A stretch of 64,000 nt of DNA. Source: Pelomonas caseinilytica (GTDB lineage: Bacteria > Pseudomonadota > Gammaproteobacteria > Burkholderiales > Burkholderiaceae_C). The notes beneath the pieces were generated by a model that saw only the letters and a list, made by a program, of their open reading frames with translations, did not search any database and was not told the origin of the DNA. This document shows, piece after piece, positions 1 to 64,000 of the stretch; within the stretch, counting starts at the first letter, position 1, and each line of letters opens with the position of its first letter. The stretch is from the NCBI RefSeq assembly GCF_021353235.1, contig NZ_JAJTWT010000009.1:62001-126000 (forward strand), written 5' to 3'. A program made the translations under genes and the position numbers.

Positions 1-818
1 TCGTCGACGACGGCAGTCGGGACGATACCCAGGGCGTGGCGCTGGCGGCGCGCGCCGCCGGCCTGCCGCTGCGTTATGTGCGCCTGTCGCGCAACTTCGG
101 CAAGGAGGCCGCCCTGACGGCCGGCCTGGCCCTGGCCGATGCCGACCGCGTGCTGCTGATGGATGCCGACGGCCAGCATGCGCCCGAGATGATCACGGCC
201 ATGCACGAGGCCTGGCTGGCCGGTGCCGACATGGTCTGCGCCGTGCGCGCCAACCGTGATGAGGAAGGGCCTCTGAAGCGCCTGGGCACGCGGCTCTTCT
301 ATGGCTTCGTCAATGCCTTCACCCGGCTGCACATCCCGCCCGACGCGGGCGACTTCCGGCTGCTCGATCGCCGCGTCGTCGATGCGCTGAATGCCCTGCC
401 CGAGCGCAATCGCTTCATGAAGGGCCTGTACGCCTGGGTGGGATTCCGCACGGAGTTCCTGCCCTATGTGCCGAAGCCGCGCCAAGGCGGAGCCAGCAGC
501 TTCTCGCTGGGCCGGCTGCTGGCCCTGGCCTTCACCGGCGTCACCGCCTTCAGCAACCTGCCGCTGCGCGTGTGGAGTGCCCTGGGCGGCAGCATCGCCC
601 TGGTCGCCCTGGCCTATGGCGTCTGGATCTCCTGCGAGCACCTGCTCTGGGGCCACCCCATCCCCGGCTGGGCGACGCTGGTGGTGGGCCTGATGTTCTT
701 CAGCGGCGTGCAGCTGCTGTCCATCGGCATCATCGGCGAGTACATCGGCCGCATCTTCGACGAGGTCAAGCAGCGGCCGGTCTACCTGGTGGCGCTGGAC
801 ACGGGCGAGCCGACGTGA
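1..818 (+). CDS. GT2 family glycosyltransferase, GtrB/ArnC-like (5' partial)
   Basis: The reading frame is open from the first full codon at 3, so the gene begins upstream of the window. Codons 3-29 read VDDGSRDDT, the classic nucleotide-sugar-binding motif of GT2 enzymes, and DADGQHAP follows at about 166. The C-terminus has two membrane segments (about 560-635 and 665-750) ending in GEYIGRIFDE, as in GtrB, ArnC and DPM1-type synthases that load a sugar onto undecaprenyl phosphate at the inner face of the inner membrane. It overlaps the following deacetylase by 4 bp (GTGA), so the two are translationally coupled. With the GtrA and ArnT-like genes next door the likely product is undecaprenyl-phosphate N-acetylhexosamine. 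The sugar is inferred from context. Confidence 0.9.
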   Translation, partial: VDDGSRDDTQGVALAARAAGLPLRYVRLSRNFGKEAALTAGLALADADRVLLMDADGQHAPEMITAMHEAWLAGADMVCAVRANRDEEGPLKRLGTRLFYGFVNAFTRLHIPPDAGDFRLLDRRVVDALNALPERNRFMKGLYAWVGFRTEFLPYVPKPRQGGASSFSLGRLLALAFTGVTAFSNLPLRVWSALGGSIALVALAYGVWISCEHLLWGHPIPGWATLVVGLMFFSGVQLLSIGIIGEYIGRIFDEVKQRPVYLVALDTGEPT

Positions 819-1606
819 CGCAGCTGCGGCGCCTGGTCGTCTGCGCGGACGACTACGGCCTCGGTCCGGCGGTGGACCGCGGCATCCTCGTCCTGACCGA
901 GCAGGGGCGCATCACGGCCGTGAGCTGCCTCGTCACGCCGCCGCGCTGGCCGGCTGCCGCCCGTGCGCTGCAGGAGGGGGCCGAGCCCACCGGCCTGCAC
1001 TTCAACCTGACCGAGGGCGAGCCCGTCAGCGCCGCGCTGCGCGGCGCCTGGCCGCGCTTTCCGGCCCTGGGCACCCTGATCGGCCTGGCCCTGCGTGGCC
1101 GCCTCCCCGAGGGCCTGGCCGAAGAGTTCCAGGCGCAGCTGCAGCGCTTCGTCGCCGCGGTGGGCCGGGCGCCGGACTTCATCGATGGCCACCAGCACGT
1201 GCATGCGCTGCCGGGCGTTCGCCCCATCGTGATCGCCGCCGCGCAGAGCCTGGGCCTGCCGGTGCGCAACACCGGCCGGGTGCTCGGCCCTGGCTTCGCA
1301 TTCAAGCGGCGTGTCATCGAGGCCTGCGGCGGCCGGGCTCTGCTCGGGGCGATGCGCTCACGCGGCATCGGGCATGCGCCGGCCCTGGTGGGCGTGCGGG
1401 GCTTTCACCCGCGCGAGGACTACCGCGCCCTGGTGCGCGGCTGGTTGCGGGCGGCCCCCGACGGGGCGTTGATGTTCTGCCACCCGGCGCTCGGCGCGCC
1501 TGATGCCGGCGACCCCATCGCCGCCGCTCGCGCCGGCGAGATGGCCTATCTCGGCAGCGACGCCTTCGCCGAGGATCTGGTCGAGGCCGGCGTCACGTTG
1601 GCCTGA
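815..1606 (+). CDS. YdjC/ChbG/HpnK-family carbohydrate deacetylase
   Basis: 263 aa from a GTG start at 815 overlapping the upstream stop. Metal and catalytic motifs of the YdjC family are visible: CADDYG near the N-terminus (paired Asp), GLHFNLTEGEP (His) and DGHQHVHALPG (His-rich). Family members deacetylate N-acetylated sugars (ChbG on chitobiose; NaxD in Francisella and LgmC in Bordetella on undecaprenyl-phosphate N-acetylhexosamine). Coupling to a GtrB/ArnC-like transferase and closeness to an ArnT-like transferase make the NaxD/LgmC role the best guess: unmasking the amine of a lipid-linked hexosamine before transfer to lipid A. HpnK of hopanoid synthesis is the alternative, but no hopanoid genes are seen here. 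Confidence 0.85.
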   Translation: MTQLRRLVVCADDYGLGPAVDRGILVLTEQGRITAVSCLVTPPRWPAAARALQEGAEPTGLHFNLTEGEPVSAALRGAWPRFPALGTLIGLALRGRLPEGLAEEFQAQLQRFVAAVGRAPDFIDGHQHVHALPGVRPIVIAAAQSLGLPVRNTGRVLGPGFAFKRRVIEACGGRALLGAMRSRGIGHAPALVGVRGFHPREDYRALVRGWLRAAPDGALMFCHPALGAPDAGDPIAAARAGEMAYLGSDAFAEDLVEAGVTLA

Positions 1607-1961
1607 AGGCCCAGGCGCGGTTGGCCACGAAGGTGGCCAGCATGACGACGACCGTGGCCCCCGCCTGGGCCAGCAGGTAGTGCAGGCCGGCCTGCACGCC
1701 GGCGTCCACCAGCAGCATGCCCAGCAGGGCGCCTGCCCCCGCCGTCGCATGGAAGCGGCACCACGCCGGCCACCAGCCGCCGCGGTGGCCGAAGGTGAAG
1801 CGGCGGTTGGCCCAGAAGGCGATCTGGGCGCCTGCCAGCGCGCCGGCTCCCGAAGCCAGCCAGGCCGGCCAGTGGCCCACTTCCACCGCCAGCACCATCA
1901 ACGCGTAGTGGGTGGCGGTGGCGACGGCGCCGACGCCGGCATAGCGCAGCAGCCGGCTCAT
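1593..1961 (-). CDS. GtrA family membrane protein (putative lipid-linked sugar flippase)
   Basis: 122 aa and four hydrophobic helices. MSRLLRYAGVGAVATATHY at the start and FWANRRFTF in the middle are typical of GtrA, and FVANRAWAF closes the protein. GtrA proteins are thought to flip undecaprenyl-phosphate-linked monosaccharides to the periplasmic side. The start was placed at 1961 because it overlaps the GT39 stop (ATGA) and gives the usual family length of about 120 aa. The 3' end overlaps the convergent deacetylase by 14 bp. It probably bridges the cytoplasmic GT2/deacetylase steps and the periplasmic GT39 transferase. Confidence 0.87.
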   Translation of the reverse strand: MSRLLRYAGVGAVATATHYALMVLAVEVGHWPAWLASGAGALAGAQIAFWANRRFTFGHRGGWWPAWCRFHATAGAGALLGMLLVDAGVQAGLHYLLAQAGATVVVMLATFVANRAWAFRPT

Positions 1962-3403
1962 GGGCAGGCCGTCGGCCGCGGCAGTTCGTAGAGCGTGGCG
2001 CGCCGGCCCGTGGAAACCGGTCGTGCGTCCTGCGGCGCGGCGTCGGGCGGAGCCACCAGCCAGAGCCGGCCGGGGCCGCAGCGTTCTCGGGCCAGGCGCG
2101 CGGGCGTCCACAGCACGCGGTCGCCGCCCGCTGGGTCGAAGCGCGCGGCATCCAACAGCTCGCGATGCCAGCTGTCGGCGCCGTCGTTGCGCAGGGCATC
2201 CCAGTCGGCCAGCACGGCCGGCGGCTGCGTCAGCCGGGCCTGCAGGCGCAGGTCGAAGAAGGGCTCCGAAGTGACTACCACGCGGTCGCCGGGCGCCATG
2301 CGGGCGTGCAGGGCGGCGCCGACGTCGGCATGGTCGGGCTTGCCCCAGCGCACGATGCCGGGCACCGCCGCGACGCAGATCAGCGCGCCCAGGCCCCAGG
2401 CCAGCCGCGCGCCACGCCGGCCGCGCCAGGCCTCGAAGAGCAGCAGGGTCAGCGGCAGCAGGGCGGGCAGCACATAGCCGACCAGCTTGGAGCGCGGCAG
2501 CGAGAAGAAGGCGACGATGGCGATGACCCACCACAGGTCTGGCCCGATGCGGCGCAGGGCGGCGGGCAGTCGCAGGCTCATCGGCAGGGTGCCCAGGGGC
2601 AGCACGGCCAGGAAGAACCACCACGGCTGGGCGTTGTTGAAGCGCGCCTCGGTGTAGCGGTGGAAATGCTGCTCGACGATGAAGTAATCGAAAAAGCCCG
2701 GATAGCGCTGCTGCATGGCCAGCATCCAGGGCAGGGCCAGCGCGGCGAACACGGCCAGGCCGAGGGGGTGCAGGGCCAGGCGCAGCGCCCGCCAGCGGCG
2801 CTGCCACAGCAGCACCGGCAGCACCACGAGGCCGGGCAGCACGACGCCGATGAGGCCCTTGGAGAGCAGGGCCATGGCCATCGCCGCCCAGGCGCCGCAG
2901 ATCCAGGCCAGGCGGTGGCGCTCGGCATCGAAGGCACGCCGCGCTGCCACGACGGCCAGCGAGATCCAGCCGGCCACCAGCATGTCGTGGTTGGCGTATT
3001 GGCCGCCGAGGTAGAACAGCGGCAGCACGGCCAGCCAGGCCAGGGCGCGGGCGGCGTCCTGCGCCCCCCAGCGCGCGCGGGCCTCGATCCACAAGGCCAG
3101 GCCCAGCAGCCAGGCGCCCAGCAGCGGCGCGGCGCGCAGGGCCAGCGGCTTGGGGCCGAGCAGGTGCAGGGCCGCCATGTCGATCCAGTACATCAACGGC
3201 GGCTTGTGGAAATAGGGCAGGCCGAAGAGGGTGGGCGTCAGGCCATCGCCGCCGGCCAGCATCTCGTAGGCGACGCCGCCGTAACGGCCCTCGTCGGGCA
3301 GGGCGACGGGGCGCCATCCGGCCAGGGCCACCAGCCACAGCGCCAGCAGCGCGAGGGGGGCCCAGGCCGGCAGGCGGCGGGCGGGTTCGGCGGGAGACGG
3401 CAT
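1958..3403 (-). CDS. ArnT-like GT39 family lipid A glycosyltransferase
   Basis: 481 aa integral membrane protein. An N-terminal helix (about 12-30) is followed by the first periplasmic loop LPDEGRYGGVAYEML, whose DE pair is the conserved catalytic region of GT39/ArnT enzymes. GLPYFHKPPLMYW is the second family signature. About ten further membrane segments precede a soluble periplasmic C-terminal domain from roughly residue 350. These enzymes move a sugar from undecaprenyl phosphate to lipid A (ArnT with Ara4N, FlmK with GalN, LgmB with GlcN). The downstream gtrA overlaps by 4 bp. No arn genes are visible, so a hexosamine donor made by the neighbouring GT2 and deacetylase is more likely than Ara4N. 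Confidence 0.86.
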   Translation of the reverse strand: MPSPAEPARRLPAWAPLALLALWLVALAGWRPVALPDEGRYGGVAYEMLAGGDGLTPTLFGLPYFHKPPLMYWIDMAALHLLGPKPLALRAAPLLGAWLLGLALWIEARARWGAQDAARALAWLAVLPLFYLGGQYANHDMLVAGWISLAVVAARRAFDAERHRLAWICGAWAAMAMALLSKGLIGVVLPGLVVLPVLLWQRRWRALRLALHPLGLAVFAALALPWMLAMQQRYPGFFDYFIVEQHFHRYTEARFNNAQPWWFFLAVLPLGTLPMSLRLPAALRRIGPDLWWVIAIVAFFSLPRSKLVGYVLPALLPLTLLLFEAWRGRRGARLAWGLGALICVAAVPGIVRWGKPDHADVGAALHARMAPGDRVVVTSEPFFDLRLQARLTQPPAVLADWDALRNDGADSWHRELLDAARFDPAGGDRVLWTPARLARERCGPGRLWLVAPPDAAPQDARPVSTGRRATLYELPRPTACP

Positions 3404-3470
3404 GGCGCCAGCCTAGGGCTGGCCTGTGACGTTGTTTGTCGTGGAGCTGTCAGGCGCTTGCGCCAAGGCG

Positions 3471-4478
3471 TCAGCGCCGCGGTGGGATGCGCCGGGTCTC
3501 GCCGATCGCCAGGGTGAAGAAGGCCTCTTCGGCCAGGCCTTGGGCCGCGCGTTGCCAGCCGAGCTGGCGGGGCGGCTCGTCCAGGGCTTCGTCGGTCAGC
3601 TCGAAGGTGCCCCAATGCACGCCGAGCGAACGCTTGGCGCCCAGGTCGGCATGGATCTTCAATGCCTCCTCGACGTTGACGTGCTGGTCCTGCATGAACC
3701 AGCGCGGCTCGTAGGCGCCGATGGGGATCAGGGCGATGTCGAAACCGCCCTCGGCCTGGCGCGTGGCGAAGCGCTCGCGGATGTCGGTGAAGTCGCGCGA
3801 GTAGCCGGTGTCGCCGGCGAAGAACAGGTGGCAGTCGGGCGCGAAGACGGCGAAGCCGCCCCACAGGGTCTTCATGCGGTCGCCCAGGCCCCGCGCCGAC
3901 CAGTGCCGCGCCGGCACCAGCACCAGTTCCAGGCCGTCCAGGCCATGCGACTGCCACCAGTCCAGCTCCACCACGCGCTCGATGCCGCGGCGGCGGAACC
4001 AGTCGGCCAGGCCGAGCGGCACCGCGAACAGCGGGCTGCCGCTCGACTGGGCCGCCAGCGCGCGGCAGGACGGAAGGTCGAGGTGGTCGTAGTGGTTGTG
4101 CGAGACCAGGACGGCGTCGATGCGCGGCAGCTCGCGCAGGGCCAGGCCCGGCGGCTGCTCGCGCTTCGGCCCGGCGAAGGGCAGGGGCGAGGCGCGTTCC
4201 GAAAAGATCGGATCGGTCAGCAGGTTCAGGCCGCCCACCTGGGCCAGCACCGTGGCATGGCCGACCCAGGTGACGGCGGGGGCCTGCGCCGGGCCGGCAT
4301 TGCCGTGGATGAAGCCGAGGTCGGCCGGCTGGGCCGGGATGGGCACCAGCGGCCGTGGCGGCAGCCCGCGGCGGGCGGCGCTCCAGCGCCAGCGGATCAC
4401 CTCGGCGAGCGACTTGGCCTCGAAATCGCCGTGGTTGTTCTGGAAACCGCCCCGGCGGTGATGAGGCGGCCGGCTCAC
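3471..4478 (-). CDS. MBL-fold metallo-hydrolase (UlaG/NAPE-PLD-like)
   Basis: 335 aa from a GTG start at 4478 that overlaps the stop of the upstream globin gene (GTGA). The zinc-binding signature SHNHYDHLD lies at residues 116-124; the preceding WVGHATVL and LTDPIFSERASP and the later FFAGDTGYSRDF and GVHWGTFELTDE match the NAPE-hydrolysing phospholipase D-like/UlaG branch of metallo-beta-lactamase-fold enzymes. No signal peptide is seen, so it is probably cytoplasmic. The substrate cannot be read from sequence; bacterial members act on lipid-like phosphodiesters or lactones. The overlap suggests co-transcription with the exported globin, a pairing whose logic is unknown. Confidence 0.88.
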   Translation of the reverse strand: MSRPPHHRRGGFQNNHGDFEAKSLAEVIRWRWSAARRGLPPRPLVPIPAQPADLGFIHGNAGPAQAPAVTWVGHATVLAQVGGLNLLTDPIFSERASPLPFAGPKREQPPGLALRELPRIDAVLVSHNHYDHLDLPSCRALAAQSSGSPLFAVPLGLADWFRRRGIERVVELDWWQSHGLDGLELVLVPARHWSARGLGDRMKTLWGGFAVFAPDCHLFFAGDTGYSRDFTDIRERFATRQAEGGFDIALIPIGAYEPRWFMQDQHVNVEEALKIHADLGAKRSLGVHWGTFELTDEALDEPPRQLGWQRAAQGLAEEAFFTLAIGETRRIPPRR

Positions 4479-4942
4479 CGGGTGACGACGTCGCGGTGCG
4501 AGAACGCCAGCCGGGCGAGCAGCCGGTTCTGGGTGGCGAAGGGCAGGCCGGCGGCGTCCATGGCGTCCTGCAGGTGCTCCACCAGGGCGTTGAAGTCGGC
4601 GCGGCGTATGCCCAGGCCGGCGTGGGCGTCGACCATGCTGACGCCTTCGTAGGTGCAGGGGCCGCCGGCGACGACGCAGAAATAGTCGGCCAGGGAGCGT
4701 TCGAGGGCGCGGGGGTTGAGCCCGTCGAAGAAGGGCGCCAGGCGCCGGTCGGCCAGCAGCCGGCCGTAGAAGTCGTCGGTGAAGCGCTGGATGGCTTCGC
4801 GCCCGCCGAGCTCGCGGTAGAGGCTGTCGTCGGCAGGCAGCGGCGCCGCGCCGGGCACGACGCTGCGTCCGGCCGTTTGCGCGTGGACCAGCCCGGCCGC
4901 CAGCAGGAAGGCGGCGGTGGCGAGCGCGAGCAGGGGCTTCAT
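4475..4942 (-). CDS. Exported group 1 truncated hemoglobin
   Basis: 155 aa. Residues 1-22 form a signal peptide (MKPLLALATAAFLLAAGLVHAQ), unusual because most truncated globins are cytoplasmic. The mature part carries the group 1 pattern: SLYRELGG at the start, FTDDFYGRLLAD (Tyr59 in the B10 area), APFFDG, a YF(C) segment, and VDAHAGLGI with His107 as the probable proximal haem ligand. Cys89 and Cys96 could form a disulfide in the periplasm. Globins of this group bind O2 or NO. Co-transcribed with the metallo-hydrolase downstream (4-bp overlap). A periplasmic NO- or O2-handling role is an inference. Confidence 0.85.
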   Translation of the reverse strand: MKPLLALATAAFLLAAGLVHAQTAGRSVVPGAAPLPADDSLYRELGGREAIQRFTDDFYGRLLADRRLAPFFDGLNPRALERSLADYFCVVAGGPCTYEGVSMVDAHAGLGIRRADFNALVEHLQDAMDAAGLPFATQNRLLARLAFSHRDVVTR

Positions 4943-5086
4943 CCGGCCAGTCTAGCGGCGCGGTCGATGGGCCTGCGGTGCGTGGGGCGACCCGGGCACA
5001 GCTGTCGTGCGCCGGTCACGCCGGGCGGCGGCACTGCGGGTTTTCAGGCGGTGGAGGGGTGCGCAGCGGCGGCATCATCGCGGCCC

Positions 5087-5836
5087 ATGAGCGGGGCATG
5101 GAGTCGTGAGGCGCGACGGATGCTGGGCAGCCTGGCCGCCCTGCTGCTGGCCGCGTCCGCGCCTGGCCAGCCGCCCCGGTCGCTGGTGATGCTGGTGGAG
5201 ACCAGCGCCCTCATGCCCCAGGCCCGCATCGAGGGCGAGCGCGTCGTGGAGGGTCTGCATCTCGACCTCGGCCAGGCCCTGGGCCGGCGCCTGGGCCGCG
5301 AGGTGGTGGCGCGGCCCGTGCCGCGCAAGCGGCTGGCGGAGGCCCTGCAGCGGGGCGAGGGCGACCTGCTCTGCGATTACCAGAGCGACTGGCTGCCGGG
5401 CGTCTTCGCCTGGAGCCGGCCTTTCCTGCCGGACCAGGCGCTGCTCATCAGCGCCGCGGTGGCGCCGGCACCGGCGCAGCTGTCGGCGCTGGCCGGCGAG
5501 CCCATCGGCACGGTGCGCGGCTACGTCTACCCCGAGGTCAGCGAGGCCTTGCGCGGCGGCTTCGTGCGCGAGGACGCGCCCGACGCCGTCACCAACCTGC
5601 AGAAGCTGGAACTGGGCCGCGTGCGCCACGCCCTGACGGGCCGGCGCGTGCTGGAGTACCAGCAGCGCCTGGGCCATGTGCGGCTGGCGCTGCACCCGCC
5701 GCTGGTGGTGTCGGAGGTGCTGGCCCAGTGCGCCCTCTCGCCGAGCAGCCCGGTGGGCCTGGCGGCCTTGAACGCGGCCATCCAGGGGCTGGTGGCCGAG
5801 GGCGAGCTCAACCGCCTGCTGGCCCGCTACCGCTGA
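5087..5836 (+). CDS. Periplasmic amino-acid-type substrate-binding protein (SBP family 3-like)
   Basis: 249 aa from ATG 5087; an ATG at 5120 is an alternative start. Both give a hydrophobic signal peptide (LGSLAALLLAASAPGQ). The mature region follows the SBP_bac_3 plan: an opening strand (LVMLVETSALMPQ), a lobe exchange near EPIGTVRGYVYPE, and a closing ALNAAIQGLVAEGELNRLLARY helix. No permease or ATPase is adjacent, so it is an orphan binding protein; related orphans have been linked to sensing or enzyme-like roles. The ligand is unknown. It faces cphA1 tail to tail with 13 bp between. Confidence 0.78.
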   Translation: MSGAWSREARRMLGSLAALLLAASAPGQPPRSLVMLVETSALMPQARIEGERVVEGLHLDLGQALGRRLGREVVARPVPRKRLAEALQRGEGDLLCDYQSDWLPGVFAWSRPFLPDQALLISAAVAPAPAQLSALAGEPIGTVRGYVYPEVSEALRGGFVREDAPDAVTNLQKLELGRVRHALTGRRVLEYQQRLGHVRLALHPPLVVSEVLAQCALSPSSPVGLAALNAAIQGLVAEGELNRLLARYR

Positions 5837-5849
5837 AGGCGCGGCCGGC

Positions 5850-8423
5850 TCAGCCCTCGGCAATGCGCCGGGCCAGGTGGGCGAGCGCCTCCTCGACCTG
5901 GTCGACGAGCACCAGGCAGAGGTCGCCGGGCGAGAGGCGGGCCAGGGCGCGGTCGATGGCGATGAATTCGCCGACGATCTCCTCCACGTGCCGGGTGCGC
6001 GAAGCCCCTTGCAGGCCGGCACGCAGCAGGGCCACTACTTCGCCGGCCGCGCGTCCGCGCTGGCAGGCGTCCTCGTACAGGATGACTTCGTCGAAGGCGC
6101 CGCCGAGGATCTCGGTCTGCACGCGCAGGTCCTCGTCGCGGCGGTCGCCCGCGCCGCTGATGACGACGACGCGTTTGTTCGCCGGCATGGCCGACACGGC
6201 GCCCACGAGGGCCTTCATCGCGTCGCCGTTGTGGCCGTAGTCGGCGATGACGGTGGCACCGCGGTAGTCCATGACGTTGAAGCGGCCGGGCGCGTTGTCG
6301 GCGTCGTTGGCGAAGCTGCCGACGCCGCGGCGGATGGTGTCCCAGTCCAGGCCCACGCCCCAGGCCGCGGCGACCGCGGCCATGGCGTTCTCGACCTGGA
6401 AGCCGATGACGCCGCCGCGGGTGAGGGGGATGTCGCGCAGCGGGATGCTCTCGCGCCACACGCCCTGGGCGGCGACGAGCTGGTCGCCGTCCACGTAGAC
6501 GCAGCGTTTGCCCTGTGCGCGGTGGGTGGCCATCAGCGGATGGTGGCGGTCGGCGGCGAAGTAGATGACCTGGCCGGGGCAGACGGCGGCCATGGAGGCC
6601 GTCAGCGGGTCGGCCGCGTTGAGCACGGCATAGCCGCTCGGCGCCACGTTCTGCACGATGACGCGCTTGACGAGCACCAGGTCCTCGGCCGTGTTCAGGA
6701 AGTTCATGCCGAGGTGGTCTCCCTCGCCGACGTTGGTGACGACCGCCACCTGGCAGCGGTCGAAGCCCAGGCCTTCGCGCAGGATGCCGCCGCGGGCGGT
6801 CTCGAGCACGGCGGCTTCCACGTCGGGGTGCATCAGCACGTTGCGGGCGCTCTTGGGGCCGGAGCAGTCGCCGCTGTCGATCTGGCGGCCGTCGACGTAG
6901 ACGCCGTCGGTGTTGGTCATGCCCACCTTGAGGCCGCAGCTGGCGAACATGTGGGCGATGAGGCGGGTCACCGTGGTCTTGCCGTTCGTGCCGGTGACGG
7001 CGACGACGGGGATGCGGCCGTCTTCGGCCATCCCTCCCGATTTATGCCCGGTGCCGAACAGGTGGCCGATGATGGCTTCGCCGACGTTGCGGCCCTTGCC
7101 GAAGCTGGGCGACAGGTGCATGCGCAGGCCCGGCGCGGCATTGACCTCGACGATGCCGCCGTTGATCTCCTCCAGCGGGCGCAGCACGCTCTCGGCCACC
7201 ACGTCCACGCCGCAGACGTGGAGTCCCACGACCTGGGCCGCCGCGATGGCGCGGGCCGCCACCTCGGGATGGACGTCGTCGGTCACGTCCGTCGCGGTGC
7301 CGCCGGTGGAGAGGTTGGCGTTGTTGCGCAGGATGACGCGCTGGCCCTTCTCGGGCACGGACTCGGGCGTCAGGCCCTGCTGGGTCAGCCGCGCGACGGC
7401 GATGTCGTCGAAGCGGATCTTGGTCAGCGAGGTGGCATGGCCGTCGCCGCGGCGCGGGTCGGCGTTGACCTTGTCGACCAGCTGCTTGACGGTGAGCTGG
7501 CCGTCGCCGATGACGTGGGGCGGGTCGCGGCGGGCCGCCGCGATGAGCTTGTCGCCGATGACGAGCAGCCGGTAGTCGCCGCCGGGCAGGAACTTCTCGA
7601 CCATGACCTGGCCGATCTCGTCGGCGGCCTTGTAGGCAATGTCGAAGTGGGCGCGGTCCACGACATTGACCGTCACGCCCTTGCCCTGGTTGCCGTCCTG
7701 CGGCTTGACGACGACGGGCAGGCCGATCTCCTGGGCGACGGCCCAGCCGTCCTCGGGGGAGTCGACGGGTCGGCCGGTGGGCACGGGCACGCCGGCGGAC
7801 TGCAGCAGGCGCTTGCACAGGTCCTTGTCCTGGGCGATGGATTCGCTCACGGCGCTGGTGGCGTCCACCTCGGCGGCCCAGATGCGGCGCTGCTTGGCGC
7901 CCCAGCCGAACTGCACGAGGCTGCCCTGGGTGAGGCGGCGGTAGGGGATGCCGCGTGCTTGTGCCGCGTTGACGATGGAGCCGGTGGACGGGCCGAGGCG
8001 GATGTCCTCGTCGAGTTCGCGCAGCTGGGCGAGCACGGTGTCGGCCTCGAACTCGCCGCCGGTGAGGGCGGCGTTGACGAGCTTGACCGCCTGCTCGAAG
8101 GCCAGGCGCCCGACGTCCTCCTCGCTGTACTCGATGACGATCTGGTAGGTGCCCGCCTCGGGCGTGACGTGGGTCTGGCTGAAGGTGACCGGGCAGCCGG
8201 CCTGGGCCTGCAGGGCCAGCGTCGCCTGCTCCAGCACCTGGGCCAGCGAGGCGTCGGCCCGCAGCTCGCCGATGGTGGGGAAGAGCTTGCGCAGGCGCGG
8301 CTCGAAGCCGGGCAGGCGTTCGAGCGAACGCTCGACGTCGCTGCAGTGCACGACGGCCTCGATGGCCGTGTGGCGGCTCCACATGTTGGGGCCGCGCAGG
8401 GCGCGGGTGCGGGAAACGTCCAT
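5850..8423 (-). CDS. cphA1: Cyanophycin synthetase CphA1
   Basis: 857 aa, close to the usual 870. It polymerises aspartate and arginine into cyanophycin, the multi-L-arginyl-poly-L-aspartate nitrogen reserve, in the cytoplasm with ATP. Order of domains: an N-terminal domain (about 1-160, opening SRTRALRGPNMWSRHTA), an ATP-grasp domain (about 215-470, with PVVVKPQDGNQGKGVTV and EVNAAPGLRMH) and a Mur-ligase-like domain whose P-loop GTNGKTT is at 478-484. Both active sites look intact. The start was chosen at 8423, where the family N-terminus begins and 29 bp from the cphA2 stop, so the two are one operon with cphA2 first. No cyanophycinase gene is visible in the window. Confidence 0.96.
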   Translation of the reverse strand: MDVSRTRALRGPNMWSRHTAIEAVVHCSDVERSLERLPGFEPRLRKLFPTIGELRADASLAQVLEQATLALQAQAGCPVTFSQTHVTPEAGTYQIVIEYSEEDVGRLAFEQAVKLVNAALTGGEFEADTVLAQLRELDEDIRLGPSTGSIVNAAQARGIPYRRLTQGSLVQFGWGAKQRRIWAAEVDATSAVSESIAQDKDLCKRLLQSAGVPVPTGRPVDSPEDGWAVAQEIGLPVVVKPQDGNQGKGVTVNVVDRAHFDIAYKAADEIGQVMVEKFLPGGDYRLLVIGDKLIAAARRDPPHVIGDGQLTVKQLVDKVNADPRRGDGHATSLTKIRFDDIAVARLTQQGLTPESVPEKGQRVILRNNANLSTGGTATDVTDDVHPEVAARAIAAAQVVGLHVCGVDVVAESVLRPLEEINGGIVEVNAAPGLRMHLSPSFGKGRNVGEAIIGHLFGTGHKSGGMAEDGRIPVVAVTGTNGKTTVTRLIAHMFASCGLKVGMTNTDGVYVDGRQIDSGDCSGPKSARNVLMHPDVEAAVLETARGGILREGLGFDRCQVAVVTNVGEGDHLGMNFLNTAEDLVLVKRVIVQNVAPSGYAVLNAADPLTASMAAVCPGQVIYFAADRHHPLMATHRAQGKRCVYVDGDQLVAAQGVWRESIPLRDIPLTRGGVIGFQVENAMAAVAAAWGVGLDWDTIRRGVGSFANDADNAPGRFNVMDYRGATVIADYGHNGDAMKALVGAVSAMPANKRVVVISGAGDRRDEDLRVQTEILGGAFDEVILYEDACQRGRAAGEVVALLRAGLQGASRTRHVEEIVGEFIAIDRALARLSPGDLCLVLVDQVEEALAHLARRIAEG

Positions 8424-8452
8424 GTTGGTGTGGCGGTTCTTTGTTTTGGAGT

Positions 8453-10627
8453 TCAGGCGAGGTGGAGCTCGGGGACGAAAGTGTCCAGGCCGGCGGCGAT
8501 GAGTTCCGGCGAGATGCCCAGCGCCCAGGCGGTGGCGACGGCGGCCAGCAGCGTGGAGGCGTCGGTCGCGCGTTCGCCGAAGCGGCGCAGCAGGGCTTCG
8601 ATGTTGGCTCCGGGCGTCTCGGCCGGCCCCTGCGCCAGCACCGCGGCGCCACCGCGCAGGAAGACGGCCCGGCCGCCGCGCTCGCGGTGGTGGCGCAGGG
8701 CCTCGAGCTCGCCATCCTCGGCGTAGAAGACCACCTCGCCGTCGCTGAGCTCGGCCATGTCGACGAGGCGCGGGCAGGCCGCGTTCAGCACGGCCGCGCC
8801 GTCGCTGAGGACCACGTCGACCTGGGTGCGCAGCACCTTGTAGAGCTGGTCGGCTTCCTGCACGTCGAACTCGGCCAGGGCTTCGGCGCCGTCCAGGTCG
8901 GTCACGACGCCGACGTGGCAGCGGTCGTAGGCCAGGCCATCGCGCAGGATGGAGGCCGGGTCGTTCTCGACGACGACGGCATTGACGCCGCGGTTCATCA
9001 GCAGGCGGTGTGCGGCATCCCAACGGGCGCTGTTGCGCTTCTCGACGCGGCGGGTGCCCAGGAACAGGCCGTCACGGCAGGCCAGGCCGACGTGGCGGCC
9101 GTTGAGATGCAGCAGCCAGGCGACCAGCCGCGTGACCTGGTGCCCGCCGCGCGAGCCGGCGACGCCGACGATGGGGATGCGGCCGTTCTCGTCCTCGGCG
9201 AAGAGGTGGTCGATGATGGCCTGGCCGACCGGCTGTGGCGCGCCGCCCGCGGGCTTGAGGTGCATCAGCAGCCCGGGGCCGGCGTTGACCTCGACGATGG
9301 CGCCGCCCGTCTCGGCCAGCGGCTTGGAGATGTCCTCGGTGACGAGGTCGACGCCGGCGATGTCCAGGCCCACGGTCCGTGCCGCGAGGGACACGGCATG
9401 GGCCACCTCCGGGTGGACCTCGGCCGTGCAGTCGATGGCCACGTTGCCGTTGCGCTGGATCAGCACCGACTTGCCGGCCGGCGGCACGGCCTCGGGGCTG
9501 AAGCCCTGGCGCTGCAGGTCCAGCAGCACCACGGCGTCCTCGCCCAGCACGATGCGGTTGAGAGGGAAATCCTCGGTCAGGCCGCGGCGGGGGTCGGTGT
9601 TGATCTGGAGGTCGACCAGCTCGGCGATGCTGTGCTGGCCATCGCCGTGCACCCAGGCGGCCTCGCCGCGGGCGGCGGCCACGACCCGGCCGCCGACGAC
9701 GAGCACGCGGTGCTCATTGCCGCGGATGTAGCTCTCCACCAGCACCGAGGAGCCTTCGGCATCGGCCAGCTTGAAGGCGGCCTCGCAGTCGGCCTGGTTG
9801 GCGATGTCGAGCGTGACGCCGCGGCCGTGGTTGCCGTCGCTGGGCTTGATGACCACCGGCAGGCCGATGTCCTGCGCGGCCTCCCAGGCCTCGGCGACGG
9901 TCTTGACCTCCTGGCCCTCGGGCACCGGCACGCCGACGGCCTTGAGCAGGGTCTTGGTGAGGTCCTTGTCGCCGGCGATGCCCTCGGCGATGGCGCTGGT
10001 CATGTCGGTCTCTGCCGTCCAGATGCGGCGTTGGCGGGCGCCATGGCCGAGCTGCACGAGGTTGCCGTCGTTCAGGCGGATGTGGGGAATGCGCCGGTCG
10101 GTGGCGGCGGCGACGATGGCTGCCGTGGAGGGGCCCAGGTAGCAGTCGTCGAGCTTGTCGCGCACGCGGGCCACGGCGGCGGCCACGTCGAAAGGCTCGT
10201 CGTTGATGGTGGCCATGATGAGGGCGTGGCCCTCGGCCAGGGCGGCGCGGGCGACCTGCTCGTCGCGAGCACGGAAGACCATGCGGTAGACGCCGCGCTG
10301 GCTGGTGGAGCGGGTCTGGCCGAAGCCGGTGGGCATGCCGGCCAGGTTGAGCAGCTCGATGACGATGTGCTCCAGCACGTGGCCGCACCAGGTGCCCTCG
10401 CGCAGCCGCTCCAGGAAGCCGCCGCGCTCGCCGACGCCGCAGTGGTGCTCGATGAGGTTGGGCAGGGCGGCGGTGAGCCGGTCGTTGAAGCCGGGCAGCA
10501 GGTGGCTGGGATGGTCTTCCAGCTCGCCGAGGTCCAGCCAGACTTCCAGCACCGGCCGGTAGGTCCACATGTTGGGACCGCGCAGGTAGTTGATGCGCAG
10601 CAGGCGGATGTCGTTCTTCTTGCTCAT
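8453..10627 (-). CDS. cphA2: Second cyanophycin synthetase, CphA2-like, with degenerate Mur-ligase P-loop
   Basis: 724 aa, about 130 shorter than CphA1 and related to it throughout. The N-terminal domain (LRINYLRGPNMWTYRPVLE) and ATP-grasp domain (PVVIKPSDGNHGRGVTL, EVNAGPGLLMH) are intact. In the Mur-ligase region the P-loop GTNGKTT of CphA1 is replaced by GSRGGHQ at 491-497, so the nucleotide-binding Lys and Thr are lost, and the C-terminal part is shortened. Cyanobacterial CphA2 likewise keeps only a working ATP-grasp site and re-polymerises beta-Asp-Arg dipeptides; the same role here is an inference. First gene of the cphA2-cphA1 operon and divergent from the ABC/DUF1854 genes, with 100 bp between starts. 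Confidence 0.93.
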   Translation of the reverse strand: MSKKNDIRLLRINYLRGPNMWTYRPVLEVWLDLGELEDHPSHLLPGFNDRLTAALPNLIEHHCGVGERGGFLERLREGTWCGHVLEHIVIELLNLAGMPTGFGQTRSTSQRGVYRMVFRARDEQVARAALAEGHALIMATINDEPFDVAAAVARVRDKLDDCYLGPSTAAIVAAATDRRIPHIRLNDGNLVQLGHGARQRRIWTAETDMTSAIAEGIAGDKDLTKTLLKAVGVPVPEGQEVKTVAEAWEAAQDIGLPVVIKPSDGNHGRGVTLDIANQADCEAAFKLADAEGSSVLVESYIRGNEHRVLVVGGRVVAAARGEAAWVHGDGQHSIAELVDLQINTDPRRGLTEDFPLNRIVLGEDAVVLLDLQRQGFSPEAVPPAGKSVLIQRNGNVAIDCTAEVHPEVAHAVSLAARTVGLDIAGVDLVTEDISKPLAETGGAIVEVNAGPGLLMHLKPAGGAPQPVGQAIIDHLFAEDENGRIPIVGVAGSRGGHQVTRLVAWLLHLNGRHVGLACRDGLFLGTRRVEKRNSARWDAAHRLLMNRGVNAVVVENDPASILRDGLAYDRCHVGVVTDLDGAEALAEFDVQEADQLYKVLRTQVDVVLSDGAAVLNAACPRLVDMAELSDGEVVFYAEDGELEALRHHRERGGRAVFLRGGAAVLAQGPAETPGANIEALLRRFGERATDASTLLAAVATAWALGISPELIAAGLDTFVPELHLA

Positions 10628-10727
10628 GGAGCGTGTCGAGTAAGGGGTTGTGCAGGGCCTAAGCGCGTGGAATTGTGCGCCGAAGTCATCAGGGAGAATC
10701 GGCCCAGCCCGTAAGAGCGAAGAACAC

Positions 10728-12983
10728 ATGCAAGAACATCCTCCCGTCGACCTGCCTCATCCACACGCGACCGCATTGCAATCGCGGCTCCTGGCTGGCG
10801 AGAACGTGGTGGCGACGCTCGAGGTTGACCTGGACGCCCACGGACGCTTCGCCCAGGGCCTGGTGGCGTTGACGAATGCACGCCTGCTGGCCTTCGAGCC
10901 GGACGGCGGCGCCTGGGCCGAGTTCCCGCTCGCGCCAGGCCTGGGCCTCAAGCTGAGCGACCATGGCGGCCTGGCCTTCATGGAGCTGTTCGACACCCAC
11001 CGGCGCCTGGCCCGCTGGCGCTTCACCCTGGCCTGCAACCCGGCGGCCGTGCGCTTCGTCGAGGCCTTCGACCGCGAGGTGCAGCGCCTGGCCGGCCATG
11101 TCGTGCGCGACGAGGAAGACGACGGCGAGGAGTCGAGCTTCGACTTCGGCGAGGCCGGCGCGCCGCCCAGCACCTGGGTGCTGCTCAGGCTGGGGCGCTT
11201 CGCCCGGCCCTACCAGGGGCAACTGCTGCTGGGCTTCGCGCTGATGCTGGGCGCGACCGGGGCCACCCTGGTGTCGCCTTACCTGACCATGCCGCTGATG
11301 GACAAGGTGCTCATCCCCTTCCAGAACGGCCAGGCCATCGACCCCCATCTCGTCACGCTGCTGCTGGCCGGCCTGCTCGGCGCGGCGCTGTTCTCCTGGG
11401 CCCTGGGCTGGGCCAAGACCTATCTGCTGGCGCTGGTGTCCGAGCGCATCGCGGCCGACCTGCGAACGACCACCTTCGAGCACCTGCTGGGCCTGTCGCT
11501 CGAATACTTCGGCAACAAGCGCACCGGCGACCTGATGTCGCGCATCGGCTCGGAGACCGACCGCATCTCGGTCTTCCTGAGCCTGCACGCGCTGGACTTC
11601 ATCACCGACGTGCTGATGCTGGCGATGACGTCCATCATCCTGTTCAGCATCCACCCGGGGCTGGCCCTGGCCACGCTGGTGCCGCTGCCCTTCATCGCCT
11701 GGCTCATCCATCTGGTGCGCGACCGGCTGCGCACCGGCTTCGAGAAGATCGACCGCGTTTGGGGCGAGATCACCAACGTGCTGGCCGACACCATCCCCGG
11801 CATCCGCGTGGTCAAGGCGTTCGCCCAGGAAAAGCGCGAGGCCACGCGCTTTCGCGACGCCAATGCCAACAACCTGGCCGTCAACGACCGGCTGAACAAG
11901 ACCTGGAGCCTGTTCACCCCCACCGTCGCCCTGCTCACCGAGATGGGCCTGCTCGTCGTCTGGGGCGTGGGCATCTGGCTGATCGCCCACCAGAGCATCA
12001 CCGTGGGCACGCTGACGGCCTTCCTGGCCTACATCGGCCGCTTCTACGGCCGGCTGGACTCGATGAGCCGCATCGTCTCCGTCACGCAGAAGGCCGCGGC
12101 CGGCGCCAAGCGCATCTTCGACATCCTCGACCACGTCTCCAACGTGCCCGACCCGGTCAACCCGCTGCCCTTCCACGACGTGACGGGCGCCATCTCGATG
12201 CAGGGGGTCAACTTCCGCTACGGCTCGCGCTCGGTCATCCGCTCGCTCAACCTGGACATCCGCCCCGGCGAGATGGTGGGCCTGGTGGGCCACAGCGGCT
12301 CGGGCAAGAGCACCCTGGTCAACCTGATCTGCCGCTTCTACGACGTGACCGAGGGCGCCATCAAGGTCGACGGCGTGGACCTGCGGCGCGTCAAGGTGGC
12401 CGACTATCGCCGCCACATCGGCCTGGTGCTGCAGGAGCCCTTCCTCTTCTTCGGCACCATCGCCGAGAACATCGCCTACGGCAAGCCGAACGCGACGCGG
12501 GCCGAGATCGTCGCGGCGGCGCGCGCCGCCCACGCCCACGAGTTCATCCTGCGCCTGCCGCATGGCTACGACAGCCTCGTCGGCGAGCGCGGCCAGGGCC
12601 TGTCCGGCGGCGAGCGCCAGCGCATCTCCATCGCCCGCGCCCTGCTCATCGACCCGGCCATCCTCATCCTCGACGAGGCGACGAGCGCGGTCGACACCGA
12701 GACGGAAAAAGAGATCCAGCGCGCGCTGGACAACCTCGTCAAGGGCCGCACCACCATCGCCATCGCCCACCGGCTGTCGACGCTGCGCAAGGCCGACCGC
12801 CTCGTGGTGATGGACCGTGGCGAGATCGTCGAACTCGGCCCGCACGACGAGCTGATCGCCCAGCAGGGCCACTATTGGCGGCTGTGGGAGGCCCAGGCCC
12901 GCCGCGTCGATGCCGAGGCCGGCGAGGACGACGGTCTGCTCGTCGTCGCGCCCAATCCCAGTGCCCACACGGAGAACGCATGA
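10728..12983 (+). CDS. Cyanophycin-associated ABC exporter (fused TMD-NBD) with N-terminal PH-like domain
   Basis: 751 aa half-transporter. Residues 1 to about 125 form a soluble domain ([20 protein letters not shown], then [12 protein letters not shown]) that resembles bacterial PH-like domains, followed by an acidic linker ([13 protein letters not shown]). Six membrane segments run from about 155 to 455. The ATPase has Walker [10 protein letters not shown] (Lys527), signature LSGGERQR and Walker [11 protein letters not shown] with the catalytic Glu. The fold is a type I exporter (MsbA/lipid or peptide type). It is divergent from cphA2-cphA1 and overlaps a DUF1854 gene by 4 bp; this pairing recurs beside cyanophycin synthetases in betaproteobacteria. 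The substrate is unknown. It would act in the inner membrane as a homodimer. Confidence 0.9.
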
Positions 12984-13453
12984 GCCTGCTGCCCTTCCGC
13001 GACCTGCACCTGGACGCCTTCGGCAAGCTGGTGCTGACCGACCTGAACGGCGATGCCCACGTCGGCGTGACGCCGGTGCGTGCCCATCCCATCTCGGCGC
13101 CGGACGAAGGCCTGTCCCTGGTGGGCAGCCATGGTCACGAGCTGGCCTGGGTGGAACGCGTGTCCGACCTGCCCGAGGCGCCGCGCCGCCTGCTCGAGGC
13201 CGAGCTCGCCGCGCGCGAGTTCCACCCCGTGATGAAGCGGCTGATCTCCGTCAACACCTTCGGCACGCCCAGCACCTGGCGCATCGAGACCGACCGCGGC
13301 GAGGTCGATTTCGTGCTCAAGAGCGAGGAAGACATCCGCCGGCTGGAAGGTGGCCGGCTGCTGATCACGTCCAGCCACGGCGTGCAGCTGGAGGTACCCG
13401 ACCGCTGGGCGCTGGACAAGCCGTCCAAGAAGCTGCTGGAACGCTTCCTGTAG
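12980..13453 (+). CDS. DUF1854 protein, cyanophycin locus partner
   Basis: 157 aa, no signal peptide or membrane helix. It matches the DUF1854 pattern: DLHLDAFGKLVLTDLNGD and GVTPVRAHPISAPDEGLSLV early, ELAAREFHPVMKRLISVN in the middle, then TPSTWRIETDRGEVDFVLKS, ending LITSSHGVQLEVPD. The function is unknown. ATGA overlap with the ABC exporter stop indicates translational coupling, so it is probably a soluble accessory of that transporter or of cyanophycin handling. Nothing in it suggests an enzyme active site. Confidence 0.88.
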   Translation: MSLLPFRDLHLDAFGKLVLTDLNGDAHVGVTPVRAHPISAPDEGLSLVGSHGHELAWVERVSDLPEAPRRLLEAELAAREFHPVMKRLISVNTFGTPSTWRIETDRGEVDFVLKSEEDIRRLEGGRLLITSSHGVQLEVPDRWALDKPSKKLLERFL

Positions 13454-13494
13454 CGAGGATCGGGCTTGCCCGGCTCCGGCAGAGTGGGCAGGCG

Positions 13495-13547
13495 GCCACC
13501 AAAGGCGGCGCTCCAGGGGTGTCCGCCGCCGTCAGTGCCCTGGTGGC
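13495..13547. repeat. Nested inverted repeat downstream of the DUF1854 gene
   Basis: GCCACCA (13495-13501) pairs with TGGTGGC (13541-13547), and an inner GGCGG/CCGCC pair lies inside. There is no T-run after it, so it is a REP-like or processing structure rather than a clear intrinsic terminator. Confidence 0.5.
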
Positions 13548-13562
13548 GGCTTGAACAGGCCC

Positions 13563-13598
13563 TAGAATGCCGCCCGGCGCCGACATCCGGCGCTTTTT
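13563..13598 (+). promoter_or_regulatory. Candidate csp promoter -10 and leader hairpin with T-tract
   Basis: TAGAAT at 13563-13568 looks like a -10 element; no good -35 is found at 16-18 bp. Just downstream GCGCCG (13577-13582), loop ACATC, CGGCGC (13588-13593) and TTTTT (13594-13598) form an intrinsic-terminator-like hairpin. Either it terminates the ABC/DUF1854 transcript, or, if TAGAAT is used, it folds at the very 5' end of the cold-shock mRNA. The leader to the csp start is about 110 nt, long for this genome but normal for csp genes. Confidence 0.45.
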
Positions 13599-13682
13599 GT
13601 TGGCTTGTTTCCTGAACGTTGTTGTGAATTCCGCAGCCGCTCTGGAGCGAGCTGCATGGCACGACAACAGCAAGGAAATTCC

Positions 13683-13898
13683 ATGAGCACCCTCCAGACC
13701 GGCATCGTCAAGTGGTTTGACGACGGCAAGGGCTTCGGCTTCATCACCCCCGCCGACGGCGGCAAGGACCTCTTCGCCCACCACACCGAGATCAAGAACG
13801 GTGGCGGCTTTCGCACGCTGGCCGAAGGCGCCCAGGTCGAATTCGAGGTGAAGCAGGGCCCCAAGGGCCTGCAGGCCGCCAATATCCGCGCGCTGTAA
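13683..13898 (+). CDS. Cold-shock protein, CspA family
   Basis: 71 aa. A single cold-shock domain with RNP1 KGFGFITP and RNP2-like DLFAHHTEI, opening [11 protein letters not shown]; this is the full family length of about 67-72 aa. Such proteins bind single-stranded RNA or DNA and melt mRNA structure. The start follows AAGGAAATTCC, a good ribosome site. A long leader with a hairpin precedes it and a strong terminator follows, so it is monocistronic. Whether it is cold-induced or constitutive cannot be told from sequence. Confidence 0.95.
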
Positions 13899-13918
13899 TT
13901 CACGCCGGTCCCCGATGC

Positions 13919-13950
13919 AAAGCCCGCGCCTGGCGCGGGCTTTGTGCTTT
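13919..13950 (+). terminator. Rho-independent terminator after csp
   Basis: Perfect 11-bp stem: AAAGCCCGCGC at 13919-13929, loop CTG, GCGCGGGCTTT at 13933-13943, followed by a T-rich tail. It lies 20 bp after the csp stop and ends that transcript before the YgiQ gene. Confidence 0.88.
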
Positions 13951-13979
13951 CCGGGGCCTGGCAGAGACAATCGAGGGTC

Positions 13980-16238
13980 ATGTCCGCACTTCCCCAACCG
14001 CCCAAAGCGTTGACCGCCTACCGCCCCTTCTGGGCCAAGCGCTTCGGTCCAGCGCCCTTCCTGCCCATGAGCCGGCAGGAGATGGAGCAGCTCGGCTGGG
14101 ACTCCTGCGACATCATCATCGTCACGGGCGACGCCTACGTCGACCACCCGAGCTTCGGCATGGCCGTCATCGGCCGCACGCTGGAGGCGCAGGGGTTCCG
14201 CGTCGGAATCGTCGCCCAGCCCGACTGGCACAGCGCCGAGGCCTTCAAGGCCTTGGGCCGGCCCAACCTGTTCTTCGGCGTGGCGGCCGGGAACATGGAT
14301 TCCATGATCAACCGCTACACCGCGGACCGCAAGATCCGCAGCGACGACGCCTACACGCCCGGCGGCGAAGGCGGCAAGCGCCCCGACCGGGCGACGCTCG
14401 TCTACACCCAGCGCTGCCAGGAGGCCTACAAGGACGTGCCCGTCGTCATCGGCGGCATCGAGGCCTCGCTGCGCCGCATCGCGCACTACGACTACTGGCA
14501 GGACAAGGTGCGCCGCTCCATCCTCGTGGACAGCAAGGCCGACCTGCTGGTCTACGGCAATGCCGAGCGGGCCATCGTCGAGATCGCCCACCGCCTGGCC
14601 CGCCGCGAGCCGGTCGAGAGCCTGACCGACATCCGCGGCACCGCCTTCATGCGGCGCACGGACGACCCGACCGCTGACGGCTGGTTCGAGCTGGACTCCA
14701 CCGAGGTGGACCGCCCCGGCCGCATCGACGAGCTGATCAGCCCCTACCAGGAGATCAAGCAGGACGCCTGCGCCACGGAGGCCGACGCGCCCAGGCCGAT
14801 CACCCTGCACAGGACCGGCCGCATCACCATGCCGCCGCGCGAGCGCACGGTGGTGCGCCTGCCGGCCTACGAGCAGGTCAAGAGCGACCCTGTCCTCTAC
14901 GCCCACGCCAACCGCGTGCTGCACCTGGAAACCAACCCGGGCAATGCCCGCGCCCTGGTGCAGCGCTACGACTTCAACGGCATCGAGCGCGACCTCTGGA
15001 TCAACCCGCCGCCCATCCCGCTGACGACGCCGGAGATGGACCACGTCTTCGACCTGCCCTACGCCCGCAGCCCGCACCCGAGCTATGCCGACGCCAACGG
15101 CAGCCACGACGGCGCGACCAAGATCCCCGCCTGGGAGATGATCCGCTTCAGCGTGAACATCATGCGGGGCTGCTTCGGCGGTTGCACCTTCTGCTCCATC
15201 ACCGAGCACGAGGGCCGCATCATCCAGAGCCGCTCGGAAGACTCCGTGATCCGCGAGATCGAGGAGATGCGCGACAAGGTCAAGGGCTTCACCGGCATCG
15301 TGTCGGACCTCGGCGGCCCCACGGCCAACATGTACCGCATCGGCTGCAGGAGCCCCGAGATCGAGGCCGCCTGCCGCAAGCCCAGCTGCGTCTACCCGGG
15401 CATCTGCCCCAACCTCAACACCAGCCACGACCCGCTGATCCGGATGTACCGCCGCGCGCGGGCGCTGCCGGGGGTCAAGAAGATCCTCATCGGCTCCGGC
15501 CTGCGCTACGACCTGGCCGTGCAGTCGCCCGAGTACGTGAAGGAGCTGGTCACGCACCACGTCGGCGGCTACCTCAAGATCGCGCCGGAGCACACCGAGC
15601 AGGGCCCGCTGTCCAAGATGATGAAGCCGGGCATCGGCACCTACGACCGCTTCAAGCAGATGTTCGAGGCCGCCAGCGCCGCGGCCGGCAAGAAGCAGTA
15701 CCTGATCCCCTACTTCATCGCCGCCCACCCTGGCACCAGCGACGAGGACATGATGAACCTCGCCGTCTGGCTCAAGCGCAACGGCTTCCGGGCCGACCAG
15801 GTCCAGACCTTCTACCCGAGCCCCATGGCCACCGCCACGGCCATGTACCACTCCGGCCGCAACCCGCTCAAGGGCATCAGCCGCGACGAAACCCGGGGCG
15901 AGAAGGTCGACGTCGTGCGCGGCGAGCGTCGCCGCCGCCTGCACAAGGCCTTCCTGCGCTACCACGACGCCAACAACTGGCCGCTGCTGCGCGAGGCCCT
16001 CAAGGCCATGGGCCGGGCCGACCTCATCGGCAACGGCAAGCACCACCTGGTCCCGAGCTACCAGCCCCTGACCGACGGCGGCTACGAGAGCGCACGGCGC
16101 AAGAACTCCACGGCGCCCAAGCCCGCCGCGCCCCGCAAGGGCCAGATCTTGACCCAGCACACCGGCCTGCCGCCGCGGGTGACCGGCGCGGCACGCGGCC
16201 CGGCTGCCGGGCGTCCGGGCAAACCCGCAAAGCGTTAG
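13980..16238 (+). CDS. YgiQ family radical SAM protein (UPF0313)
   Basis: 752 aa. The N-terminal UPF0313 region ([18 protein letters not shown]) is followed by a radical-SAM domain with Cys398, Cys402 and Cys405 in GCFGGCTFC, the CxxxCxxC ligands of a 4Fe-4S cluster. The C-terminal third has the family's [16 protein letters not shown] and a basic tail rich in Lys, Pro and Ala. The reaction is not established for the family. Start 13980 gives the family N-terminus [20 protein letters not shown]. Transcribed alone after the csp terminator. Confidence 0.93.
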
Positions 16239-16276
16239 CCCGCGAAGCGTTGACTATTGCCTTTGCCGGCCGTGAC

Positions 16277-16296
16277 AGTGCACTTCGTGATGCACT
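16277..16296. promoter_or_regulatory. Inverted repeat upstream of the EAL protein gene
   Basis: AGTGCA (16277-16282), 8-bp spacer, TGCACT (16291-16296), 66 bp before the start of the signalling gene. TTGACT at 16250-16255 is a possible -35. It could be an operator; no adjacent regulator is an obvious partner. Confidence 0.35.
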
Positions 16297-16361
16297 ACGC
16301 TTGTGGCTCTTGAGAGAAGAGGCCGCCGCCGTGGCCGCCCCAGCCCGGAGGCTGCGCCCCC

Positions 16362-18578
16362 ATGCACGAGACCCCAGCCGCTGACGACGACCTGCTCGAG
16401 CTGCTCGACGAGCCCGAGCACGCCGACGCGGACCTGCATCGCCCCCACGACCGGCCCTGGCGCATCCTCATCGTTGATGACGACGGCGACGTCCACAAGG
16501 CCACCGAGCTGGCCATGCAGGGCCTGACGGTCGAAGGCCAGCCCCTCGTCTTCCTGCACGCCACCTCCGCCGCCCAGGCCCGCCAGATGCTGGGCAGCGA
16601 GGACGACCTTGCCGTCGTGCTGCTGGACGTGGTGATGGAGAGCGAGGACGCCGGCCTGCAGCTCGTGCGCCACATCCGCGACGAACTGGGCATGAGCGCC
16701 CTGCGCATCGTGCTGCGCACCGGCCAGCCGGGCTATGCCCCCGAAATCGAGACGGTGCAGGCCTATGACATCAACGACTACAAGACCAAGTCCGAGCTGA
16801 CGCGCACGCGGCTCTACACCGTGCTGACGGCCGCCGTGCGCTCCTACCGCCAGATCTGCGCGCTGGAGGCCAACCGCCGCGGCCTGGAGATGATCGTCGA
16901 GAGCAGCACCTCGCTGTCGCGCATGCGGGGCCTGTCGCGCTTCGCTGAGGGCGTGGTGACCCAGCTCTGCGCCCTGCTGGGCATCCTGCCCGAGGGCCTG
17001 GTCTGCGCCCAGGTCAACGGCGAGACGCCCGAGGAAGTGCGCATCGTCGCCGCGGCCGGCCAGTACAGCGGCCTCATCGACCGGCCCCTGGCGCAGGTCA
17101 AGATCACCACCGTGCGCGAGCGCCTGGAGCGCTGCCTGGACGAACAGCGCAACCTCTACGAGAACGGCACCTGCCTGTACTTCGGCATGGGCAACGGCCG
17201 GGCGATGGCGGCCCTGGTGGACGTCGGCCGCGAGCTCGACGAGCTCGACCAGCAACTGCTGCGCGCCTTCTGCTCCAACATCGCGGTCGGCTTCGAGAAC
17301 GTCGTGCTCTACAGCCAGCTGCTCGACCAGGCCTACAACGACCCGCTGCTGCGCCTGCCCAACCGCAACCGCTTCGTCGAGCTGCTCGACAAGAACCTCA
17401 AGGACCCCGCCGGCGTCACCCTCGCGCTCATCGACATCGACGATTTCTCCGACATCAACGACGCCTTCGGCCACCACTTCGGCGACCAGGTCCTGCAGGC
17501 GGTCACCCACCGCATGAGCGAGATGCTGGGCCTGAACACTGCCATGGCCCGCGTCGGCGCCGACACCTTCGGCGTGCTGGGCGAGCACGCCAAGGTCTGC
17601 CCGGACAGCGTGCAGGCGGTGTTCGCCGACCCCTTCATCGTGGCCGGCGAGCGGCTGCAGCTGTCGGCCACCACCGGCCTGGTGCGCCTGAGCGAATCCA
17701 AGGCGGTCGGCTCCGAGCTGCTGCTCGACGCCCAGATCGCCCTCAAGCGGGCCAAGCAGCAGCAGCGCGGCTCATCTCAATATTTCTCGGCCGCCATGGG
17801 CAGCGACGCGCGCGAGCGCTTCAAGCTGCTCAAGGGCCTGCGCGCCGGCTTCGAGGAGAACCAGCTCTTCGTCGTCTACCAGCCGCAGGTCGACCTCGAC
17901 AGCGCCCGGGTGATCGGCGCTGAAGCCCTGCTGCGCTGGCGCACGCCCGAGGATCGCTTCATCCCGCCCGACCAGTTCATCCCGCTGGCCGAGCAGAGCG
18001 GCCTCATCATTCCCATCGGCGAGTTCGTCATGCGCGCGGCCTGCGCGCAGCTGCGCAAGATGCAGCGCCTGGGCCACACCGACTTCCGCATGGCCGTCAA
18101 CGTCTCCATGGCGCAGTTCCGCCATCCGGGCTTCATCGACATGCTGGCCAGGGCGCTGCATGACAGCGGCGTCGCCGGCCACAACATCGAGCTCGAGATC
18201 ACCGAGTCCATGGCCATGGACGACGCCGACCTCGTGCTGCGCGTGCTGGCCGGCATCAAGCGCCTGGGCTTCAGCGTCGCCATCGACGACTTCGGCACCG
18301 GCTTCTCGTCGCTCAGCCAGCTCCGCCAGCTGCAGGTCGACCGCCTCAAGATCGACCGCGCCTTCGTGCAGGAGGCGCAGTCCTCCTCCGCCGGCTCCAC
18401 CATCGCCCAGATGGTGGTCAACCTCGGCCGCGGCCTGGGCCTGACCGTCATCGCCGAAGGCATCGAGACCGAGGAGCAGCGCCGCTACCTCATCGGCCTG
18501 GGCTGCCACGAAGGCCAGGGCTGGCTGTTCGCCAGGCCCATGCCGGCCGAGCAGCTCGAAACCTGGATGCAGCGCTGA
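16362..18578 (+). CDS. Response regulator with DUF3369, degenerate GGDEF and EAL domains (c-di-GMP phosphodiesterase)
   Basis: 738 aa. An N-terminal receiver (about 30-155, phospho-acceptor Asp89 in LLDVVMES), DUF3369 (about 165-320), a GGDEF-like domain (about 330-460) and an EAL domain (about 485-735). The GGDEF signature is GADTF at 399-403, so diguanylate cyclase activity is doubtful. The EAL domain keeps its catalytic set: EAL at 521-523, [32 protein letters not shown] and GQGW, pointing to an active c-di-GMP phosphodiesterase controlled by phosphorylation. No histidine kinase is adjacent. No membrane segment, so cytoplasmic. Confidence 0.92.
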
Positions 18579-18591
18579 CGCCGGACGCTCC

Positions 18592-18597
18592 TAAACT
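18592..18597 (+). promoter_or_regulatory. Candidate -10 element for pfp
   Basis: TAAACT, 32 bp before the pfp start and in a locally AT-rich patch of an otherwise GC-rich gap. No convincing -35. The same layout (TA-rich hexamer 30-85 bp before the start) recurs before fba, purC and purE. Confidence 0.3.
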
Positions 18598-18628
18598 GCG
18601 CCGTCGATCCCGACAGCCAGGAGCGCCC

Positions 18629-19846
18629 ATGAGTCTCGCCAAGATCCTCGTCGCCCAGGGCGGCGGCCCCACCGCCGTCATCAACCAGAGCCTCGTCGGC
18701 GTCGTGCTCGAAGCGCGGCGGCAGGCCGGCGTCAGCAAGGTCTACGGCGCCCGGCACGGCGTGCGCGGCATCGTCAACGAGGACTTCGTCGACCTCACGC
18801 AGGAGACCAGCCACAACCTCGAGCTGGTGGCGGGCACGCCCGCCTCGGCCCTCGGGTCGACCCGCGACAAGCCCGACGCCGCCTACTGCCGCGAGATCTT
18901 CACCGTGCTGCAGGCCCACGGCATCACGCATTTCTTCTACATCGGCGGCAACGACTCGTCCGACACCGTGCGCATCGTCTCCGAAGAGGCCGCCGCCGCC
19001 AGCTACCCGCTGCGCTGCATCCACATCCCCAAGACCATCGACAACGACCTCGTCGGCAACGACCACACGCCCGGCTACGCCTCGGCCGCGCGCTTCGTCG
19101 CCCAGGCCTTCGCCGGTGCCAACCTCGACAACGCGGCCCTGCCCGGGGTCTACGTCGGCGTCGTCATGGGCCGGCACGCCGGTTTCCTGACGGCCGCCGC
19201 GGCCCTGGGCAAGAAGTTCGACGACGACGGCCCCCACCTCATCTACCTGCCCGAGCGGGACTTCCACCTCGACGAGTTCCTGCGGGACGTGAAGGCCACG
19301 CACGAGCGCTACGGGCGCTGCGTGATCGCGGTCAGCGAGGGCATCCACGACGCCTCCGGCGCGCCCATGCTCGCCAAGCTCGCTGGCGACCTGGAGCGCG
19401 ACGCCCACGGCAACGTGCAGCTCAGCGGCACCGGCGCCCTGGCCGACCTGCTGTGCGAGGAAGTCAAGGCGCGCCTGGGCATCAAGCGCGTGCGCGGCGA
19501 CACCTTCGGCTACCTGCAACGCAGCTTCCTCGGCTGCGTCAGCGACGTCGACCAGCGCGAGGCCCGCGAGGTCGGCGAGAAAGCCGTGCAGTACGCCTTC
19601 CACGGCAGCCGCGACGGCTCCGTGGCCATTCAGCGCGTCGGCTACTACTCGGTCGACTACGCCCTGCTGCCGCTGGCCGACGTGGCCGGCAAGACCCGCA
19701 CGATGGAGGACCACTTCATCAACGAGGCGGGCACCGACGTGACCGACGCCTTCCGCCTCTACCTGCGCCCGCTGCTGGGCTCGGGCATGCCGGATGCGTT
19801 CAGGCTGAGGCCGAATCCGGTGGAGAAGGTGCTGGGGCGCGGTTGA
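18629..19846 (+). CDS. pfp: Pyrophosphate-dependent 6-phosphofructokinase
   Basis: 405 aa. Interconverts fructose 6-phosphate and fructose 1,6-bisphosphate with pyrophosphate. The phosphate-donor loop reads IGGNDSSDT and the catalytic loop PKTIDND; ATP enzymes have GGxGS and PGTIDND, and Lys in the latter plus Asp in the former mark the PPi class. MGRHAGFLTA and SEGIHD are further substrate-site motifs. Start 18629 follows CCAGGAGCG. It is reversible, so it fits organisms that run glycolysis and gluconeogenesis with PPi. The class II aldolase acting on its product is at 47086, not in the same operon. Confidence 0.93.
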   Translation: MSLAKILVAQGGGPTAVINQSLVGVVLEARRQAGVSKVYGARHGVRGIVNEDFVDLTQETSHNLELVAGTPASALGSTRDKPDAAYCREIFTVLQAHGITHFFYIGGNDSSDTVRIVSEEAAAASYPLRCIHIPKTIDNDLVGNDHTPGYASAARFVAQAFAGANLDNAALPGVYVGVVMGRHAGFLTAAAALGKKFDDDGPHLIYLPERDFHLDEFLRDVKATHERYGRCVIAVSEGIHDASGAPMLAKLAGDLERDAHGNVQLSGTGALADLLCEEVKARLGIKRVRGDTFGYLQRSFLGCVSDVDQREAREVGEKAVQYAFHGSRDGSVAIQRVGYYSVDYALLPLADVAGKTRTMEDHFINEAGTDVTDAFRLYLRPLLGSGMPDAFRLRPNPVEKVLGRG

Positions 19847-20007
19847 GTCGAAGGCCGCAACGCGGGTAACGGAATCCGGTGCCGAAAGCCGACATCGACT
19901 TCTCCCGCGGATCGACGACTGCCGACCCGCCGCATTGACGATGCTCCCCGGCACCTTGCATTACTAGTATTTCTGTGCGCTCGCTGTGAGCGTTATGGGG
20001 AGCTGTC

Positions 20008-20226
20008 ATGTCCAAGGGAAGCGCGGATGCGAAGCAGAAAGTGATCTGGACCAAGATGAAGCACGAGCTGGCGATCCAGGCCAAGAAGCTTCATCAAACC
20101 ACGGCCGAATTCAAGAAGGCGCTCGAGAAAGGTGAGGCGCTGGCGAAGAAAGAGGCTGCGGCGGACAAGAACCTGGCGGCGCTGATCAAGAAGAACTGCG
20201 TCAAGTACAAGCTCGAATCGCGCTGA
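20008..20226 (+). CDS. Small basic helical protein, unknown
   Basis: 72 aa, not recognised. Lys and Ala rich (TKMKHELAIQAKKLHQ, then EFKKALEKGEALAKKEAAAD), predicted almost entirely helical, one Cys near the end, no signal peptide. A good ribosome site (GGGGAG, 5 bp before ATG) supports translation. The GC content is visibly lower than in the neighbours. It is 10 bp before a second small gene, so the two are probably co-transcribed. A nucleic-acid-binding or partner-binding role is possible from charge alone; no function is claimed. Confidence 0.7.
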   Translation: MSKGSADAKQKVIWTKMKHELAIQAKKLHQTTAEFKKALEKGEALAKKEAAADKNLAALIKKNCVKYKLESR

Positions 20227-20236
20227 GGAGGCCCGC

Positions 20237-20515
20237 ATGGATTCCTACGACATCCGGCGCGAGCTCCGCGCCCAACTGGCCCTGATGGGCATCATCGTCA
20301 ACGACCTGGACCAGCTCACCCAAGACATCGATCGGGAAGATCCGGGTGACATTCGGCAGACCCACAAGGGTGGCATCGACGAGGCGATGCGAATGAGACA
20401 TGACTTCGACGCCACGCTGGTCCAGGCCGTCGTGAATGCCATGCGAGCTTGCCAGGGCTGGTTGAACATGATGCGCACGATGTTCAACCTCAGCCAGCAC
20501 CTCAACATCATTTGA
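20237..20515 (+). CDS. Small Met/Asp-rich protein, unknown, paired with the upstream small gene
   Basis: 92 aa, not recognised. Begins MDSYDIRRELRAQLALMGI; the middle is acidic (DLDQLTQDIDREDPGDI) and the C-terminal half has many Met residues (GWLNMMRTMFNLSQHLNII). No membrane segment or signal peptide. GAGGAGG lies 6 bp before the ATG. The acidic character complements the basic protein encoded just upstream, which could mean a complex, but that is inference. Neither gene resembles a known toxin or antitoxin. Confidence 0.65.
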   Translation: MDSYDIRRELRAQLALMGIIVNDLDQLTQDIDREDPGDIRQTHKGGIDEAMRMRHDFDATLVQAVVNAMRACQGWLNMMRTMFNLSQHLNII

Positions 20516-20528
20516 GGAATGCCCCGGC

Positions 20529-20996
20529 TCAGGGCTTGGGCCTGACCAGCCTCGGATGCCACTCGTTCACCGCCATCAGCGCGGCCGAGCCGAAGTGCCT
20601 GTGCGGCTCGGCCACCATCTCGCCGTTGGCGACGACGGGGTCGGCCTCCACGGCCTTGCGGACGACCTCGGCGTCGGTCGAGGCGAAGATGAAAAGGCCG
20701 CGCAGGCCCTCGACGCCGTCCAGCGGGCCGGCGTAGACGAGCAGGCCTTCCTTGGCCAGGCGTTGCATGTTGGCGAAATGGCCCTTGAACATCTCGTCGC
20801 GGGCCGGGCCGTCGGGCATGCGCTTCGGGCCCGTCTTGAGCAGCACCAGGGTGTAGGCGCGCAGCCCGTTGTCGTTGGCGCCCCAGGCCTGGGCCTTGGC
20901 GGCGTCGTAGGCGGCAGGCGCCTCCTGCGCTCGGCAGGGCAGGGCGGCCAGCAAGGCGGCGAGCAGGACGGGGGCGCAGGCGGAAAGCAGCTTCAT
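20529..20996 (-). CDS. Exported YciI-like protein
   Basis: 155 aa. Residues 1-23 are a signal peptide ending LPCRAQ. The mature part follows the YCII fold: YTLVLLKTGPKRM, FKGHFANMQRLAKEGLLVYAGPLDG, then LRGLFIFASTDAEVVRKAVEADPVVANGEM. The conserved His (GHFANM) and Asp (PLDG) of the family are present. Some YCII-domain enzymes have been characterised, but the function of periplasmic versions is not established. The start at 20996 gives the signal peptide; the gene is divergent from the VOC gene with 64 bp between. Confidence 0.85.
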   Translation of the reverse strand: MKLLSACAPVLLAALLAALPCRAQEAPAAYDAAKAQAWGANDNGLRAYTLVLLKTGPKRMPDGPARDEMFKGHFANMQRLAKEGLLVYAGPLDGVEGLRGLFIFASTDAEVVRKAVEADPVVANGEMVAEPHRHFGSAALMAVNEWHPRLVRPKP

Positions 20997-21060
20997 GGTG
21001 TGGTGGCGCGGCAATGTCGGTGGGAGGATTGAACCGCATCCCCGCACCTTGGAGACCCCG

Positions 21061-21543
21061 ATGAAAACCACAGGTTTCGCCAAACCCCCACCACCCGGCT
21101 GGCCGCGCCTGTCCTCGGTCGTGTACTGCGAGAACGCCCGCGAGGCCATCGCCTGGTACCAGCGCGCCTTCGGCTTCACGGCCGAGATCGTCGTCGATGC
21201 GCCCGACGGCAGCGTCATGCACAGCGAGCTGCGCTTCGGCGAAGCCATCGTCATGGTGAGCGAAGGCGGCGCCGGGCGCGAGGCGCGCTTCGGCGTGCCC
21301 GGCCGTGCGCCCAGGACGGTCGGCGGCGTCAACACCCAGGGGCTGTTCCTCTACGTTGACGACGTGGATGCCCACTGCGCCCAGGCCCGCGCCGCGGGTG
21401 CGAACGTCACCTACGAGCTGACTGAAAACGACTACGGCCCGGACTACTGGCGTGACCGCAGCTATGGCTGCGTCGACCCCGACGGCCACCTGTGGTGGTT
21501 CAGCCAGCGGCTGCGCAATCCGCCCGGGCACCCGGCGCCCTGA
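21061..21543 (+). CDS. VOC family protein (glyoxalase/bleomycin-resistance fold)
   Basis: 160 aa. Two beta-alpha-beta-beta-beta modules: PRLSSVVYCENAREAIAWYQ with FGFTAEIVVDAPDGSVMHSEL, and GLFLYVDDVDAHCAQARAAGA with YGCVDPDGHLWWFSQR. The conserved Glu/His-type metal positions appear to be partly kept (HSELRF, DPDGHLW), close to the PhnB/glyoxalase-like branch. The substrate is unknown. Start at ATG 21061. Not obviously linked to its neighbours. Confidence 0.87.
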   Translation: MKTTGFAKPPPPGWPRLSSVVYCENAREAIAWYQRAFGFTAEIVVDAPDGSVMHSELRFGEAIVMVSEGGAGREARFGVPGRAPRTVGGVNTQGLFLYVDDVDAHCAQARAAGANVTYELTENDYGPDYWRDRSYGCVDPDGHLWWFSQRLRNPPGHPAP

Positions 21544-21579
21544 CCCCTGCCAAAAGGCACTTGCCGCCAGCGATGGCGA

Positions 21580-21613
21580 TCTTCTACATTTGTAGTACGA
21601 CAACTGTAGAAGA
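21580..21613. promoter_or_regulatory. BlaI-type operator upstream of the repressor gene
   Basis: Perfect 9-bp arms TCTTCTACA (21580-21588) and TGTAGAAGA (21605-21613), with TACA/TGTA cores like those bound by BlaI/MecI repressors. It ends 5 bp before the repressor start, so it overlaps the promoter or initiation region and implies autoregulation of the blaI-M56 operon. Confidence 0.8.
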
Positions 21614-21618
21614 TTCGC

Positions 21619-22020
21619 ATGGACGAAGACACCGGCAGCGGCGACGTATCGCTGAGCGAGCTGCAGCTCGAACTGATGCGCGTGCTGTGGGCGCGCGGCG
21701 AGGCCAGCACGGCCGACGTGGCCGAGGCCCTGCGCGGCGGGCGCGGCCTGGCCCACACGACGGTGGCGACGCTGCTGACCCGCCTGGAAAAGCGCGGCCT
21801 CGTCTGCAGCCGGCGCGAGGGCCGGGCGCTGCTGTACACGCCCCGCGTCAGCGAGGCCGAGGTGCAGCGCTCCATGGTCGGTAGCCTCGTGGACCGGCTG
21901 TTCGCCGGCCGCGCCAGCGCCCTGGTCAGCCACCTGCTGGACGCCAGGCGGGTCGATGCCGGCGAACTGGCGGAGCTGCAGGCCCTGTTGAAGCAGCGCA
22001 AGGAGACCGGCCATGACTGA
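21619..22020 (+). CDS. BlaI/MecI/CopY family transcriptional repressor
   Basis: 133 aa. A winged-helix domain over residues 10-80 (LSELQLELMRVLWARGEASTA, HTTVATLLTRLEKRGLV) and a C-terminal dimerisation tail (AEVQRSMVGSLVDRLFAGRA). In the Bla/Mec systems the partner membrane protease cleaves this repressor when a signal is sensed, releasing the operon. Here the M56 gene overlaps it by 8 bp and a perfect palindrome lies directly upstream, so an autoregulated two-gene system is very likely. No beta-lactamase gene is adjacent, so the regulon target is unknown. Confidence 0.93.
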   Translation: MDEDTGSGDVSLSELQLELMRVLWARGEASTADVAEALRGGRGLAHTTVATLLTRLEKRGLVCSRREGRALLYTPRVSEAEVQRSMVGSLVDRLFAGRASALVSHLLDARRVDAGELAELQALLKQRKETGHD

Positions 22021-24286
22021 CGTCCTGCTCACTTGGCTGTGCAGCTATCTGCTGCACAGCAGCCTGCTCATCGCGGGCCTCTGGGCGGCCGAGCGCGCCG
22101 GCCTGCTGGGCCGCCTCGGCACCTCGACGCAGGAGGCGCTGTGGCGCCTGGCCCTGCTCGGCGGCCTCGTCAGCGCCAGCCTGCCGCTGCTGCCGGCCCT
22201 GCCGGCCGGCGAGCCGGCACCGCCGGCGCATGCGGTCTCCTCGGTGCCCGCCGCCGTGCCTGCCGCGGCACCCGTGGCCGAGCCGCCCTCCCGCGTCGTC
22301 GATGCACCCGTGGCGACTGCTCCCCAGGCGCAGCTGGGCACCTTGCCCTTGGCCACCCGTCTTGCGCCGCAGGCCCATGACGTGGCCATCGGCCTGGTGG
22401 CGCTGTGGCTGGCCGGCGCGGCGCTGCTGATGGCGCGGCTGGCCTTGCAGTGGGCCTGGCTGCGCCGGACCGTGCGCCGTCTGCCGCCTGTGGCCGATGC
22501 GCGCTGGCAGGCCCTGGCCACGCAGCGGGCGGGCGAGATGGGCGTGGCGCGGCCCGCGCTGCGGCTGGCCCTCCGCGGCTGGGCCAGCCCCTTGATGGCG
22601 CCCGGCCGGGTGCTGTGCCTGCCGGCCTGGTGTCTGGACCTCCCCGACGACGAGGCGCGCGCCGTCCTCGGCCACGAACTCGCCCACCTGCGCCGCCGCG
22701 ACCCGGCCTGGCGCTTGCTGTCGGCGGCCCTGCGTGCGCTGCTGTGGCCGCAGCTGCTCAACCGCATCGCCGGGCAGCGGCTGGACCTGCTGGCCGAGCT
22801 GGCCTGCGATGCCGCCGCCGCCGCGCCCGCGGGCCAGCGCCTGGCGCTGGCCCAGAGCCTGCTGCGCTGCGCCCAGGCGCTGAAGGATGCCGGGCCGCAC
22901 CATGGTCCGGCACTGGCCTGCGGCGCGGTGACACCGGGCTCGCCGCTGATGGCCCGGGTGCGCCGGCTGCTCAAGGGCGATGGCGAGGGCGACGCCGCGC
23001 CGCGCGAGCGCCGTGCCCTGCGCTGGGGCCTGCTGGCGGCCATGCTGGCCGGCCTCGTCGCGTTGCCGGCGGTGGTGGTCAGCCACACGGATGCGCGCGG
23101 GCTGTTGGAGCGCTTCGACCTCGGCGAGCTGGCCGACGGCCTCTCGATGCACGGGGGCACGCGCATCTACAGCCGTTATCCGGGCGGCAGTTTCGCGGTC
23201 AAGCTCAACGGCAGCGTCGGCTTCAACGATGCCGAGGACGACGTGCAGACGCTGACCGGCACCCTCGCCGTGCGCGAGCGCGAGGGCGGCGTCCTGCGCG
23301 AGATGACGCTGACCTCCTCGGCCGACGGCCGCATCGAGCGCGACTACCGCGTCGACCGCGAGAGCCGGCCTCTGGACGAGGCGGCGCGCCAATGGTGGAG
23401 CCAGGCCGTCCACCGCACGTCGGAGGCCATGACCGACCCGCTGGTGCGCGCCCGCAAGCTGTTCGCCAAGGGCGGCATGGACGCGGTGCTTGCCGATCTC
23501 GAAGCGGCCCATGAGGACTTCCCGCGCCGCCTGCGCGTCGAGGCCGTGCTCAAGCTCGGCGAGCCGCTGCCACCCGTGGTGCTGGACCGCCTGATCGCCG
23601 CCGCGGCCCTGCTCGGTGGCGGCTTCGACCGGCGCGAGGCCCTCGTGGCCATCGCGCGACTGCCGCTGGCTGAAGCGGCACAGCTCGCCTGGCTGAAGGC
23701 GGCCGCGGGCATCGACGGCGACTTCGACCGCCGCGAGGCCCTGGCCGCGCTGGCGCCCCGGCTGTCGATGGCGCCGGCCGTCGTCGAGGCCTGGCAGCAG
23801 GTGCTTGGCCGCATCGGTGGCGACTTCGATCTGCGCTCGGCCATCGAGACCCAGGTCGCAGCGACGCCGCAGCCGCCCGTGCTGCGCGGTGCCCTGCAGG
23901 CCGCGGGCCGCTTGCAAGGCGACTTCGACAAGCGTGAGGCCCTCGCCGCCGTCGCCCGGCAACTGCGCGGCGACGAGCCTGAACTCGTGGAGGCCTATGC
24001 CCGCACCGCGGCCGGCATCCAGGGCGGCTTCGAGCGGCGCGAGGCCTTGACGACCCTGCTCGACCGCGCCGCGCTGGCGCCGGCCGGCGTGGAACAGGTC
24101 ATCGCCGCGGCCGAGGGCATGGACGCCGGCTTCGAGCGCCTGCAGGTGCTGCTGCGCGTGGCCGGCAAGCTCGACGAAGCCAAGGCGGGCACGCCGGCCC
24201 TGGTGGATCGCCTGCGCCGAGCGGGCCGCGGCCTGGGCGACTTCGAACGCGGCCAGCTCGAGACGGCACTGGACCGCCTCGGCTGA
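22013..24286 (+). CDS. M56 (BlaR1-like) membrane metalloprotease with C-terminal repeats
   Basis: 757 aa. N-terminal membrane helices (about 5-60 and 125-145), then a cytosolic zinc-protease domain with HELAH at 221-225 and a downstream ELACDA, the gluzincin ligands, then a further helix (about 343-360). The C-terminal half lacks a penicillin-binding sensor; it holds a region of low-complexity strands and then about seven repeats of 34-35 residues built on GDFDRREAL (see the repeat entry). It probably cleaves the adjacent BlaI repressor after sensing something through this unusual periplasmic part. The ligand is unknown. Confidence 0.9.
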   Translation: MTDVLLTWLCSYLLHSSLLIAGLWAAERAGLLGRLGTSTQEALWRLALLGGLVSASLPLLPALPAGEPAPPAHAVSSVPAAVPAAAPVAEPPSRVVDAPVATAPQAQLGTLPLATRLAPQAHDVAIGLVALWLAGAALLMARLALQWAWLRRTVRRLPPVADARWQALATQRAGEMGVARPALRLALRGWASPLMAPGRVLCLPAWCLDLPDDEARAVLGHELAHLRRRDPAWRLLSAALRALLWPQLLNRIAGQRLDLLAELACDAAAAAPAGQRLALAQSLLRCAQALKDAGPHHGPALACGAVTPGSPLMARVRRLLKGDGEGDAAPRERRALRWGLLAAMLAGLVALPAVVVSHTDARGLLERFDLGELADGLSMHGGTRIYSRYPGGSFAVKLNGSVGFNDAEDDVQTLTGTLAVREREGGVLREMTLTSSADGRIERDYRVDRESRPLDEAARQWWSQAVHRTSEAMTDPLVRARKLFAKGGMDAVLADLEAAHEDFPRRLRVEAVLKLGEPLPPVVLDRLIAAAALLGGGFDRREALVAIARLPLAEAAQLAWLKAAAGIDGDFDRREALAALAPRLSMAPAVVEAWQQVLGRIGGDFDLRSAIETQVAATPQPPVLRGALQAAGRLQGDFDKREALAAVARQLRGDEPELVEAYARTAAGIQGGFERREALTTLLDRAALAPAGVEQVIAAAEGMDAGFERLQVLLRVAGKLDEAKAGTPALVDRLRRAGRGLGDFERGQLETALDRLG
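23613..24283 (+). repeat. Tandem protein repeat (about 102-105 bp units) in the M56 protein
   Basis: Seven units whose core reads GGFDRREAL, GDFDRREAL, GDFDLRSAI, GDFDKREAL, GGFERREAL, AGFERLQVL and GDFERGQLE, starting near 23613, 23713, 23817, 23917, 24020, 24125 and 24237. Each is a short strand-turn followed by two helices, like a HEAT- or solenoid-type unit. It forms about residues 534-757, the presumed sensor domain. Confidence 0.75.
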
Positions 24287-24292
24287 GCCCGC

Positions 24293-25201
24293 TCAGCCGG
24301 CCCGTTTGGCGAGCACGGCCCGGGCCACCCGCGACACCGGCGAGCGGCCCAGCACGCCGGAGATGAAGGCGCCGGCATCGACCAGCCGGTCCAGGTCGAT
24401 GCCGGTGGCGATGCCCAGGCCGTCGAGCATGAACACCACGTCCTCGGTCGCGACATTGCCGGTCGCGCCCTTGGCATAGGGGCAGCCGCCCAGGCCCGCG
24501 ACGCTGGCGTGGAAGCTGTGCACGCCCAGTTCCAGGCTGGCGTAGATGTTGGTCAGCGCCTGGCCGTAGGTGTCGTGGAAGTGGCCCGACACCTCGGCGA
24601 GCGGGAAGTGCTTCAGCGCCCGCTCCATGGCCGCCTGCACCTTGCGCGGCGTGCCCACGCCGATGGTGTCGGCGATGTCGATGGCGTCCACGCCGAGGGC
24701 GCGCAGCGGTTTCACGACGGCCTCGACCTGGTCGGCGCTGATCTCGCCCTCGTAGGGGCAGCCCAGCGCGCAGGACAGGGCCGCGCGCACCTTCAGGCCC
24801 GCCGCATGGGCGCCCTCGACGACGGGTGCGAAGCGCTCCAGGCTCTCGGCGATGGAGCAGTTGATGTTCTTCTGCGTGAAGGCCTCGCTGGCCGCGGTGA
24901 AGACGAGGATCTCGTCCGGCCGGCTGGCCAGTGCCGGCTCCAGCCCCTTCATGTTGGGCACCAGCACCGAGTAGCGCACGCCGGGCCGCCGCTCGATGGC
25001 CGCCATCAGGGCGGCGTTGTCGCCCATCTGCGGCACCCACTTCGGCGACACGAAGCTGGTGACCTCGATCTCCTTCAGCCCGGCGTCCTGCAGCATCGCC
25101 ACGAGCCGCGCCTTGTGCCCGGTGGCGACGTTCTCCTTCTCGTTCTGCAGCCCGTCGCGGGGGCCGACGTCGAGGATCTTGACGTGGGTGGGGAGGTCCA
25201 T
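24293..25201 (-). CDS. mvaB: Hydroxymethylglutaryl-CoA lyase
   Basis: 302 aa. Cleaves HMG-CoA to acetyl-CoA and acetoacetate, the last step of leucine degradation. A TIM-barrel DRE-metallolyase with the signature GPRDGLQNE at 13-21, the SFVSPKWVPQM substrate segment, the metal ligands in HFHDTYGQAL and the catalytic-loop Cys in GLGGCPYAKGATGN. Full length, no targeting peptide. It is the last gene of the long minus-strand array that also holds mccA, the enoyl-CoA hydratase and mccB, so all the later steps of the pathway are present. Confidence 0.95.
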   Translation of the reverse strand: MDLPTHVKILDVGPRDGLQNEKENVATGHKARLVAMLQDAGLKEIEVTSFVSPKWVPQMGDNAALMAAIERRPGVRYSVLVPNMKGLEPALASRPDEILVFTAASEAFTQKNINCSIAESLERFAPVVEGAHAAGLKVRAALSCALGCPYEGEISADQVEAVVKPLRALGVDAIDIADTIGVGTPRKVQAAMERALKHFPLAEVSGHFHDTYGQALTNIYASLELGVHSFHASVAGLGGCPYAKGATGNVATEDVVFMLDGLGIATGIDLDRLVDAGAFISGVLGRSPVSRVARAVLAKRAG

Positions 25202-25208
25202 GCTTGGT

Positions 25209-25655
25209 TCAGGGCTGTGGTGGGTCGAGGGCCTCGAGGTCGGCCTGATCCTTCAGCCGGCCCGAGGCCTTCTTGTTGGTGATGAAGTCTGACCGGCCGA
25301 TCACGTGGAGCGTGACGCCGCCAAGCATGGCGGACTCCCGACGTTGGAAGCAGGCGTCGAAGTCCACGCCGTCGATGGCTGTCAGGATGTCGATTCGGCG
25401 CGGCGGCTGGCCGAGCTGGAGGACGGTGTCGCCGTCGAAGTCCTCGGGCCGCAAGCCGAGCGACGCAAATCCGAACGCCTGCAAGGCATCGAGAAGCCGC
25501 TGCACGTTTGTGGGTTCGAGCCGAACCCAGAAGTCGATGGCGCCGGTGTAGCGCGGATGGCCATGCGCGGCCAGCGCATAGCCGCCGACGACCAGGTACT
25601 CAACGCCGTGAGCGTTGAGCAACTCGGCAAACTCTTTGAAGTCTTGGTTCAGCAT
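25209..25655 (-). CDS. MNT-type nucleotidyltransferase-like protein
   Basis: 148 aa. N-terminal helix, then VEYLVVGGYALAAHG, the GG-x-A-x-x-x-H motif of minimal nucleotidyltransferases, with TGAIDFWVR in the place of the usual D-x-D/D metal site, so one metal ligand seems changed (the usual form is TxDxD). A later RRIDILTAIDGVDF segment supplies another Asp pair. Such proteins are found in AbiEii-like and other toxin-antitoxin pairs. The small gene upstream overlaps it by 56 bp, which suggests a coupled pair. It is embedded between mccA and mvaB. Confidence 0.78.
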   Translation of the reverse strand: MLNQDFKEFAELLNAHGVEYLVVGGYALAAHGHPRYTGAIDFWVRLEPTNVQRLLDALQAFGFASLGLRPEDFDGDTVLQLGQPPRRIDILTAIDGVDFDACFQRRESAMLGGVTLHVIGRSDFITNKKASGRLKDQADLEALDPPQP

Positions 25656-25797
25656 CGCCGGATTCGTTGGGCGGCAGAAGTTGCTGCCGCAGCGTTTCCA
25701 CGGCGGCGATGCGCTCTGCCATCGGGCGCGAAAGCCAGTAAGCCAGATCGTCGGCCGGCTGGCTGTGGCGGTGAGTGACCTTCAGGACGCGCAGCAT
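25600..25797 (-). CDS. Small protein upstream of and overlapping the nucleotidyltransferase gene
   Basis: 65 aa. The pattern VLKVTHRHSQPADDLAYWLS, RPMAERIAAVETLRQQ, then AEPRLQRVCRVAQR is typical of short proteins coded just before MNT/AbiEii-like nucleotidyltransferases. No signal peptide. The overlap with the nucleotidyltransferase start implies coupling. A role as the other half of a toxin-antitoxin-like pair is an inference; which member would be toxic cannot be told. It starts 11 bp after the mccA stop, so it is read on the same mRNA. Confidence 0.72.
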   Translation of the reverse strand: MLRVLKVTHRHSQPADDLAYWLSRPMAERIAAVETLRQQLLPPNESGDAEPRLQRVCRVAQRSRR

Positions 25798-25807
25798 GGG
25801 CGGATTG

Positions 25808-27790
25808 TCAAGCCTGCAGCCTCAGCAGTTCCGCGCCGTCGCCCACCTGGTCGCCCACGGCGAACAGCAGTTCGGCGACGACGCCGTCGCGCGGCGCGGA
25901 GATGGTGTGCTCCATCTTCATCGCCTCCATGACGGCCAGGGGCTGGCCCTGGGTGACGGTGTCGCCCGGCTTGGCGAGGAAGGCCACCAGCTTGCCCGGC
26001 ATGGGCGCGGTGAGCCGCCCGCCTTCGGCCGCGCCGTCGCCGGCATGGGCGATGAGGTCCACCTCGGTCAGCACGGCGGAGCCGTTCGCGGCGAAGACGG
26101 CCACGCGCTCACCGTGGGCATAGGTCTTCACGCGGACGCGTTCGGCGCCGAGGAAGAGTTCGTGCGTCTCGGCATCCAGCGATTGCACGGCGAAGTCGAT
26201 GGACTCGCCCTCGACGGTGAGCGCCATGCCGCCGCGGTGGTGGCGCGACAGCAGCACCTCGTGGTGGGTGCCGCCGGCCTCCAGGTCGAAGCGCCGCGTC
26301 GCCGCGCCGAACAGCCGCCATCCGTCGCGGGCGCTCCACGGGTCGCCGTCTTGCGTCGTGGCCTCGGCGGCCAGGGTGTGGGCGACGACGGCGGATGCGC
26401 TCACTTGCAGCGGCAGGCCCGGCTGGTCGAAGAGCACGGCCCGCTCGCGTTCGATCAGGCCGGTGTCCAGGTCGGCGTTCGAGAACGACGCCGTGGCCGC
26501 GCAGCGGCGCAGGAAGGCCACGTTGGTGTGCAGGCCGACGACGTGGGTGTCGCGCAGTGCCGCGTCCAGCCGCGCCAGGGCCTGGGCCCTGTCCTCGCCC
26601 CAGACGATGAGCTTGGCGATCATCGAGTCGTAGTAGGGGCTGATCGCGTCGCCTTCACGCACACCGGCGTCGATGCGGACGTCGCCCCGCTGGAAGGCGA
26701 CGTGGGCGGGCCAGCGCGCCACGTCCAGCGTGCCGGTCGCGGGCAGGAAGCCGCCGTCCGGGTTCTCCGCACAGATGCGCGCCTCGATGGCATGGCCGCG
26801 CATCGTCAACTCGTCTTGCTTGAGCGGCAGCGGCTCGCCGGCAGCCACGCGCAGCTGCCACTCGACCAGGTCCTGGCCCGTGATGGCCTCGGTGACCGGA
26901 TGCTCGACCTGCAGCCGCGTGTTCATCTCCATGAAGTAGAAGCGACCGTCCTGTTCCGCGATGAACTCGACGGTGCCGGCGCCGACATAACCGACCGCCT
27001 TGGCGGCGGCGACGGCGGCCTCGCCCATCTGGGCGCGGCGCTCGGGCGTCATGCCGGGGGCGGGGGCTTCTTCCAGCACCTTCTGGTGGCGGCGTTGCAC
27101 GGAGCAGTCGCGCTCGAAGAGGTAGACGCAGTCGCCGTGGGTGTCGCCGAAGACCTGGATCTCGATGTGGCGCGGGCGCTGCACATAACGCTCGATGAGC
27201 ACGGCGTCGTCGCCGAAGCTGTTGATGGCCTCGCGCTGGCAGGAGGCCAGCGCCGCGTCGAACTCGTCGGCGCTGAAGACCGCGCGCATGCCTTTGCCGC
27301 CGCCGCCCGCGCTGGCCTTGATGAGCACGGGGTAGCCGATGCGGTCGGCCTCGCGCTTGAGCAGGGCGGGGTCCTGGTCGGCGCCGTGGTAGCCGGGCAC
27401 CAGGGGCACCTTCGCGGCCTCCATCAGCCGCTTGGACTCGGCCTTCAGGCCCATGGCCTGGATGGCGGACGGCGGCGGGCCGATGAAGACCACGCCCGCA
27501 TCCGCGCAGGCCTGGGCGAAGGCCTCGTTCTCGCTGAGGAAGCCGTAGCCTGGGTGCACGGCCTCGGCGCCGGTGGCCTTGGCGGCAGCCAGGATGCGCT
27601 CCCACTGCAGGTAGGAGTCGCGCGGCGCGGGGCCGCCGATCAGCACGGCCTCGTCGCAGGCCTGGACGTGCTGGGCATGGGCATCGGCCTCGGAGTAGAC
27701 GGCGACAGTCTGGATGCCGAGGCGGCGGGCGGTCGCGGCCACCCGGCAGGCGATTTCACCCCGGTTGGCGATGAGGATCTTCTTAAACAC
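25808..27790 (-). CDS. mccA: 3-methylcrotonyl-CoA carboxylase, biotin-carrying alpha subunit
   Basis: 660 aa from a GTG at 27790, five bases after GGAGA; an in-frame ATG at 27820 would add ten residues without homology. Biotin carboxylase domain (about 1-450: FKKILIANRGEIACRV, the ATP-grasp glycine loop SAGGGGKGM, EMNTRLQVEHPVTE), a linking region, and a C-terminal biotinyl domain with EAMKMEH (Lys625). With MccB it carboxylates 3-methylcrotonyl-CoA in leucine degradation. The upstream gap holds a second copy of its first 33 bp. BioB-F-D-A are encoded just upstream on the same strand and would supply the cofactor. Confidence 0.95.
   Translation of the reverse strand: MFKKILIANRGEIACRVAATARRLGIQTVAVYSEADAHAQHVQACDEAVLIGGPAPRDSYLQWERILAAAKATGAEAVHPGYGFLSENEAFAQACADAGVVFIGPPPSAIQAMGLKAESKRLMEAAKVPLVPGYHGADQDPALLKREADRIGYPVLIKASAGGGGKGMRAVFSADEFDAALASCQREAINSFGDDAVLIERYVQRPRHIEIQVFGDTHGDCVYLFERDCSVQRRHQKVLEEAPAPGMTPERRAQMGEAAVAAAKAVGYVGAGTVEFIAEQDGRFYFMEMNTRLQVEHPVTEAITGQDLVEWQLRVAAGEPLPLKQDELTMRGHAIEARICAENPDGGFLPATGTLDVARWPAHVAFQRGDVRIDAGVREGDAISPYYDSMIAKLIVWGEDRAQALARLDAALRDTHVVGLHTNVAFLRRCAATASFSNADLDTGLIERERAVLFDQPGLPLQVSASAVVAHTLAAEATTQDGDPWSARDGWRLFGAATRRFDLEAGGTHHEVLLSRHHRGGMALTVEGESIDFAVQSLDAETHELFLGAERVRVKTYAHGERVAVFAANGSAVLTEVDLIAHAGDGAAEGGRLTAPMPGKLVAFLAKPGDTVTQGQPLAVMEAMKMEHTISAPRDGVVAELLFAVGDQVGDGAELLRLQA
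27757..27789. repeat. 33-bp direct repeat, copy inside the mccA start
   Basis: Covers the first eleven codons of mccA. It is identical at 32 of 33 positions to 27887-27919; the one difference (A here, G there at the fourth-last base) makes the codon TTT rather than TTC on the coding strand. Confidence 0.9.
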
Positions 27791-27920
27791 GGCGGGTCTC
27801 CGGGGTGAACTCGCCTGCATGCCCGGCTGCGCCGGTCATCCCGCAATTTGTCGCTGTCGCTGTCGCGACCGCGCCTCGGGCGCGAGCACCCCGGTTGGCG
27901 ATGAGGATCTTCTTGAACAT
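27783..27920 (-). pseudogene. Duplicated mccA 5' end, 45-codon remnant ORF
   Basis: From ATG 27920 the frame reads MFKKILIANRG and then departs from homology (ARARGAVATATAT...), ending at TAA 27783-27785. The 130-bp offset is not a multiple of three, so it cannot read through into mccA in frame. If translated it would act as an upstream leader ORF that overlaps the true start by 8 bp. It is most simply a remnant of a local duplication. Confidence 0.6.
27887..27919. repeat. 33-bp direct repeat, extra upstream copy of the mccA start
   Basis: Second copy, 130 bp upstream of the first on the coding strand. Its ATG (27918-27920) gives MFKKILIANRG, the normal family start, which the working copy lacks because it begins with GTG. 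Confidence 0.9.
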
Positions 27921-28016
27921 CTCGTCTTGTCTCCAAGTCTTGTGAACTGGGCGGGTGGAGGCGGCGCGCTGCCAGCGTGGGGCGGGCGCCGGGGCTCAAG
28001 GATCAAGCGGTCGGTG

Positions 28017-28223
28017 TCAGGGGGCCTTGCCCTCCTTGGCGGCCTGCCGACGCTTCTCGTAGTCCTCGTAGCTCTGGCTGTTGGCTTTGCGGCAGGCCTG
28101 GCGGTCCGCGGCGCTGTAGGCGCGCTCGCAGTTCTGCAAGGCCTTGTCCTGGCCGATGTCGTAGAGCAGGCCGCAACCGGACAGGCCGGCGGCGGCGATC
28201 AGGGTCAACACGGCGGCCCGCAT
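28017..28223 (-). CDS. Small lipoprotein
   Basis: 68 aa. Hydrophobic N-terminus with a lipobox LSGC (Cys17) after MRAAVLTLIAAAG, then a short charged mature region with two Cys (NCERAY, QACRKA) and a Tyr/Lys/Arg-rich tail (SYEDYEKRRQAAKEG). Probably anchored in the outer or inner membrane by acylation. The start lies one base after the bioB stop, so it belongs to the biotin operon transcriptionally. Function unknown; such small lipoproteins are common next to unrelated genes in this group. Confidence 0.82.
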   Translation of the reverse strand: MRAAVLTLIAAAGLSGCGLLYDIGQDKALQNCERAYSAADRQACRKANSQSYEDYEKRRQAAKEGKAP

Positions 28224-28224
28224 G

Positions 28225-29262
28225 TCAGTGCCTGCAGAGTTCGACCTTGGCGGCGGCCTCGCTGGCCAGGCCCGCCTCCGTGGAGCAGCGCATGCCCAGC
28301 CGGGCCAGCAGCGCGCGGTCCTTTTCGGCCTGCGGGTTGCTGGTGGTGAGCAGCCTGTCGCCGTAGAACATGGAGTTGGCGCCGGCCAGGAAGCACAGGG
28401 CCTGCATGGTCTCGGGCATCTGCTCTCGGCCGGCGGACAGGCGCACCATGGCGCGGGGCATGGTGATGCGCGCCACGGCGATGGTGCGGATGAACTCCAG
28501 CGGGTCCAGCGGCGCGGTGCCAGCCAGCGGCGTGCCTTCCACCTGCACGAGGTTGTTGATGGGCACGCTCTCGGGGTAGGGGTCGAGGTTGGCCAGCTGC
28601 ACGATGAGGCCGGCGCGCTGGCGCCGCGTCTCGCCCATGCCGACGATGCCGCCCGAGCAGACCTTCATGCCCTGCTGGCGCACGCGCTCCAGCGTGTCCA
28701 GGCGGTCCTGGTAGGTGCGCGTGGTGATGATCTGGCCGTAGAACTCGGGCGAGGTGTCGAGGTTGTGGTTGTAGTAGTCCAGGCCCGCGTCCTTGAGCTG
28801 CTCGGCCTGGCCGTCTTCCAGCATGCCGGCGGTCAGGCAGGTCTCCAGGCCCAGGGCCTTGACCTCGGAAATCATCGTGCCGATGGCCTCCAGATGGCGC
28901 GGCTTGGGGCTGCGCCAGGCCGCGCCCATGCAGAAGCGCGTGGCGCCGTTGGCCTTGGCGGCGCGGGCCGCCTCCATCACCTCGTCCAGCGGCAGCAGCT
29001 TCTCGGCCTTGAGCCCCGTGTCGAAATGGGCCGACTGCGGGCAGTACTTGCAGTCCTCCTCGCAGCCGCCGGTCTTGATGGACAGCAGCGTGGACAGCTG
29101 CACGGCGTTGGCGTCGAAGTGCTCGCGGTGCACCTGCTGGGCGCGGAAGAGCAGGTCGTTGAAGGGCAGCTCGAACAGGGCGGCCACCTCGTCGACGGTC
29201 CAGGGCCTGGCCTGGCGGCGGTCGGCGTCGGTCGTGGGGGTGCGGGAGAGGATCTGGTTCAT
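28225..29262 (-). CDS. bioB: Biotin synthase
   Basis: 345 aa radical-SAM enzyme that inserts sulfur into dethiobiotin. The 4Fe-4S ligands are Cys67, Cys71 and Cys74 in [10 protein letters not shown]; the 2Fe-2S region shows FCMGAAW and the [10 protein letters not shown] segment; [13 protein letters not shown] is also conserved. The start at 29262 overlaps the bioD stop (ATGA), giving a coupled bioA-bioF-bioD-bioB order with bioB last. It needs SAM and reduced flavodoxin. All four dedicated late biotin enzymes are present together. Confidence 0.97.
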
Positions 29263-29954
29263 GAGGGCAGGTGGGCGAGCAGGGGTTCGAGGGCGAGGTG
29301 GCGGGCCATCGTGGCGTGGCCGGCGTCGGCCAGGCGCGGCACATGGCCGAGGCAGGGGGCTTGCAGGCCCCGCTGCAGAGCTTGCAGATTCTCGGTGACG
29401 TGGGGCTGACGCTCGTCCACCGTGTTGGCCACCCAGGCGGCCAGCGTCAGCCCGCGGGCGCGCACGGCCTCGGCCGTCAGCAGCGCGTGGTTGATGCAGC
29501 CCAGGCGCAGGCCGACGACGAGGACGACGGGCAGGCCCAGGTCGGCGGCCAGGTCGGCGGTGTCCCAGTGGTCGTTGAGCGGCACGCGAAAGCCCCCCAC
29601 GCCTTCGACCAGGGCGACGTCGGCCCGTCCGCCCACCCAGCGCAGCGCATGCAGCAGCGGTTCGCGGGCGATGGCCTCTTCCTCGATGCGGGCGGCGATG
29701 TGGGGCGCACAGGCGGTGCGCAGCTGCAGGGCGCCGACCTCGGCGGACGACAGGCCCAGGTTGCCGGCGGCCCGCAGCCGCTCCACGTCGTCGTTGAGCC
29801 AGCGGCCGTCGACGAAGTCCTGGCCGGCCGAGACGGGCTTGAGCGCCGCGACGCGCCGGCCCGTCTGCGCGAAGGCGTGCGCCAGGCCGGCCGTGACGGC
29901 GGTCTTGCCGATCTCGGTATCGGTGCCGGTGATGAAGAAGCCCTTGAGCGTCAT
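29259..29954 (-). CDS. bioD: Dethiobiotin synthetase
   Basis: 231 aa. ATP-dependent ring closure of DAPA with CO2. P-loop [11 protein letters not shown] at 8-18, the catalytic Lys in ALKPVSAG, and [13 protein letters not shown], the conserved loop. The start at 29954 was chosen because it overlaps the bioF stop by 4 bp and puts the P-loop at the normal distance; an upstream in-frame ATG at 30035 would lie in bioF. Confidence 0.95.
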
Positions 29955-31165
29955 GCGGCCCGCTCCTGCGCCGCCGCGGCGCGCTGCAGCGCGTCCAGCA
30001 GGGCGTCCACGTCGGCCTCGGTGTGCGTGCCGCACAGCGTGATGCGCAGCCGTGCCGTGCCGGGGGCGACCGTGGGCGGGCGGATGCCCGGCACACGCAG
30101 GCCGGCGGCCTCCAGCGCGGCGGCCAGGGCCATCACCTCGGCATTGCCGCCGACGACCAGGGGCTGGATGGGCGTGGCGGCATCGGTCAGCGACCAGCCC
30201 AGGCGCGGGTGGTGGTCGATCAGCGCCAGCAGGCCGTCGCGCAGCTGCGTCTGCCGCGCCCGCAGGTTGGCGCGGCGGGCGGCGCCCAGCGGTCCCTCGA
30301 TGAGGGCGAAGCTCGTCAGCAGCGCATGCTCGATGGCGGGCGGCGAGGCGGTCGAGAAGATGAAGTTGCGGGCGGACTGCAGCAGGTAGTCGACGATGGT
30401 CGTGTGGGCCGCGACGAAGGCGCCCGCGAGGCCGGCGGCCTTGCCCAGCGTGCCGACGAGGATGAGGCGCTCGCTGCTCAGGCCGAAGTGCTCCAGCGAG
30501 CCGCGGCCGGTCGCGCCCAGCACGCCGAAGCCATGGGCGTCGTCGACGATGAGCCAGGCGTCGAAGGCCTCGGCCAGCGCCAGCAGCTCGGGCAGCGGCG
30601 CCAGGTCGCCGTCCATGCTGAAGACGGCGTCCGTGACGATGAGCTTGACCCGGGCGGTGCTGGCCGCCAACAGGGCGCGCAGGCCGGCCACGTCGGCATG
30701 GCCGTAGCGCGTGACGCGGGCCTTGGACAGGCGGGCGGCGTCGATCAATGACGCGTGGTTGAGCTGTTCGGAAAAGATCTCCGCGTGCTCGTCGCCCAGG
30801 GCCGTCACGACGGCCAGGTTGGCCATGTAGCCGGTGCAGAAGCCGATGGCGCGGGCCTCGGGGATGTGGGGCGCATACCAGCGGGCGAGGGTGTCGGCGA
30901 CGGCCTCGTGGGCGGCGCTGTGGCCGCTGACCAGGGGCGAGGCGCCCGAGCCGCCGCCCCAGCGGCGCGCGCCTTCGGCCAGGGCCTTGGCGATGGCGGG
31001 TTCGGCGGCCAGGCCGAGATAGTCGTTGGAGCAGAACATCAGCAGCGGGCGGCCATCGACGGTCTGGCGCGGCGCGGTGCCGGTGTCGGCGCGGCGCAGG
31101 CTGCGCCTGAGGCTCTGCGCCGAGAGCGCGGCGAGCTTGGTGTTCAGGTGGTCAAGCAGGGACAT
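29951..31165 (-). CDS. bioF: 8-amino-7-oxononanoate synthase
   Basis: 404 aa PLP enzyme of the alpha-oxoamine synthase family; condenses pimeloyl-(ACP or CoA) with alanine. Visible motifs: [10 protein letters not shown] near the N-terminus, GTGYM-like [23 protein letters not shown] and the PLP lysine in [14 protein letters not shown]. Its start lies within the last 14 bp of bioA. It supplies KAPA to BioA. Confidence 0.95.
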
Positions 31166-32444
31166 CGTTCAGCAGATCGTCCAACGTTTGCGTCACGGCC
31201 CCGGCCAGGAAGGCCGCGGTCGCGTCGTCGATCAGGTAGGGGGGCATGAGGTAGACGGTGCTGCCAATCGGTCGGATCAGCAGTTCGTGGGCGCGGGCCT
31301 TCAGGTGGAAGGTCTCGGCGAAGCGCGCAGGCGCGTTCGGCACATCGAAGGCCAGGATCATGCCGCGTTGGCGCAGGTGGGCCATGCGCGAGGTCAAGGG
31401 CGCGAAAGCGCGGGCCAGCCGTTCGGCCTGGGCGCGGTTGTCCTCGAGCTGGCCGGCGTCGAAGCGGTCCAGCACCGCGTTGGCCGCCGCGCAGGCCAGC
31501 GGGTTGCCGGTGTAGGAGTGCGAGTGCAGGAAGCCCCGCGTCACGTCCTCGCTCCAGAAGGCGTCGAACACCTCGTCGGTGGTCAGCACCAGCGACAGCG
31601 CCATCGTGCCGCCGGTGATGCCCTTGGAGAGCAGGATGAAGTCCGGCCAGTCGGCTTGCGTCTGCTCCCAAGCGAAGAAGGTGCCGGTGCGCCCACAGCC
31701 CACCGCGATCTCGTCGGCGATGAGGTGCACGCCGAACTCCCGCGTCAGCTCCCGGAGGCCGCGCAGGTAGTCGGGCGAGTGCATCACCATGCCGGCCGCG
31801 CCTTGCACCAGCGGCTCGACGATCACGCAGGCGATGTGGGCATGGCGCTCGGCCAGCAGCGCGCGCATCGCCGTCAGCGCCTGGGCTTCGTTGCCCAGCC
31901 GGGCATCGGGTGAGGCGACGATGTGAGCCCGCATCAGCAGCGGGTCGTAGGCGTCGCGGAAGACCTGCACGTCGGTCACGCTTAAAGCGCCGAGCGTCTC
32001 GCCGTGGTAGCTGTTCTTCAGGCAGACGAACTCGCGCTTGGCCGGCCGGCCGCGGTTCTTCCAGCTGTGGAAGCTCTGCTTGAGCGCGATCTCCACGGCG
32101 CTGGCGCCGTCGCTGCCGAAGAACGCGTGTCCGAGCGCCCCACCGGTGCGCGCGGACAGGCGCTCGGCCAGGCGCACCGCCGGCTCGTGGGTGCAGCCGG
32201 CCAGCATCACGTGGGGCAGGGTGTCGAGCTGGGCCTTGATGGCGTCGTGCAGGGCCCGGTCGCTGTGGCCGAAGAGATTGACCCACCACGACGCGTTGGC
32301 GTCGAAGTAGCGGCGGCCCTCGGTGTCGAAGAGCCACGGGCCCTCGCCGCGGGCGATGGGCAGGGGCGGCAGGTCGGCCAGCCGGGCCATCTGGGTGCAG
32401 GGGTGCCACACGGCGGCGCGGCTGCGGTCTTGGAGGGAGGTCAT
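31152..32444 (-). CDS. bioA: Adenosylmethionine-8-amino-7-oxononanoate aminotransferase
   Basis: 430 aa, class III aminotransferase; transfers an amino group from SAM to KAPA to form DAPA. WHPCTQM near the N-terminus and FDANASWWVNLFGH are BioA hallmarks; ADEIAVGCGRTGTFFAWE holds the PLP-binding Asp and LLSKGITGG the Schiff-base lysine. The start at 32444 overlaps the upstream DUF4126 stop (ATGA). First of the four bio genes on this strand, although the transcript probably begins far upstream at mccB. Confidence 0.96.
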   Translation of the reverse strand: MTSLQDRSRAAVWHPCTQMARLADLPPLPIARGEGPWLFDTEGRRYFDANASWWVNLFGHSDRALHDAIKAQLDTLPHVMLAGCTHEPAVRLAERLSARTGGALGHAFFGSDGASAVEIALKQSFHSWKNRGRPAKREFVCLKNSYHGETLGALSVTDVQVFRDAYDPLLMRAHIVASPDARLGNEAQALTAMRALLAERHAHIACVIVEPLVQGAAGMVMHSPDYLRGLRELTREFGVHLIADEIAVGCGRTGTFFAWEQTQADWPDFILLSKGITGGTMALSLVLTTDEVFDAFWSEDVTRGFLHSHSYTGNPLACAAANAVLDRFDAGQLEDNRAQAERLARAFAPLTSRMAHLRQRGMILAFDVPNAPARFAETFHLKARAHELLIRPIGSTVYLMPPYLIDDATAAFLAGAVTQTLDDLLNDVPA

Positions 32445-33052
32445 GCGGAAGCAGGGCGTCGCACGCGCCGCAGGAGGGCGCGCAGGAACTTGAAGCAGAA
32501 CCAGATCAGCGTGGCCATGACGGCGAGGGCCAGGGCCAGCAGCGGGAAGAACAGGAGCGGGTGCGCCCAGGCCAGCCACAGCATGCCCGGCACGGCCACG
32601 TCGCCCAGCAGGGACAGGCCGAGGTTGGAGAAGGGCTCGGGCGAGGTGTTGGCTGCCGCGCGCGTGCTGGCCTTGGCGGCGTGGGCCGTGGCGGCCAGGC
32701 CGCCGCCGAGCAGGGCGGCCACCACGCCCCAGGCCTGGCCCTGGTCGCCGGCCCAGCCGCTGACGAGGCCGGCCACCAGGGCCGCCCCGGCGGGGATGCG
32801 GATGAAGGTGTGCAGGCCATCCCAGGCGCTGTCGACGAGCGGGATCTTGTCGGCCCCGAATTCCACCAGGGCCAGCACGGCGGCGCAGGCCATCACCCAG
32901 GGCGAACCCAGCACCTGCAGGCTGGGCGGGAGGTCGATCCAGCCCCAGTGCCCGGCGATGCCGACGAGCAGCACCGTCAGGTACAGGCGCAGGCCGCTGG
33001 CCCAGCCGAGGGCGGCGGCCAGCGCGAGCAGGTGGGTTGCGTCGAGGTTCAT
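32441..33052 (-). CDS. DUF4126 membrane protein
   Basis: 203 aa with five to six hydrophobic helices and a basic end (FLRALLRRVRRPASA). GWASGLRLYLTVLLVGIAGH near the N-terminus and the Ala/Thr-rich ATAHAAKASTRAAANTSPEPFSN loop match DUF4126. Function unknown. It sits between the enoyl-CoA hydratase and bioA with 4-bp overlaps on both sides, so it is tightly embedded in the operon. Inner-membrane location. Confidence 0.85.
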   Translation of the reverse strand: MNLDATHLLALAAALGWASGLRLYLTVLLVGIAGHWGWIDLPPSLQVLGSPWVMACAAVLALVEFGADKIPLVDSAWDGLHTFIRIPAGAALVAGLVSGWAGDQGQAWGVVAALLGGGLAATAHAAKASTRAAANTSPEPFSNLGLSLLGDVAVPGMLWLAWAHPLLFFPLLALALAVMATLIWFCFKFLRALLRRVRRPASA

Positions 33053-33837
33053 CCGGGCAGCCAGGAGGGCCTGGACTTGTTGAGGAAGCTCTGCACGCCC
33101 TCGCGGCCCTCGGCGCTGGCGCGGATGTCGGCGATGCGGCGCGCCGTGTCGTCGCGCAGTTCGGGCGTGATCTCGCGCGCGGCCACGTCCTTGACCAGGC
33201 GCTTGCAGGCCCGCACGGCGGCGGGGCCGTTGGCCGTGATGGCGGCAACGAGCTCGTCGACCTTGGCGTCCAGCGCCTCGGCGGCCACGACCTCGTGCAC
33301 CAGGCCCAGGCGCTGCGCCTGGGCTGCGTCGAAGCGCTCGGCCGTCACGAAGTAGCGCCGCGAGGCCTGCTCGCCCAGCGCCTTGACGACATAGGGGCCG
33401 ATGGTGGCGGGAAGGAGCCCGAGCTTCGCTTCCGACAGGCAGAAGCCCGCAGTGTCGACCGCCACGACGATGTCTGCGCAGGCCACCAGGCCCACGCCGC
33501 CGGCGTAGACGTCGCCCTGCACGCGCGCGATGACGGGCAGCGGGCAGCTGTAGATCGCCCACAGCATGTCGGCCAGGCGGGTGGCGTCGGCGTGGTTCTC
33601 TTCCCACGAGTAGCCGGCCATGGCCTTCATCCAGTTCAGGTCGGCACCGGCGCAGAAGGCCTTGCCTTCGGCGGCCAGCACGATGGCGCGCAGGTCCTCA
33701 CGCGCGCCGAGCTCGGTGAAGGCCGCGGTCAGTTCGGCGATCAGGCCCTCGTTGAAGGCGTTGCGGACTTCGGGGCGGTTGAGCGTGACGCGGGCGACGG
33801 GGCCGGCGATGGCGATGTGCAGGGCGGAGGAGGTCAT
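33049..33837 (-). CDS. liuC: Enoyl-CoA hydratase, probable methylglutaconyl-CoA hydratase
   Basis: 262 aa crotonase fold. RVTLNRPEVRNAFNEGLI, the oxyanion-hole loop GKAFCAGADLNWM and the catalytic segment VQGDVYAGGVGLVACADIVV followed by FCLSEAKLGLLPATI. The ADLNWM variant is typical of methylglutaconyl-CoA hydratases (LiuC/AtuE type). With MccAB before it and MvaB after it in the pathway, it would turn 3-methylglutaconyl-CoA into HMG-CoA. A general short-chain hydratase is the alternative. Confidence 0.9.
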   Translation of the reverse strand: MTSSALHIAIAGPVARVTLNRPEVRNAFNEGLIAELTAAFTELGAREDLRAIVLAAEGKAFCAGADLNWMKAMAGYSWEENHADATRLADMLWAIYSCPLPVIARVQGDVYAGGVGLVACADIVVAVDTAGFCLSEAKLGLLPATIGPYVVKALGEQASRRYFVTAERFDAAQAQRLGLVHEVVAAEALDAKVDELVAAITANGPAAVRACKRLVKDVAAREITPELRDDTARRIADIRASAEGREGVQSFLNKSRPSWLPG

Positions 33838-33845
33838 GGGCGGGC

Positions 33846-34253
33846 TCAGGCGGGAAGCGGCCACACGCGCAGACCGAAGCGCTCGACGTAGGGCTGGAAG
33901 TCGCGGTCGCGGTGCAGAAGGATGTGGTCGTGGTCGATGCAATAGCTCGCCAGCAGCGCGTCGACGCTGCTGCGCACGGTCCAGCCGGCAGCGCGCAGGC
34001 TGCGGTAGCGCTCGGCCGCCCGCAGTGCCTGCGCCTCGCCGCCGATGGGCTGCGCGCCCATCGGCGCCAGGATGCGGCCGGCGTCCCGCATCTCGCGTTC
34101 CGTGCGAAAGCCGCGCATCACCTCGAACAGCACGAGGTCGGGCATCAGCACCTGCGCATCGCCCTGGAGCAACCAGCCCTCAAGCGCTTCAGTGGCGGCG
34201 TTGGCGACGCCGTTGAAGAAGTCGATCCAGACGCTGCTGTCAGCGACCAGCAT
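33846..34253 (-). CDS. vapC: VapC-type PIN-domain toxin
   Basis: 135 aa. PIN fold with the acidic quartet visible: Asp5 in MLVADSSVWIDFF, Glu in LVLFEVMRGF, Asp in SSVDALLASYC and Asp in LLHRDRDF. These chelate Mg2+ for RNA cleavage. The start at 34253 lies 14 bp inside the vapB gene, the normal antitoxin-first overlap. The pair is inserted in the leucine/biotin array, followed 9 bp later by the enoyl-CoA hydratase. Family VapC enzymes cleave tRNA or rRNA; the target here is unknown. Confidence 0.92.
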   Translation of the reverse strand: MLVADSSVWIDFFNGVANAATEALEGWLLQGDAQVLMPDLVLFEVMRGFRTEREMRDAGRILAPMGAQPIGGEAQALRAAERYRSLRAAGWTVRSSVDALLASYCIDHDHILLHRDRDFQPYVERFGLRVWPLPA

Positions 34254-34566
34254 GGCGCTTGCGCTTCGGCGCGTTGGCGGTCTTGCGCGACGCCTTGGCC
34301 GCATAGGCCTTGCGCGGCTCCTGCGCCGCAAGGGCCTGCGGCTGCGCGTCGGGTTCGACCTGCGACCAGTTGGGCTCACCGTTCAGGCGCTCTTCGTCAC
34401 CCCAGCCCCAGCGCAGCTTGCCGCGCCATTTCAGGATCTCGCGATAAGCGGCCTGGCGCTCCAGCATGCGCAGGCCGGCTTCCACGGCCTCCTTCTTGGT
34501 CTTGAACGGTCCAGCCGCCAGAACGCGGGCCATCAACTCGTCGTCAATATCGATGTTGGTGCGCAT
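34240..34566 (-). CDS. vapB: VapB-type antitoxin with basic C-terminal tail
   Basis: 108 aa. The N-terminal ribbon-helix-helix matches the VapB antitoxin pattern (MRTNIDIDDELMARVLAAG, KTKKEAVEAGLRMLERQ), then the toxin-wrapping part (WRGKLRWGWGD). Unlike the usual ~70-90 aa proteins it carries a long Ala/Lys/Arg tail (KAYAAKASRKTANAPKRKR) that could bind nucleic acid. An imperfect 14-bp palindrome lies 10-23 bp upstream and is a likely self-operator. Confidence 0.88.
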   Translation of the reverse strand: MRTNIDIDDELMARVLAAGPFKTKKEAVEAGLRMLERQAAYREILKWRGKLRWGWGDEERLNGEPNWSQVEPDAQPQALAAQEPRKAYAAKASRKTANAPKRKRHAGR

Positions 34567-34575
34567 GATGTGTAT

Positions 34576-34589
34576 GAAATCCGGAATTC
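34576..34589. promoter_or_regulatory. Imperfect palindrome upstream of vapB, possible VapBC operator
   Basis: GAAATCCGGAATTC, symmetric except at one pair of positions, centred on TCCGGA, just before the vapB start on the minus strand. The local sequence is AT-rich compared with its surroundings. Confidence 0.45.
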
Positions 34590-34598
34590 GTGTGCATT

Positions 34599-35129
34599 CT
34601 ACTCGGGACTTCCTCCGCCCACGCGCTTGCGCATCAGCACCGAGGCGTAGGTCTTGCCCTGCCACTGCACGCGCCCGACCTCGGCGTAGCCGCGGCGCTC
34701 GTAGCGCCGGCGCAGTGCCTCGGCAGGCTCGGCCGTGTCGAGCGCGACATGTTTGAAGCCCTGCTCGCGCGCCCAGGCTTCGGCGGCGTCCATCAGCCGC
34801 TCGCCCAAGCCCAGGCCGCGGCAGTCCGGGTGCACGGCGAGCTGGGACAGGATGGCCGTGCCGGGTGTCGTGTACAGCGCCGGCGGTGGGTCGGCGATGT
34901 AGGCCTCGCCGGCGGGCTTGGGGCCGCGGATGGCGATGGTGCCGACGAAGCGGCCATTCAGTTCCGCGACAAAGCCTTGGGCGCCCTTCAGTCGCTCGCG
35001 CGTGACGTCCACGCTCTGGTCGACGGCGGTGAAGTTCCAGCCTTGCGCGGCAAGGCTGGCATAGGCCGCGTGCAGCAGCGCGGTCAGCGCCTCGAGAGAG
35101 TCGCCGGGCCGGAGTGGGCGGATGACCAT
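34599..35129 (-). CDS. GNAT family N-acetyltransferase
   Basis: 176 aa. Begins [20 protein letters not shown]; the acetyl-CoA-binding motif A reads LSQLAVHPDCRGLGLGERLMDAAE (R/Q-x-x-G-x-G/A form) and the end has LRRRYERRGYAEVGRV. The acceptor is unknown. Its start touches the mccB stop by one base (TGATG), so it is co-translated with that gene. It separates mccB from the VapBC pair. Confidence 0.88.
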   Translation of the reverse strand: MVIRPLRPGDSLEALTALLHAAYASLAAQGWNFTAVDQSVDVTRERLKGAQGFVAELNGRFVGTIAIRGPKPAGEAYIADPPPALYTTPGTAILSQLAVHPDCRGLGLGERLMDAAEAWAREQGFKHVALDTAEPAEALRRRYERRGYAEVGRVQWQGKTYASVLMRKRVGGGSPE

Positions 35130-36736
35130 CACATCCGGAACACGCCGAACTTCGTCTCCGGGATGGGCGCGTTCAGCGATGCGCTCAATCCCAGCGCCAG
35201 CACGCGGCGCGTGTCGGCCGGGTCGATGACGCCGTCGTCCCACAGCCGCGCCGAGGCGTAGTAGGGGTGGCCCTGGTCCTCGTACTGCTGGCGCAGCGGG
35301 GCCTTGAAGGCCTCTTCCTCCTCGGCGCTCCACTGCCCGCCCTTGGCCTCGATGGCGTCGCGGCGCAGCGTGGACAGCACGCTCGCGGCCTGCTCGCCGC
35401 CCATCACCGAGATGCGCGCGTTGGGCCACATCCACAGGAAGCGCGGCGAGTAGGCGCGCCCGCACATGCCGTAGTTCCCGGCGCCGAAGCTGCCGCCGAT
35501 GATGACCGTGAACTTGGGCACCTGGGCGCAGGCCACGGCCGTCACCATCTTGGCGCCGGCGCGGGCGATGCCCTCGTTCTCGTACTTGCGGCCGACCATG
35601 AAGCCGGTGATGTTCTGCAGGAACGCCAGCGGCACCTTGCGCTGGCAGCACAGCTCGATGAAGTGCGCGCCCTTGTTGGCGCTCTCGGCGAAGAGGATGC
35701 CGTTGTTGGCGACGATGCCCACCGGCATGCCCTCGACGTGGGCGAAGCCGCAGACCAGGGTGGTGCCGTAGCGGGCCTTGAATTCGTCGAGCTCACTGCC
35801 ATCGACGATGCGGGCGATGACCTCGCGCACGTCGAAGGGCTTGCGCGTGTCGGTGGGGATGACGCCGTGCAGTTCGGCCGGGTCGTGGGCCGGCGGGCGC
35901 GGTGCCTGCACCGCCAGCGGGTTGGCCTTGCGCCAGTTCAGCCGCGCGACGGACTGGCGGGCGATGGCCAGGGCATGGGTGTCGTTGTTGGCGAGGTGGT
36001 CGGCCACGCCCGACAGCCGCGTGTGCACGTCGCCACCGCCCAGGTCCTCGGCCGTCACGACCTCGCCGGTAGCGGCCTTCACCAGCGGCGGGCCGCCGAG
36101 GAAGATGGTGCCCTGGTTCTTGACGATGATGGTCTCGTCGCTCATGGCCGGCACGTAGGCGCCGCCGGCCGTGCACGAGCCCATCACCACGGCGATCTGC
36201 GGGATGCCCTCGGCGCTGAGGTTGGCCTGGTTGAAGAAGATGCGGCCGAAGTGGTCGCGGTCGGGGAAGACTTCGTCCTGGTTGGGCAGGTTGGCGCCGC
36301 CGCTGTCCACGAGGTAGAGGCAGGGCAGGCGGTTCTGCGCCGCGATCTCCTGGGCGCGCAGGTGCTTCTTGACCGTGATGGGGTAGTAGGTGCCGCCCTT
36401 CACGGTCGCGTCGTTGCAGACGATCATGCATTCGACGCCCGCCACCCGGCCGATGCCGGCGATGACGCCGCCGCAGGGTGCCGCGTTGTCGTAGAGGTTC
36501 AGGCCGGCCAGCGGCGCCAGCTCCAGGAAGGGCGTGCCGGGGTCGAGCAGCATCTCCACGCGCTCGCGTGGCAGCAGCTTGCCGCGGGCCGTGTGCCTGG
36601 CGCGCGCCACCTCGCCGCCGCCCAGGGCGATCTGCGCGAGCCGGGCGTTGAGGTCGTCGACGAGGCCGCGCATGGCCTCGGCATTGGCCTTGAAGTCCGC
36701 CGAGCGGGCGTTGAGCTGCGTGTTCAGGACCGGCAT
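35129..36736 (-). CDS. mccB: 3-methylcrotonyl-CoA carboxylase, carboxyltransferase beta subunit
   Basis: 535 aa, the usual length. Two crotonase-like halves: the first with [23 protein letters not shown] and [16 protein letters not shown], the second with [29 protein letters not shown] and [20 protein letters not shown], all methylcrotonyl-/acyl-CoA carboxyltransferase hallmarks. Works with MccA (25808-27790) on 3-methylcrotonyl-CoA. First gene of the minus-strand array, divergent from a TetR regulator with two shared operator copies between. An isovaleryl-CoA dehydrogenase gene, normally adjacent, is not within the window. Confidence 0.95.
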
Positions 36737-36763
36737 GGGGTCTCCTCGAAGGCGCCGCGCTGG

Positions 36764-36778
36764 TTAAGCGTGACTCAA
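36764..36778. promoter_or_regulatory. Operator copy 1 for the TetR regulator (mccB side)
   Basis: TTAAGCGTGACTCAA; its reverse complement TTGAGTCACGCTTAA agrees with copy 2 at 13 of 15 positions. It lies 28 bp before the mccB start, placed to block transcription of the catabolic array. Confidence 0.75.
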
Positions 36779-36852
36779 TTTCTTGTGATCCGGCCCGGTG
36801 GGGCGCGTCGGGGCATCAGGATAATTCCAGTGGAATCTCGATGCAAGCCGGA

Positions 36853-36869
36853 CTTGAGTAACGCTCAAG
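36853..36869. promoter_or_regulatory. Operator copy 2 for the TetR regulator (regulator side)
   Basis: Palindrome CTTGAG (36853-36858), TAACG, CTCAAG (36864-36869), 23 bp before the tetR start. With copy 1 it supports dual control of the divergent genes by the adjacent repressor. Confidence 0.78.
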
Positions 36870-36891
36870 ATTTGCGCAGAATCGGGGCCCG

Positions 36892-37596
36892 ATGACGACG
36901 CCCTCCGCCGCACCCCAGCGCCGCTCCCCCGCCGGCCCCAAGGCCGAGCAGCGCGTGCGCGACATCCTGCGGGTGGGCCGCGAGGTCTTCGCGGAGCGCG
37001 GCTACGAGCGCGCCACCACCACCGAGATCGCCCAGCGCTTGGCCATTTCCGAGGCCACCGTCTTCACCTACTTCCGCGGCAAGCGGGAGCTGTGCATGCG
37101 CGTCATCCAGGACTGGTACGACGAGATCATCGCCGCCATCGAGTCGGGCCTGCCCCGCCAGGCCAGCGTGCGCGAGCAGCTGGAATTCATCGTGCTGACC
37201 CACCTGCGCCTCTTCCTCATCCAAGGCACCGGGCTGTGCGCCCTGGTGCTGTCGGAGGGGCGCAAGGACGCCGGCCACGGCGCCGGCGACCTCGGCGAGG
37301 GCTTCGTCGAGCTGCAGCGCCGCTACACCGCCCCGTTGATGGAGCTGCTGGCGCGCGGCCAGCAGGCCGGCGAGGTGAGGCAGGACATCCCGCTGCGCCT
37401 GCTGCGCTCCCTGGTCTTCGGGCCGATGGAGCACATGCTCTGGGAGGCGGTCATCACCGGCCGTCAGCTCGACGTCGAGGCCAGCGCCCGCGACCTCGTG
37501 GCCCTGCTGTGGCCGGCCCTGCAGGCGCCCGACGAGGAACTGCAGCGGCTGCGCCGCCTGCGTGCGCAGCTGCATGACGCTTTGTCCAGTGCCTAG
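36892..37596 (+). CDS. TetR family regulator of the leucine/isovalerate cluster
   Basis: 234 aa. N-terminal HTH over about 22-68 (VRDILRVGREVFAERGYERAT, TTEIAQRLAISEATVFTYFRGKREL), then an all-helical ligand domain with no recognised match. Divergent from mccB, with two copies of a 15-bp palindrome between them, so it most likely represses both itself and the catabolic array, with a pathway acyl-CoA as inducer. TetR-type LiuQ regulators are known for this pathway in some betaproteobacteria; equivalence is not proven here. Confidence 0.9.
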   Translation: MTTPSAAPQRRSPAGPKAEQRVRDILRVGREVFAERGYERATTTEIAQRLAISEATVFTYFRGKRELCMRVIQDWYDEIIAAIESGLPRQASVREQLEFIVLTHLRLFLIQGTGLCALVLSEGRKDAGHGAGDLGEGFVELQRRYTAPLMELLARGQQAGEVRQDIPLRLLRSLVFGPMEHMLWEAVITGRQLDVEASARDLVALLWPALQAPDEELQRLRRLRAQLHDALSSA

Positions 37597-37657
37597 GTGA
37601 CTCGCGCCCGCGCCGGGCGAGGGCTACGATCCCCCGCCATCGGGAAGGGAGGCTCAC

Positions 37658-39289
37658 ATGAAGACACTCCGGGCCTGGCTGGCCTTCGGCCTGCTGGCGG
37701 CCGTCGTGGCCGCGGCGCGCGCGCAGCCCGCGGCGGCGGCTGACGCGGACTGGCGCTACCGCGTCATCCGCGGTGACACCCTGATCACCCTGACCGAGGC
37801 CTGGCTGGCGCCGCCGCGCACCTGGCGCGAGCTGCAGAAGCTCAACCGCGTCGACGACCCGCTGCGCCTCATGCCCGGCTCGACGCTGCGCATGCCCGTG
37901 GCCTGGCTCAGGCGCGAAGCGGCCGTCGCGGAGGTGGTCTTCGTCAAGGGCGGGGTGACGCTGCAGCGCGGCGGCGGCCGCGAAGCCCTGGCGGCCGGCG
38001 CCAGCCTGCGCAGCGGCGACGCCCTGCGCACCGGCGCCCAGTCCAGCGTCAGCCTGCGCTTTGCCGACGGCTCGCGCCTGCTCGTGCCACCGGACAGCGA
38101 GGTCACGCTCGTGCAGCTGTTGGTGCTCGGCCGCGGCGCCCTGCCGGCGGTGCGGGTGGACCTGGTCCGCGGCGGCGTGGACAACAGCGTCGCGCCCAAT
38201 GCCCAGCACGTGCCGATGTACGAGCTGCGCACGCCCCACGTCAACCTCGGCGTGCGCGGCACGGAGTTCCGCGTGCAGGTGGCCGGGGCGGCGACGCGCA
38301 TGCAGGTGCTGCGCGGCGCGGTCCATGCCGATGGCCTGGCGGCCGACGTGTCCGGCGGCCAGGGCCTGCTGGCCGAGGGCGGCGCGCGCAGCGTCGGGCC
38401 GCTGCTGCCGGCGCCCCAGCTGGCGGGCTCCGCCGGCGCCGCGGACCGGCTGCCGCTGCGCCTGACCTGGCCCGCCTCGCCGCCGGGTGCCGTGGCCTGG
38501 CGGGCCCAGCTCTTTCCCAAGGGTGATTTCGACCGCCTGCTGCTGGACGCCCGTGTCGACGAGCCGGCCGTCGCCTGGCCGCAGGCTCGCGAACTGGCCG
38601 ACGGCGACTACACGCTGCGCCTGCGCGGCATCGACGCCCGTGGCCACGAAGGCGCGGCGGCCGATGCCGACGTCCACCTGCAGGCCCGGCCCGAGCCGCC
38701 GTTCATGCAGGCGCCGCCGCCTGAGGCCGTCAGCTACTCGGGCGGCATGGCCTTCGCCTGGACCCGCAACACGGCGGCGCCTGACGTGCGCCTGCAGATC
38801 GCGCGCGACCCGGCGTTCCAGGACCTCGTCCTGCAGCCGCCGCCCATCGCCGCCGCCGGCTTCGAGGCCCGGCTGCCCGACGGCGGCTACCACTGGCGCA
38901 TCGCGGCCGTCGACGCCAGCGGCCGGGCCGGGCCTTTCGGCGATGCGCAGCGCTTCGAGATCCGGCCGCCGCCGCCCGCGCCGCCGCCGGCGGAATCCGA
39001 AGTCAGCGGCGAGCAGCTGCGCCTGCGCTGGCAGGGGGGTACCGGCGCGGCGCGCTACCAGCTCGAATGGTCGGTGGCGCCGGCCTTCGAGGGCGCGGAG
39101 GTGCGGCGCTTCGACACCGGCCGGCCTGAGCTGGCGCTGCCCCGTCCCGCGCCCGGCACCTACTTCCTGCGGGCCCGTGCGATCAACGCCGCGGGCGTGC
39201 CCGGCCCGTGGGGCCAGACCCAGCGCATCGAGCAGCCCTATCCGCGCTGGGTGTGGCTGCTGCCGCTGGCGCTGATCCCGCTGTTCTGA
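37658..39289 (+). CDS. LysM and FecR domain exported protein
   Basis: 543 aa. Signal peptide 1-22. LysM at about 32-81 ([20 protein letters not shown]... [10 protein letters not shown]), FecR domain at about 95-195 ([20 protein letters not shown], then [17 protein letters not shown]), a long beta-rich part with two or three fibronectin-III-like modules ([59 protein letters not shown]), and a short C-terminal membrane helix ([13 protein letters not shown]). It probably binds peptidoglycan through LysM. Coupled (TGATG) to a CHASE2 hybrid kinase, a pairing that recurs in betaproteobacteria, suggesting it feeds a cell-envelope signal to that kinase. Confidence 0.9.
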
Positions 39290-41655
39290 TGCGCCTGCGC
39301 TGGCTGGCCCTGCCCGCGGCCCTGGCGCTGTGGGGGCTGCTCGTCGTCGTGGGCGTGCAGCCGCGCGTGGACCGGGCCCTGGGCGACCTCGTCGCCCGCG
39401 CTGCGGCGCCGGCGCCACCGGCGCGGCCGGGCAGCGTCATCGTCGACATCGACGACGTCTCCCTGCTGGCCCTGCGCGAGTCCCTGGGCGAGTGGCCTTA
39501 TCCGCGCGGCGTCTACGCCTTGATGCTGGACTACCTGCGCCAGGCGGGCGTGCGCCTCGTCGTCATCGACATCGTCTTCGCCGGCCCGCGCGAGGGCGAC
39601 GCGCGCCTGGCCCAGGCCCTCGCCGGCGCGCCGCCGGTCGTGCTCGGCGCCGCCGGCCTGGCGCCGCGCCAGCGCGCCGGGGTCGAGCTCGCTGCCGCCT
39701 CGCCGGCCGAGGCGGCGGCCTTGCAGCGCGTCGGCGCCGCCCCGGCCGGCCTGCCCTGGGCCGGGCTGGTGGCGCCCTCCGACGCCCTGCTCGCCGCGCT
39801 GCGGGGGCCGGGCAGCCTGGGCGTCATTTCGGTGGCGCTGGACGATGACGGCCTGTTGCGCGAAGTGCCGCTGCTGCACCAAGTGCAGGGCCGCTCGCTG
39901 CCCAGCCTGGCCCTGGCCGCGCGGCTGCGGGCCGACGGCGCGGCCGGCTGGCGGATGGAGGGCGGCGAGCTCGTGGCCGGCCGGCGGCGCTGGCCGGTGG
40001 ACGAACAGGCCCGGCTGCGGCTGCGCCTGCCCCTCGCCGGTGGCGACCTGCCACGCCTGCCCTGGCAGCGGCTGATGCGCGCGGCGCTGGGCGAGGCCGA
40101 TGACGCCGAACTGGCGCATCAGCTCAACGGCCGCAGCGTCTTCGTGGGGAGCAGCGCCTTCTTCGCCGACGAGGTCATGACGCCCGAGGGCCGGTTCTCG
40201 GGCACGGCGCTGAACGCCGCCCTCTTCGAGGCCCTGGGGGCCGAGCCGCCGGCGGTGCTGCGCGAGCGCGGAGGCGCCGTCCGGGCCCTCGAAGCGCTGC
40301 TGCTGGCCCTGGGCGGGCTGCCGCTGGTCTTGCGCCGCCAGGCGCTCGCGGCGGGCCTGGCGATGGCGGGCCTGGCCTCGGCCGCCTGGGCCGGCGCAAG
40401 GGCGGGGCTGCTGGCCGCGCCTGCGCCGGCCCTCTACCTGCTCGCCCTGGCCCTGCTGTTGACGGCCGCCGAGCGGGCGCGCCGCTCCCACGAGCGTGAA
40501 CGCGAACTGCGGCGCGAGCGCGAACTCGCTGAGGCGCGCAGCCGAGCCAAGACCGAGCTGCTGGCCCACGTCAGCCACGAGATGCGCACGCCGATGAACG
40601 CCGTGCTGGGCTTCTCTGACATCCTGGCGCGCACGCCCCTCGCGCCGGGCCAGGCCCGCTACGTCGAGATGCTCGGCCTGGCGGGGCGCCAGGTCTTCGC
40701 CCTCATCAACGACCTGCTCGACAACGCCCGCATCGAAAGCGGCCGGCTGGAGCTGGCTCCCCACCCCTTCAACCTGCCGGACCTCGTTGAGCTGCAGCTG
40801 GCGATGCTGCGCGAGCGGGCCGAGAGCCGCGGCCTGTGGCTGCGCGCCGTCGTGCAGGGCGAGGCCGTGGGCTGGGTGCTGGGCGATGCGCAGCGCGTCG
40901 CCCAGATCGTCACCAACCTCGTGGGCAATGCCGTCAAGTTCACCTCGGCCGGCGGGGTGACGGTGGAACTGTCGCGCGCGGCCGATGGCCGGATGTGCAT
41001 TGCCGTGCAGGACACCGGCATCGGCATCGCACCGGAACGGCTGGAGCGCATCTTCCAGCCCTTCGCCCAGGCCGACGCCGCCATCTCGCGCGAGTTCGGC
41101 GGCACGGGCCTGGGCCTGGCCATCACCCGCAGCCTGGCGCGGCTCATGGGCGGGGACGTCACGGTCAGCAGCCGCCCCGGCGAGGGCAGCCGCTTCGAGG
41201 CCTGGCTGGACCTGCCGGCCACGCCGGCCGTGCAGCTCGACGCCGCCGGCGCCCGGCCCGAGCGCGACGCCCCCGGCCGCCCGCTGAACCTGCTGCTGGC
41301 CGAGGACAACGACGTCAACGTCCTCATCGTCGAGGGCATGCTCGAGCCGCTGGGCCACCGCATCACGCGGGTGCGCGACGGCGCCGAGGCGCTGGCGGCC
41401 CTGCGCGAGGGCGACTTCGACCTCGTGCTGATGGACGTGCTGATGCCGGGCATGGACGGCTTGACGGCCACACGCCGGTGGCGGACCGAGGAGGCGCAGC
41501 AGGGCCGCCCGCGCACGCCCATCGTGGCGCTCACCGCCCATGCCGGCGACGCCGACGTGCGACAGTCCCTCGAGGCGGGCTGCGATGCCCATCTCACCAA
41601 ACCGGTCAGTCTGGCGGCGCTGCAGCAGGCGCTGGCCCGGCATGCGCGCGTCTGA
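39289..41655 (+). CDS. CHASE2-domain hybrid histidine kinase
   Basis: 788 aa. A membrane helix at about 5-22, a periplasmic CHASE2 domain (about 30-325; [25 protein letters not shown] is diagnostic), three membrane helices at about 335-400, a coiled linker, HisKA with His430 in [16 protein letters not shown], HATPase_c ([27 protein letters not shown]), and a C-terminal receiver with Asp716 in [11 protein letters not shown]. Phosphorelay output is unknown as no Hpt or output protein is adjacent. Starts on the last base of the FecR gene stop, so co-translated with it. Confidence 0.95.
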
Positions 41656-41750
41656 CGCCGCCAGGCGCCTGCGCATCGCAATGCCTGAGTGATGTACGGG
41701 GGCACTGCTTCTGGCTAGAGTCGCCCGCTTCCCGACCCCCCGGAGGCCCC

Positions 41751-42206
41751 ATGATCAACCTGACCGTCAACGGTCGCGCCGTCTCGCTCGACGCCGAGCC
41801 CGACATGCCCCTGCTGTGGGCCGTTCGCGAGGAATTGCAGCTGACCGGCAGCAAGTTCGGCTGCGGCGCCGCCCAGTGCGGGGCCTGCACCATGCACGTG
41901 GCCGGCAGCCCCGTGCGGTCCTGCCTGACGCCGATCTCCTCGGTCACGGGGCCGGTGACGACCATCGAAGGCATCGCCAACGACAAGGTCGGCCAGGCCG
42001 TGCAGGCCGCCTGGGTCGAGCACGACGTGGCCCAGTGCGGTTATTGCCAGAGCGGCCAGGTCATGAGCGCCGTCGCCCTGCTCAAGGGCAACAAGAAGCC
42101 CACCGACGCCCAGATCGACGCGGCCATGGCCGGCAACCTCTGCCGCTGCGGCACCTACACCCGCATCCGTGCGGCCATCCACGCCGCCGCGGCCAAGCTG
42201 GCCTGA
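41751..42206 (+). CDS. 2Fe-2S subunit of a molybdenum hydroxylase (isoquinoline 1-oxidoreductase-like)
   Basis: 151 aa. Two 2Fe-2S clusters: a plant-ferredoxin type (GSKFGCGAAQCGACTMHVAG) and the second CGYCQSGQVM with NLCRCGTY, as in the small subunits of xanthine dehydrogenase-family enzymes. The IorA-like small subunits lack the FAD part. Followed 10 bp later by the molybdopterin subunit. The electron acceptor is not encoded nearby. The molybdenum cofactor is probably the MCD form in this subfamily. Confidence 0.94.
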   Translation: MINLTVNGRAVSLDAEPDMPLLWAVREELQLTGSKFGCGAAQCGACTMHVAGSPVRSCLTPISSVTGPVTTIEGIANDKVGQAVQAAWVEHDVAQCGYCQSGQVMSAVALLKGNKKPTDAQIDAAMAGNLCRCGTYTRIRAAIHAAAAKLA

Positions 42207-42216
42207 GGAGACGCCC

Positions 42217-44445
42217 ATGCTCAACCCCCAACGCATCGACCGCATCGTCAGCGGCGGGCTTTCGCGCCGCGCCTTCGTGACCACCACCGTCGGCGGCGCC
42301 GTCGGCCTGGCCCTGCTGCCGGGCCTCGCCGCCGCCCAGCAGGGCGCGCCCGCCAAGCCGGGTTCCAAGCCCACCGAGCAGCCGCTGGCCTTCGTCACCA
42401 TCGCCAAGGACGGCACCACCACCATCCTGTGCAACCGCATGGACATGGGCCAGGGCATCGAGACCGGCCTGGCCATGATCTGCGCCGAGGAGCTGGACGC
42501 CGACTGGAGCCGGGTGCGCACCGGCTTCGGCGACCAGAAGGCCGAATACGTCGACCCGCTGTTCGGCATCCACCTGACCGGCGGCTCCAACTCCGTCAAG
42601 AACAGCTACCAGCAGTACCGCGAACTCGGCGCCCGCACCAAGGCCATGCTGGTCGCCGTGGCCGCCCAGAGCTGGGGCGTGCCGGCGGCATCCCTGAAGG
42701 CGGAAAACGGGGTCATCTCCGGCGGCGGCAAGAGCGCCGGCTACGGCGAGTTCTTCGACGCGGCGATGAAGCAGCCCGTGCCCGAGGCCGTGACGCTCAA
42801 GGACCCCAAGGCCTTCAAGCTGATCGGCCGGCCGACCACGCTGACCGTGAGCCAGGCCAAGTCCACCGGCAGGCAGGCCTATGGCATGGACGTGCAACTG
42901 CCCGGCATGGCCGTGGCCGTCATCCAGCGCCCGCCGGTGTTCAATGGCAAGGTCGCGAGGCTCGATTCGAGCGAGGCGCTCAAGGTCAAGGGCGTCAAGG
43001 CCGTGCTGCCGGTGACGTTGGACCGGGGCGGCCAGGGCGTGGCCGTCGTGGCCAGCGGCTACTGGGCCGCCAAGAAGGGGCGCGACGCGCTGAAGATCGA
43101 CTGGGACCTGGCCGGCACGCCCAAGCCCGACACCGCCGCCCTGACGGCCCAGTACCTGGCGCTCGCCAGGACGCCCGGCACCCCGGCGCCCAAGCCCGAG
43201 TTCCAGGCCGACGCCAGCGGCTGGGAGAAGGCCCCGAAGAAGATCGTCGCCGACTTCGTCTTCCCCTACCTCAACCATGCGCAGATGGAGCCGCTGGCCT
43301 GCACGGTGGACCTGAAGGCCGACCGCTGCGACTTCTACTACGCCTCGCAGATGCCCGGCATCGATGCCATGAACCTGGCCAAGGCCGTCGGCATGAAGCC
43401 CGAGCAGGTGCAGATCAACGTGCAGATGGCCGGCGGCGGCTTCGGCCGGCGCGCCACCCCCGCCACCGAGTGGCCGCGCGAGGCGGCGGCCGTGGCCGTG
43501 GCACTGGCCCAGGCGGGGCAGCGCATGCCGGTCAAGGTGATCTGGAGCCGCGAGGACGACGTCAAGGCCGGCTACTACCGGCCCATGACCGTGCACCGCG
43601 CCGAGATCGGCTTCGACGCCGGCGGCAAGGTCATCGGCTGGCAGCACCGCATCGTCAGCCAGAGCATCCTCAAGGGCTCGCCGCTGGAGGGCTTCGGCTA
43701 CCAGAAGGGCGTGGACAACACCACGACGGAGGGCATGGGCGAGCCCTACGGGCTGCCGATGAACCTCAGCGTGCACCATCCGGAGGTGAACGTGCCGGTG
43801 CTGTGGTGGCGCTCGGTGGGCTCCACCCACACGGCCTACGTCATGGAGACCCTGGTCGACGAGATCGCCTTCTCGACGAAGCAGGACCCGGTGGCCTACC
43901 GCATGAAGCTCATGGAGGGCAACGCCAAGGCCGAGCGCCATCGCCTGGCCCTGCAGGCTGCCGTCGACAAGAGCGGTTATGGCAAGCGCAAGCTGAAGGC
44001 CGGCCAGGCCTGGGGCGTGGCGGTGCACGAGAGCTTCGAGTCCGTCGTTGCCTACGTCGTCGTGGCCAGCATGAAGGGCAAGGGCAAGGACCGCCAGCCG
44101 GTGCTGCAGGAGGTGCATGCCGGCGTGCACTGCAACCTCTGCGTGAACCCGCGTGCCGTGGAGACCCAGGTTCAAGGCGCGGCCATCATGGCCCTGGCCA
44201 CCACGATGCCGACCCACCGCATCACGTTCAAGGACGGGGTCGTCGAGCAGGGCAACTTCCAGGACATGGCCATGCCGCGCATGCCCGACGCGCCCCAGGT
44301 GATGACGGTCAGCATCGTGCCCAGCAACGACCCGCCCAAGGGCATGGGCGAGCCCGGCCTGCCGCCGCTGGCCCCGGCCCTGGCCAACGCCGTGGCGCGC
44401 CTGACGGGGCAGCGGCAACGGGAACTGCCGTTCAAATTCGCCTGA
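42217..44445 (+). CDS. Molybdopterin-binding subunit of a molybdenum hydroxylase
   Basis: 742 aa. Twin-arginine signal [21 protein letters not shown] near the start, so the folded enzyme should be exported; the small subunit would ride along. The body follows the aldehyde oxidase/IorB pattern: [65 protein letters not shown] and near the C-terminus [17 protein letters not shown], which carries the catalytic Glu (GEPG). The substrate is likely an N-heterocycle or aldehyde, not determinable from sequence. No xdhC-like maturation gene is present in the window. Confidence 0.94.
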
Positions 44446-44454
44446 GCGGGCCCC

Positions 44455-45012
44455 ATGAAGATCATCGCCCTGAGCGGCGCGCTGAGGCGCGCCTCCTACA
44501 ACACCGCCCTGCTGCGCGCGGCCATCGCGATGGCGCCCGAGGGCGTGACGATGGAGCTGCGCACCCTGCACGGCATTCCCCTCTACGACGGCGACGTCGA
44601 GGCCCAGGGCATCCCGGAGGCGGTGACCACGCTGCGCGAGGACATCCGCGCGGCCGACGCCCTGCTGATCGGCACGCCCGAGTACAACAACTCCATCCCC
44701 GGCGTGTTGAAGAACGGCATCGACTGGCTGTCTCGGCCCAGCGGCGAGGGGGCAAGGCTCTTCGGGGGGCGGCCCACGGCCCTGATCGGTGCGACGCCGG
44801 GCGGCTTCGGCACGGTGCAATCGCAGGACGCGCTGCTGTCGGTGCTGCGCACCCTGGGCTGCGACTTCTGGATGGCGGGCCGGCTCATGGTGTCGCGCGC
44901 CGGGGCGGTCTTCGACGCCGAGGGCCGGCTGGTGGACGACAAGGTCCACGCGCAGCTGCAGGCCTTCGTCGAGGGCTTCGTCGCCTTCGTGCAGAAGCGG
45001 TGCCAGCCATGA
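44455..45012 (+). CDS. NAD(P)H-dependent FMN reductase (flavodoxin-like)
   Basis: 185 aa. Flavodoxin-like fold with the FMN loop IALSGALRRASYNTALLRAA and the conserved TPEYNNSIPGVLKNGIDWLSR, the hallmark of the NAD(P)H-dependent FMN reductase/ChrR family. Likely reduces quinones or azo compounds or supplies FMNH2. Nine bases after the molybdenum hydroxylase gene and overlapping the pirin gene by 4 bp, so one transcript. Whether it serves that enzyme is unknown. Confidence 0.92.
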   Translation: MKIIALSGALRRASYNTALLRAAIAMAPEGVTMELRTLHGIPLYDGDVEAQGIPEAVTTLREDIRAADALLIGTPEYNNSIPGVLKNGIDWLSRPSGEGARLFGGRPTALIGATPGGFGTVQSQDALLSVLRTLGCDFWMAGRLMVSRAGAVFDAEGRLVDDKVHAQLQAFVEGFVAFVQKRCQP

Positions 45013-45908
45013 GCTTTGCCGTCGAGCGCATCCAGAGCCACGTCGGCGACGTTGGCGGCATCCCCATCCAGCGCTCGCTGCCGAACCGGGTCCGCCGCAC
45101 CATCGGCGCCTGGTGCTTCGCCGACCACGCCGGCCCGGCCACGCTGCCGCCGGACCAGCGCATGCGCGTCGGCCCCCACCCGCACACGGGCCTGTCCACC
45201 TTCAGCTGGATGATCGAGGGCGAGGTGCTGCACCGCGACAGCCTGGGCTCCGAGCAGGTGCTGCGCGCGGGCGAGGTCAACCTGATGACGGCCGGCCATG
45301 GCATCAGCCACAGCGAGGAGTCGCTGACCGACCGCATCCACCTCGCCCAGCTCTGGATCGCCCTGCCCGACGCAGAGCGCGAACGCCAGCCCGGCTTCCA
45401 GCATTTCGCGACGCTGCCGCGCCTGGGCCTGGGCGGTTTCGACGCGACCCTGCTCGTGGGCGAGTTCGGCGGCGAGCGTTCGCCGGTGCCCAGCTTCACG
45501 CCGCTGCTGGGCATGGACCTGGCCGCCGGCGGCCCGGTCGACGCGGTGCTGCGCCTGCGGCCCGGCTTCGAATACGGCCTGATGCCGCTGGAGGGCGAGA
45601 TCGAGGTGGCGCCCATGGGCCACGAAACGGTGGAGGCCATCGCGCCCGGCACCCTGCTCTACGTCGGGCCGGGCTGCGAGTCGGTCGAGCTGCGCGCCGG
45701 CGCCGCCTGCCGGCTGCTGCTGCTGGGCGGCGCGCCCTGGCCCGTGCCGCCGCTGCTGTGGTGGAACTTCGTCGGCCGGGAGCCCGCCGAGATGCAGGCC
45801 TGGGCGCTGGACTGGGCGCGCGAGGACGGCGGGCGCTTCGGCGCCGTGCGCGGCTACGACGGCCCGCGCATCCCCGTGCCGCCGGTGCCGGCCCTGCGCA
45901 GGCCCTAA
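45009..45908 (+). CDS. Pirin family protein
   Basis: 299 aa bicupin. The N-terminal cupin carries the metal ligands in PHPHTGLSTFSWMIEGEVLHRDSLG and AGHGISHSEES (His-His-His-Glu), the second has FEYGLMPLEGEIEV and a C-terminal PWPVPPLLWWNFVGR. Pirins have quercetinase-like dioxygenase or regulatory roles. Overlaps the FMN reductase gene by 4 bp and abuts the convergent regulatory gene at 45913 with a 4-bp gap. Confidence 0.93.
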   Translation: MSFAVERIQSHVGDVGGIPIQRSLPNRVRRTIGAWCFADHAGPATLPPDQRMRVGPHPHTGLSTFSWMIEGEVLHRDSLGSEQVLRAGEVNLMTAGHGISHSEESLTDRIHLAQLWIALPDAERERQPGFQHFATLPRLGLGGFDATLLVGEFGGERSPVPSFTPLLGMDLAAGGPVDAVLRLRPGFEYGLMPLEGEIEVAPMGHETVEAIAPGTLLYVGPGCESVELRAGAACRLLLLGGAPWPVPPLLWWNFVGREPAEMQAWALDWAREDGGRFGAVRGYDGPRIPVPPVPALRRP

Positions 45909-45912
45909 GCCC

Positions 45913-46932
45913 TCAGCCCCCTCGCGCGCTCTTCACCAGCGCCTCGATCCGCGGCGTGGCGTTCGTCGCCACCAGCTCGATCTGCGGATGCGCCTTGGCG
46001 AAGACGCGGAAGAGCTCGTCCGTGAAGCCGTGGCCCACGTCGGTCACGCCTTCGAAGTCGATCTCGGCGCGCTTGAAGGTGGTGAGCCGCGAGCCGACGC
46101 GGCGGGCCGCAGCGCGCGAGTCCAGCGCCTGGCCCTCGCTCGTCAGCAGGCGCAGTTGCACCCGGGTCTGGTCGAAGTCGATGCCGTCGCCGGCGATGCT
46201 CCAGGCCGCCATGACGCCGTCCAGCGTGCGCGTCGTGTTCAGCGCGATGGCCATGTAGATGCTGCTGCCCTGGCGTGGCAGGGCGCGGCCCTTGCGCCAG
46301 CCGGCGCTTTCCCAGGCGCGGCGCTGGTAGGCGGTGTTGTTGGCGTGGATGTCGAAGACGTCGGCCAGCTGGCTGCTGAAGAACAGCCCCCGGCCGGTGT
46401 GGGCGTCGGGGGCGCTGGTCAGGCGCCCCTTGCTCAGCTCCAGCATGGCGTGCTGGGGGTCCTCGAGCTGGAAGGCCGCGCAGATCCTGTCGAACACGCC
46501 GACGCCGTCGTCGCTGACGAGGAGCTGCACGTGGGTGGGCGTCTGGCGCAGCGAGACGGTCACGCTGGTGCCGCCGGAGTGGTCGGCCGCGTTGTTGACC
46601 AGTTCGGTGAAGCCGTGCTGGATCATGCGTTCGACGTGGCGGGGCAGGGCGAAGTGCGGGGCGAAGTCGCGCTGCCAGGGCAGGTCCTCCTGCAGGCCGT
46701 ACAGCGTGTAGCTGCGCGCCACCTGGCGCAGCGCACCCGGGCCGAACACCGGCCGGCGGCTGGTGCCCGAACGGGTCAGCCAGCCGGCGTCGACCAGGCG
46801 CTTGAGCGCCGCCAGCACGGCCCGGCGGCTGGCGCCCGTGCGCTCCTCCACGTGCACGGCGAGGTCGTGCGAGTGCTCGCTCGCCGCCGCGGTGATCCAG
46901 TTGGTCAGGTGGTCGAACACAAGGCGCGTCAT
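45913..46932 (-). CDS. HTH-GHKL ATPase-DUF4325 (STAS-like) regulatory protein
   Basis: 339 aa, no membrane segment. An N-terminal winged-helix (about 1-70, VEERTGASRRAVLAALKRLVDAG), a GHKL/HATPase_c fold (about 85-250: FTELVNNAADHSGGTSV for the N-box Glu/Asn, LLVSDDGVGVFDRI for the G1 box, HTGRGLFFSS for the G2 box), and a C-terminal STAS-like DUF4325 (about 265-335, FKRAEIDFEGVTDVGHGFTDE). It lacks a HisKA, so it is not a classical sensor kinase; the arrangement resembles an anti-sigma-type ATPase with an antagonist-like STAS domain in one chain, plus DNA binding. Targets unknown. Convergent with pirin. Confidence 0.88.
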   Translation of the reverse strand: MTRLVFDHLTNWITAAASEHSHDLAVHVEERTGASRRAVLAALKRLVDAGWLTRSGTSRRPVFGPGALRQVARSYTLYGLQEDLPWQRDFAPHFALPRHVERMIQHGFTELVNNAADHSGGTSVTVSLRQTPTHVQLLVSDDGVGVFDRICAAFQLEDPQHAMLELSKGRLTSAPDAHTGRGLFFSSQLADVFDIHANNTAYQRRAWESAGWRKGRALPRQGSSIYMAIALNTTRTLDGVMAAWSIAGDGIDFDQTRVQLRLLTSEGQALDSRAAARRVGSRLTTFKRAEIDFEGVTDVGHGFTDELFRVFAKAHPQIELVATNATPRIEALVKSARGG

Positions 46933-46999
46933 GGCGCCGGATTGTGGTCGTTCCCGTCAACCGAGGGGGGTGGGGTCGGCACCGACCCGGCGGCCTCCA

Positions 47000-47005
47000 T
47001 AGAAT
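47000..47005 (+). promoter_or_regulatory. Candidate -10 element for fba
   Basis: TAGAAT, 81 bp before the fba start. No clear -35; the gap (46933-47085) is otherwise free of signals except a G-tract GAGGGGGGTGGGG at about 46965 and a GTTACG/GGTTACGG repeat just after the hexamer. Confidence 0.35.
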
Positions 47006-47085
47006 CCCCAACCAGTTACGACGCGGTTACGGCCTAGGGTTGGATCGCGAGCCAGAAGGTTTTTCAACTCCACCGGGGAATTCCC

Positions 47086-48150
47086 ATGTCTCTCGTCTCC
47101 ATGCGCCAGCTGCTGGACCACGCCGCCGAAAACGGCTACGGCATTCCGGCCTTCAACGTCAACAACCTGGAGCAGGTGCAGGCCGTCATGGCCGCGGCCG
47201 ACGAGGTCGGCGCGCCGGTCATCCTGCAGGCCTCGGCCGGTGCCCGCAAATACGCCGGCGAGCCCTTCATCAAGCACCTCATCCTGGCGGCGACCGAGGC
47301 CTACCCGCACATCCCGCTCGTCATGCACCAGGACCACGGCACCAGCCCCAAGGTCTGCGCCGGCGCCATCGAGCTGGGCTTCGGCTCGGTGATGATGGAC
47401 GGCTCGCTGATGGAAGACGGCAAGACGCCCGCCTCCTTCGACTACAACATGGAGGTGACCCGCAAGGTCGTCGAGATGGCGCACAAGGTGGGCGTGACCG
47501 TCGAGGGCGAGCTCGGCTGCCTGGGCAACCTCGAGACCGGCGACGCCGGCGAGGAGGACGGCATCGGCGCCGAGGGCAAGCTCAGCCACGCCCAGATGCT
47601 GACCGACCCCGAGGAGGCCGCCCAGTTCGTCAAGGCCACCCAGCTCGACGCCCTGGCCATCGCCATCGGCACCAGCCACGGCGCCTACAAGTTCAGCCGC
47701 AAGCCCACGGGCGACATCCTGGCCATCGGCCGCGTGAAGGAGATCCACGCCCGCATCCCCAACACCCACCTCGTCATGCACGGCTCGTCCAGCGTGCCGC
47801 AGGAGCTGCTGGCCATCATCAACCAGTACGGCGGCAAGATGAAGGAGACCTTCGGCGTGCCCGTCGAGGAGATCCAGGAAGCCATCAAGCACGGCGTGCG
47901 CAAGATCAACATCGACACCGACATCCGCCTGGCGATGACGGGCGCCGTGCGCAAGTTCATGGCCGAGAACCCCGACAAGTTCGACGCCCGCGAGTGGCTC
48001 AAGCCCGCCCGCGAGGCCGCCAAGGCCATCTGCAAGCAGCGCTACATGGAGTTCGGCTGCGAAGGCCAGGCCGGCAAGATCAAGCCTCGCACGCTGGCCG
48101 ACGTCGCCGCGGCCTATGCCCGCGGCGAGCTGGCGCAGAAGGTGCAGTGA
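47086..48150 (+). CDS. fba: Class II fructose-bisphosphate aldolase (Calvin-cycle subtype)
   Basis: 354 aa. Zn2+ aldolase splitting fructose 1,6-bisphosphate. [22 protein letters not shown] (first metal-binding His pair and Asp), [23 protein letters not shown] and MHGSSSVP are the class II signatures, and [12 protein letters not shown] binds the phosphate. Length fits the CbbA/Fba form used in glycolysis and the Calvin cycle. In related Burkholderiales it precedes purC; here three genes come between. It feeds from the PPi-phosphofructokinase at 18629. Confidence 0.97.
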
Positions 48151-48572
48151 CGGCCCACTGCTTCACCTACGGCTCGCTGATGTGGGCCGACATCATGGCC
48201 CGCGTCTGCGGGCGCGAGTTCGCCGGCGAGCCCGCCTCGCTGGCCGGCCACGCGCGCCGTCCGGTGCGCGGCCAGGACTACCCCGGCCTGTGCGCCGCAC
48301 CCGGCGGGCTCGTGCCGGGGCGGCTCTACCGCGACGTCGACGCGCAAGCCTGGGCGCGGCTCGACGCCTTCGAGGGCGAGGAGTACGAGCGCGTCGACGT
48401 CCTCGTGGTCCTGCCGGACGGCCGCACCCTGCCGGCCCAGGTCTACCGTTTCCGCGCCGCCTTCGCCGACCGCCTGCTGCCCGGCGATTGGGACGCCGAG
48501 GCCTTCGCCCGCGAAGGGCGCGAGCGCTTCATTGCCCGCTACGCCGGTTTCGGCGTGCTCGCACCCCGCTGA
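48147..48572 (+). CDS. Gamma-glutamylcyclotransferase-family protein
   Basis: 141 aa from GTG 48147, overlapping the fba stop by 4 bp. [15 protein letters not shown] at the start is the substrate-binding Y-G-S-L loop, [14 protein letters not shown] carries the catalytic-type Glu, and the fold is AIG2/GGCT. Substrate undetermined: known relatives act on gamma-glutamyl amines or peptides. Full length for the family. The coupling to fba may be only positional. Confidence 0.85.
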
Positions 48573-48671
48573 CCGCCCGGTAGTAAGCCACGCCCGGAGT
48601 CGCCCCTTCGCCCGTTCGAGGGATCAAAATGCTCCGCTCATAACGCCCTGTTGCAGGGGACGGAGCACGGG

Positions 48672-51600
48672 ATGGACCAGCTGACCGGGATCGTCGCGAA
48701 GGCGGGTTTCCTGCCGCACGGCTACTGCTTCCAGTGGTCGCCGGGCCTGCTCTGGACCATGGTGGGCTCGGACCTCGCCATCGCCCTGGCCTATTTCTCC
48801 ATCCCGCTGGTCATCGCCAGCTATTCGCGCCGGCGGCCCCAGGTCAACCTGGGCAGCCTGGCGACGCTGTTCGCCGTCTTCATCTTCGCCTGCGGCACCA
48901 CCCATGTGATGGACGTCTGGACGATCTGGCGGCCCGACTACGCGCTGCAGACCGCCGCCAAGGCCGTCACCGCCATCGCCTCGGTGCTGACCGCCGTGGT
49001 CGCCTGGCGGCTGATGCCGCGGCTGCTGGCCGTGCCGTCGGTGGACGAGATGCGCGCCGCCAACGAGGCCCTGCGCCAGGAGATGGACCGCCGCCACAGC
49101 GCCGAGGACCACCTGCTGGAGACCGAGCAGGGCCTGGCCACGACGCTGGCGGCCATCGACGCCGGCTTCATCACCACCGATGGCGAGGGCCGCGTCACGC
49201 GGCTCAACGCCGTGGCCGAGCGCATCACCGGCTGGCCGGCCGCCGAGGCGCTGGGGCGCCCGCTGTGGGAGGTCTTCGTGCGCGAGGGCCTGACCGCCGA
49301 GGTGGCGCGGCGCAATCCCATCGACATCGTGCGGGCGCGCGCGCCCGACGTGGCCCTGCGCCGCCAGGCCGTCTGCGTGGCGCGCGACGGCAGCACCCGG
49401 CCGGTCGAGGTGCATGCCGAGCTCACCCACCATGCCGACGGCCGCGAGCGCGGCGTGGCCATCGTCTTCCGCGACGTCGGCCGCCTCACCGAGGCCGAGG
49501 CCGAGGTCAGGCGGCTGGCCGCGGTGGTCGAGTCGACGGCCGACGCCATCGTCGTGAAGGCGCTGGACGGCCGCATCACCAACTGGAACAAGGCCGCCGA
49601 GGACATGTTCGGCTACACGGCGGCGGAGGCCGTCGGCCAGCCGGTGCAAATGCTGATCCCGCCCGAGCGCGAGGCCGAGGAAATGCGCATCCTCGCCAGC
49701 CTGGCGCAGGGCCGGCAGGTGCCGCCCTTCCGTACCGTGCGCGTGGCCAAGGACGGCCGGCGCGTGGAGGTCTCCGCCCAGGTCTCGCCCTTGCGCGACG
49801 CCGCCGGCCGCATCGTCGGCGGCATCAATTCGGCCCGCGACCTCACCCACCAGCGCCAGATCGAGGCGGCCCTGCGGCAGAGCGAGGCGCGGCTGCGCTT
49901 CGCCCTCGAGTCGGCCGCCATCGGCGACTGGGAGATGGACCTGGACAGCGGCGAGATCCACCGCTCGCGCCGTTATGACCAGTGCTTCGGCCTGCCGGAC
50001 TCGGCCGTGCCCTGGGACCGCGAGCGCCTGCTCGCCGCCGTGCATGCCGACGATCGCGCCATGGTGCAGGCCAGCCTGGACGCCCTGCAAGGCCCCGAGG
50101 CCGGGCAACTGCCCTGGCACGCCGAATTCCGCGTCGCCTGGCCCGACGGCGGCCTGCACTGGCTGCGCATGGACGCCCGTGTCACCCACGACGACGCGGC
50201 CGGCGCGCGGCTGGTGGGCATCGTGGCCGACGTGACCGCGACGCGCACCGCCGAGCAGGCCCGCCAGCAGGCGGTCTGGCTGGCCGCGGAGAACCGGCGC
50301 GTGCAGGAGTCGAGCCGGCTCAAGAGCCTCTTCCTGGCCAATATGTCGCACGAGCTGCGCACGCCGCTGAACGCCGTCATCGGCTTCGCCGACCTGCTCA
50401 ACATGAGCCATGCGCAGGCTCTGGACGCGTCGCGCCAGCGCGAATGGCTGCAGCACATCGCCAGCAGTGGCCGCCACCTGCTGAAGATGATCAACGACGT
50501 GCTGGACCTGTCCAAGATCGAAGCCGGCCGCATGGACTTCCATGCCGAGCCGGTCGACCTGCCGACGCTGGTCGACGACGTGATGGCCACCGTGGCCGTG
50601 CTGGCCGAGCAGCGCGGCCTGAGCCTGAAGTCCTCCATCGCGCCGGAGCTGCGCGGCCTGGTGCTCGACCCGGCGCGGCTCAAGCAGGTGCTGCTGAACT
50701 ACCTGTCCAACGCCATCAAGTTCACGCCCTCCGGCGGCCATGTCGAGCTGCGCATGCTGGGCGAAGGGCCGCGGTTGTGGCGGCTGGAGGTGGAGGACAG
50801 CGGCATCGGCATTCCCGCGGACCGCATCGGCCATCTCTTCGTGGAATTCCAGCAGCTCGACGACGGCCTGGCCAAGAGCCACCAGGGCACCGGCCTCGGC
50901 CTGGCGCTCACACGCCGCATCGTCGAGGCCCAGGGCGGCCGGGTCGGCGTCTACAGCGACCTGGGCAAGGGCAGCCGCTTCTACGCCGTGCTGCCGCGCC
51001 AGCCGGAAGAGGCCGCGGCCGAGCCGCGTCGGCCCGGCCACCAGCAGCTGATCGCGCTGCGCGACCATCCGCTGCGCGACGGCGTCGCGCGGGAGCTGTC
51101 GCTGGCCGGCGTGGCGGCTGACACGGCGGCCACGGCCGCGGAGGTGCTGCGCCTGGCGCGCGTGCGCCGCTACACCGAGCTGGCGGTGGACCTGGCCATG
51201 CCTGACTCGCCCGGCCTGGCCATGCTGGCCCAGCTGCGCACGGGCGGCCCGTCCATGCATGCGGCCGTCAAGGCGCTGGCCTTGACGCCGCTCGCCGGCG
51301 CCGGCGTGGCCTTCCCTGTGGCCGACGTGCTGGCCAAGCCGCTGCGGCGCCCCGCGCTGGCGCGCGCGCTGGTGCCGCTGCGCGATCGCCTGGTGCCGGG
51401 GCGGCCGGTGCTGGTCGTCGACGACGAGGCCGCGTCGCGCGAGCTGATGTGCGCGGCGCTGGCCGCCGCCGGCATCCAGACCGTCTCGGCGGCTGGCGGC
51501 GCCGAGGCCCTGCAGGCCCTCGCGACCGTGCAGCCCGCCGCCATCGTGCTCGACCTGATGATGCCGGGCGTGGACGGCTTCCAGGTGCTGCACGAACTGC

Positions 51601-51803
51601 GCGGCGACCCGCGCTGGGCCGATCTGCCCGTCATCGTCTGGACGGCGCTGAGCCTGGGCGCCGAGGAGATCGAGGCCCTGTCGCGCTCGGCCCGGGCCAT
51701 CGCGGGGGAAGGCGACGCGGCCCGCCAGGCCGAACTGCGCGATGCGCTGCTGCGCGCGGCCCGCGAGGACCGCCGCGGGCGGCGCCAATCGGGCGGAGGC
51801 TGA
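48672..51803 (+). CDS. ETR1-like (ethylene/copper-binding type) hybrid histidine kinase with three PAS domains
   Basis: 1043 aa from ATG 48672 (GGAG 6 bp upstream); a TTG at 48651 would add 7 residues. Three membrane helices at about 26-115 closely follow the plant ethylene receptor: SDLAIALAYFSIPL and FACGTTHVMDVWT match ETR1 SDFFIAIAYFSIPL and LCGATHLINLWT. Asp34, Tyr41, Cys74 and His78 correspond to ETR1 Asp25, Tyr32, Cys65 and His69 with identical spacing. Then three PAS domains (about 150-530), HisKA with His560 (MSHELRTPLNAV), HATPase_c (about 660-775), a degenerate receiver (about 800-905) and a true receiver with Asp961 (LDLMMPGVDG). The neighbouring single-domain regulator at 51806 is the likely partner. 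Confidence 0.93.
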   Translation: MDQLTGIVAKAGFLPHGYCFQWSPGLLWTMVGSDLAIALAYFSIPLVIASYSRRRPQVNLGSLATLFAVFIFACGTTHVMDVWTIWRPDYALQTAAKAVTAIASVLTAVVAWRLMPRLLAVPSVDEMRAANEALRQEMDRRHSAEDHLLETEQGLATTLAAIDAGFITTDGEGRVTRLNAVAERITGWPAAEALGRPLWEVFVREGLTAEVARRNPIDIVRARAPDVALRRQAVCVARDGSTRPVEVHAELTHHADGRERGVAIVFRDVGRLTEAEAEVRRLAAVVESTADAIVVKALDGRITNWNKAAEDMFGYTAAEAVGQPVQMLIPPEREAEEMRILASLAQGRQVPPFRTVRVAKDGRRVEVSAQVSPLRDAAGRIVGGINSARDLTHQRQIEAALRQSEARLRFALESAAIGDWEMDLDSGEIHRSRRYDQCFGLPDSAVPWDRERLLAAVHADDRAMVQASLDALQGPEAGQLPWHAEFRVAWPDGGLHWLRMDARVTHDDAAGARLVGIVADVTATRTAEQARQQAVWLAAENRRVQESSRLKSLFLANMSHELRTPLNAVIGFADLLNMSHAQALDASRQREWLQHIASSGRHLLKMINDVLDLSKIEAGRMDFHAEPVDLPTLVDDVMATVAVLAEQRGLSLKSSIAPELRGLVLDPARLKQVLLNYLSNAIKFTPSGGHVELRMLGEGPRLWRLEVEDSGIGIPADRIGHLFVEFQQLDDGLAKSHQGTGLGLALTRRIVEAQGGRVGVYSDLGKGSRFYAVLPRQPEEAAAEPRRPGHQQLIALRDHPLRDGVARELSLAGVAADTAATAAEVLRLARVRRYTELAVDLAMPDSPGLAMLAQLRTGGPSMHAAVKALALTPLAGAGVAFPVADVLAKPLRRPALARALVPLRDRLVPGRPVLVVDDEAASRELMCAALAAAGIQTVSAAGGAEALQALATVQPAAIVLDLMMPGVDGFQVLHELRGDPRWADLPVIVWTALSLGAEEIEALSRSARAIAGEGDAARQAELRDALLRAAREDRRGRRQSGGG

Positions 51804-51805
51804 GC

Positions 51806-52186
51806 ATGGCGGGCGAGCGCATCCTCGTCGTGGACGACAACCCGCTCAACGTCGACCTCGCGCGCTACGTGCTCGAGGCCGACGGCTTCATCGTCGACGA
51901 AGCGCCCGACGTGGAAGCCGCCTGGGCGCAGCTGCGCGCCTGCCGGCCCGACCTGGCCCTCGTCGACATCCAGCTGCCCGGCGTGGACGGCCTGACCCTC
52001 GTGCGTGCCATCCGCGCCTCGCCCGAGCTGGCGGACCTGCCCGTCATCGCCTTCACGGCCTATGCCATGCATGGCGACGAGCAGCGCTTCCTGGCTGCCG
52101 GCTGCGACGGCTACCTGGCCAAGCCCATCGACGTGCCGACCTTCGCGGCGACCGTGCGTGCCTGGCTGCGCCCGGGCCCCACCTAA
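51806..52186 (+). CDS. Single-domain response regulator
   Basis: 126 aa receiver only (DivK/CheY-like). Acidic pocket DDN near residues 10-12, phospho-acceptor Asp in [16 protein letters not shown], conserved Thr in FTAYAM, and Lys in YLAKPIDV. No output domain. Starts 2 bp after the stop of the ETR1-like kinase, so almost certainly its cognate relay partner. Full receiver length. Confidence 0.94.
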
Positions 52187-52189
52187 AAT
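52184..52189 (+). promoter_or_regulatory. Candidate -10 element for purC
   Basis: TAAAAT overlapping the stop of the response regulator, 28 bp before the purC start. No convincing -35. It may provide a separate promoter so purC is not dependent on the signalling genes before it. Confidence 0.4.
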
Positions 52190-52217
52190 CGTCGGTCTTG
52201 TCCCCGAGCCCGCCGCC

Positions 52218-53114
52218 ATGTCCCAAGCCCTCTACGAATCCCGCCTGACCTCCCTGCCGCTGCTCGGCCGCGGCAAGGTGCGCGAGAACTACGCCGTCGG
52301 CGACGACCGCATCCTCATGGTCGCCAGCGACCGCCTCTCGGCCTTCGACGTCATCATGGGCGAGCCCATCCCGGGCAAGGGCGCGCTGCTCACCAGGATG
52401 GCGCTGTTCTGGTTCGGCAAGCTCCAGGGCATCGTGCCCAACCACCTGACCGGCGAGGACCCGCTGGCCGTCGTCACGCCCGCCGAGGCGGAACAGATCC
52501 GCGACCGCGCCATGCTCGTCAAGCGCCTCAAGCCCCTGCCCATCGAGGCCGTCGTGCGGGGCTACCTGGCCGGCAGCGGCTGGGCCGAGTACCAGAAGAC
52601 GCAGAGCGTCTGCGGCGTGGCCCTGCCCGCGGGCCTGCGCAATGCCGACAAGCTGCCCACCCCCATCTTCACGCCGGCCACCAAGGCCGAGATGGGCGAC
52701 CACGACGAGAACATCAGCTTCGAGCAGGCCGCCGCCCTCATCGGCACCGACCTCGCCAGCCGGGTGCGCGACATCTCCATCCAGCTCTACCAGCGCGCGG
52801 CCGACTTCGCGCTGACCAAGGGCATCATCATTGCCGACACCAAGTTCGAGTTCGGCCTGGACGCCGACGGCACGCTGACGCTGATGGACGAGGTGCTGAC
52901 GCCCGACTCCTCGCGCTACTGGCCGGTCGAGAGCTACGCGCCGGGCAGCAACCCGCCCAGCTACGACAAGCAGTTCGTGCGCGACTGGCTGGAGCAGGCC
53001 ACCGTCGACGGCAAGCCCTGGGGCAAGACGGCGCCCGCGCCGGCCCTGCCGCCCGAGGTCATCGCCCGCACGGTGCAGAAGTACGAAGAAGCGCTGCAGC
53101 GCCTGACGGCGTGA
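52218..53114 (+). CDS. purC: SAICAR synthetase (phosphoribosylaminoimidazole-succinocarboxamide synthase)
   Basis: 298 aa. Adds aspartate to CAIR in purine synthesis. [28 protein letters not shown] at the ATP-binding start (yeast-type length of about 300), [26 protein letters not shown], and LIMDEV-like [16 protein letters not shown]. Full length. In related genomes purC is followed by purE and purK; here three extra genes intervene. Confidence 0.96.
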
Positions 53115-53136
53115 GCGCGGGCCTGAGGGTGCACGT

Positions 53137-54267
53137 GTGACTGCCGGGCCGGTCAAGCTGAGGAGCCGGCTGGCGCAGCGGCTGGACGGCGAGATTGCCG
53201 CCGTGGCCTCCATGCCGGCGCGCGAGGCGGTGCTGCAGGTGCAGCGCGCCATCCTCTGGCTGCGCCACGGCCGCGGCGCCGAGGCCCGCCAGGAACTCGA
53301 CCGCCTGCAGGCCCGCGCCCTCGTGCATCCGCGCATCGAGCTGGCGGCCTGGCTGCACCTGGCCGAGGGGCTGACGGCTTATTTCAGTGCCTTCGGCGGC
53401 GGTGCCCGCGAGCGGGTTCGCCGCGCCCACGTGATGGCCGGCGCGGCCGGCCTGGCGTCGCTGAAGTCGCTGTGCGATGCCTGGCTCGCGCAGATGGCCT
53501 TCGTCGAGCGCGACCTGGACGCCCTCGTCACCCATGCGCAGGCCGTGCTGGCCGGGCCGGCCGACGATGCCGCCGCCTGCCGCGTCGCCTCGGCCCTGGG
53601 CATGGCCTGGGACCGCGCCCAGGACGAAGCCGCCGCCTCCGCCTGGTACGCCTGGGGCCGCCGCGCCGCCAGCGCCGACGGCGATGATGCCGCCGCCGCG
53701 GCCCTGCTCTACAACCAGATGCAGATGCGCGCCCTGCGCATCCGCCATGCGGCGCTGATGGGCCAGCCGGGTGAGGCGCCGGCCGTGCTGCTGGGCGTGG
53801 ACTCCATCGGCCACTACGACGCCGCCGTCGGTGGCTCGGTGCGGCGCGACCTGACCCCGCTGCTGCGGGCACAGCTGCTCACCACCCAGGGCGACTTCGC
53901 CGAAGCCGCGGCCCTGCTGGAGGCGCATCTGCCCGAGGCCGTGTCCGCCGGCCTGACGCGCGTCGGCGGCAGCCTGCTGGCCGACCTCGCCTGGTGCTGG
54001 GCGCGCACCGGCGAGGCCTTGCGCGCCCGCGCCCTGGCCGACCAGGCCGCCGTCGAGGTGCTGGCCGAGGACCAGCCCGGCTGCGACATCGAGGACTGCG
54101 CAGCCCTGCACGCCCGCCTGGCCGAGGTCTATGCCTGCCTGGGCGAAAGCGCCCTGGCCGCGCGCCAGGCCGAGGCCGCCGCCACCGCCTGGGCCGGCTA
54201 TGCCGCCCAGCGCCGGGACTGGGCCGGGCGGCTGCAGGCGGCCGGTCTGGGCACTCCGCCACGCTAA
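53137..54267 (+). CDS. Helical-repeat (TPR-like) protein of unknown function
   Basis: 376 aa from GTG 53137. Ala-rich, predicted all-helical with TPR-like pairs (AREAVLQVQRAILWLRHGRG, AAALLEAHLPEAVSAGLTRVGG, LHARLAEVYACLGESALAARQ); the repeats are too degenerate to count. No signal peptide or membrane segment. It precedes a Ser/Thr protein kinase by 73 bp and may be its scaffold or substrate, but only gene order supports that. Codon use and GC content match its neighbours. Confidence 0.78.
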   Translation: MTAGPVKLRSRLAQRLDGEIAAVASMPAREAVLQVQRAILWLRHGRGAEARQELDRLQARALVHPRIELAAWLHLAEGLTAYFSAFGGGARERVRRAHVMAGAAGLASLKSLCDAWLAQMAFVERDLDALVTHAQAVLAGPADDAAACRVASALGMAWDRAQDEAAASAWYAWGRRAASADGDDAAAAALLYNQMQMRALRIRHAALMGQPGEAPAVLLGVDSIGHYDAAVGGSVRRDLTPLLRAQLLTTQGDFAEAAALLEAHLPEAVSAGLTRVGGSLLADLAWCWARTGEALRARALADQAAVEVLAEDQPGCDIEDCAALHARLAEVYACLGESALAARQAEAAATAWAGYAAQRRDWAGRLQAAGLGTPPR

Positions 54268-54339
54268 CGGCGTTTCAGGCGGCTTAAGGGCTTTTGCGAG
54301 GACGACCGGCCGGGGGCGCTGCGTTACCCTCGCCGGCCT

Positions 54340-56109
54340 ATGACCGCCGACGCCCGCGACGACGACAGCATCAATGCCCTTCCCGCCGGCACCCGGTTCG
54401 GGGAGCTGGAGATCCTCGGCACCCTCGGCGTGGGCGGCTTCGGCATCGTCTACCTGGCGCGCGACCATTCGTTGGAGCGCGAGGTGGCGATCAAGGAGTA
54501 CATGCCCAGCCAGTTCGCCCAGCGCGACGGGCGTTCGCAGGTCTCGGTGCGCTCCATCTCCATGCGCGAGACCTTCGAGCTCGGCCGCCGCAGCTTCGTC
54601 AACGAGGCCAAGCTGCTGGCCCGCTTCGACCACCCCTCGCTGCTCAAGGTCTACCGCTTCTGGGAGGCCAACGGCACGGCCTACATGGCCATGCCCCGGC
54701 TGGTGGGCCAGAACCTGCGCGAGGCCCGCAAGGCCCGCCCCACGCCGCCCCCCGAGGCCTGGACGCGGCGCATCTTCGACGCCGTGCTCGGCGGCCTGGA
54801 GACGCTGCACGCCCAGCACGTCTGGCACCGCGACGTGGCGCCGGACAACATCTTCCTGCCGGCCGACGGCAGCCCGCCCATCCTGCTGGACTTCGGCGCG
54901 GCGCGCCAGGCCATCGGCGACCGCACCCAGGTCTTCACGGCCATCCTCAAGCCCAGCTTCGCGCCCATCGAGCAGTACGCCGAGGCCACCAGCCTGAAGC
55001 AGGGCCCCTGGACCGACTTCTATGCCCTGGCCGCGGCCATGCACGAGCTGCTGACCGGCCGGCCGCCGCCGCCCTGCACGGCGCGCGCCATGGGCGACGA
55101 GCTGCTCCCGCTGGCGGTCGAGGGCTATTCCCCGCACTTCCTCGCGGCGCTGGACTGGGCGCTGCGCGTGCCGCCGCACCAGCGCCCGCAGACCGCCGCC
55201 GCCTGGCGCGAGGTCATCGAAGGCCGGGCGCCGGTGCCGCCGGCCCAGCCCGCGCCTCCCCGCACCGCGCCGCCGCCGGCGGCGCCCGCCGCGGCGGAGC
55301 CGCTGGACCTGGAGTTCGCCGACACCGTGCAGGCACCGCCGCCGGACGGCGAGGACGACCCCGCCGCCACCATCGTCGTGCCCGCGTCGCGCCCCGCGGC
55401 GCCGGTGCCGCCCCCCACCCGGCCGCGTCCGCCGGCGCAAGCGCCTGCCCAGCCCGGCAAGGCCGCCCGGCCGACCGCCGCCCCGGTGCGCAACGGGTTG
55501 AACCCGGTATGGATCATCGGCGGCGCCCTGGGTGTCGTCGTGCTGCTGGTGCTCTTCGTGCTGCAACTGCCGCGGCGGGCGGCGCAGGAGGCGGCGGCTG
55601 AACCGGCCGCGGCCTCGGCCCCGGTGGTGACGGCGGCCCCGCCCGAGCCCGCATCGTCCCCGGCCCTGCCGGCCCCCACCCCCGTGGCCCAGGCCAGCGC
55701 ACCGGCCTCCCAGCCGGCGCCCCAGCCCGCCGTGGTGGCCTCACCCGCGAAGCCCGCTTCCGCCTTGGCCGCGGCCGGCCGGGCGGCCTCCGCGCCGCGG
55801 CGCGAGGCCGCCAAGCCCGTGCTCACCGAAAAGGCGGGCGACTACCGGCCCGTGCCCAAGAGCCCGGTCTTCGCCGCGCCCGAACCCGCGGCGTCGGCGC
55901 CGGGCGTGCTGGCCACCAAGTCGGCGGCGCCAGCTTCGGCGGCCTCCGCGGCCGAACCCCGCAGCCCCACGGAGGCCTGCGGCCGGCGCGTGCTGCTGGC
56001 CCTGGCCTGGTGCGTGGACCGCCAGTGCGAGAAGCCGGAGTTCCAGAACCACCCCGAGTGCGTGCGGCTGCGCGACATCCGCAACAGCCGCCAGGGCGGC
56101 GTGCCCTGA
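54340..56109 (+). CDS. Membrane Ser/Thr protein kinase with Pro/Ala-rich linkers
   Basis: 589 aa. A Hanks-type kinase domain (about 20-290): glycine loop LGVGGFGIVYLARD, Lys52 in VAIKEY, HRD at 163-165 in the variant loop HRDVAPDN, DFG at 184-186. Then a Pro/Ala-rich linker, a single membrane helix (about 388-408, VWIIGGALGVVVLLVLFVLQL), another Pro/Ala-rich stretch and a C-terminal segment with three Cys (CGRRVLLALAWCVDRQCEKPEF), probably periplasmic, that could form a redox- or metal-sensitive tail. No PASTA repeats. The partner is unknown. Confidence 0.93.
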   Translation: MTADARDDDSINALPAGTRFGELEILGTLGVGGFGIVYLARDHSLEREVAIKEYMPSQFAQRDGRSQVSVRSISMRETFELGRRSFVNEAKLLARFDHPSLLKVYRFWEANGTAYMAMPRLVGQNLREARKARPTPPPEAWTRRIFDAVLGGLETLHAQHVWHRDVAPDNIFLPADGSPPILLDFGAARQAIGDRTQVFTAILKPSFAPIEQYAEATSLKQGPWTDFYALAAAMHELLTGRPPPPCTARAMGDELLPLAVEGYSPHFLAALDWALRVPPHQRPQTAAAWREVIEGRAPVPPAQPAPPRTAPPPAAPAAAEPLDLEFADTVQAPPPDGEDDPAATIVVPASRPAAPVPPPTRPRPPAQAPAQPGKAARPTAAPVRNGLNPVWIIGGALGVVVLLVLFVLQLPRRAAQEAAAEPAAASAPVVTAAPPEPASSPALPAPTPVAQASAPASQPAPQPAVVASPAKPASALAAAGRAASAPRREAAKPVLTEKAGDYRPVPKSPVFAAPEPAASAPGVLATKSAAPASAASAAEPRSPTEACGRRVLLALAWCVDRQCEKPEFQNHPECVRLRDIRNSRQGGVP

Positions 56110-56124
56110 TGCGCTGAGATCAGC

Positions 56125-57075
56125 TCAGAACAGCGCCATCGACAGCTTGCGGCGGTACTGGTCGATCAGCGGGTCGCTCTGCACGGCGGCGGCCTTGCCG
56201 GCCAGCTCCAGCGTGCCGCTCCTGGCCTCGGCGGCGGCCTTGGGCGCCGGCTTGGTGAGCAGCTCCAGGATGGCCACGTAGGCCTTGCGCGCGACCTCGC
56301 CGTTCCAGGCCTTGTCGCGCATGATGATCTCCAGCAGCTCGTCCATGGCTTCGGTGAAGCGCTGGTGGGCGAGATGGTGCTGGGCGAGGGTGAAGCGGGC
56401 GTCGAAGTCGCGCCTGTTGGCCGCGATGGCGGCCTGCAGCGCCGCGGGGTCGGCGCCAGCGGCGTCCTCGACGGCGGTCAGCCAGACGGCCAGGGCCGCG
56501 AAGCGCGCATGCGGCGTGATGGTGTCGGCGGCCTGCGCGGCCACGGGGGCGAAGGCGGCGCGGGCCTCGTCGAGGCGGCCGAGTTCGAGCAGGGCCTTGA
56601 CGTATTCGTAGCGGGCGTTGTCGTCGCCGGGGGCGGTGTCCACGGCATGGGCCAGTTTGGCGAGGGCGGCATCGACGTCGCCTTCCGCCATCAGGCCCTC
56701 GGCGGCCTCGACGTCGGCCTCGGCCTCCAGCTCCTCGCCCGCAGGCACGTGCTTGTCGAGGAACTCGCGGATCTGGGCCTCGGGCAGGGCGCCGACGAAG
56801 CCGTCCACGGGCTGGCCGTCGACGAACATCACGCAGAAGGGGATGGAGCGCACGCCGAACATCTGGCTGAGCTGGCTGGCGATCTCGGGCACTTCGTCGC
56901 TGTTGAGCTTGGCCAGGGCGAAGCGCCCGGCGTAGGCCGTCTCCAGCTTCTCCAGCAGCGGGCCGAGGGTGCGGCAGGGGCCGCACCAGGGCGCCCAGAT
57001 GTCCAGCAGCACGGGCTGGCGCATCGAGGCGTTGATCAGTTCGGCTTCAAAGTTCTGCAGGGTGATGTCGATCAT
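56125..57075 (-). CDS. cnoX: CnoX/YbbN-like thioredoxin with TPR domain
   Basis: 316 aa. Thioredoxin domain at 1-110 with an intact WCGPC (Cys31, Cys34) and FGVRSIPFCVMF, then a helical tetratrico-type region (about 125-316). E. coli CnoX has lost the first Cys, whereas this one keeps both and could be redox active, as reported for Caulobacter. The family works as a holdase with chaperonin and protects against oxidative damage. Convergent with the kinase gene (15-bp gap) and divergent from purE. Confidence 0.9.
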   Translation of the reverse strand: MIDITLQNFEAELINASMRQPVLLDIWAPWCGPCRTLGPLLEKLETAYAGRFALAKLNSDEVPEIASQLSQMFGVRSIPFCVMFVDGQPVDGFVGALPEAQIREFLDKHVPAGEELEAEADVEAAEGLMAEGDVDAALAKLAHAVDTAPGDDNARYEYVKALLELGRLDEARAAFAPVAAQAADTITPHARFAALAVWLTAVEDAAGADPAALQAAIAANRRDFDARFTLAQHHLAHQRFTEAMDELLEIIMRDKAWNGEVARKAYVAILELLTKPAPKAAAEARSGTLELAGKAAAVQSDPLIDQYRRKLSMALF

Positions 57076-57116
57076 GGCGGCAAAGGTGTCTGGGAATCAG
57101 GTGGAGCCTCGGCTCC

Positions 57117-57122
57117 TACAAT
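57117..57122 (+). promoter_or_regulatory. Candidate -10 element for purE
   Basis: TACAAT in the 77-bp gap between the divergent cnoX and purE genes, 30 bp before the purE start. -35 not clear. Confidence 0.4.
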
Positions 57123-57152
57123 TCAAGGCTTTTCTGAGCCTCGGAGCGCGCT

Positions 57153-57665
57153 TTGTCCACGTCAGCCCCCAAGAACCCGGATGTCCTCGTCGGCGTCGTC
57201 ATGGGCTCCAGCAGCGACTGGGAAACGATGAAGCAGGCGGCCGAGATTCTGACCGAGTTCGGACTGCCCTTCGAGGCGCGGGTCGTGTCGGCCCACCGCA
57301 TGCCTGACGAGATGTTCGCCTACGCCGAGGCCGCCTCGGCGCGGGGGCTCAAGGCCATCATCGCCGGCGCCGGCGGCGCCGCCCACCTGCCGGGCATGCT
57401 GGCGGCCAAGACCACCGTGCCGGTCCTCGGCGTGCCGGTGGCCAGCCGCCACCTGCAGGGCGTGGACTCCCTGCACAGCATCGTGCAGATGCCCAAGGGC
57501 ATCCCGGTCGCCACCTTCGCCATCGGCACGGCCGGCGCGGCCAACGCGGCGCTGTTCGCGGTGGCCATGCTGGCCACGGGCGACGCCGCCCTGCGCGAGC
57601 GGCTGGAGGCCTTCCGCGCCCGCCAGACCGAGGCGGCCCGGGCCATGAGCGCGGAGCTGCGCTGA
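57153..57665 (+). CDS. purE: N5-carboxyaminoimidazole ribonucleotide mutase
   Basis: 170 aa from a TTG start at 57153 (GGAG 6 bp upstream); the next Met (VVMGS) is inside the fold. [13 protein letters not shown] and [10 protein letters not shown] with [11 protein letters not shown] are the class I PurE signatures; the His of SAHR is catalytic. Overlaps purK by one base (TGATG). Rearranges N5-CAIR to CAIR before PurC. Confidence 0.95.
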
Positions 57666-58828
57666 TGGCCGCGCTGCTCCCCGGCACGGCCACCCTCGGC
57701 GTCCTCGGCGGCGGCCAGCTCGGCCGCATGTTCGTCCATGCCGCCCAGGCTCTCGGTTATCGCTGCGTCGTGCTCGATCCCGACGCCGTCAGCCCCGCTG
57801 GCGCGGTGGCCGAGAAGCACGTGCAGGCCGACTACCTCGACCCCGTCGGCCTGGCGCAACTGGCGCGCGACTGCGACGCCATCACGACCGAGTTCGAGAA
57901 CGTGCCCGCCGTGGCGCTGGAGACGCTGGCCAACATGCGTGTCGTCGCGCCCGCCGCCGCGGCCGTGGCCGTCTGCCAGGACCGCGCCGTCGAGAAGGCG
58001 CATTTCGAGGCGGCCGGCGTGCCCTGCGCGCCGCACGCGGTCATCACCAACGAGATCGAGCTGGCGGCCGTCGATCCGTCGCTGCTGCCGGGCATCCTCA
58101 AGACTTCGCGCCTGGGCTACGACGGCAAGGGCCAGGTGCGCGTGGCCACGGCCGCCGAGCTGGCCGTCGCCTGGGAGGGCCTCAAGCGCGTGGCCTGCGT
58201 GCTGGAGCAACTGCTGCCGCTCAAGGCGGAGCTGAGCGTCATCGTCGCCCGCGGCGCCGATGGCCGCACCGTCCATTTCCCCGTGCAGCAGAACCTGCAC
58301 CGCGGCGGCATCCTGGCCGTCACCGAAGTGCCGGCGCCCGACGTGCCGCCCGAGGTCGAGAAGCTCGCCATCGCCGCGGCCCGCCAGGTGGCCGAGGCGC
58401 TCGGCTATGTCGGCGTGCTGTGCGTCGAGTTCTTCTGGCTGGACGATGGCCGGTTGGTGGTCAACGAGATGGCGCCGCGCCCGCACAACTCGGGCCACTG
58501 GACGATGAACGGCAGCGACGTGTCGCAGTTCGAGCTGCAGGTGAGGGCGCTGGCCGGCCTGCCGCTGCCCCAGCCCCGCCAGCATTCGGCCGCCGTGATG
58601 CTCAACCTGCTCGGCGACCTGTGGTTCACCGACGAGGGCGGCCCCACGCCCCCGGCCTGGGACCGCGTGCTCGCCCTGCCGGGCACCCACCTCCATCTCT
58701 ACGGCAAGGCCGAGGCGCGGCACGGCCGCAAGATGGGCCACCTGAACATCACGGCCGCCACGCCGGAGGCGGCGCATGCGGTGGCCCTCGACGCCGCCCG
58801 GCTGCTCGGCCTGCCGACGGACTTCTGA
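57665..58828 (+). CDS. purK: N5-carboxyaminoimidazole ribonucleotide synthase
   Basis: 387 aa, ATP-grasp enzyme that carboxylates AIR with bicarbonate. GVLGGGQLGRMFVHAAQALG at the N-terminus, TTEFENVP, ILKTSRLGYDGKGQ for ATP and EMAPRPHNSGHWTM at the active site. Full length. Coupled to purE and tsaC/sua5 through TGATG overlaps at both ends. Confidence 0.96.
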   Translation: MAALLPGTATLGVLGGGQLGRMFVHAAQALGYRCVVLDPDAVSPAGAVAEKHVQADYLDPVGLAQLARDCDAITTEFENVPAVALETLANMRVVAPAAAAVAVCQDRAVEKAHFEAAGVPCAPHAVITNEIELAAVDPSLLPGILKTSRLGYDGKGQVRVATAAELAVAWEGLKRVACVLEQLLPLKAELSVIVARGADGRTVHFPVQQNLHRGGILAVTEVPAPDVPPEVEKLAIAAARQVAEALGYVGVLCVEFFWLDDGRLVVNEMAPRPHNSGHWTMNGSDVSQFELQVRALAGLPLPQPRQHSAAVMLNLLGDLWFTDEGGPTPPAWDRVLALPGTHLHLYGKAEARHGRKMGHLNITAATPEAAHAVALDAARLLGLPTDF

Positions 58829-59814
58829 TGCTCCTGCTGCCCGGCAACGACCCCGAGGCCATCCGGGCCGCCGCGCGCCGCCTGGCCGACGGCGGCCTGC
58901 TCGGCCTGCCGACCGAGACCGTCTACGGCCTGGCCGCACGGGCCGACCAGGACGCGGCGGTCGCGGCCATCTTCGCGGCCAAGGGCCGGCCGAGCGACCA
59001 TCCCCTCATCGTCCACGTGCTGGACGCCGCCGGCGCCGAGCCCTTCGCCGACCACCTGCCCGATTCCGCCCGCCGGCTGATGGAGGCCTTCTGGCCGGGG
59101 CCGCTGACCGTCATCGTGCCGCGCAGGCCCGGCATGGCCGAGGCGGCGGCCGGCGGCCAGCCCACGGTGGCCCTGCGCTCGCCGGCCCATCCGGTGGCCC
59201 GCGCCGTGCTGGCGGCTGCGCGCGAACTCGGCGTCAGCGGCGTGGCCGCGCCCAGCGCCAACCGTTTCGGCCGCGTCAGCCCGACCCTGGCTCGCCACGT
59301 GGTGGAGGAGTTCGGGCCGGAACTGATGGTGCTGGACGGGGGCGCCTGCGAGGTGGGCATCGAGTCCAGCATCGTCGACTGCAGCCGGGCGCGGCCCGCC
59401 CTGCTGCGCCCGGGCCTGATCAGCCGTGGCCGCATCGAGGCCGCCCTCGGCGGACCGCTGGCCGAGGCCGATGCCGCGGCCCCCAAGGCTTCGGGCACGC
59501 TGGCCGCCCACTACGCCCCGAGCGCCCGGCTGCGGCTGCTCGAGCCGGCCAGCCTGGCTTTACGTTTTGCCACAGCCCAGGCCAGCGGGAGCCTGGAAGG
59601 GGTGGCGGTATATTCACGCGCCCAACTGCCAGCCTGGCGCTGGCAGGCGCAACCGGACGACCCGGCTGCGGCGGCCCACGAGTTGTTCGCGGTGCTGCGG
59701 GCCCTGGACGCCGAGGGCGCCCGGGAGATCTGGGTCGAGGCGCCCCCGCGGGACCCGGCCTGGGATGGCGTGCGCGACCGGCTCAGCCGGGCCGCCGCCG
59801 CCTTCACCGATTGA
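58828..59814 (+). CDS. Threonylcarbamoyl-AMP synthase, Sua5 type
   Basis: 328 aa: a YrdC domain (about 1-205; GLPTETVYGLAARA, KGRPSDHPLIVH, SSIVDCSR) and a C-terminal Sua5 domain (about 235-325) linked by SGTLAAHYAPSA. Makes threonylcarbamoyl-AMP for t6A37 of ANN-decoding tRNAs, in the cytoplasm. It overlaps purK by one base and so ends the purE-purK-sua5 unit. Confidence 0.94.
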   Translation: MLLLPGNDPEAIRAAARRLADGGLLGLPTETVYGLAARADQDAAVAAIFAAKGRPSDHPLIVHVLDAAGAEPFADHLPDSARRLMEAFWPGPLTVIVPRRPGMAEAAAGGQPTVALRSPAHPVARAVLAAARELGVSGVAAPSANRFGRVSPTLARHVVEEFGPELMVLDGGACEVGIESSIVDCSRARPALLRPGLISRGRIEAALGGPLAEADAAAPKASGTLAAHYAPSARLRLLEPASLALRFATAQASGSLEGVAVYSRAQLPAWRWQAQPDDPAAAAHELFAVLRALDAEGAREIWVEAPPRDPAWDGVRDRLSRAAAAFTD

Positions 59815-59843
59815 AGTTTTTTTGCTGCCCTGAGTTGATCGTC

Positions 59844-60803
59844 ATGCATCGAGTTGTCTCCCAGAAAGTGAAGCGCGGCTTGGCCCTGGCCGCGGTGGCA
59901 GCGGCGGCGCTGATCGCCGGCTGCGGCGGTGGCGGCACCTCGCAGATCGACCCCTTCGTGCCGACACGCGTCATCGCCTTCGGCGACGAGAGTGGCACCA
60001 TCCTGCAAAGCGGCAAGAAGTACACGATCAACGGCCTGAACTCCGACACCAAGCTGATCGACTGCAAGCTCAACCCGGTCTGGAGCCAGGTGCTGGCCAG
60101 CGGCTTCGGCATGGTCTATCCGCAGTGCAACACCGACTTCGTCGCCCTGCCGCAAGGCGTGATGTACGCCTTCTCCGGCGCCAAGGTCGCCGACGTGCGC
60201 GACCAGATCGACCAGCATCTGTCCAACGACGGCTTCGGCCCCAAGGACCTGGTGGCCCTCATGGTGGGCGTCAACGACATCCTCGAGCTCTACCGCCAGT
60301 TCCCGGCGCAGAGCCGCGATGCGCTGATCAACGAGGCCAAGGCGCGCGGCAAGCTGCTGGCCGAGCAGGCCAACCGCATCGCCAACGCCAACGGCCGCGT
60401 GCTGGTCGGCACCATCTTCGACGTGGGCCTGACGCCCTTCGGCCAGAACGAGAAGCAGCAGCAAACCGACATCGACCGCGCCGTCTTCCTGGACGACCTC
60501 AGCTCGGCCTTCAACACCTCCATGCGGCTGAACCTGCTGAACGACGGCCGCCTCATCGGCCTGGTGCTGGTGGACGAGACCATCCAGCAGATCGCGCGCT
60601 TCCCGGGCGCCTTCGGCTACAGCAACGTGACGCAGGCCGCCTGCCGGACCGACATCGCCATCCAGGACTGCACCACTGACACGCTGCAGGCCGACGCCAG
60701 CGCCACGACCTGGCTGTGGGCGGGCGATACGGTGCTGGCGCCCAACGCCCAGCAGCGCATCGGCGTGCTGGCGCTCACGCGCGCCCGCAACAATCCGTTC
60801 TGA
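59844..60803 (+). CDS. SGNH/GDSL-like lipoprotein with altered active site
   Basis: 319 aa. Lipobox IAGC (Cys27) followed by GGGG, so lipid-anchored. Block I is VIAFGDESGTIL instead of GDSL, block III is MVGVNDILELY (GxND, intact), but block V near the end reads WAGDTVLAPNAQQR, lacking the catalytic His of DxxH. So hydrolase activity is doubtful. Residues 60-95 hold a Cys pair (IDCKLN, PQCNTD) likely to be a disulfide, and a second Cys pair lies late (QAACRTD, QDCTTD). Function unknown; the family is common in Burkholderiales. Confidence 0.83.
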   Translation: MHRVVSQKVKRGLALAAVAAAALIAGCGGGGTSQIDPFVPTRVIAFGDESGTILQSGKKYTINGLNSDTKLIDCKLNPVWSQVLASGFGMVYPQCNTDFVALPQGVMYAFSGAKVADVRDQIDQHLSNDGFGPKDLVALMVGVNDILELYRQFPAQSRDALINEAKARGKLLAEQANRIANANGRVLVGTIFDVGLTPFGQNEKQQQTDIDRAVFLDDLSSAFNTSMRLNLLNDGRLIGLVLVDETIQQIARFPGAFGYSNVTQAACRTDIAIQDCTTDTLQADASATTWLWAGDTVLAPNAQQRIGVLALTRARNNPF

Positions 60804-60817
60804 TCACCCACCCCCGA

Positions 60818-60883
60818 GGGGCTGACGCCCCTCCCCCTCAAGGGGGCACTCCCGGCTGCCCGGCAAAGCCGGATCAGCGGGAG
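60818..60883. terminator. Cluster of hairpins between convergent genes (bidirectional terminator/REP-like)
   Basis: GGGG/CCCC (60818-60821 with 60828-60831), CCCCCT/AGGGGG (60833-60838 with 60841-60846), and a nested element CTCCCG...CGGGAG (60849-60854 with 60878-60883) enclosing CCGGCT/AGCCGG (60852-60857 with 60867-60872). It lies between the convergent lipoprotein and acyl-CoA ligase genes; no T-run, so it may act as a barrier in both directions or be a dispersed repeat. Confidence 0.55.
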
Positions 60884-60956
60884 TCGCTGGAAGGGCGGCG
60901 GGCCTGCGGCCGCCTGGGAAAGCGGGACCGGGCGTCGGGCGTTGAGCCTCGGCGCA

Positions 60957-62711
60957 TCAGGCGGTGGGAGGGCGGAGTTCGCGGCGCAGGATCTTGCCGA
61001 CGTTGCTCTTGGGCAGTTCGTCGCGGAACTCGATGAACTTGGGGCACTTGTAGGCGGTCAGCTGCTGGTGGCAGTAGCCGCTGAGGTCTTCCTCGGCCAG
61101 GGCGGGGTCGCTCTTGACGACGAAGAGCTTGACGGCCTCGCCGGAGCGGGCGTCGGGCACGCCGACGGCGGCGCATTCCAGCACGCCCGGGTGCATGTTG
61201 ACGACCTGCTCGATCTCGGTCGGGTAGACGTTGAAGCCGCTGACCAGGATCATGTCCTTCTTGCGGTCGACGATGCGCACGTAGCCGCGCTCGTCCATGA
61301 TGCCGATGTCGCCGCTCTTGAAGAAGCCGTCCGGCCACATGACGTTGGCGGTCTCGTCGGGCCGCTTCCAGTAGCCGGCCATGACCTGCGGGCCGCGGAT
61401 GCAGATCTCGCCGCGCTGGCCCAGCGGCAGGTCGTGGCCTTCGTCGTCGCGGATGCTGATCTCGGTGGACGAAATGGGCAGGCCGATGCTGCCGTTGAAG
61501 GCGCGCAGGTCCAGCGGGTTGATGGTGGCGGCCGGCGAGGTCTCGGACAGGCCATAACCCTCCACCACCGGGCAGCCGGTGACCTTGAGCCATTTCTCGG
61601 CCGTGGCCTGCTGCACGGCCATGCCGCCGCCGTTGGAGATGACGAGCTCGGAGAAGTCCAGCCGCGCGAAGCCCGGCTCGTTGGCCAGGGCGTTGAACAG
61701 GGTGTTGACGGCCGGGAAGATGTGGATCTTGTGACCGCGCAGGGTCTCGACGAAGCCGGGGATGTCGCGCGGGTTGGGCACCAGGATGTTGAGGTGGCCC
61801 ATGCGGGCGCCGAGCATGAAGCAGGCCGTCAGCGCGAAGATGTGATACAGGGGCAGCGCGCAGACGTTGGTGAACTGCATGTTCTGGTCGGGCAGCTTGG
61901 CCAGCATGGGCTGGAACCAGGCCTCGACCTGCAGGATGTTGGCGACGACGTTGCGATGCAGCAGCGTGGCGCCCTTGGACACGCCGGTGGTGCCGCCGGT
62001 GTACTGCAGGAAGGCGACGTCGTCCGGGCCCAGGGCCGGCTTTTTCAGCGGCAGGCGTTCGCCGTGGCGCAGGGCCTCGCCGAAGCGCACCACGGTGCGG
62101 CCCTCGCCCGACTTGGACATCAGCCGCAGCTTGAACTCCGGCACCATCTTCTTGAGGTGGCGCACCGCGAAGTTGACGAGCGGGCCCTTCCACCAGCCGA
62201 GCAGGTCGCCCATGGAGGCGAGCACGACGTGGTGCACGTCGGTCGCCTCGATGGCCTCGGCCAGCGTGTGGGCGAAGTTCTCGAGCACGATGATGGCGCG
62301 TGCGCCGGAGTCCTTGAGCTGGTGCTCCAGCTCGCGCGGCGTGTACAGCGGGTTGACGTTCACCACCACGAAGCCCGCCCGCAGAATGGCCGCGATGGCC
62401 ACGCCGTACTGCAGCAGGTTGGGCATCATGATGGCGACGCGGTCGCCGGTCTTGAGGCCCTGGGCCTGCAGCCAGGCCCCGAGCTGGGCGGACAGGCCGT
62501 CCAGCTCGGCGAAGCTCATGCGCTGGCCCATGCAGATGGCGGCGTCGCGCCGTGCATGCTTGCGGAAGGCCTCTTCCAGCAGGTCCACCAGCGAGCCGTA
62601 GGCGGCGGTGTCGATCTCGGCCGGCACGCCCGCCGGATAGCTCGCCAGCCACGGCCTGGCGCGGGATGTCGCGGGGGCGACGGCAGCTTCTTCGGCAAGG
62701 ACGGCGGTCAT
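60957..62711 (-). CDS. Long-chain-fatty-acid-CoA ligase (FadD-like)
   Basis: 584 aa adenylate-forming enzyme. Motif LQYTGGTTGVSKGATL (P-loop), the VEGYGLSETSPAATINP and FKSGDIGIMDERGYVRIVDRKKDMILVSG blocks and the final SNVGKILRRELR with the C-terminal lysine. Activates fatty acids to acyl-CoA via acyl-AMP; no signal or transmembrane segment, but such enzymes associate with the inner membrane. Start at 62711 gives full length. Convergent with the lipoprotein gene. Likely a fatty-acid degradation entry enzyme. Confidence 0.94.
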   Translation of the reverse strand: MTAVLAEEAAVAPATSRARPWLASYPAGVPAEIDTAAYGSLVDLLEEAFRKHARRDAAICMGQRMSFAELDGLSAQLGAWLQAQGLKTGDRVAIMMPNLLQYGVAIAAILRAGFVVVNVNPLYTPRELEHQLKDSGARAIIVLENFAHTLAEAIEATDVHHVVLASMGDLLGWWKGPLVNFAVRHLKKMVPEFKLRLMSKSGEGRTVVRFGEALRHGERLPLKKPALGPDDVAFLQYTGGTTGVSKGATLLHRNVVANILQVEAWFQPMLAKLPDQNMQFTNVCALPLYHIFALTACFMLGARMGHLNILVPNPRDIPGFVETLRGHKIHIFPAVNTLFNALANEPGFARLDFSELVISNGGGMAVQQATAEKWLKVTGCPVVEGYGLSETSPAATINPLDLRAFNGSIGLPISSTEISIRDDEGHDLPLGQRGEICIRGPQVMAGYWKRPDETANVMWPDGFFKSGDIGIMDERGYVRIVDRKKDMILVSGFNVYPTEIEQVVNMHPGVLECAAVGVPDARSGEAVKLFVVKSDPALAEEDLSGYCHQQLTAYKCPKFIEFRDELPKSNVGKILRRELRPPTA

Positions 62712-62776
62712 TCGGCGGGCCCTTCTGGCGTGCTTGGCGTGAAGCCGTCGATGGTGTAACCGCGCCGAACTTCAAG

Positions 62777-63478
62777 CTAGGGGAGTTGCCCTAGGGCCGC
62801 GGTGTCCGACTGAAACAGTGCGCGTGCGAGCGTGTCTTCGCGCTGTCGCACAGTGGACAGGAACTCGCCCGCGCCGCGCATGGCGCGGAAGGTGTCGAAG
62901 CCGCTTTCCAGGAAGTTCTGCAGCGCGCCCAAACCGGCCACCTGAGCAGGCCCGCGCATCAGCTTGAGGGTCTGGCGCAGCAGCGGCTTGCGCGTGAGAT
63001 GGTCAAGCGACTGGCCGACGGCCATGGTGAGCTCGATCTGCTGCTGGCGCGAGGCCGGCTCGCCGCAGGTCCGCCAGGCGGCGGCGTAGTCGCGGGCCGT
63101 GATGTCGGGGGCGCTCAGCAGCTCGGCCATGCGCGTGTCCAGCCGCTCCGACAACGCGTGCAGCCGCGCCAGGCGCGCCACGGTGTCCACCACCTCCTCC
63201 GGGAAGAGCCGGGTCAGCGTCGGGATGACGCGGGCGAACTGGGCGTCGCGCTGGCGGTAGTCGTCGGGGCCGTAGAGCTCGTGCAGGAAGAAGCGCGTGG
63301 CGGCCTCGTAGCGTGGGTTGTCGAGCAGGTCGGCATAGGTGTGGGCGAAGCGGCGCTGCTGATAGGCCTTGAGGGCCTGGACGCGGGCCTCGAGCGCCGG
63401 GTCGGCCGCGCGGCGGGCGCGTTCGGCGTCGACGGCGCGCAACTCTTTCAGCAGGGATTCGGCACTGAGGTGGTCCAT
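62777..63478 (-). CDS. Conserved FFLHELYGP-motif protein, unknown
   Basis: 233 aa, all-helical, no signal peptide. Recognisable only by ARRAADPALEARVQALKAYQQRRFAHTYADLL and RFFLHELYGPDDYRQRDAQFARVIP, a motif seen in uncharacterised proteobacterial proteins. It is divergent from an alpha/beta hydrolase (35 bp between starts) and lies 65 bp upstream of fadD on the same strand. No enzymatic motif is seen. Confidence 0.75.
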   Translation of the reverse strand: MDHLSAESLLKELRAVDAERARRAADPALEARVQALKAYQQRRFAHTYADLLDNPRYEAATRFFLHELYGPDDYRQRDAQFARVIPTLTRLFPEEVVDTVARLARLHALSERLDTRMAELLSAPDITARDYAAAWRTCGEPASRQQQIELTMAVGQSLDHLTRKPLLRQTLKLMRGPAQVAGLGALQNFLESGFDTFRAMRGAGEFLSTVRQREDTLARALFQSDTAALGQLP

Positions 63479-63513
63479 GAGGCCCTGGAATTCTGCCTTC
63501 CTACACTGGGGAG

Positions 63514-64000
63514 ATGAACGGACGACTGCAAAGGATCTGGGTGCTGCTGCGGCTGGCCGTGGCGGCGGGTGTGGGCTGGCGCTTCGGCTGGGCCTGGGGC
63601 CTGCTCACGCTCGGGCTGCATGCCGCCGTGCTGGCCGCCGGCTTCGTGCAGTTGCGCTGGGTCAACCGGCCGGCGCCGGCCTGGGGCCAGCTCTTGCGTG
63701 CCTGGGTGCACGAGGTGGCGGCCAGCGAGCTGGCCTTTTCGTGGCGGCAGCCCTGGCGCGAATGGGCCGAGCCCGACCACCTGCCCGCCGGGGCCACGCA
63801 GGGCGTGCTGCTGGTGCATGGCTTCGCCTGCAACCGCGGGCGCTGGAACGGCTGGATGGAACGGCTGCGCGAGCTGGGCGTCGCCTTCGTCGCCCCTTCG
63901 CTGGAGCCGGCCTTCGGCTCCATCGACGACTATGCCGAGGAGATCGAGGCGGGCGTGCGGCGGCTGCAGGCCCTGACCGGCCGCATGCCGGTGCTGTGCG
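63514..64000 (+). CDS. Alpha/beta-hydrolase, membrane-anchored (3' partial)
   Basis: At least 162 aa from ATG 63514 (GGGGAG upstream); the frame is still open at the window end. An N-terminal hydrophobic stretch (about 8-48) probably anchors it, then GVLLVHGFACNRGRWNGWM is the oxyanion-hole H-G strand of triacylglycerol-lipase-like alpha/beta hydrolases. The nucleophile elbow (GxSxG) should lie beyond the window. Substrate unknown. Confidence 0.82.
   Translation, partial: MNGRLQRIWVLLRLAVAAGVGWRFGWAWGLLTLGLHAAVLAAGFVQLRWVNRPAPAWGQLLRAWVHEVAASELAFSWRQPWREWAEPDHLPAGATQGVLLVHGFACNRGRWNGWMERLRELGVAFVAPSLEPAFGSIDDYAEEIEAGVRRLQALTGRMPVLC

Follow-up and report, generated by a model that had tools for sequence, protein, structure and literature searches.

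The window analysed here, 64,000 nt of the Pelomonas caseinilytica assembly GCF_021353235.1 (NZ_JAJTWT010000009.1, positions 62,001 to 126,000, forward strand), carries a pair of overlapping genes beside two cyanophycin synthetase genes. The first gene of the pair (10728..12983, plus strand; ATG at 10728, TGA at 12981-12983) encodes a 751-aa ABC exporter and the second (12980..13453, plus strand; ATG at 12980, stop at 13451-13453) a 157-aa DUF1854 protein, the stop of the former and the start of the latter meeting in an ATGA overlap. Both synthetase genes, assigned from profile scores and motif alignment, run in the opposite direction and encode CphA' (8453..10627, minus strand, 724 aa) and CphA1 (5850..8423, minus strand, 857 aa counted from Met). 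The starts of the CphA' and ABC genes are separated by a divergent intergenic region of 100 bp (10628..10727), in which a promoter scan found no sigma-70 consensus. Open reading frames together with Pfam and NCBIfam scores thus bear out the sequence-only reading, which had placed an ABC exporter overlapping a DUF1854 gene next to cyanophycin synthetases. The divergent order that it described is true of the window but not a general rule, since co-directional genes were seen at 10 of the 74 cphA-matching loci from the best 80 of at least 560 relatives (Nitrosomonas, Nitrosospira, Propionivibrio, Accumulibacter and others).

Judged by its domains and nucleotide-binding motifs, the ABC protein is a type-IV ABC exporter. 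Pfam ABC_membrane (149.9 bits) and ABC_tran (118.5 bits) both match above cut-off, with the membrane domain starting at about residue 166 and the ATPase domain spanning residues ~505-653. The residues that we take to be Walker A, the LSGGERQR signature, Walker B and the H-loop are intact in the window protein and invariant in a 16-row alignment. NF052233 (CphA_assoc_ABC) matches with 1321.7 bits against a cut-off of 880 (profile positions 14-753 of 766); of the remaining named models, MsbA-like and further exporter families score highest, none reaching its cut-off (470 vs 602 bits for the MsbA equivalog TIGR02203). Solved structures most similar over the full core include TM288 and Sav1866, and P-glycoprotein types score higher over two halves. 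The membrane-ATPase core is shared with MsbA-like and other type-IV exporters, whereas the PH-fold/zinc-ribbon N-terminus and the DUF1854 partner set the family apart.

A PH fold consists of a barrel of seven strands with a C-terminal helix as its cap, and it commonly binds membranes or proteins. The extension ahead of the transmembrane region comprises about 150 residues (the ABC_membrane match begins at residue 166), and its core, residues ~11-121 (10758..11090, plus strand), is predicted to be PH-like. In the AlphaFold model, residues 11-120 (block-mean pLDDT 90-97) form seven strands followed by a C-terminal helix, and the top Foldseek matches in the PDB are mostly PH or PH-like, if modest (best E 5e-4, TM about 0.5); the PH-like domain proposed from the sequence alone is borne out by both. 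Pfam PH and bPH profiles gave no match above cut-off, bPH_3 appearing in 3 of 61 members (best E 0.095) and not in the window protein. In many relatives the PH domain is followed by a CxxC..CxxC zinc ribbon, also matched by Pfam zinc-ribbon profiles and counted in three samples: 14/16, 46/73 (from the best 80 of at least 560 relatives; a narrower pattern and stretch gave 41/73) and 20/27 (pattern allowed anywhere within the open frame). The window protein has lost the ribbon, and the alignment shows an acidic linker at its site (11091..11160, plus strand).

The partner protein scores 159 bits with Pfam DUF1854, above cut-off, and 211.8 bits with NF052234 (CphA_assoc_prot; cut-off 150). Inspection by eye revealed neither a signal nor a membrane segment; the structure model has a pLDDT of 90.4, and a PDB search with it returned no convincing match (best E 6e-3, TM 0.20). 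No natural ABC-DUF1854 fusion occurs among the 78 loci with an ABC match from the best 80 of at least 560 relatives in the contig database, all 80 with titles that are betaproteobacterial or merely 'proteobacterium'. In one case (L133) the 3 kb upstream of DUF1854 hold no cyanophycin-type ABC gene, which is present instead on another contig of that genome. Outside Pseudomonadota, the only DUF1854 match came from the Sulfolobus acidocaldarius control (1 of 14 control genomes) and stayed under the NF052234 cut-off. Relatives were not found on viral contigs; on plasmids, DUF1854 had no match at E<=1 and the ABC N-terminal domain just two weak, chance-like ones.

The pairing of ABC-DUF1854 with cphA is not due to chance. 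Of the 100 genomes sampled from the order, 36 encode an NF052234 protein and each of these also has a cphA match at E <= 1e-150, whereas none of the 62 genomes lacking cphA encodes one (Fisher 3.6e-25, a value that ignores phylogeny). In the phylum sample, DUF1854 is found in 16 of 299 genomes, all 16 with cphA above cut-off, and in 0 of the 279 genomes without. The link to cyanophycin suggested from the sequence alone, against which equal pairing in genomes without cphA would have counted, thus survived in both samples. The genes are also physically close: ABC and DUF1854 share a contig with a CphA gene at 16/16 phylum-sample loci and with the CphA' gene in each of 27 additional genomes of the order. 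This linkage is kept in two gene orders, and genomes having cphA1 and ABC-DUF1854 on separate contigs still possess both. Among the best 80 of at least 560 relatives, six loci have no cphA match at the locus by the thresholds used. For five of the six (L096, L133, L138, L117, L127), cphA is found elsewhere in the genome; at the sixth (L143), CphA' is represented by its first 89 residues, located at a contig edge, and the 1.7-Mb assembly has no cphA match at E <= 1e-100.

The two synthetases appear to have degenerated in a complementary manner. Window CphA1 (TIGR02068, 954.5 bits, cut-off 850) retains the G loop NANLSTGG and the M-domain GTNGKTT and DH motifs, has lost the N-domain site and carries Gln at the G-domain His267 position. 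Window CphA' (702.6 bits vs 850 with the same model, 1028.7 vs 877 with the subfamily model NF010623) has an intact N-domain Cx19HxxEH motif, a shortened G-domain aspartate loop, neither P-loop nor DH in the M domain, and no Mur_ligase_C match. In aligned rows, from which incomplete ORFs and rows L055 and L062-L066 were omitted (two of the eight omitted rows are short M-domain-only proteins), the N-domain site C,H,E,H is found in 85/85 CphA' vs 0/82 CphA1, the full G loop in 0/85 vs 82/82, with the shortened aspartate loop in 85/85 CphA', and the M P-loop GTNGK in 1/85 vs 82/82. No variation occurs in the N-site columns of CphA' or in the M-site columns of CphA1, while each set varies in the other protein. 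The N site is likewise present in 27/27 CphA' vs 0/26 CphA1 of the further order genomes, although L067-L146 and the G-labelled genomes may share species, so that the 85/82-row and 27-genome counts are not fully independent. Both of the two CphA1/CphA' pairs from outside the order repeat the N-site split, and M motifs persist in some CphA' (P-loop and DH in 4/27, besides the single P-loop above). Next to ABC-DUF1854, genome G185 has a single CphA combining the motifs of N domain, G loop and M domain in one chain, which ends at the contig end. The phylogenetic tree was a quick build with some long branches.

Gln replaces His267 in 82/82 CphA1, so that this protein too might have a changed G site. 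In CphA', the G-domain Lys is retained in 85/85 rows and His267 in 84/85, and its role may therefore not be hydrolysis alone. A division placing the N and G sites in CphA' and the M site in CphA1 was dropped for two reasons: part of the aspartate loop kept by CphA1 is missing from CphA', and the CphA1 pair that lies beside cphB in G294 likewise has Gln267. As read from the alignments, the complementary site loss is new here; like the zinc ribbon, it had been overlooked in the sequence-only reading. In primer-independent CphA1 the Cx19HxxEH motif shares a chain with the G and M sites, and here it lies in CphA' instead. According to PMC9262961, the N domain acts in trans as an endo-cyanophycinase, and an engineered N-G+M+/N+G-M- heterodimer is active. 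The site loss leads us to predict that the two synthetases require co-expression and that CphA' is the missing endo-cyanophycinase. Betaproteobacteria having cphA and no cyanophycinase are presented as a puzzle in PMC5178258, PMC5670224 and PMC10687191.

The setting also differs from that of canonical CphA1-CphB, with which CphA1 shares its fold and synthetic sites. In six genomes (G086, G267, G083, G293, G335, G375) all three sites lie on one chain, with cyanophycinase adjoining cphA1 in the first five and encoded on a different contig in G375; the present locus instead has its N site on a separate protein and lacks a neighbouring cyanophycinase. In the phylum sample, TIGR02069 matches lie beside cphA at 0/16 ABC-DUF1854 loci vs 5/5 other cphA1 loci. 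The window genome has such matches on contigs 1 and 13 and the locus on contig 40, so that no CphA1-CphB cluster is formed. It is one of 4/36 ABC-DUF1854 genomes in the order sample with cyanophycinase-family genes above cut-off elsewhere, some of which look exported by eye; in G294, one such gene adjoins a second cphA locus. The lack of cyanophycinase beside these units points to a polymer that is cut and carried out of the cytoplasm instead of being just stored and recycled.

The sequence-only reading had put the system forward as a strong candidate for an undescribed one, which goes too far. NCBIfam already names both proteins as the cyanophycin metabolism-associated ABC transporter (NF052233) and DUF1854 family protein (NF052234), names that record an association; the entries say nothing of a mechanism, of the zinc ribbon or of the split between the synthetases. 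The same arrangement, two cphA and one ABC transporter without cphB, forms the Group 1 cluster of Farmer et al. 2023 (PMC10687191), whose section on it proposes a composite transposon and contains no function, DUF1854, PH domain or site analysis.

We propose that the four genes form a module in which CphA1 polymerises, CphA' clips and ABC-DUF1854 exports cyanophycin or its fragments across the inner membrane, a reading to which we assign a rough probability of 45%; the synthetase split comes from the sequence, and export is what we infer from it and from the neighbourhood. CphA1 would be the polymerase, acting through its G and M sites with its own N-domain hydrolase site gone. CphA', probably in heteromers with it, would serve as a detached, mainly hydrolytic subunit, its N-domain metallopeptidase site cutting cyanophycin to short (beta-Asp-Arg)n pieces that could prime CphA1 or be passed on. 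The cytosolic PH-fold/zinc-ribbon domain and DUF1854, presumably bound to the transporter, may be docking parts for synthetases or polymer, and the complex would pump outward. The module would thus occupy the place held by cyanophycinase next to cphA1 in other bacteria. Export would explain why overexpression of the R. eutropha H16 cyanophycin genes, whether in that host or in E. coli, gave no cyanophycin (stated in PMC8560796, citing Adames 2013); inactivity would explain it too.

The most credible alternative, though an unlikely one, is that ABC-DUF1854 does not transport cyanophycin but serves as a membrane anchor for the synthetases or the granule, or as a sensor of ATP or lipid, the polymer being remobilised inside by CphA' and dipeptidases. 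The predicted PH fold, of a kind commonly binding membranes or proteins, the cytosolic look of the DUF1854 protein and the endo-cyanophycinase site of CphA', which could replace cphB, are all consistent with it. Tethering would not need ATPase motifs, yet all four are invariant in the 16 rows, which argues for a working pump. Less probable still is the export of some other small molecule tied to arginine/aspartate or polymer metabolism (free arginine, the beta-Asp-Arg dipeptide, a toxic by-product) that eases overflow: type-IV exporters accept a broad range of substrates, the best named models other than its own are those of various exporter families below their cut-offs, and its solved relatives include TM288, Sav1866 and P-glycoprotein types, but the linkage to the CphA1/CphA' pair in the sampled genomes is tight. 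We consider it improbable that CphA' is a CphA2-like ligase re-polymerising beta-Asp-Arg dipeptides, with the ABC protein serving dipeptide traffic. Like CphA', cyanobacterial CphA2 is a truncated paralogue of CphA1 that has no working M site, and it uses one active site (PMC10206079); the G loop of CphA' is shortened next to the aspartate pocket, while Lys and His267 are retained. However, CphA2 is described in PMC9262961 as lacking the N-domain motif, which CphA' has in all 112 rows (85/85 and 27/27), and no cyanophycinase lies beside these loci to supply dipeptides. That the ABC pair merely hitch-hikes in a block or transposon, having no cyanophycin function, is very improbable despite the IS elements flanking Group 1 clusters and the transposon proposed for them (PMC10687191), given linkage across two gene orders, co-occurrence even on separate contigs and the absence of DUF1854 from the phylum genomes without cphA.

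If export by the four-gene module is true, it would provide the first function for DUF1854 and its transporter. It is tempting to go further, although we regard this step as tentative and rather doubtful, and to see betaproteobacterial cyanophycin as a processed, exported product instead of a recyclable internal reserve: N-G+M+ CphA1 with N+ CphA' would make and clip it, and the PH/zinc-ribbon ABC protein with DUF1854 would secrete oligomers, replacing intracellular cyanophycinase, while some members might recapture them through exported cyanophycinases. Since the module is present at two Accumulibacter loci (L113, L146), it is also relevant to nitrogen recovery in wastewater.

The ABC exporter gene of the window (10728-12983, + strand, 751 residues) is followed by the DUF1854 gene (12980-13453, + strand, 157 residues), whose own ATG overlaps the TGA of the ABC gene. 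The gene for the short cyanophycin synthetase, CphA' (8453-10627, - strand), lies 100 bp from the ABC start, and after it comes that for the full-length synthetase, CphA1 (5850-8423, - strand). Pfam search and alignment assign ABC_membrane and ABC_tran domains with complete nucleotide-binding motifs to the ABC protein. Gene calls, start/stop overlap and domains agree with the sequence-only reading, which had placed an ABC exporter and a coupled DUF1854 gene beside cyanophycin synthetases. The small gene after that for DUF1854 (13683-13898, + strand) encodes a putative cold-shock-like protein. Pelomonas and Roseateles are the nearest named genomes in the relatives scan (best 80 of at least 560), and on this basis we take the window's order to be Burkholderiales.

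The association of ABC-DUF1854 with cyanophycin synthesis is real. Such a link had been proposed from the sequence, and when co-occurrence was counted every phylum- and order-sample genome with DUF1854 had cphA: in the phylum sample (299 genomes) the Pfam DUF1854 model PF08909 is found in 16 genomes, all within the 20 that have the synthetase model TIGR02068 over cut-off, and in the order sample (100 genomes) all 36 with the NCBIfam DUF1854 model NF052234 fall within the 38 with TIGR02068 at E <= 1e-150. In the class sample (229 genomes) NF052233, the model of the ABC protein, occurs at E <= 1e-250 in five genomes, three of them already in the phylum or order samples; the two new carriers, G476 and G593, belong to a family beyond that order and share the four-gene set. 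The ABC and DUF1854 genes adjoin a CphA gene in 16/16 phylum-sample loci, with both synthetases in 15; in genome G185 a single CphA stands beside them, cut by the contig end. All 27 further order genomes have ABC, DUF1854 and CphA' on one contig, and CphA1 is also there in 24, being off that contig in three through contig breaks or, for G325, not found. Among the 80 closest named loci (best 80 of at least 560), 74 have a cphA match within the examined stretch; for five of the other six the genome has cphA on another contig, and the sixth (L143) has the start of CphA' at the contig edge. Since ABC-DUF1854 and CphA' are divergent in 64 of these 74 loci and run in the same direction in 10, their linkage outlasts rearrangement. 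An exception to the pairing of ABC with DUF1854 is locus L133, where the region upstream of a DUF1854 gene (3053-3502) holds no cyanophycin-type ABC gene but just an ABC segment of 32% identity (1112-1711); that genome has its NF052233 gene on another contig. At locus L166 (G328) the ABC gene and CphA' are near each other but not adjacent, with about 7.6 kb of further sequence (6037-13665) in between.

The pair had been put forward as a candidate for an undescribed system, a label too strong for the association itself, since NCBIfam equivalog models already label both proteins as associated with cyanophycin metabolism. Farmer et al. 2023 (PMC10687191) describe, as their Group 1, a cluster that has two cphA genes, an ABC transporter and two IS and lacks cphB; they point to analogues of cphB and to transport genes as subjects for later study. 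The word DUF1854 was not found in the open-licence papers searched, and our search of mainly open-licence literature on the pair, the synthetase split and an exporter yielded no account of the findings that follow. What this analysis adds is that the two synthetases are complementary, that ABC-DUF1854 and an adjacent cyanophycinase are inversely related, and that many relatives of the ABC protein have a zinc ribbon.

A match to the cyanophycinase (cphB) model TIGR02069 lies no more than 300 bp from that of cphA1 in all five phylum-sample cphA1 loci without ABC-DUF1854 (G086, G267, G083, G293 and the second locus of G294), versus none of the 16 with it (Fisher 4.9e-5, a value that ignores phylogeny). 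In the two order-sample loci without ABC-DUF1854, cphB is 1.9 kb from cphA1 (G335) or on another contig (G375). Away from the locus, TIGR02069 is over cut-off in 4/36 ABC-DUF1854 genomes (G294, G358, G316 and the window genome); judged by eye, the N-terminus resembles a signal peptide in G358, G316 and one of three matches in the window genome. The latter lie on contig 1 (5142-7215, two close together, one over cut-off) and contig 13 (25066-25728, the one with the signal-peptide-like N-terminus).

The N domain of CphA1 can hold a third site, Cx19HxxEH, which is a primer-making endo-cyanophycinase active in trans; the G site is inactivated by H267A and the M site by D585A/H586A, and a heterodimer of the N-G+M+/N+G-M- type works, with somewhat lower activity when primer is absent (PMC9262961). 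In the large loop of the G domain, Asn394 and Ser396 are placed at the substrate aspartate (PMC9427784). We aligned complete ORFs from the window, loci L047-L061 and the 80 closest named loci (best 80 of at least 560). The N-site residues C,H,E,H are present in 85/85 CphA' and 0/82 CphA1. The G loop is shortened in all 85 CphA', which in our alignment lack four or five residues at its STGG part, and one of the 85 retains the GTNGK P-loop; NANLSTGG, GTNGKTT and DH are all present in 82/82 CphA1. Column entropy at the N site is zero in CphA'; in CphA1 every row has a gap at the Cys column, and the remaining N-site columns vary. At the M site it is the other way round, with columns conserved in CphA1 and not in CphA'. 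The N-site pattern recurs in the 27 further order genomes (27/27 CphA', 0/26 CphA1) and in both pairs outside the order (G476, G593). Position 267 is Gln in 82/82 of the aligned CphA1; G353, G365 and locus L184 have His there, and His is kept in 84/85 CphA'; M motifs are still present in 4/27 order-sample CphA' (G323, G339, G380, G386). These residues at position 267 and the residual M motifs count against a simple split. Because of the catalytic residues conserved and lost, and the published in-trans biochemistry of a cyanobacterial enzyme, we propose that CphA1 is the polymerising subunit and that CphA' clips cyanophycin and supplies primers.

The sequence-only reading had also given the ABC protein a PH-like N-terminal domain, and fold prediction bears this out. 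Residues 11-120 are modelled by AlphaFold (61 aligned sequences) with block-mean pLDDT of 90-97 as seven strands and then a long C-terminal helix. Foldseek against the PDB gave four matches at E <= 0.001, of which three are Brag (IQSEC) entries and one is the Exo84 Ral-binding domain, followed by Sin1 PH and the Lam6 PH-like domain and, further down, Vps36 PH/GLUE, with TM-scores of about 0.4-0.5. From the model and these matches a PH fold is predicted; no Pfam PH profile was over cut-off for the domain. A CxxC..CxxC zinc ribbon lies between the PH and membrane domains in many relatives (14/16 in the first alignment, 20/27 in the order sample and, from the best 80 of at least 560 relatives, 46 of the 73 named loci whose N-terminus could be read); it is lost in the window protein, its Pelomonas-type neighbours and many Variovorax. 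The DUF1854 protein is confidently modelled (pLDDT 90.4, pTM 0.58), and a fold search against the PDB found no convincing solved relative. The DUF1854 domain exists outside the cyanophycin system: the control genome of Sulfolobus acidocaldarius has PF08909 over cut-off, NF052234 is not over cut-off there, and it is not among the control genomes with cphA at E <= 1e-150.

In our preferred reading ABC-DUF1854 would carry cyanophycin pieces out, the PH/zinc-ribbon domain and DUF1854 serving as cytosolic docking parts. This is suggested by the linkage, the exporter architecture, ATPase motifs that are intact, the lack of a cyanophycinase at these loci and, as relayed in PMC8560796, the failure of the R. 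eutropha H16 cphA genes to give detectable cyanophycin. Export is the weak step of the scheme, and a role of ABC-DUF1854 as a membrane tether, or in moving another substrate, would fit nearly as well.

As to the origin of the two synthetases, in a quick tree of 74 sequences the 31 CphA1 rows of ABC-DUF1854 loci form a clade with support 100, and so do the 33 CphA' rows, likewise with support 100; the one-piece protein of G185 falls beside the CphA' clade (support 97). The simplest reading is that a single old duplication was followed by a division of labour between CphA1 and CphA'. One-piece CphA1 with all three sites occurs in G086, G267, G083, G293, G335 and G375, and the phylum and order profile searches found DUF1854 in none of these six genomes. 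The second cyanophycin locus of G294 (contig 1, 5334400-5350900) holds two divergent CphA1 paralogues, both without the N site, and cphB. In G308 (8533-11347 of locus L155) CphA1 is in two overlapping frames, a frameshift or assembly error, and the CphA', ABC and DUF1854 frames are open. Near canonical one-piece cphA1 in G335 (5686-7440 of locus L176), G267 (L063) and G083 (L064) there are apparent stand-alone M-domain relatives of 585-618 aa, whose one CphA domain is the Mur-ligase-like M domain, with GTNGKT/S and DH kept; in G375 (L178) two M-like stretches lie within one open frame.
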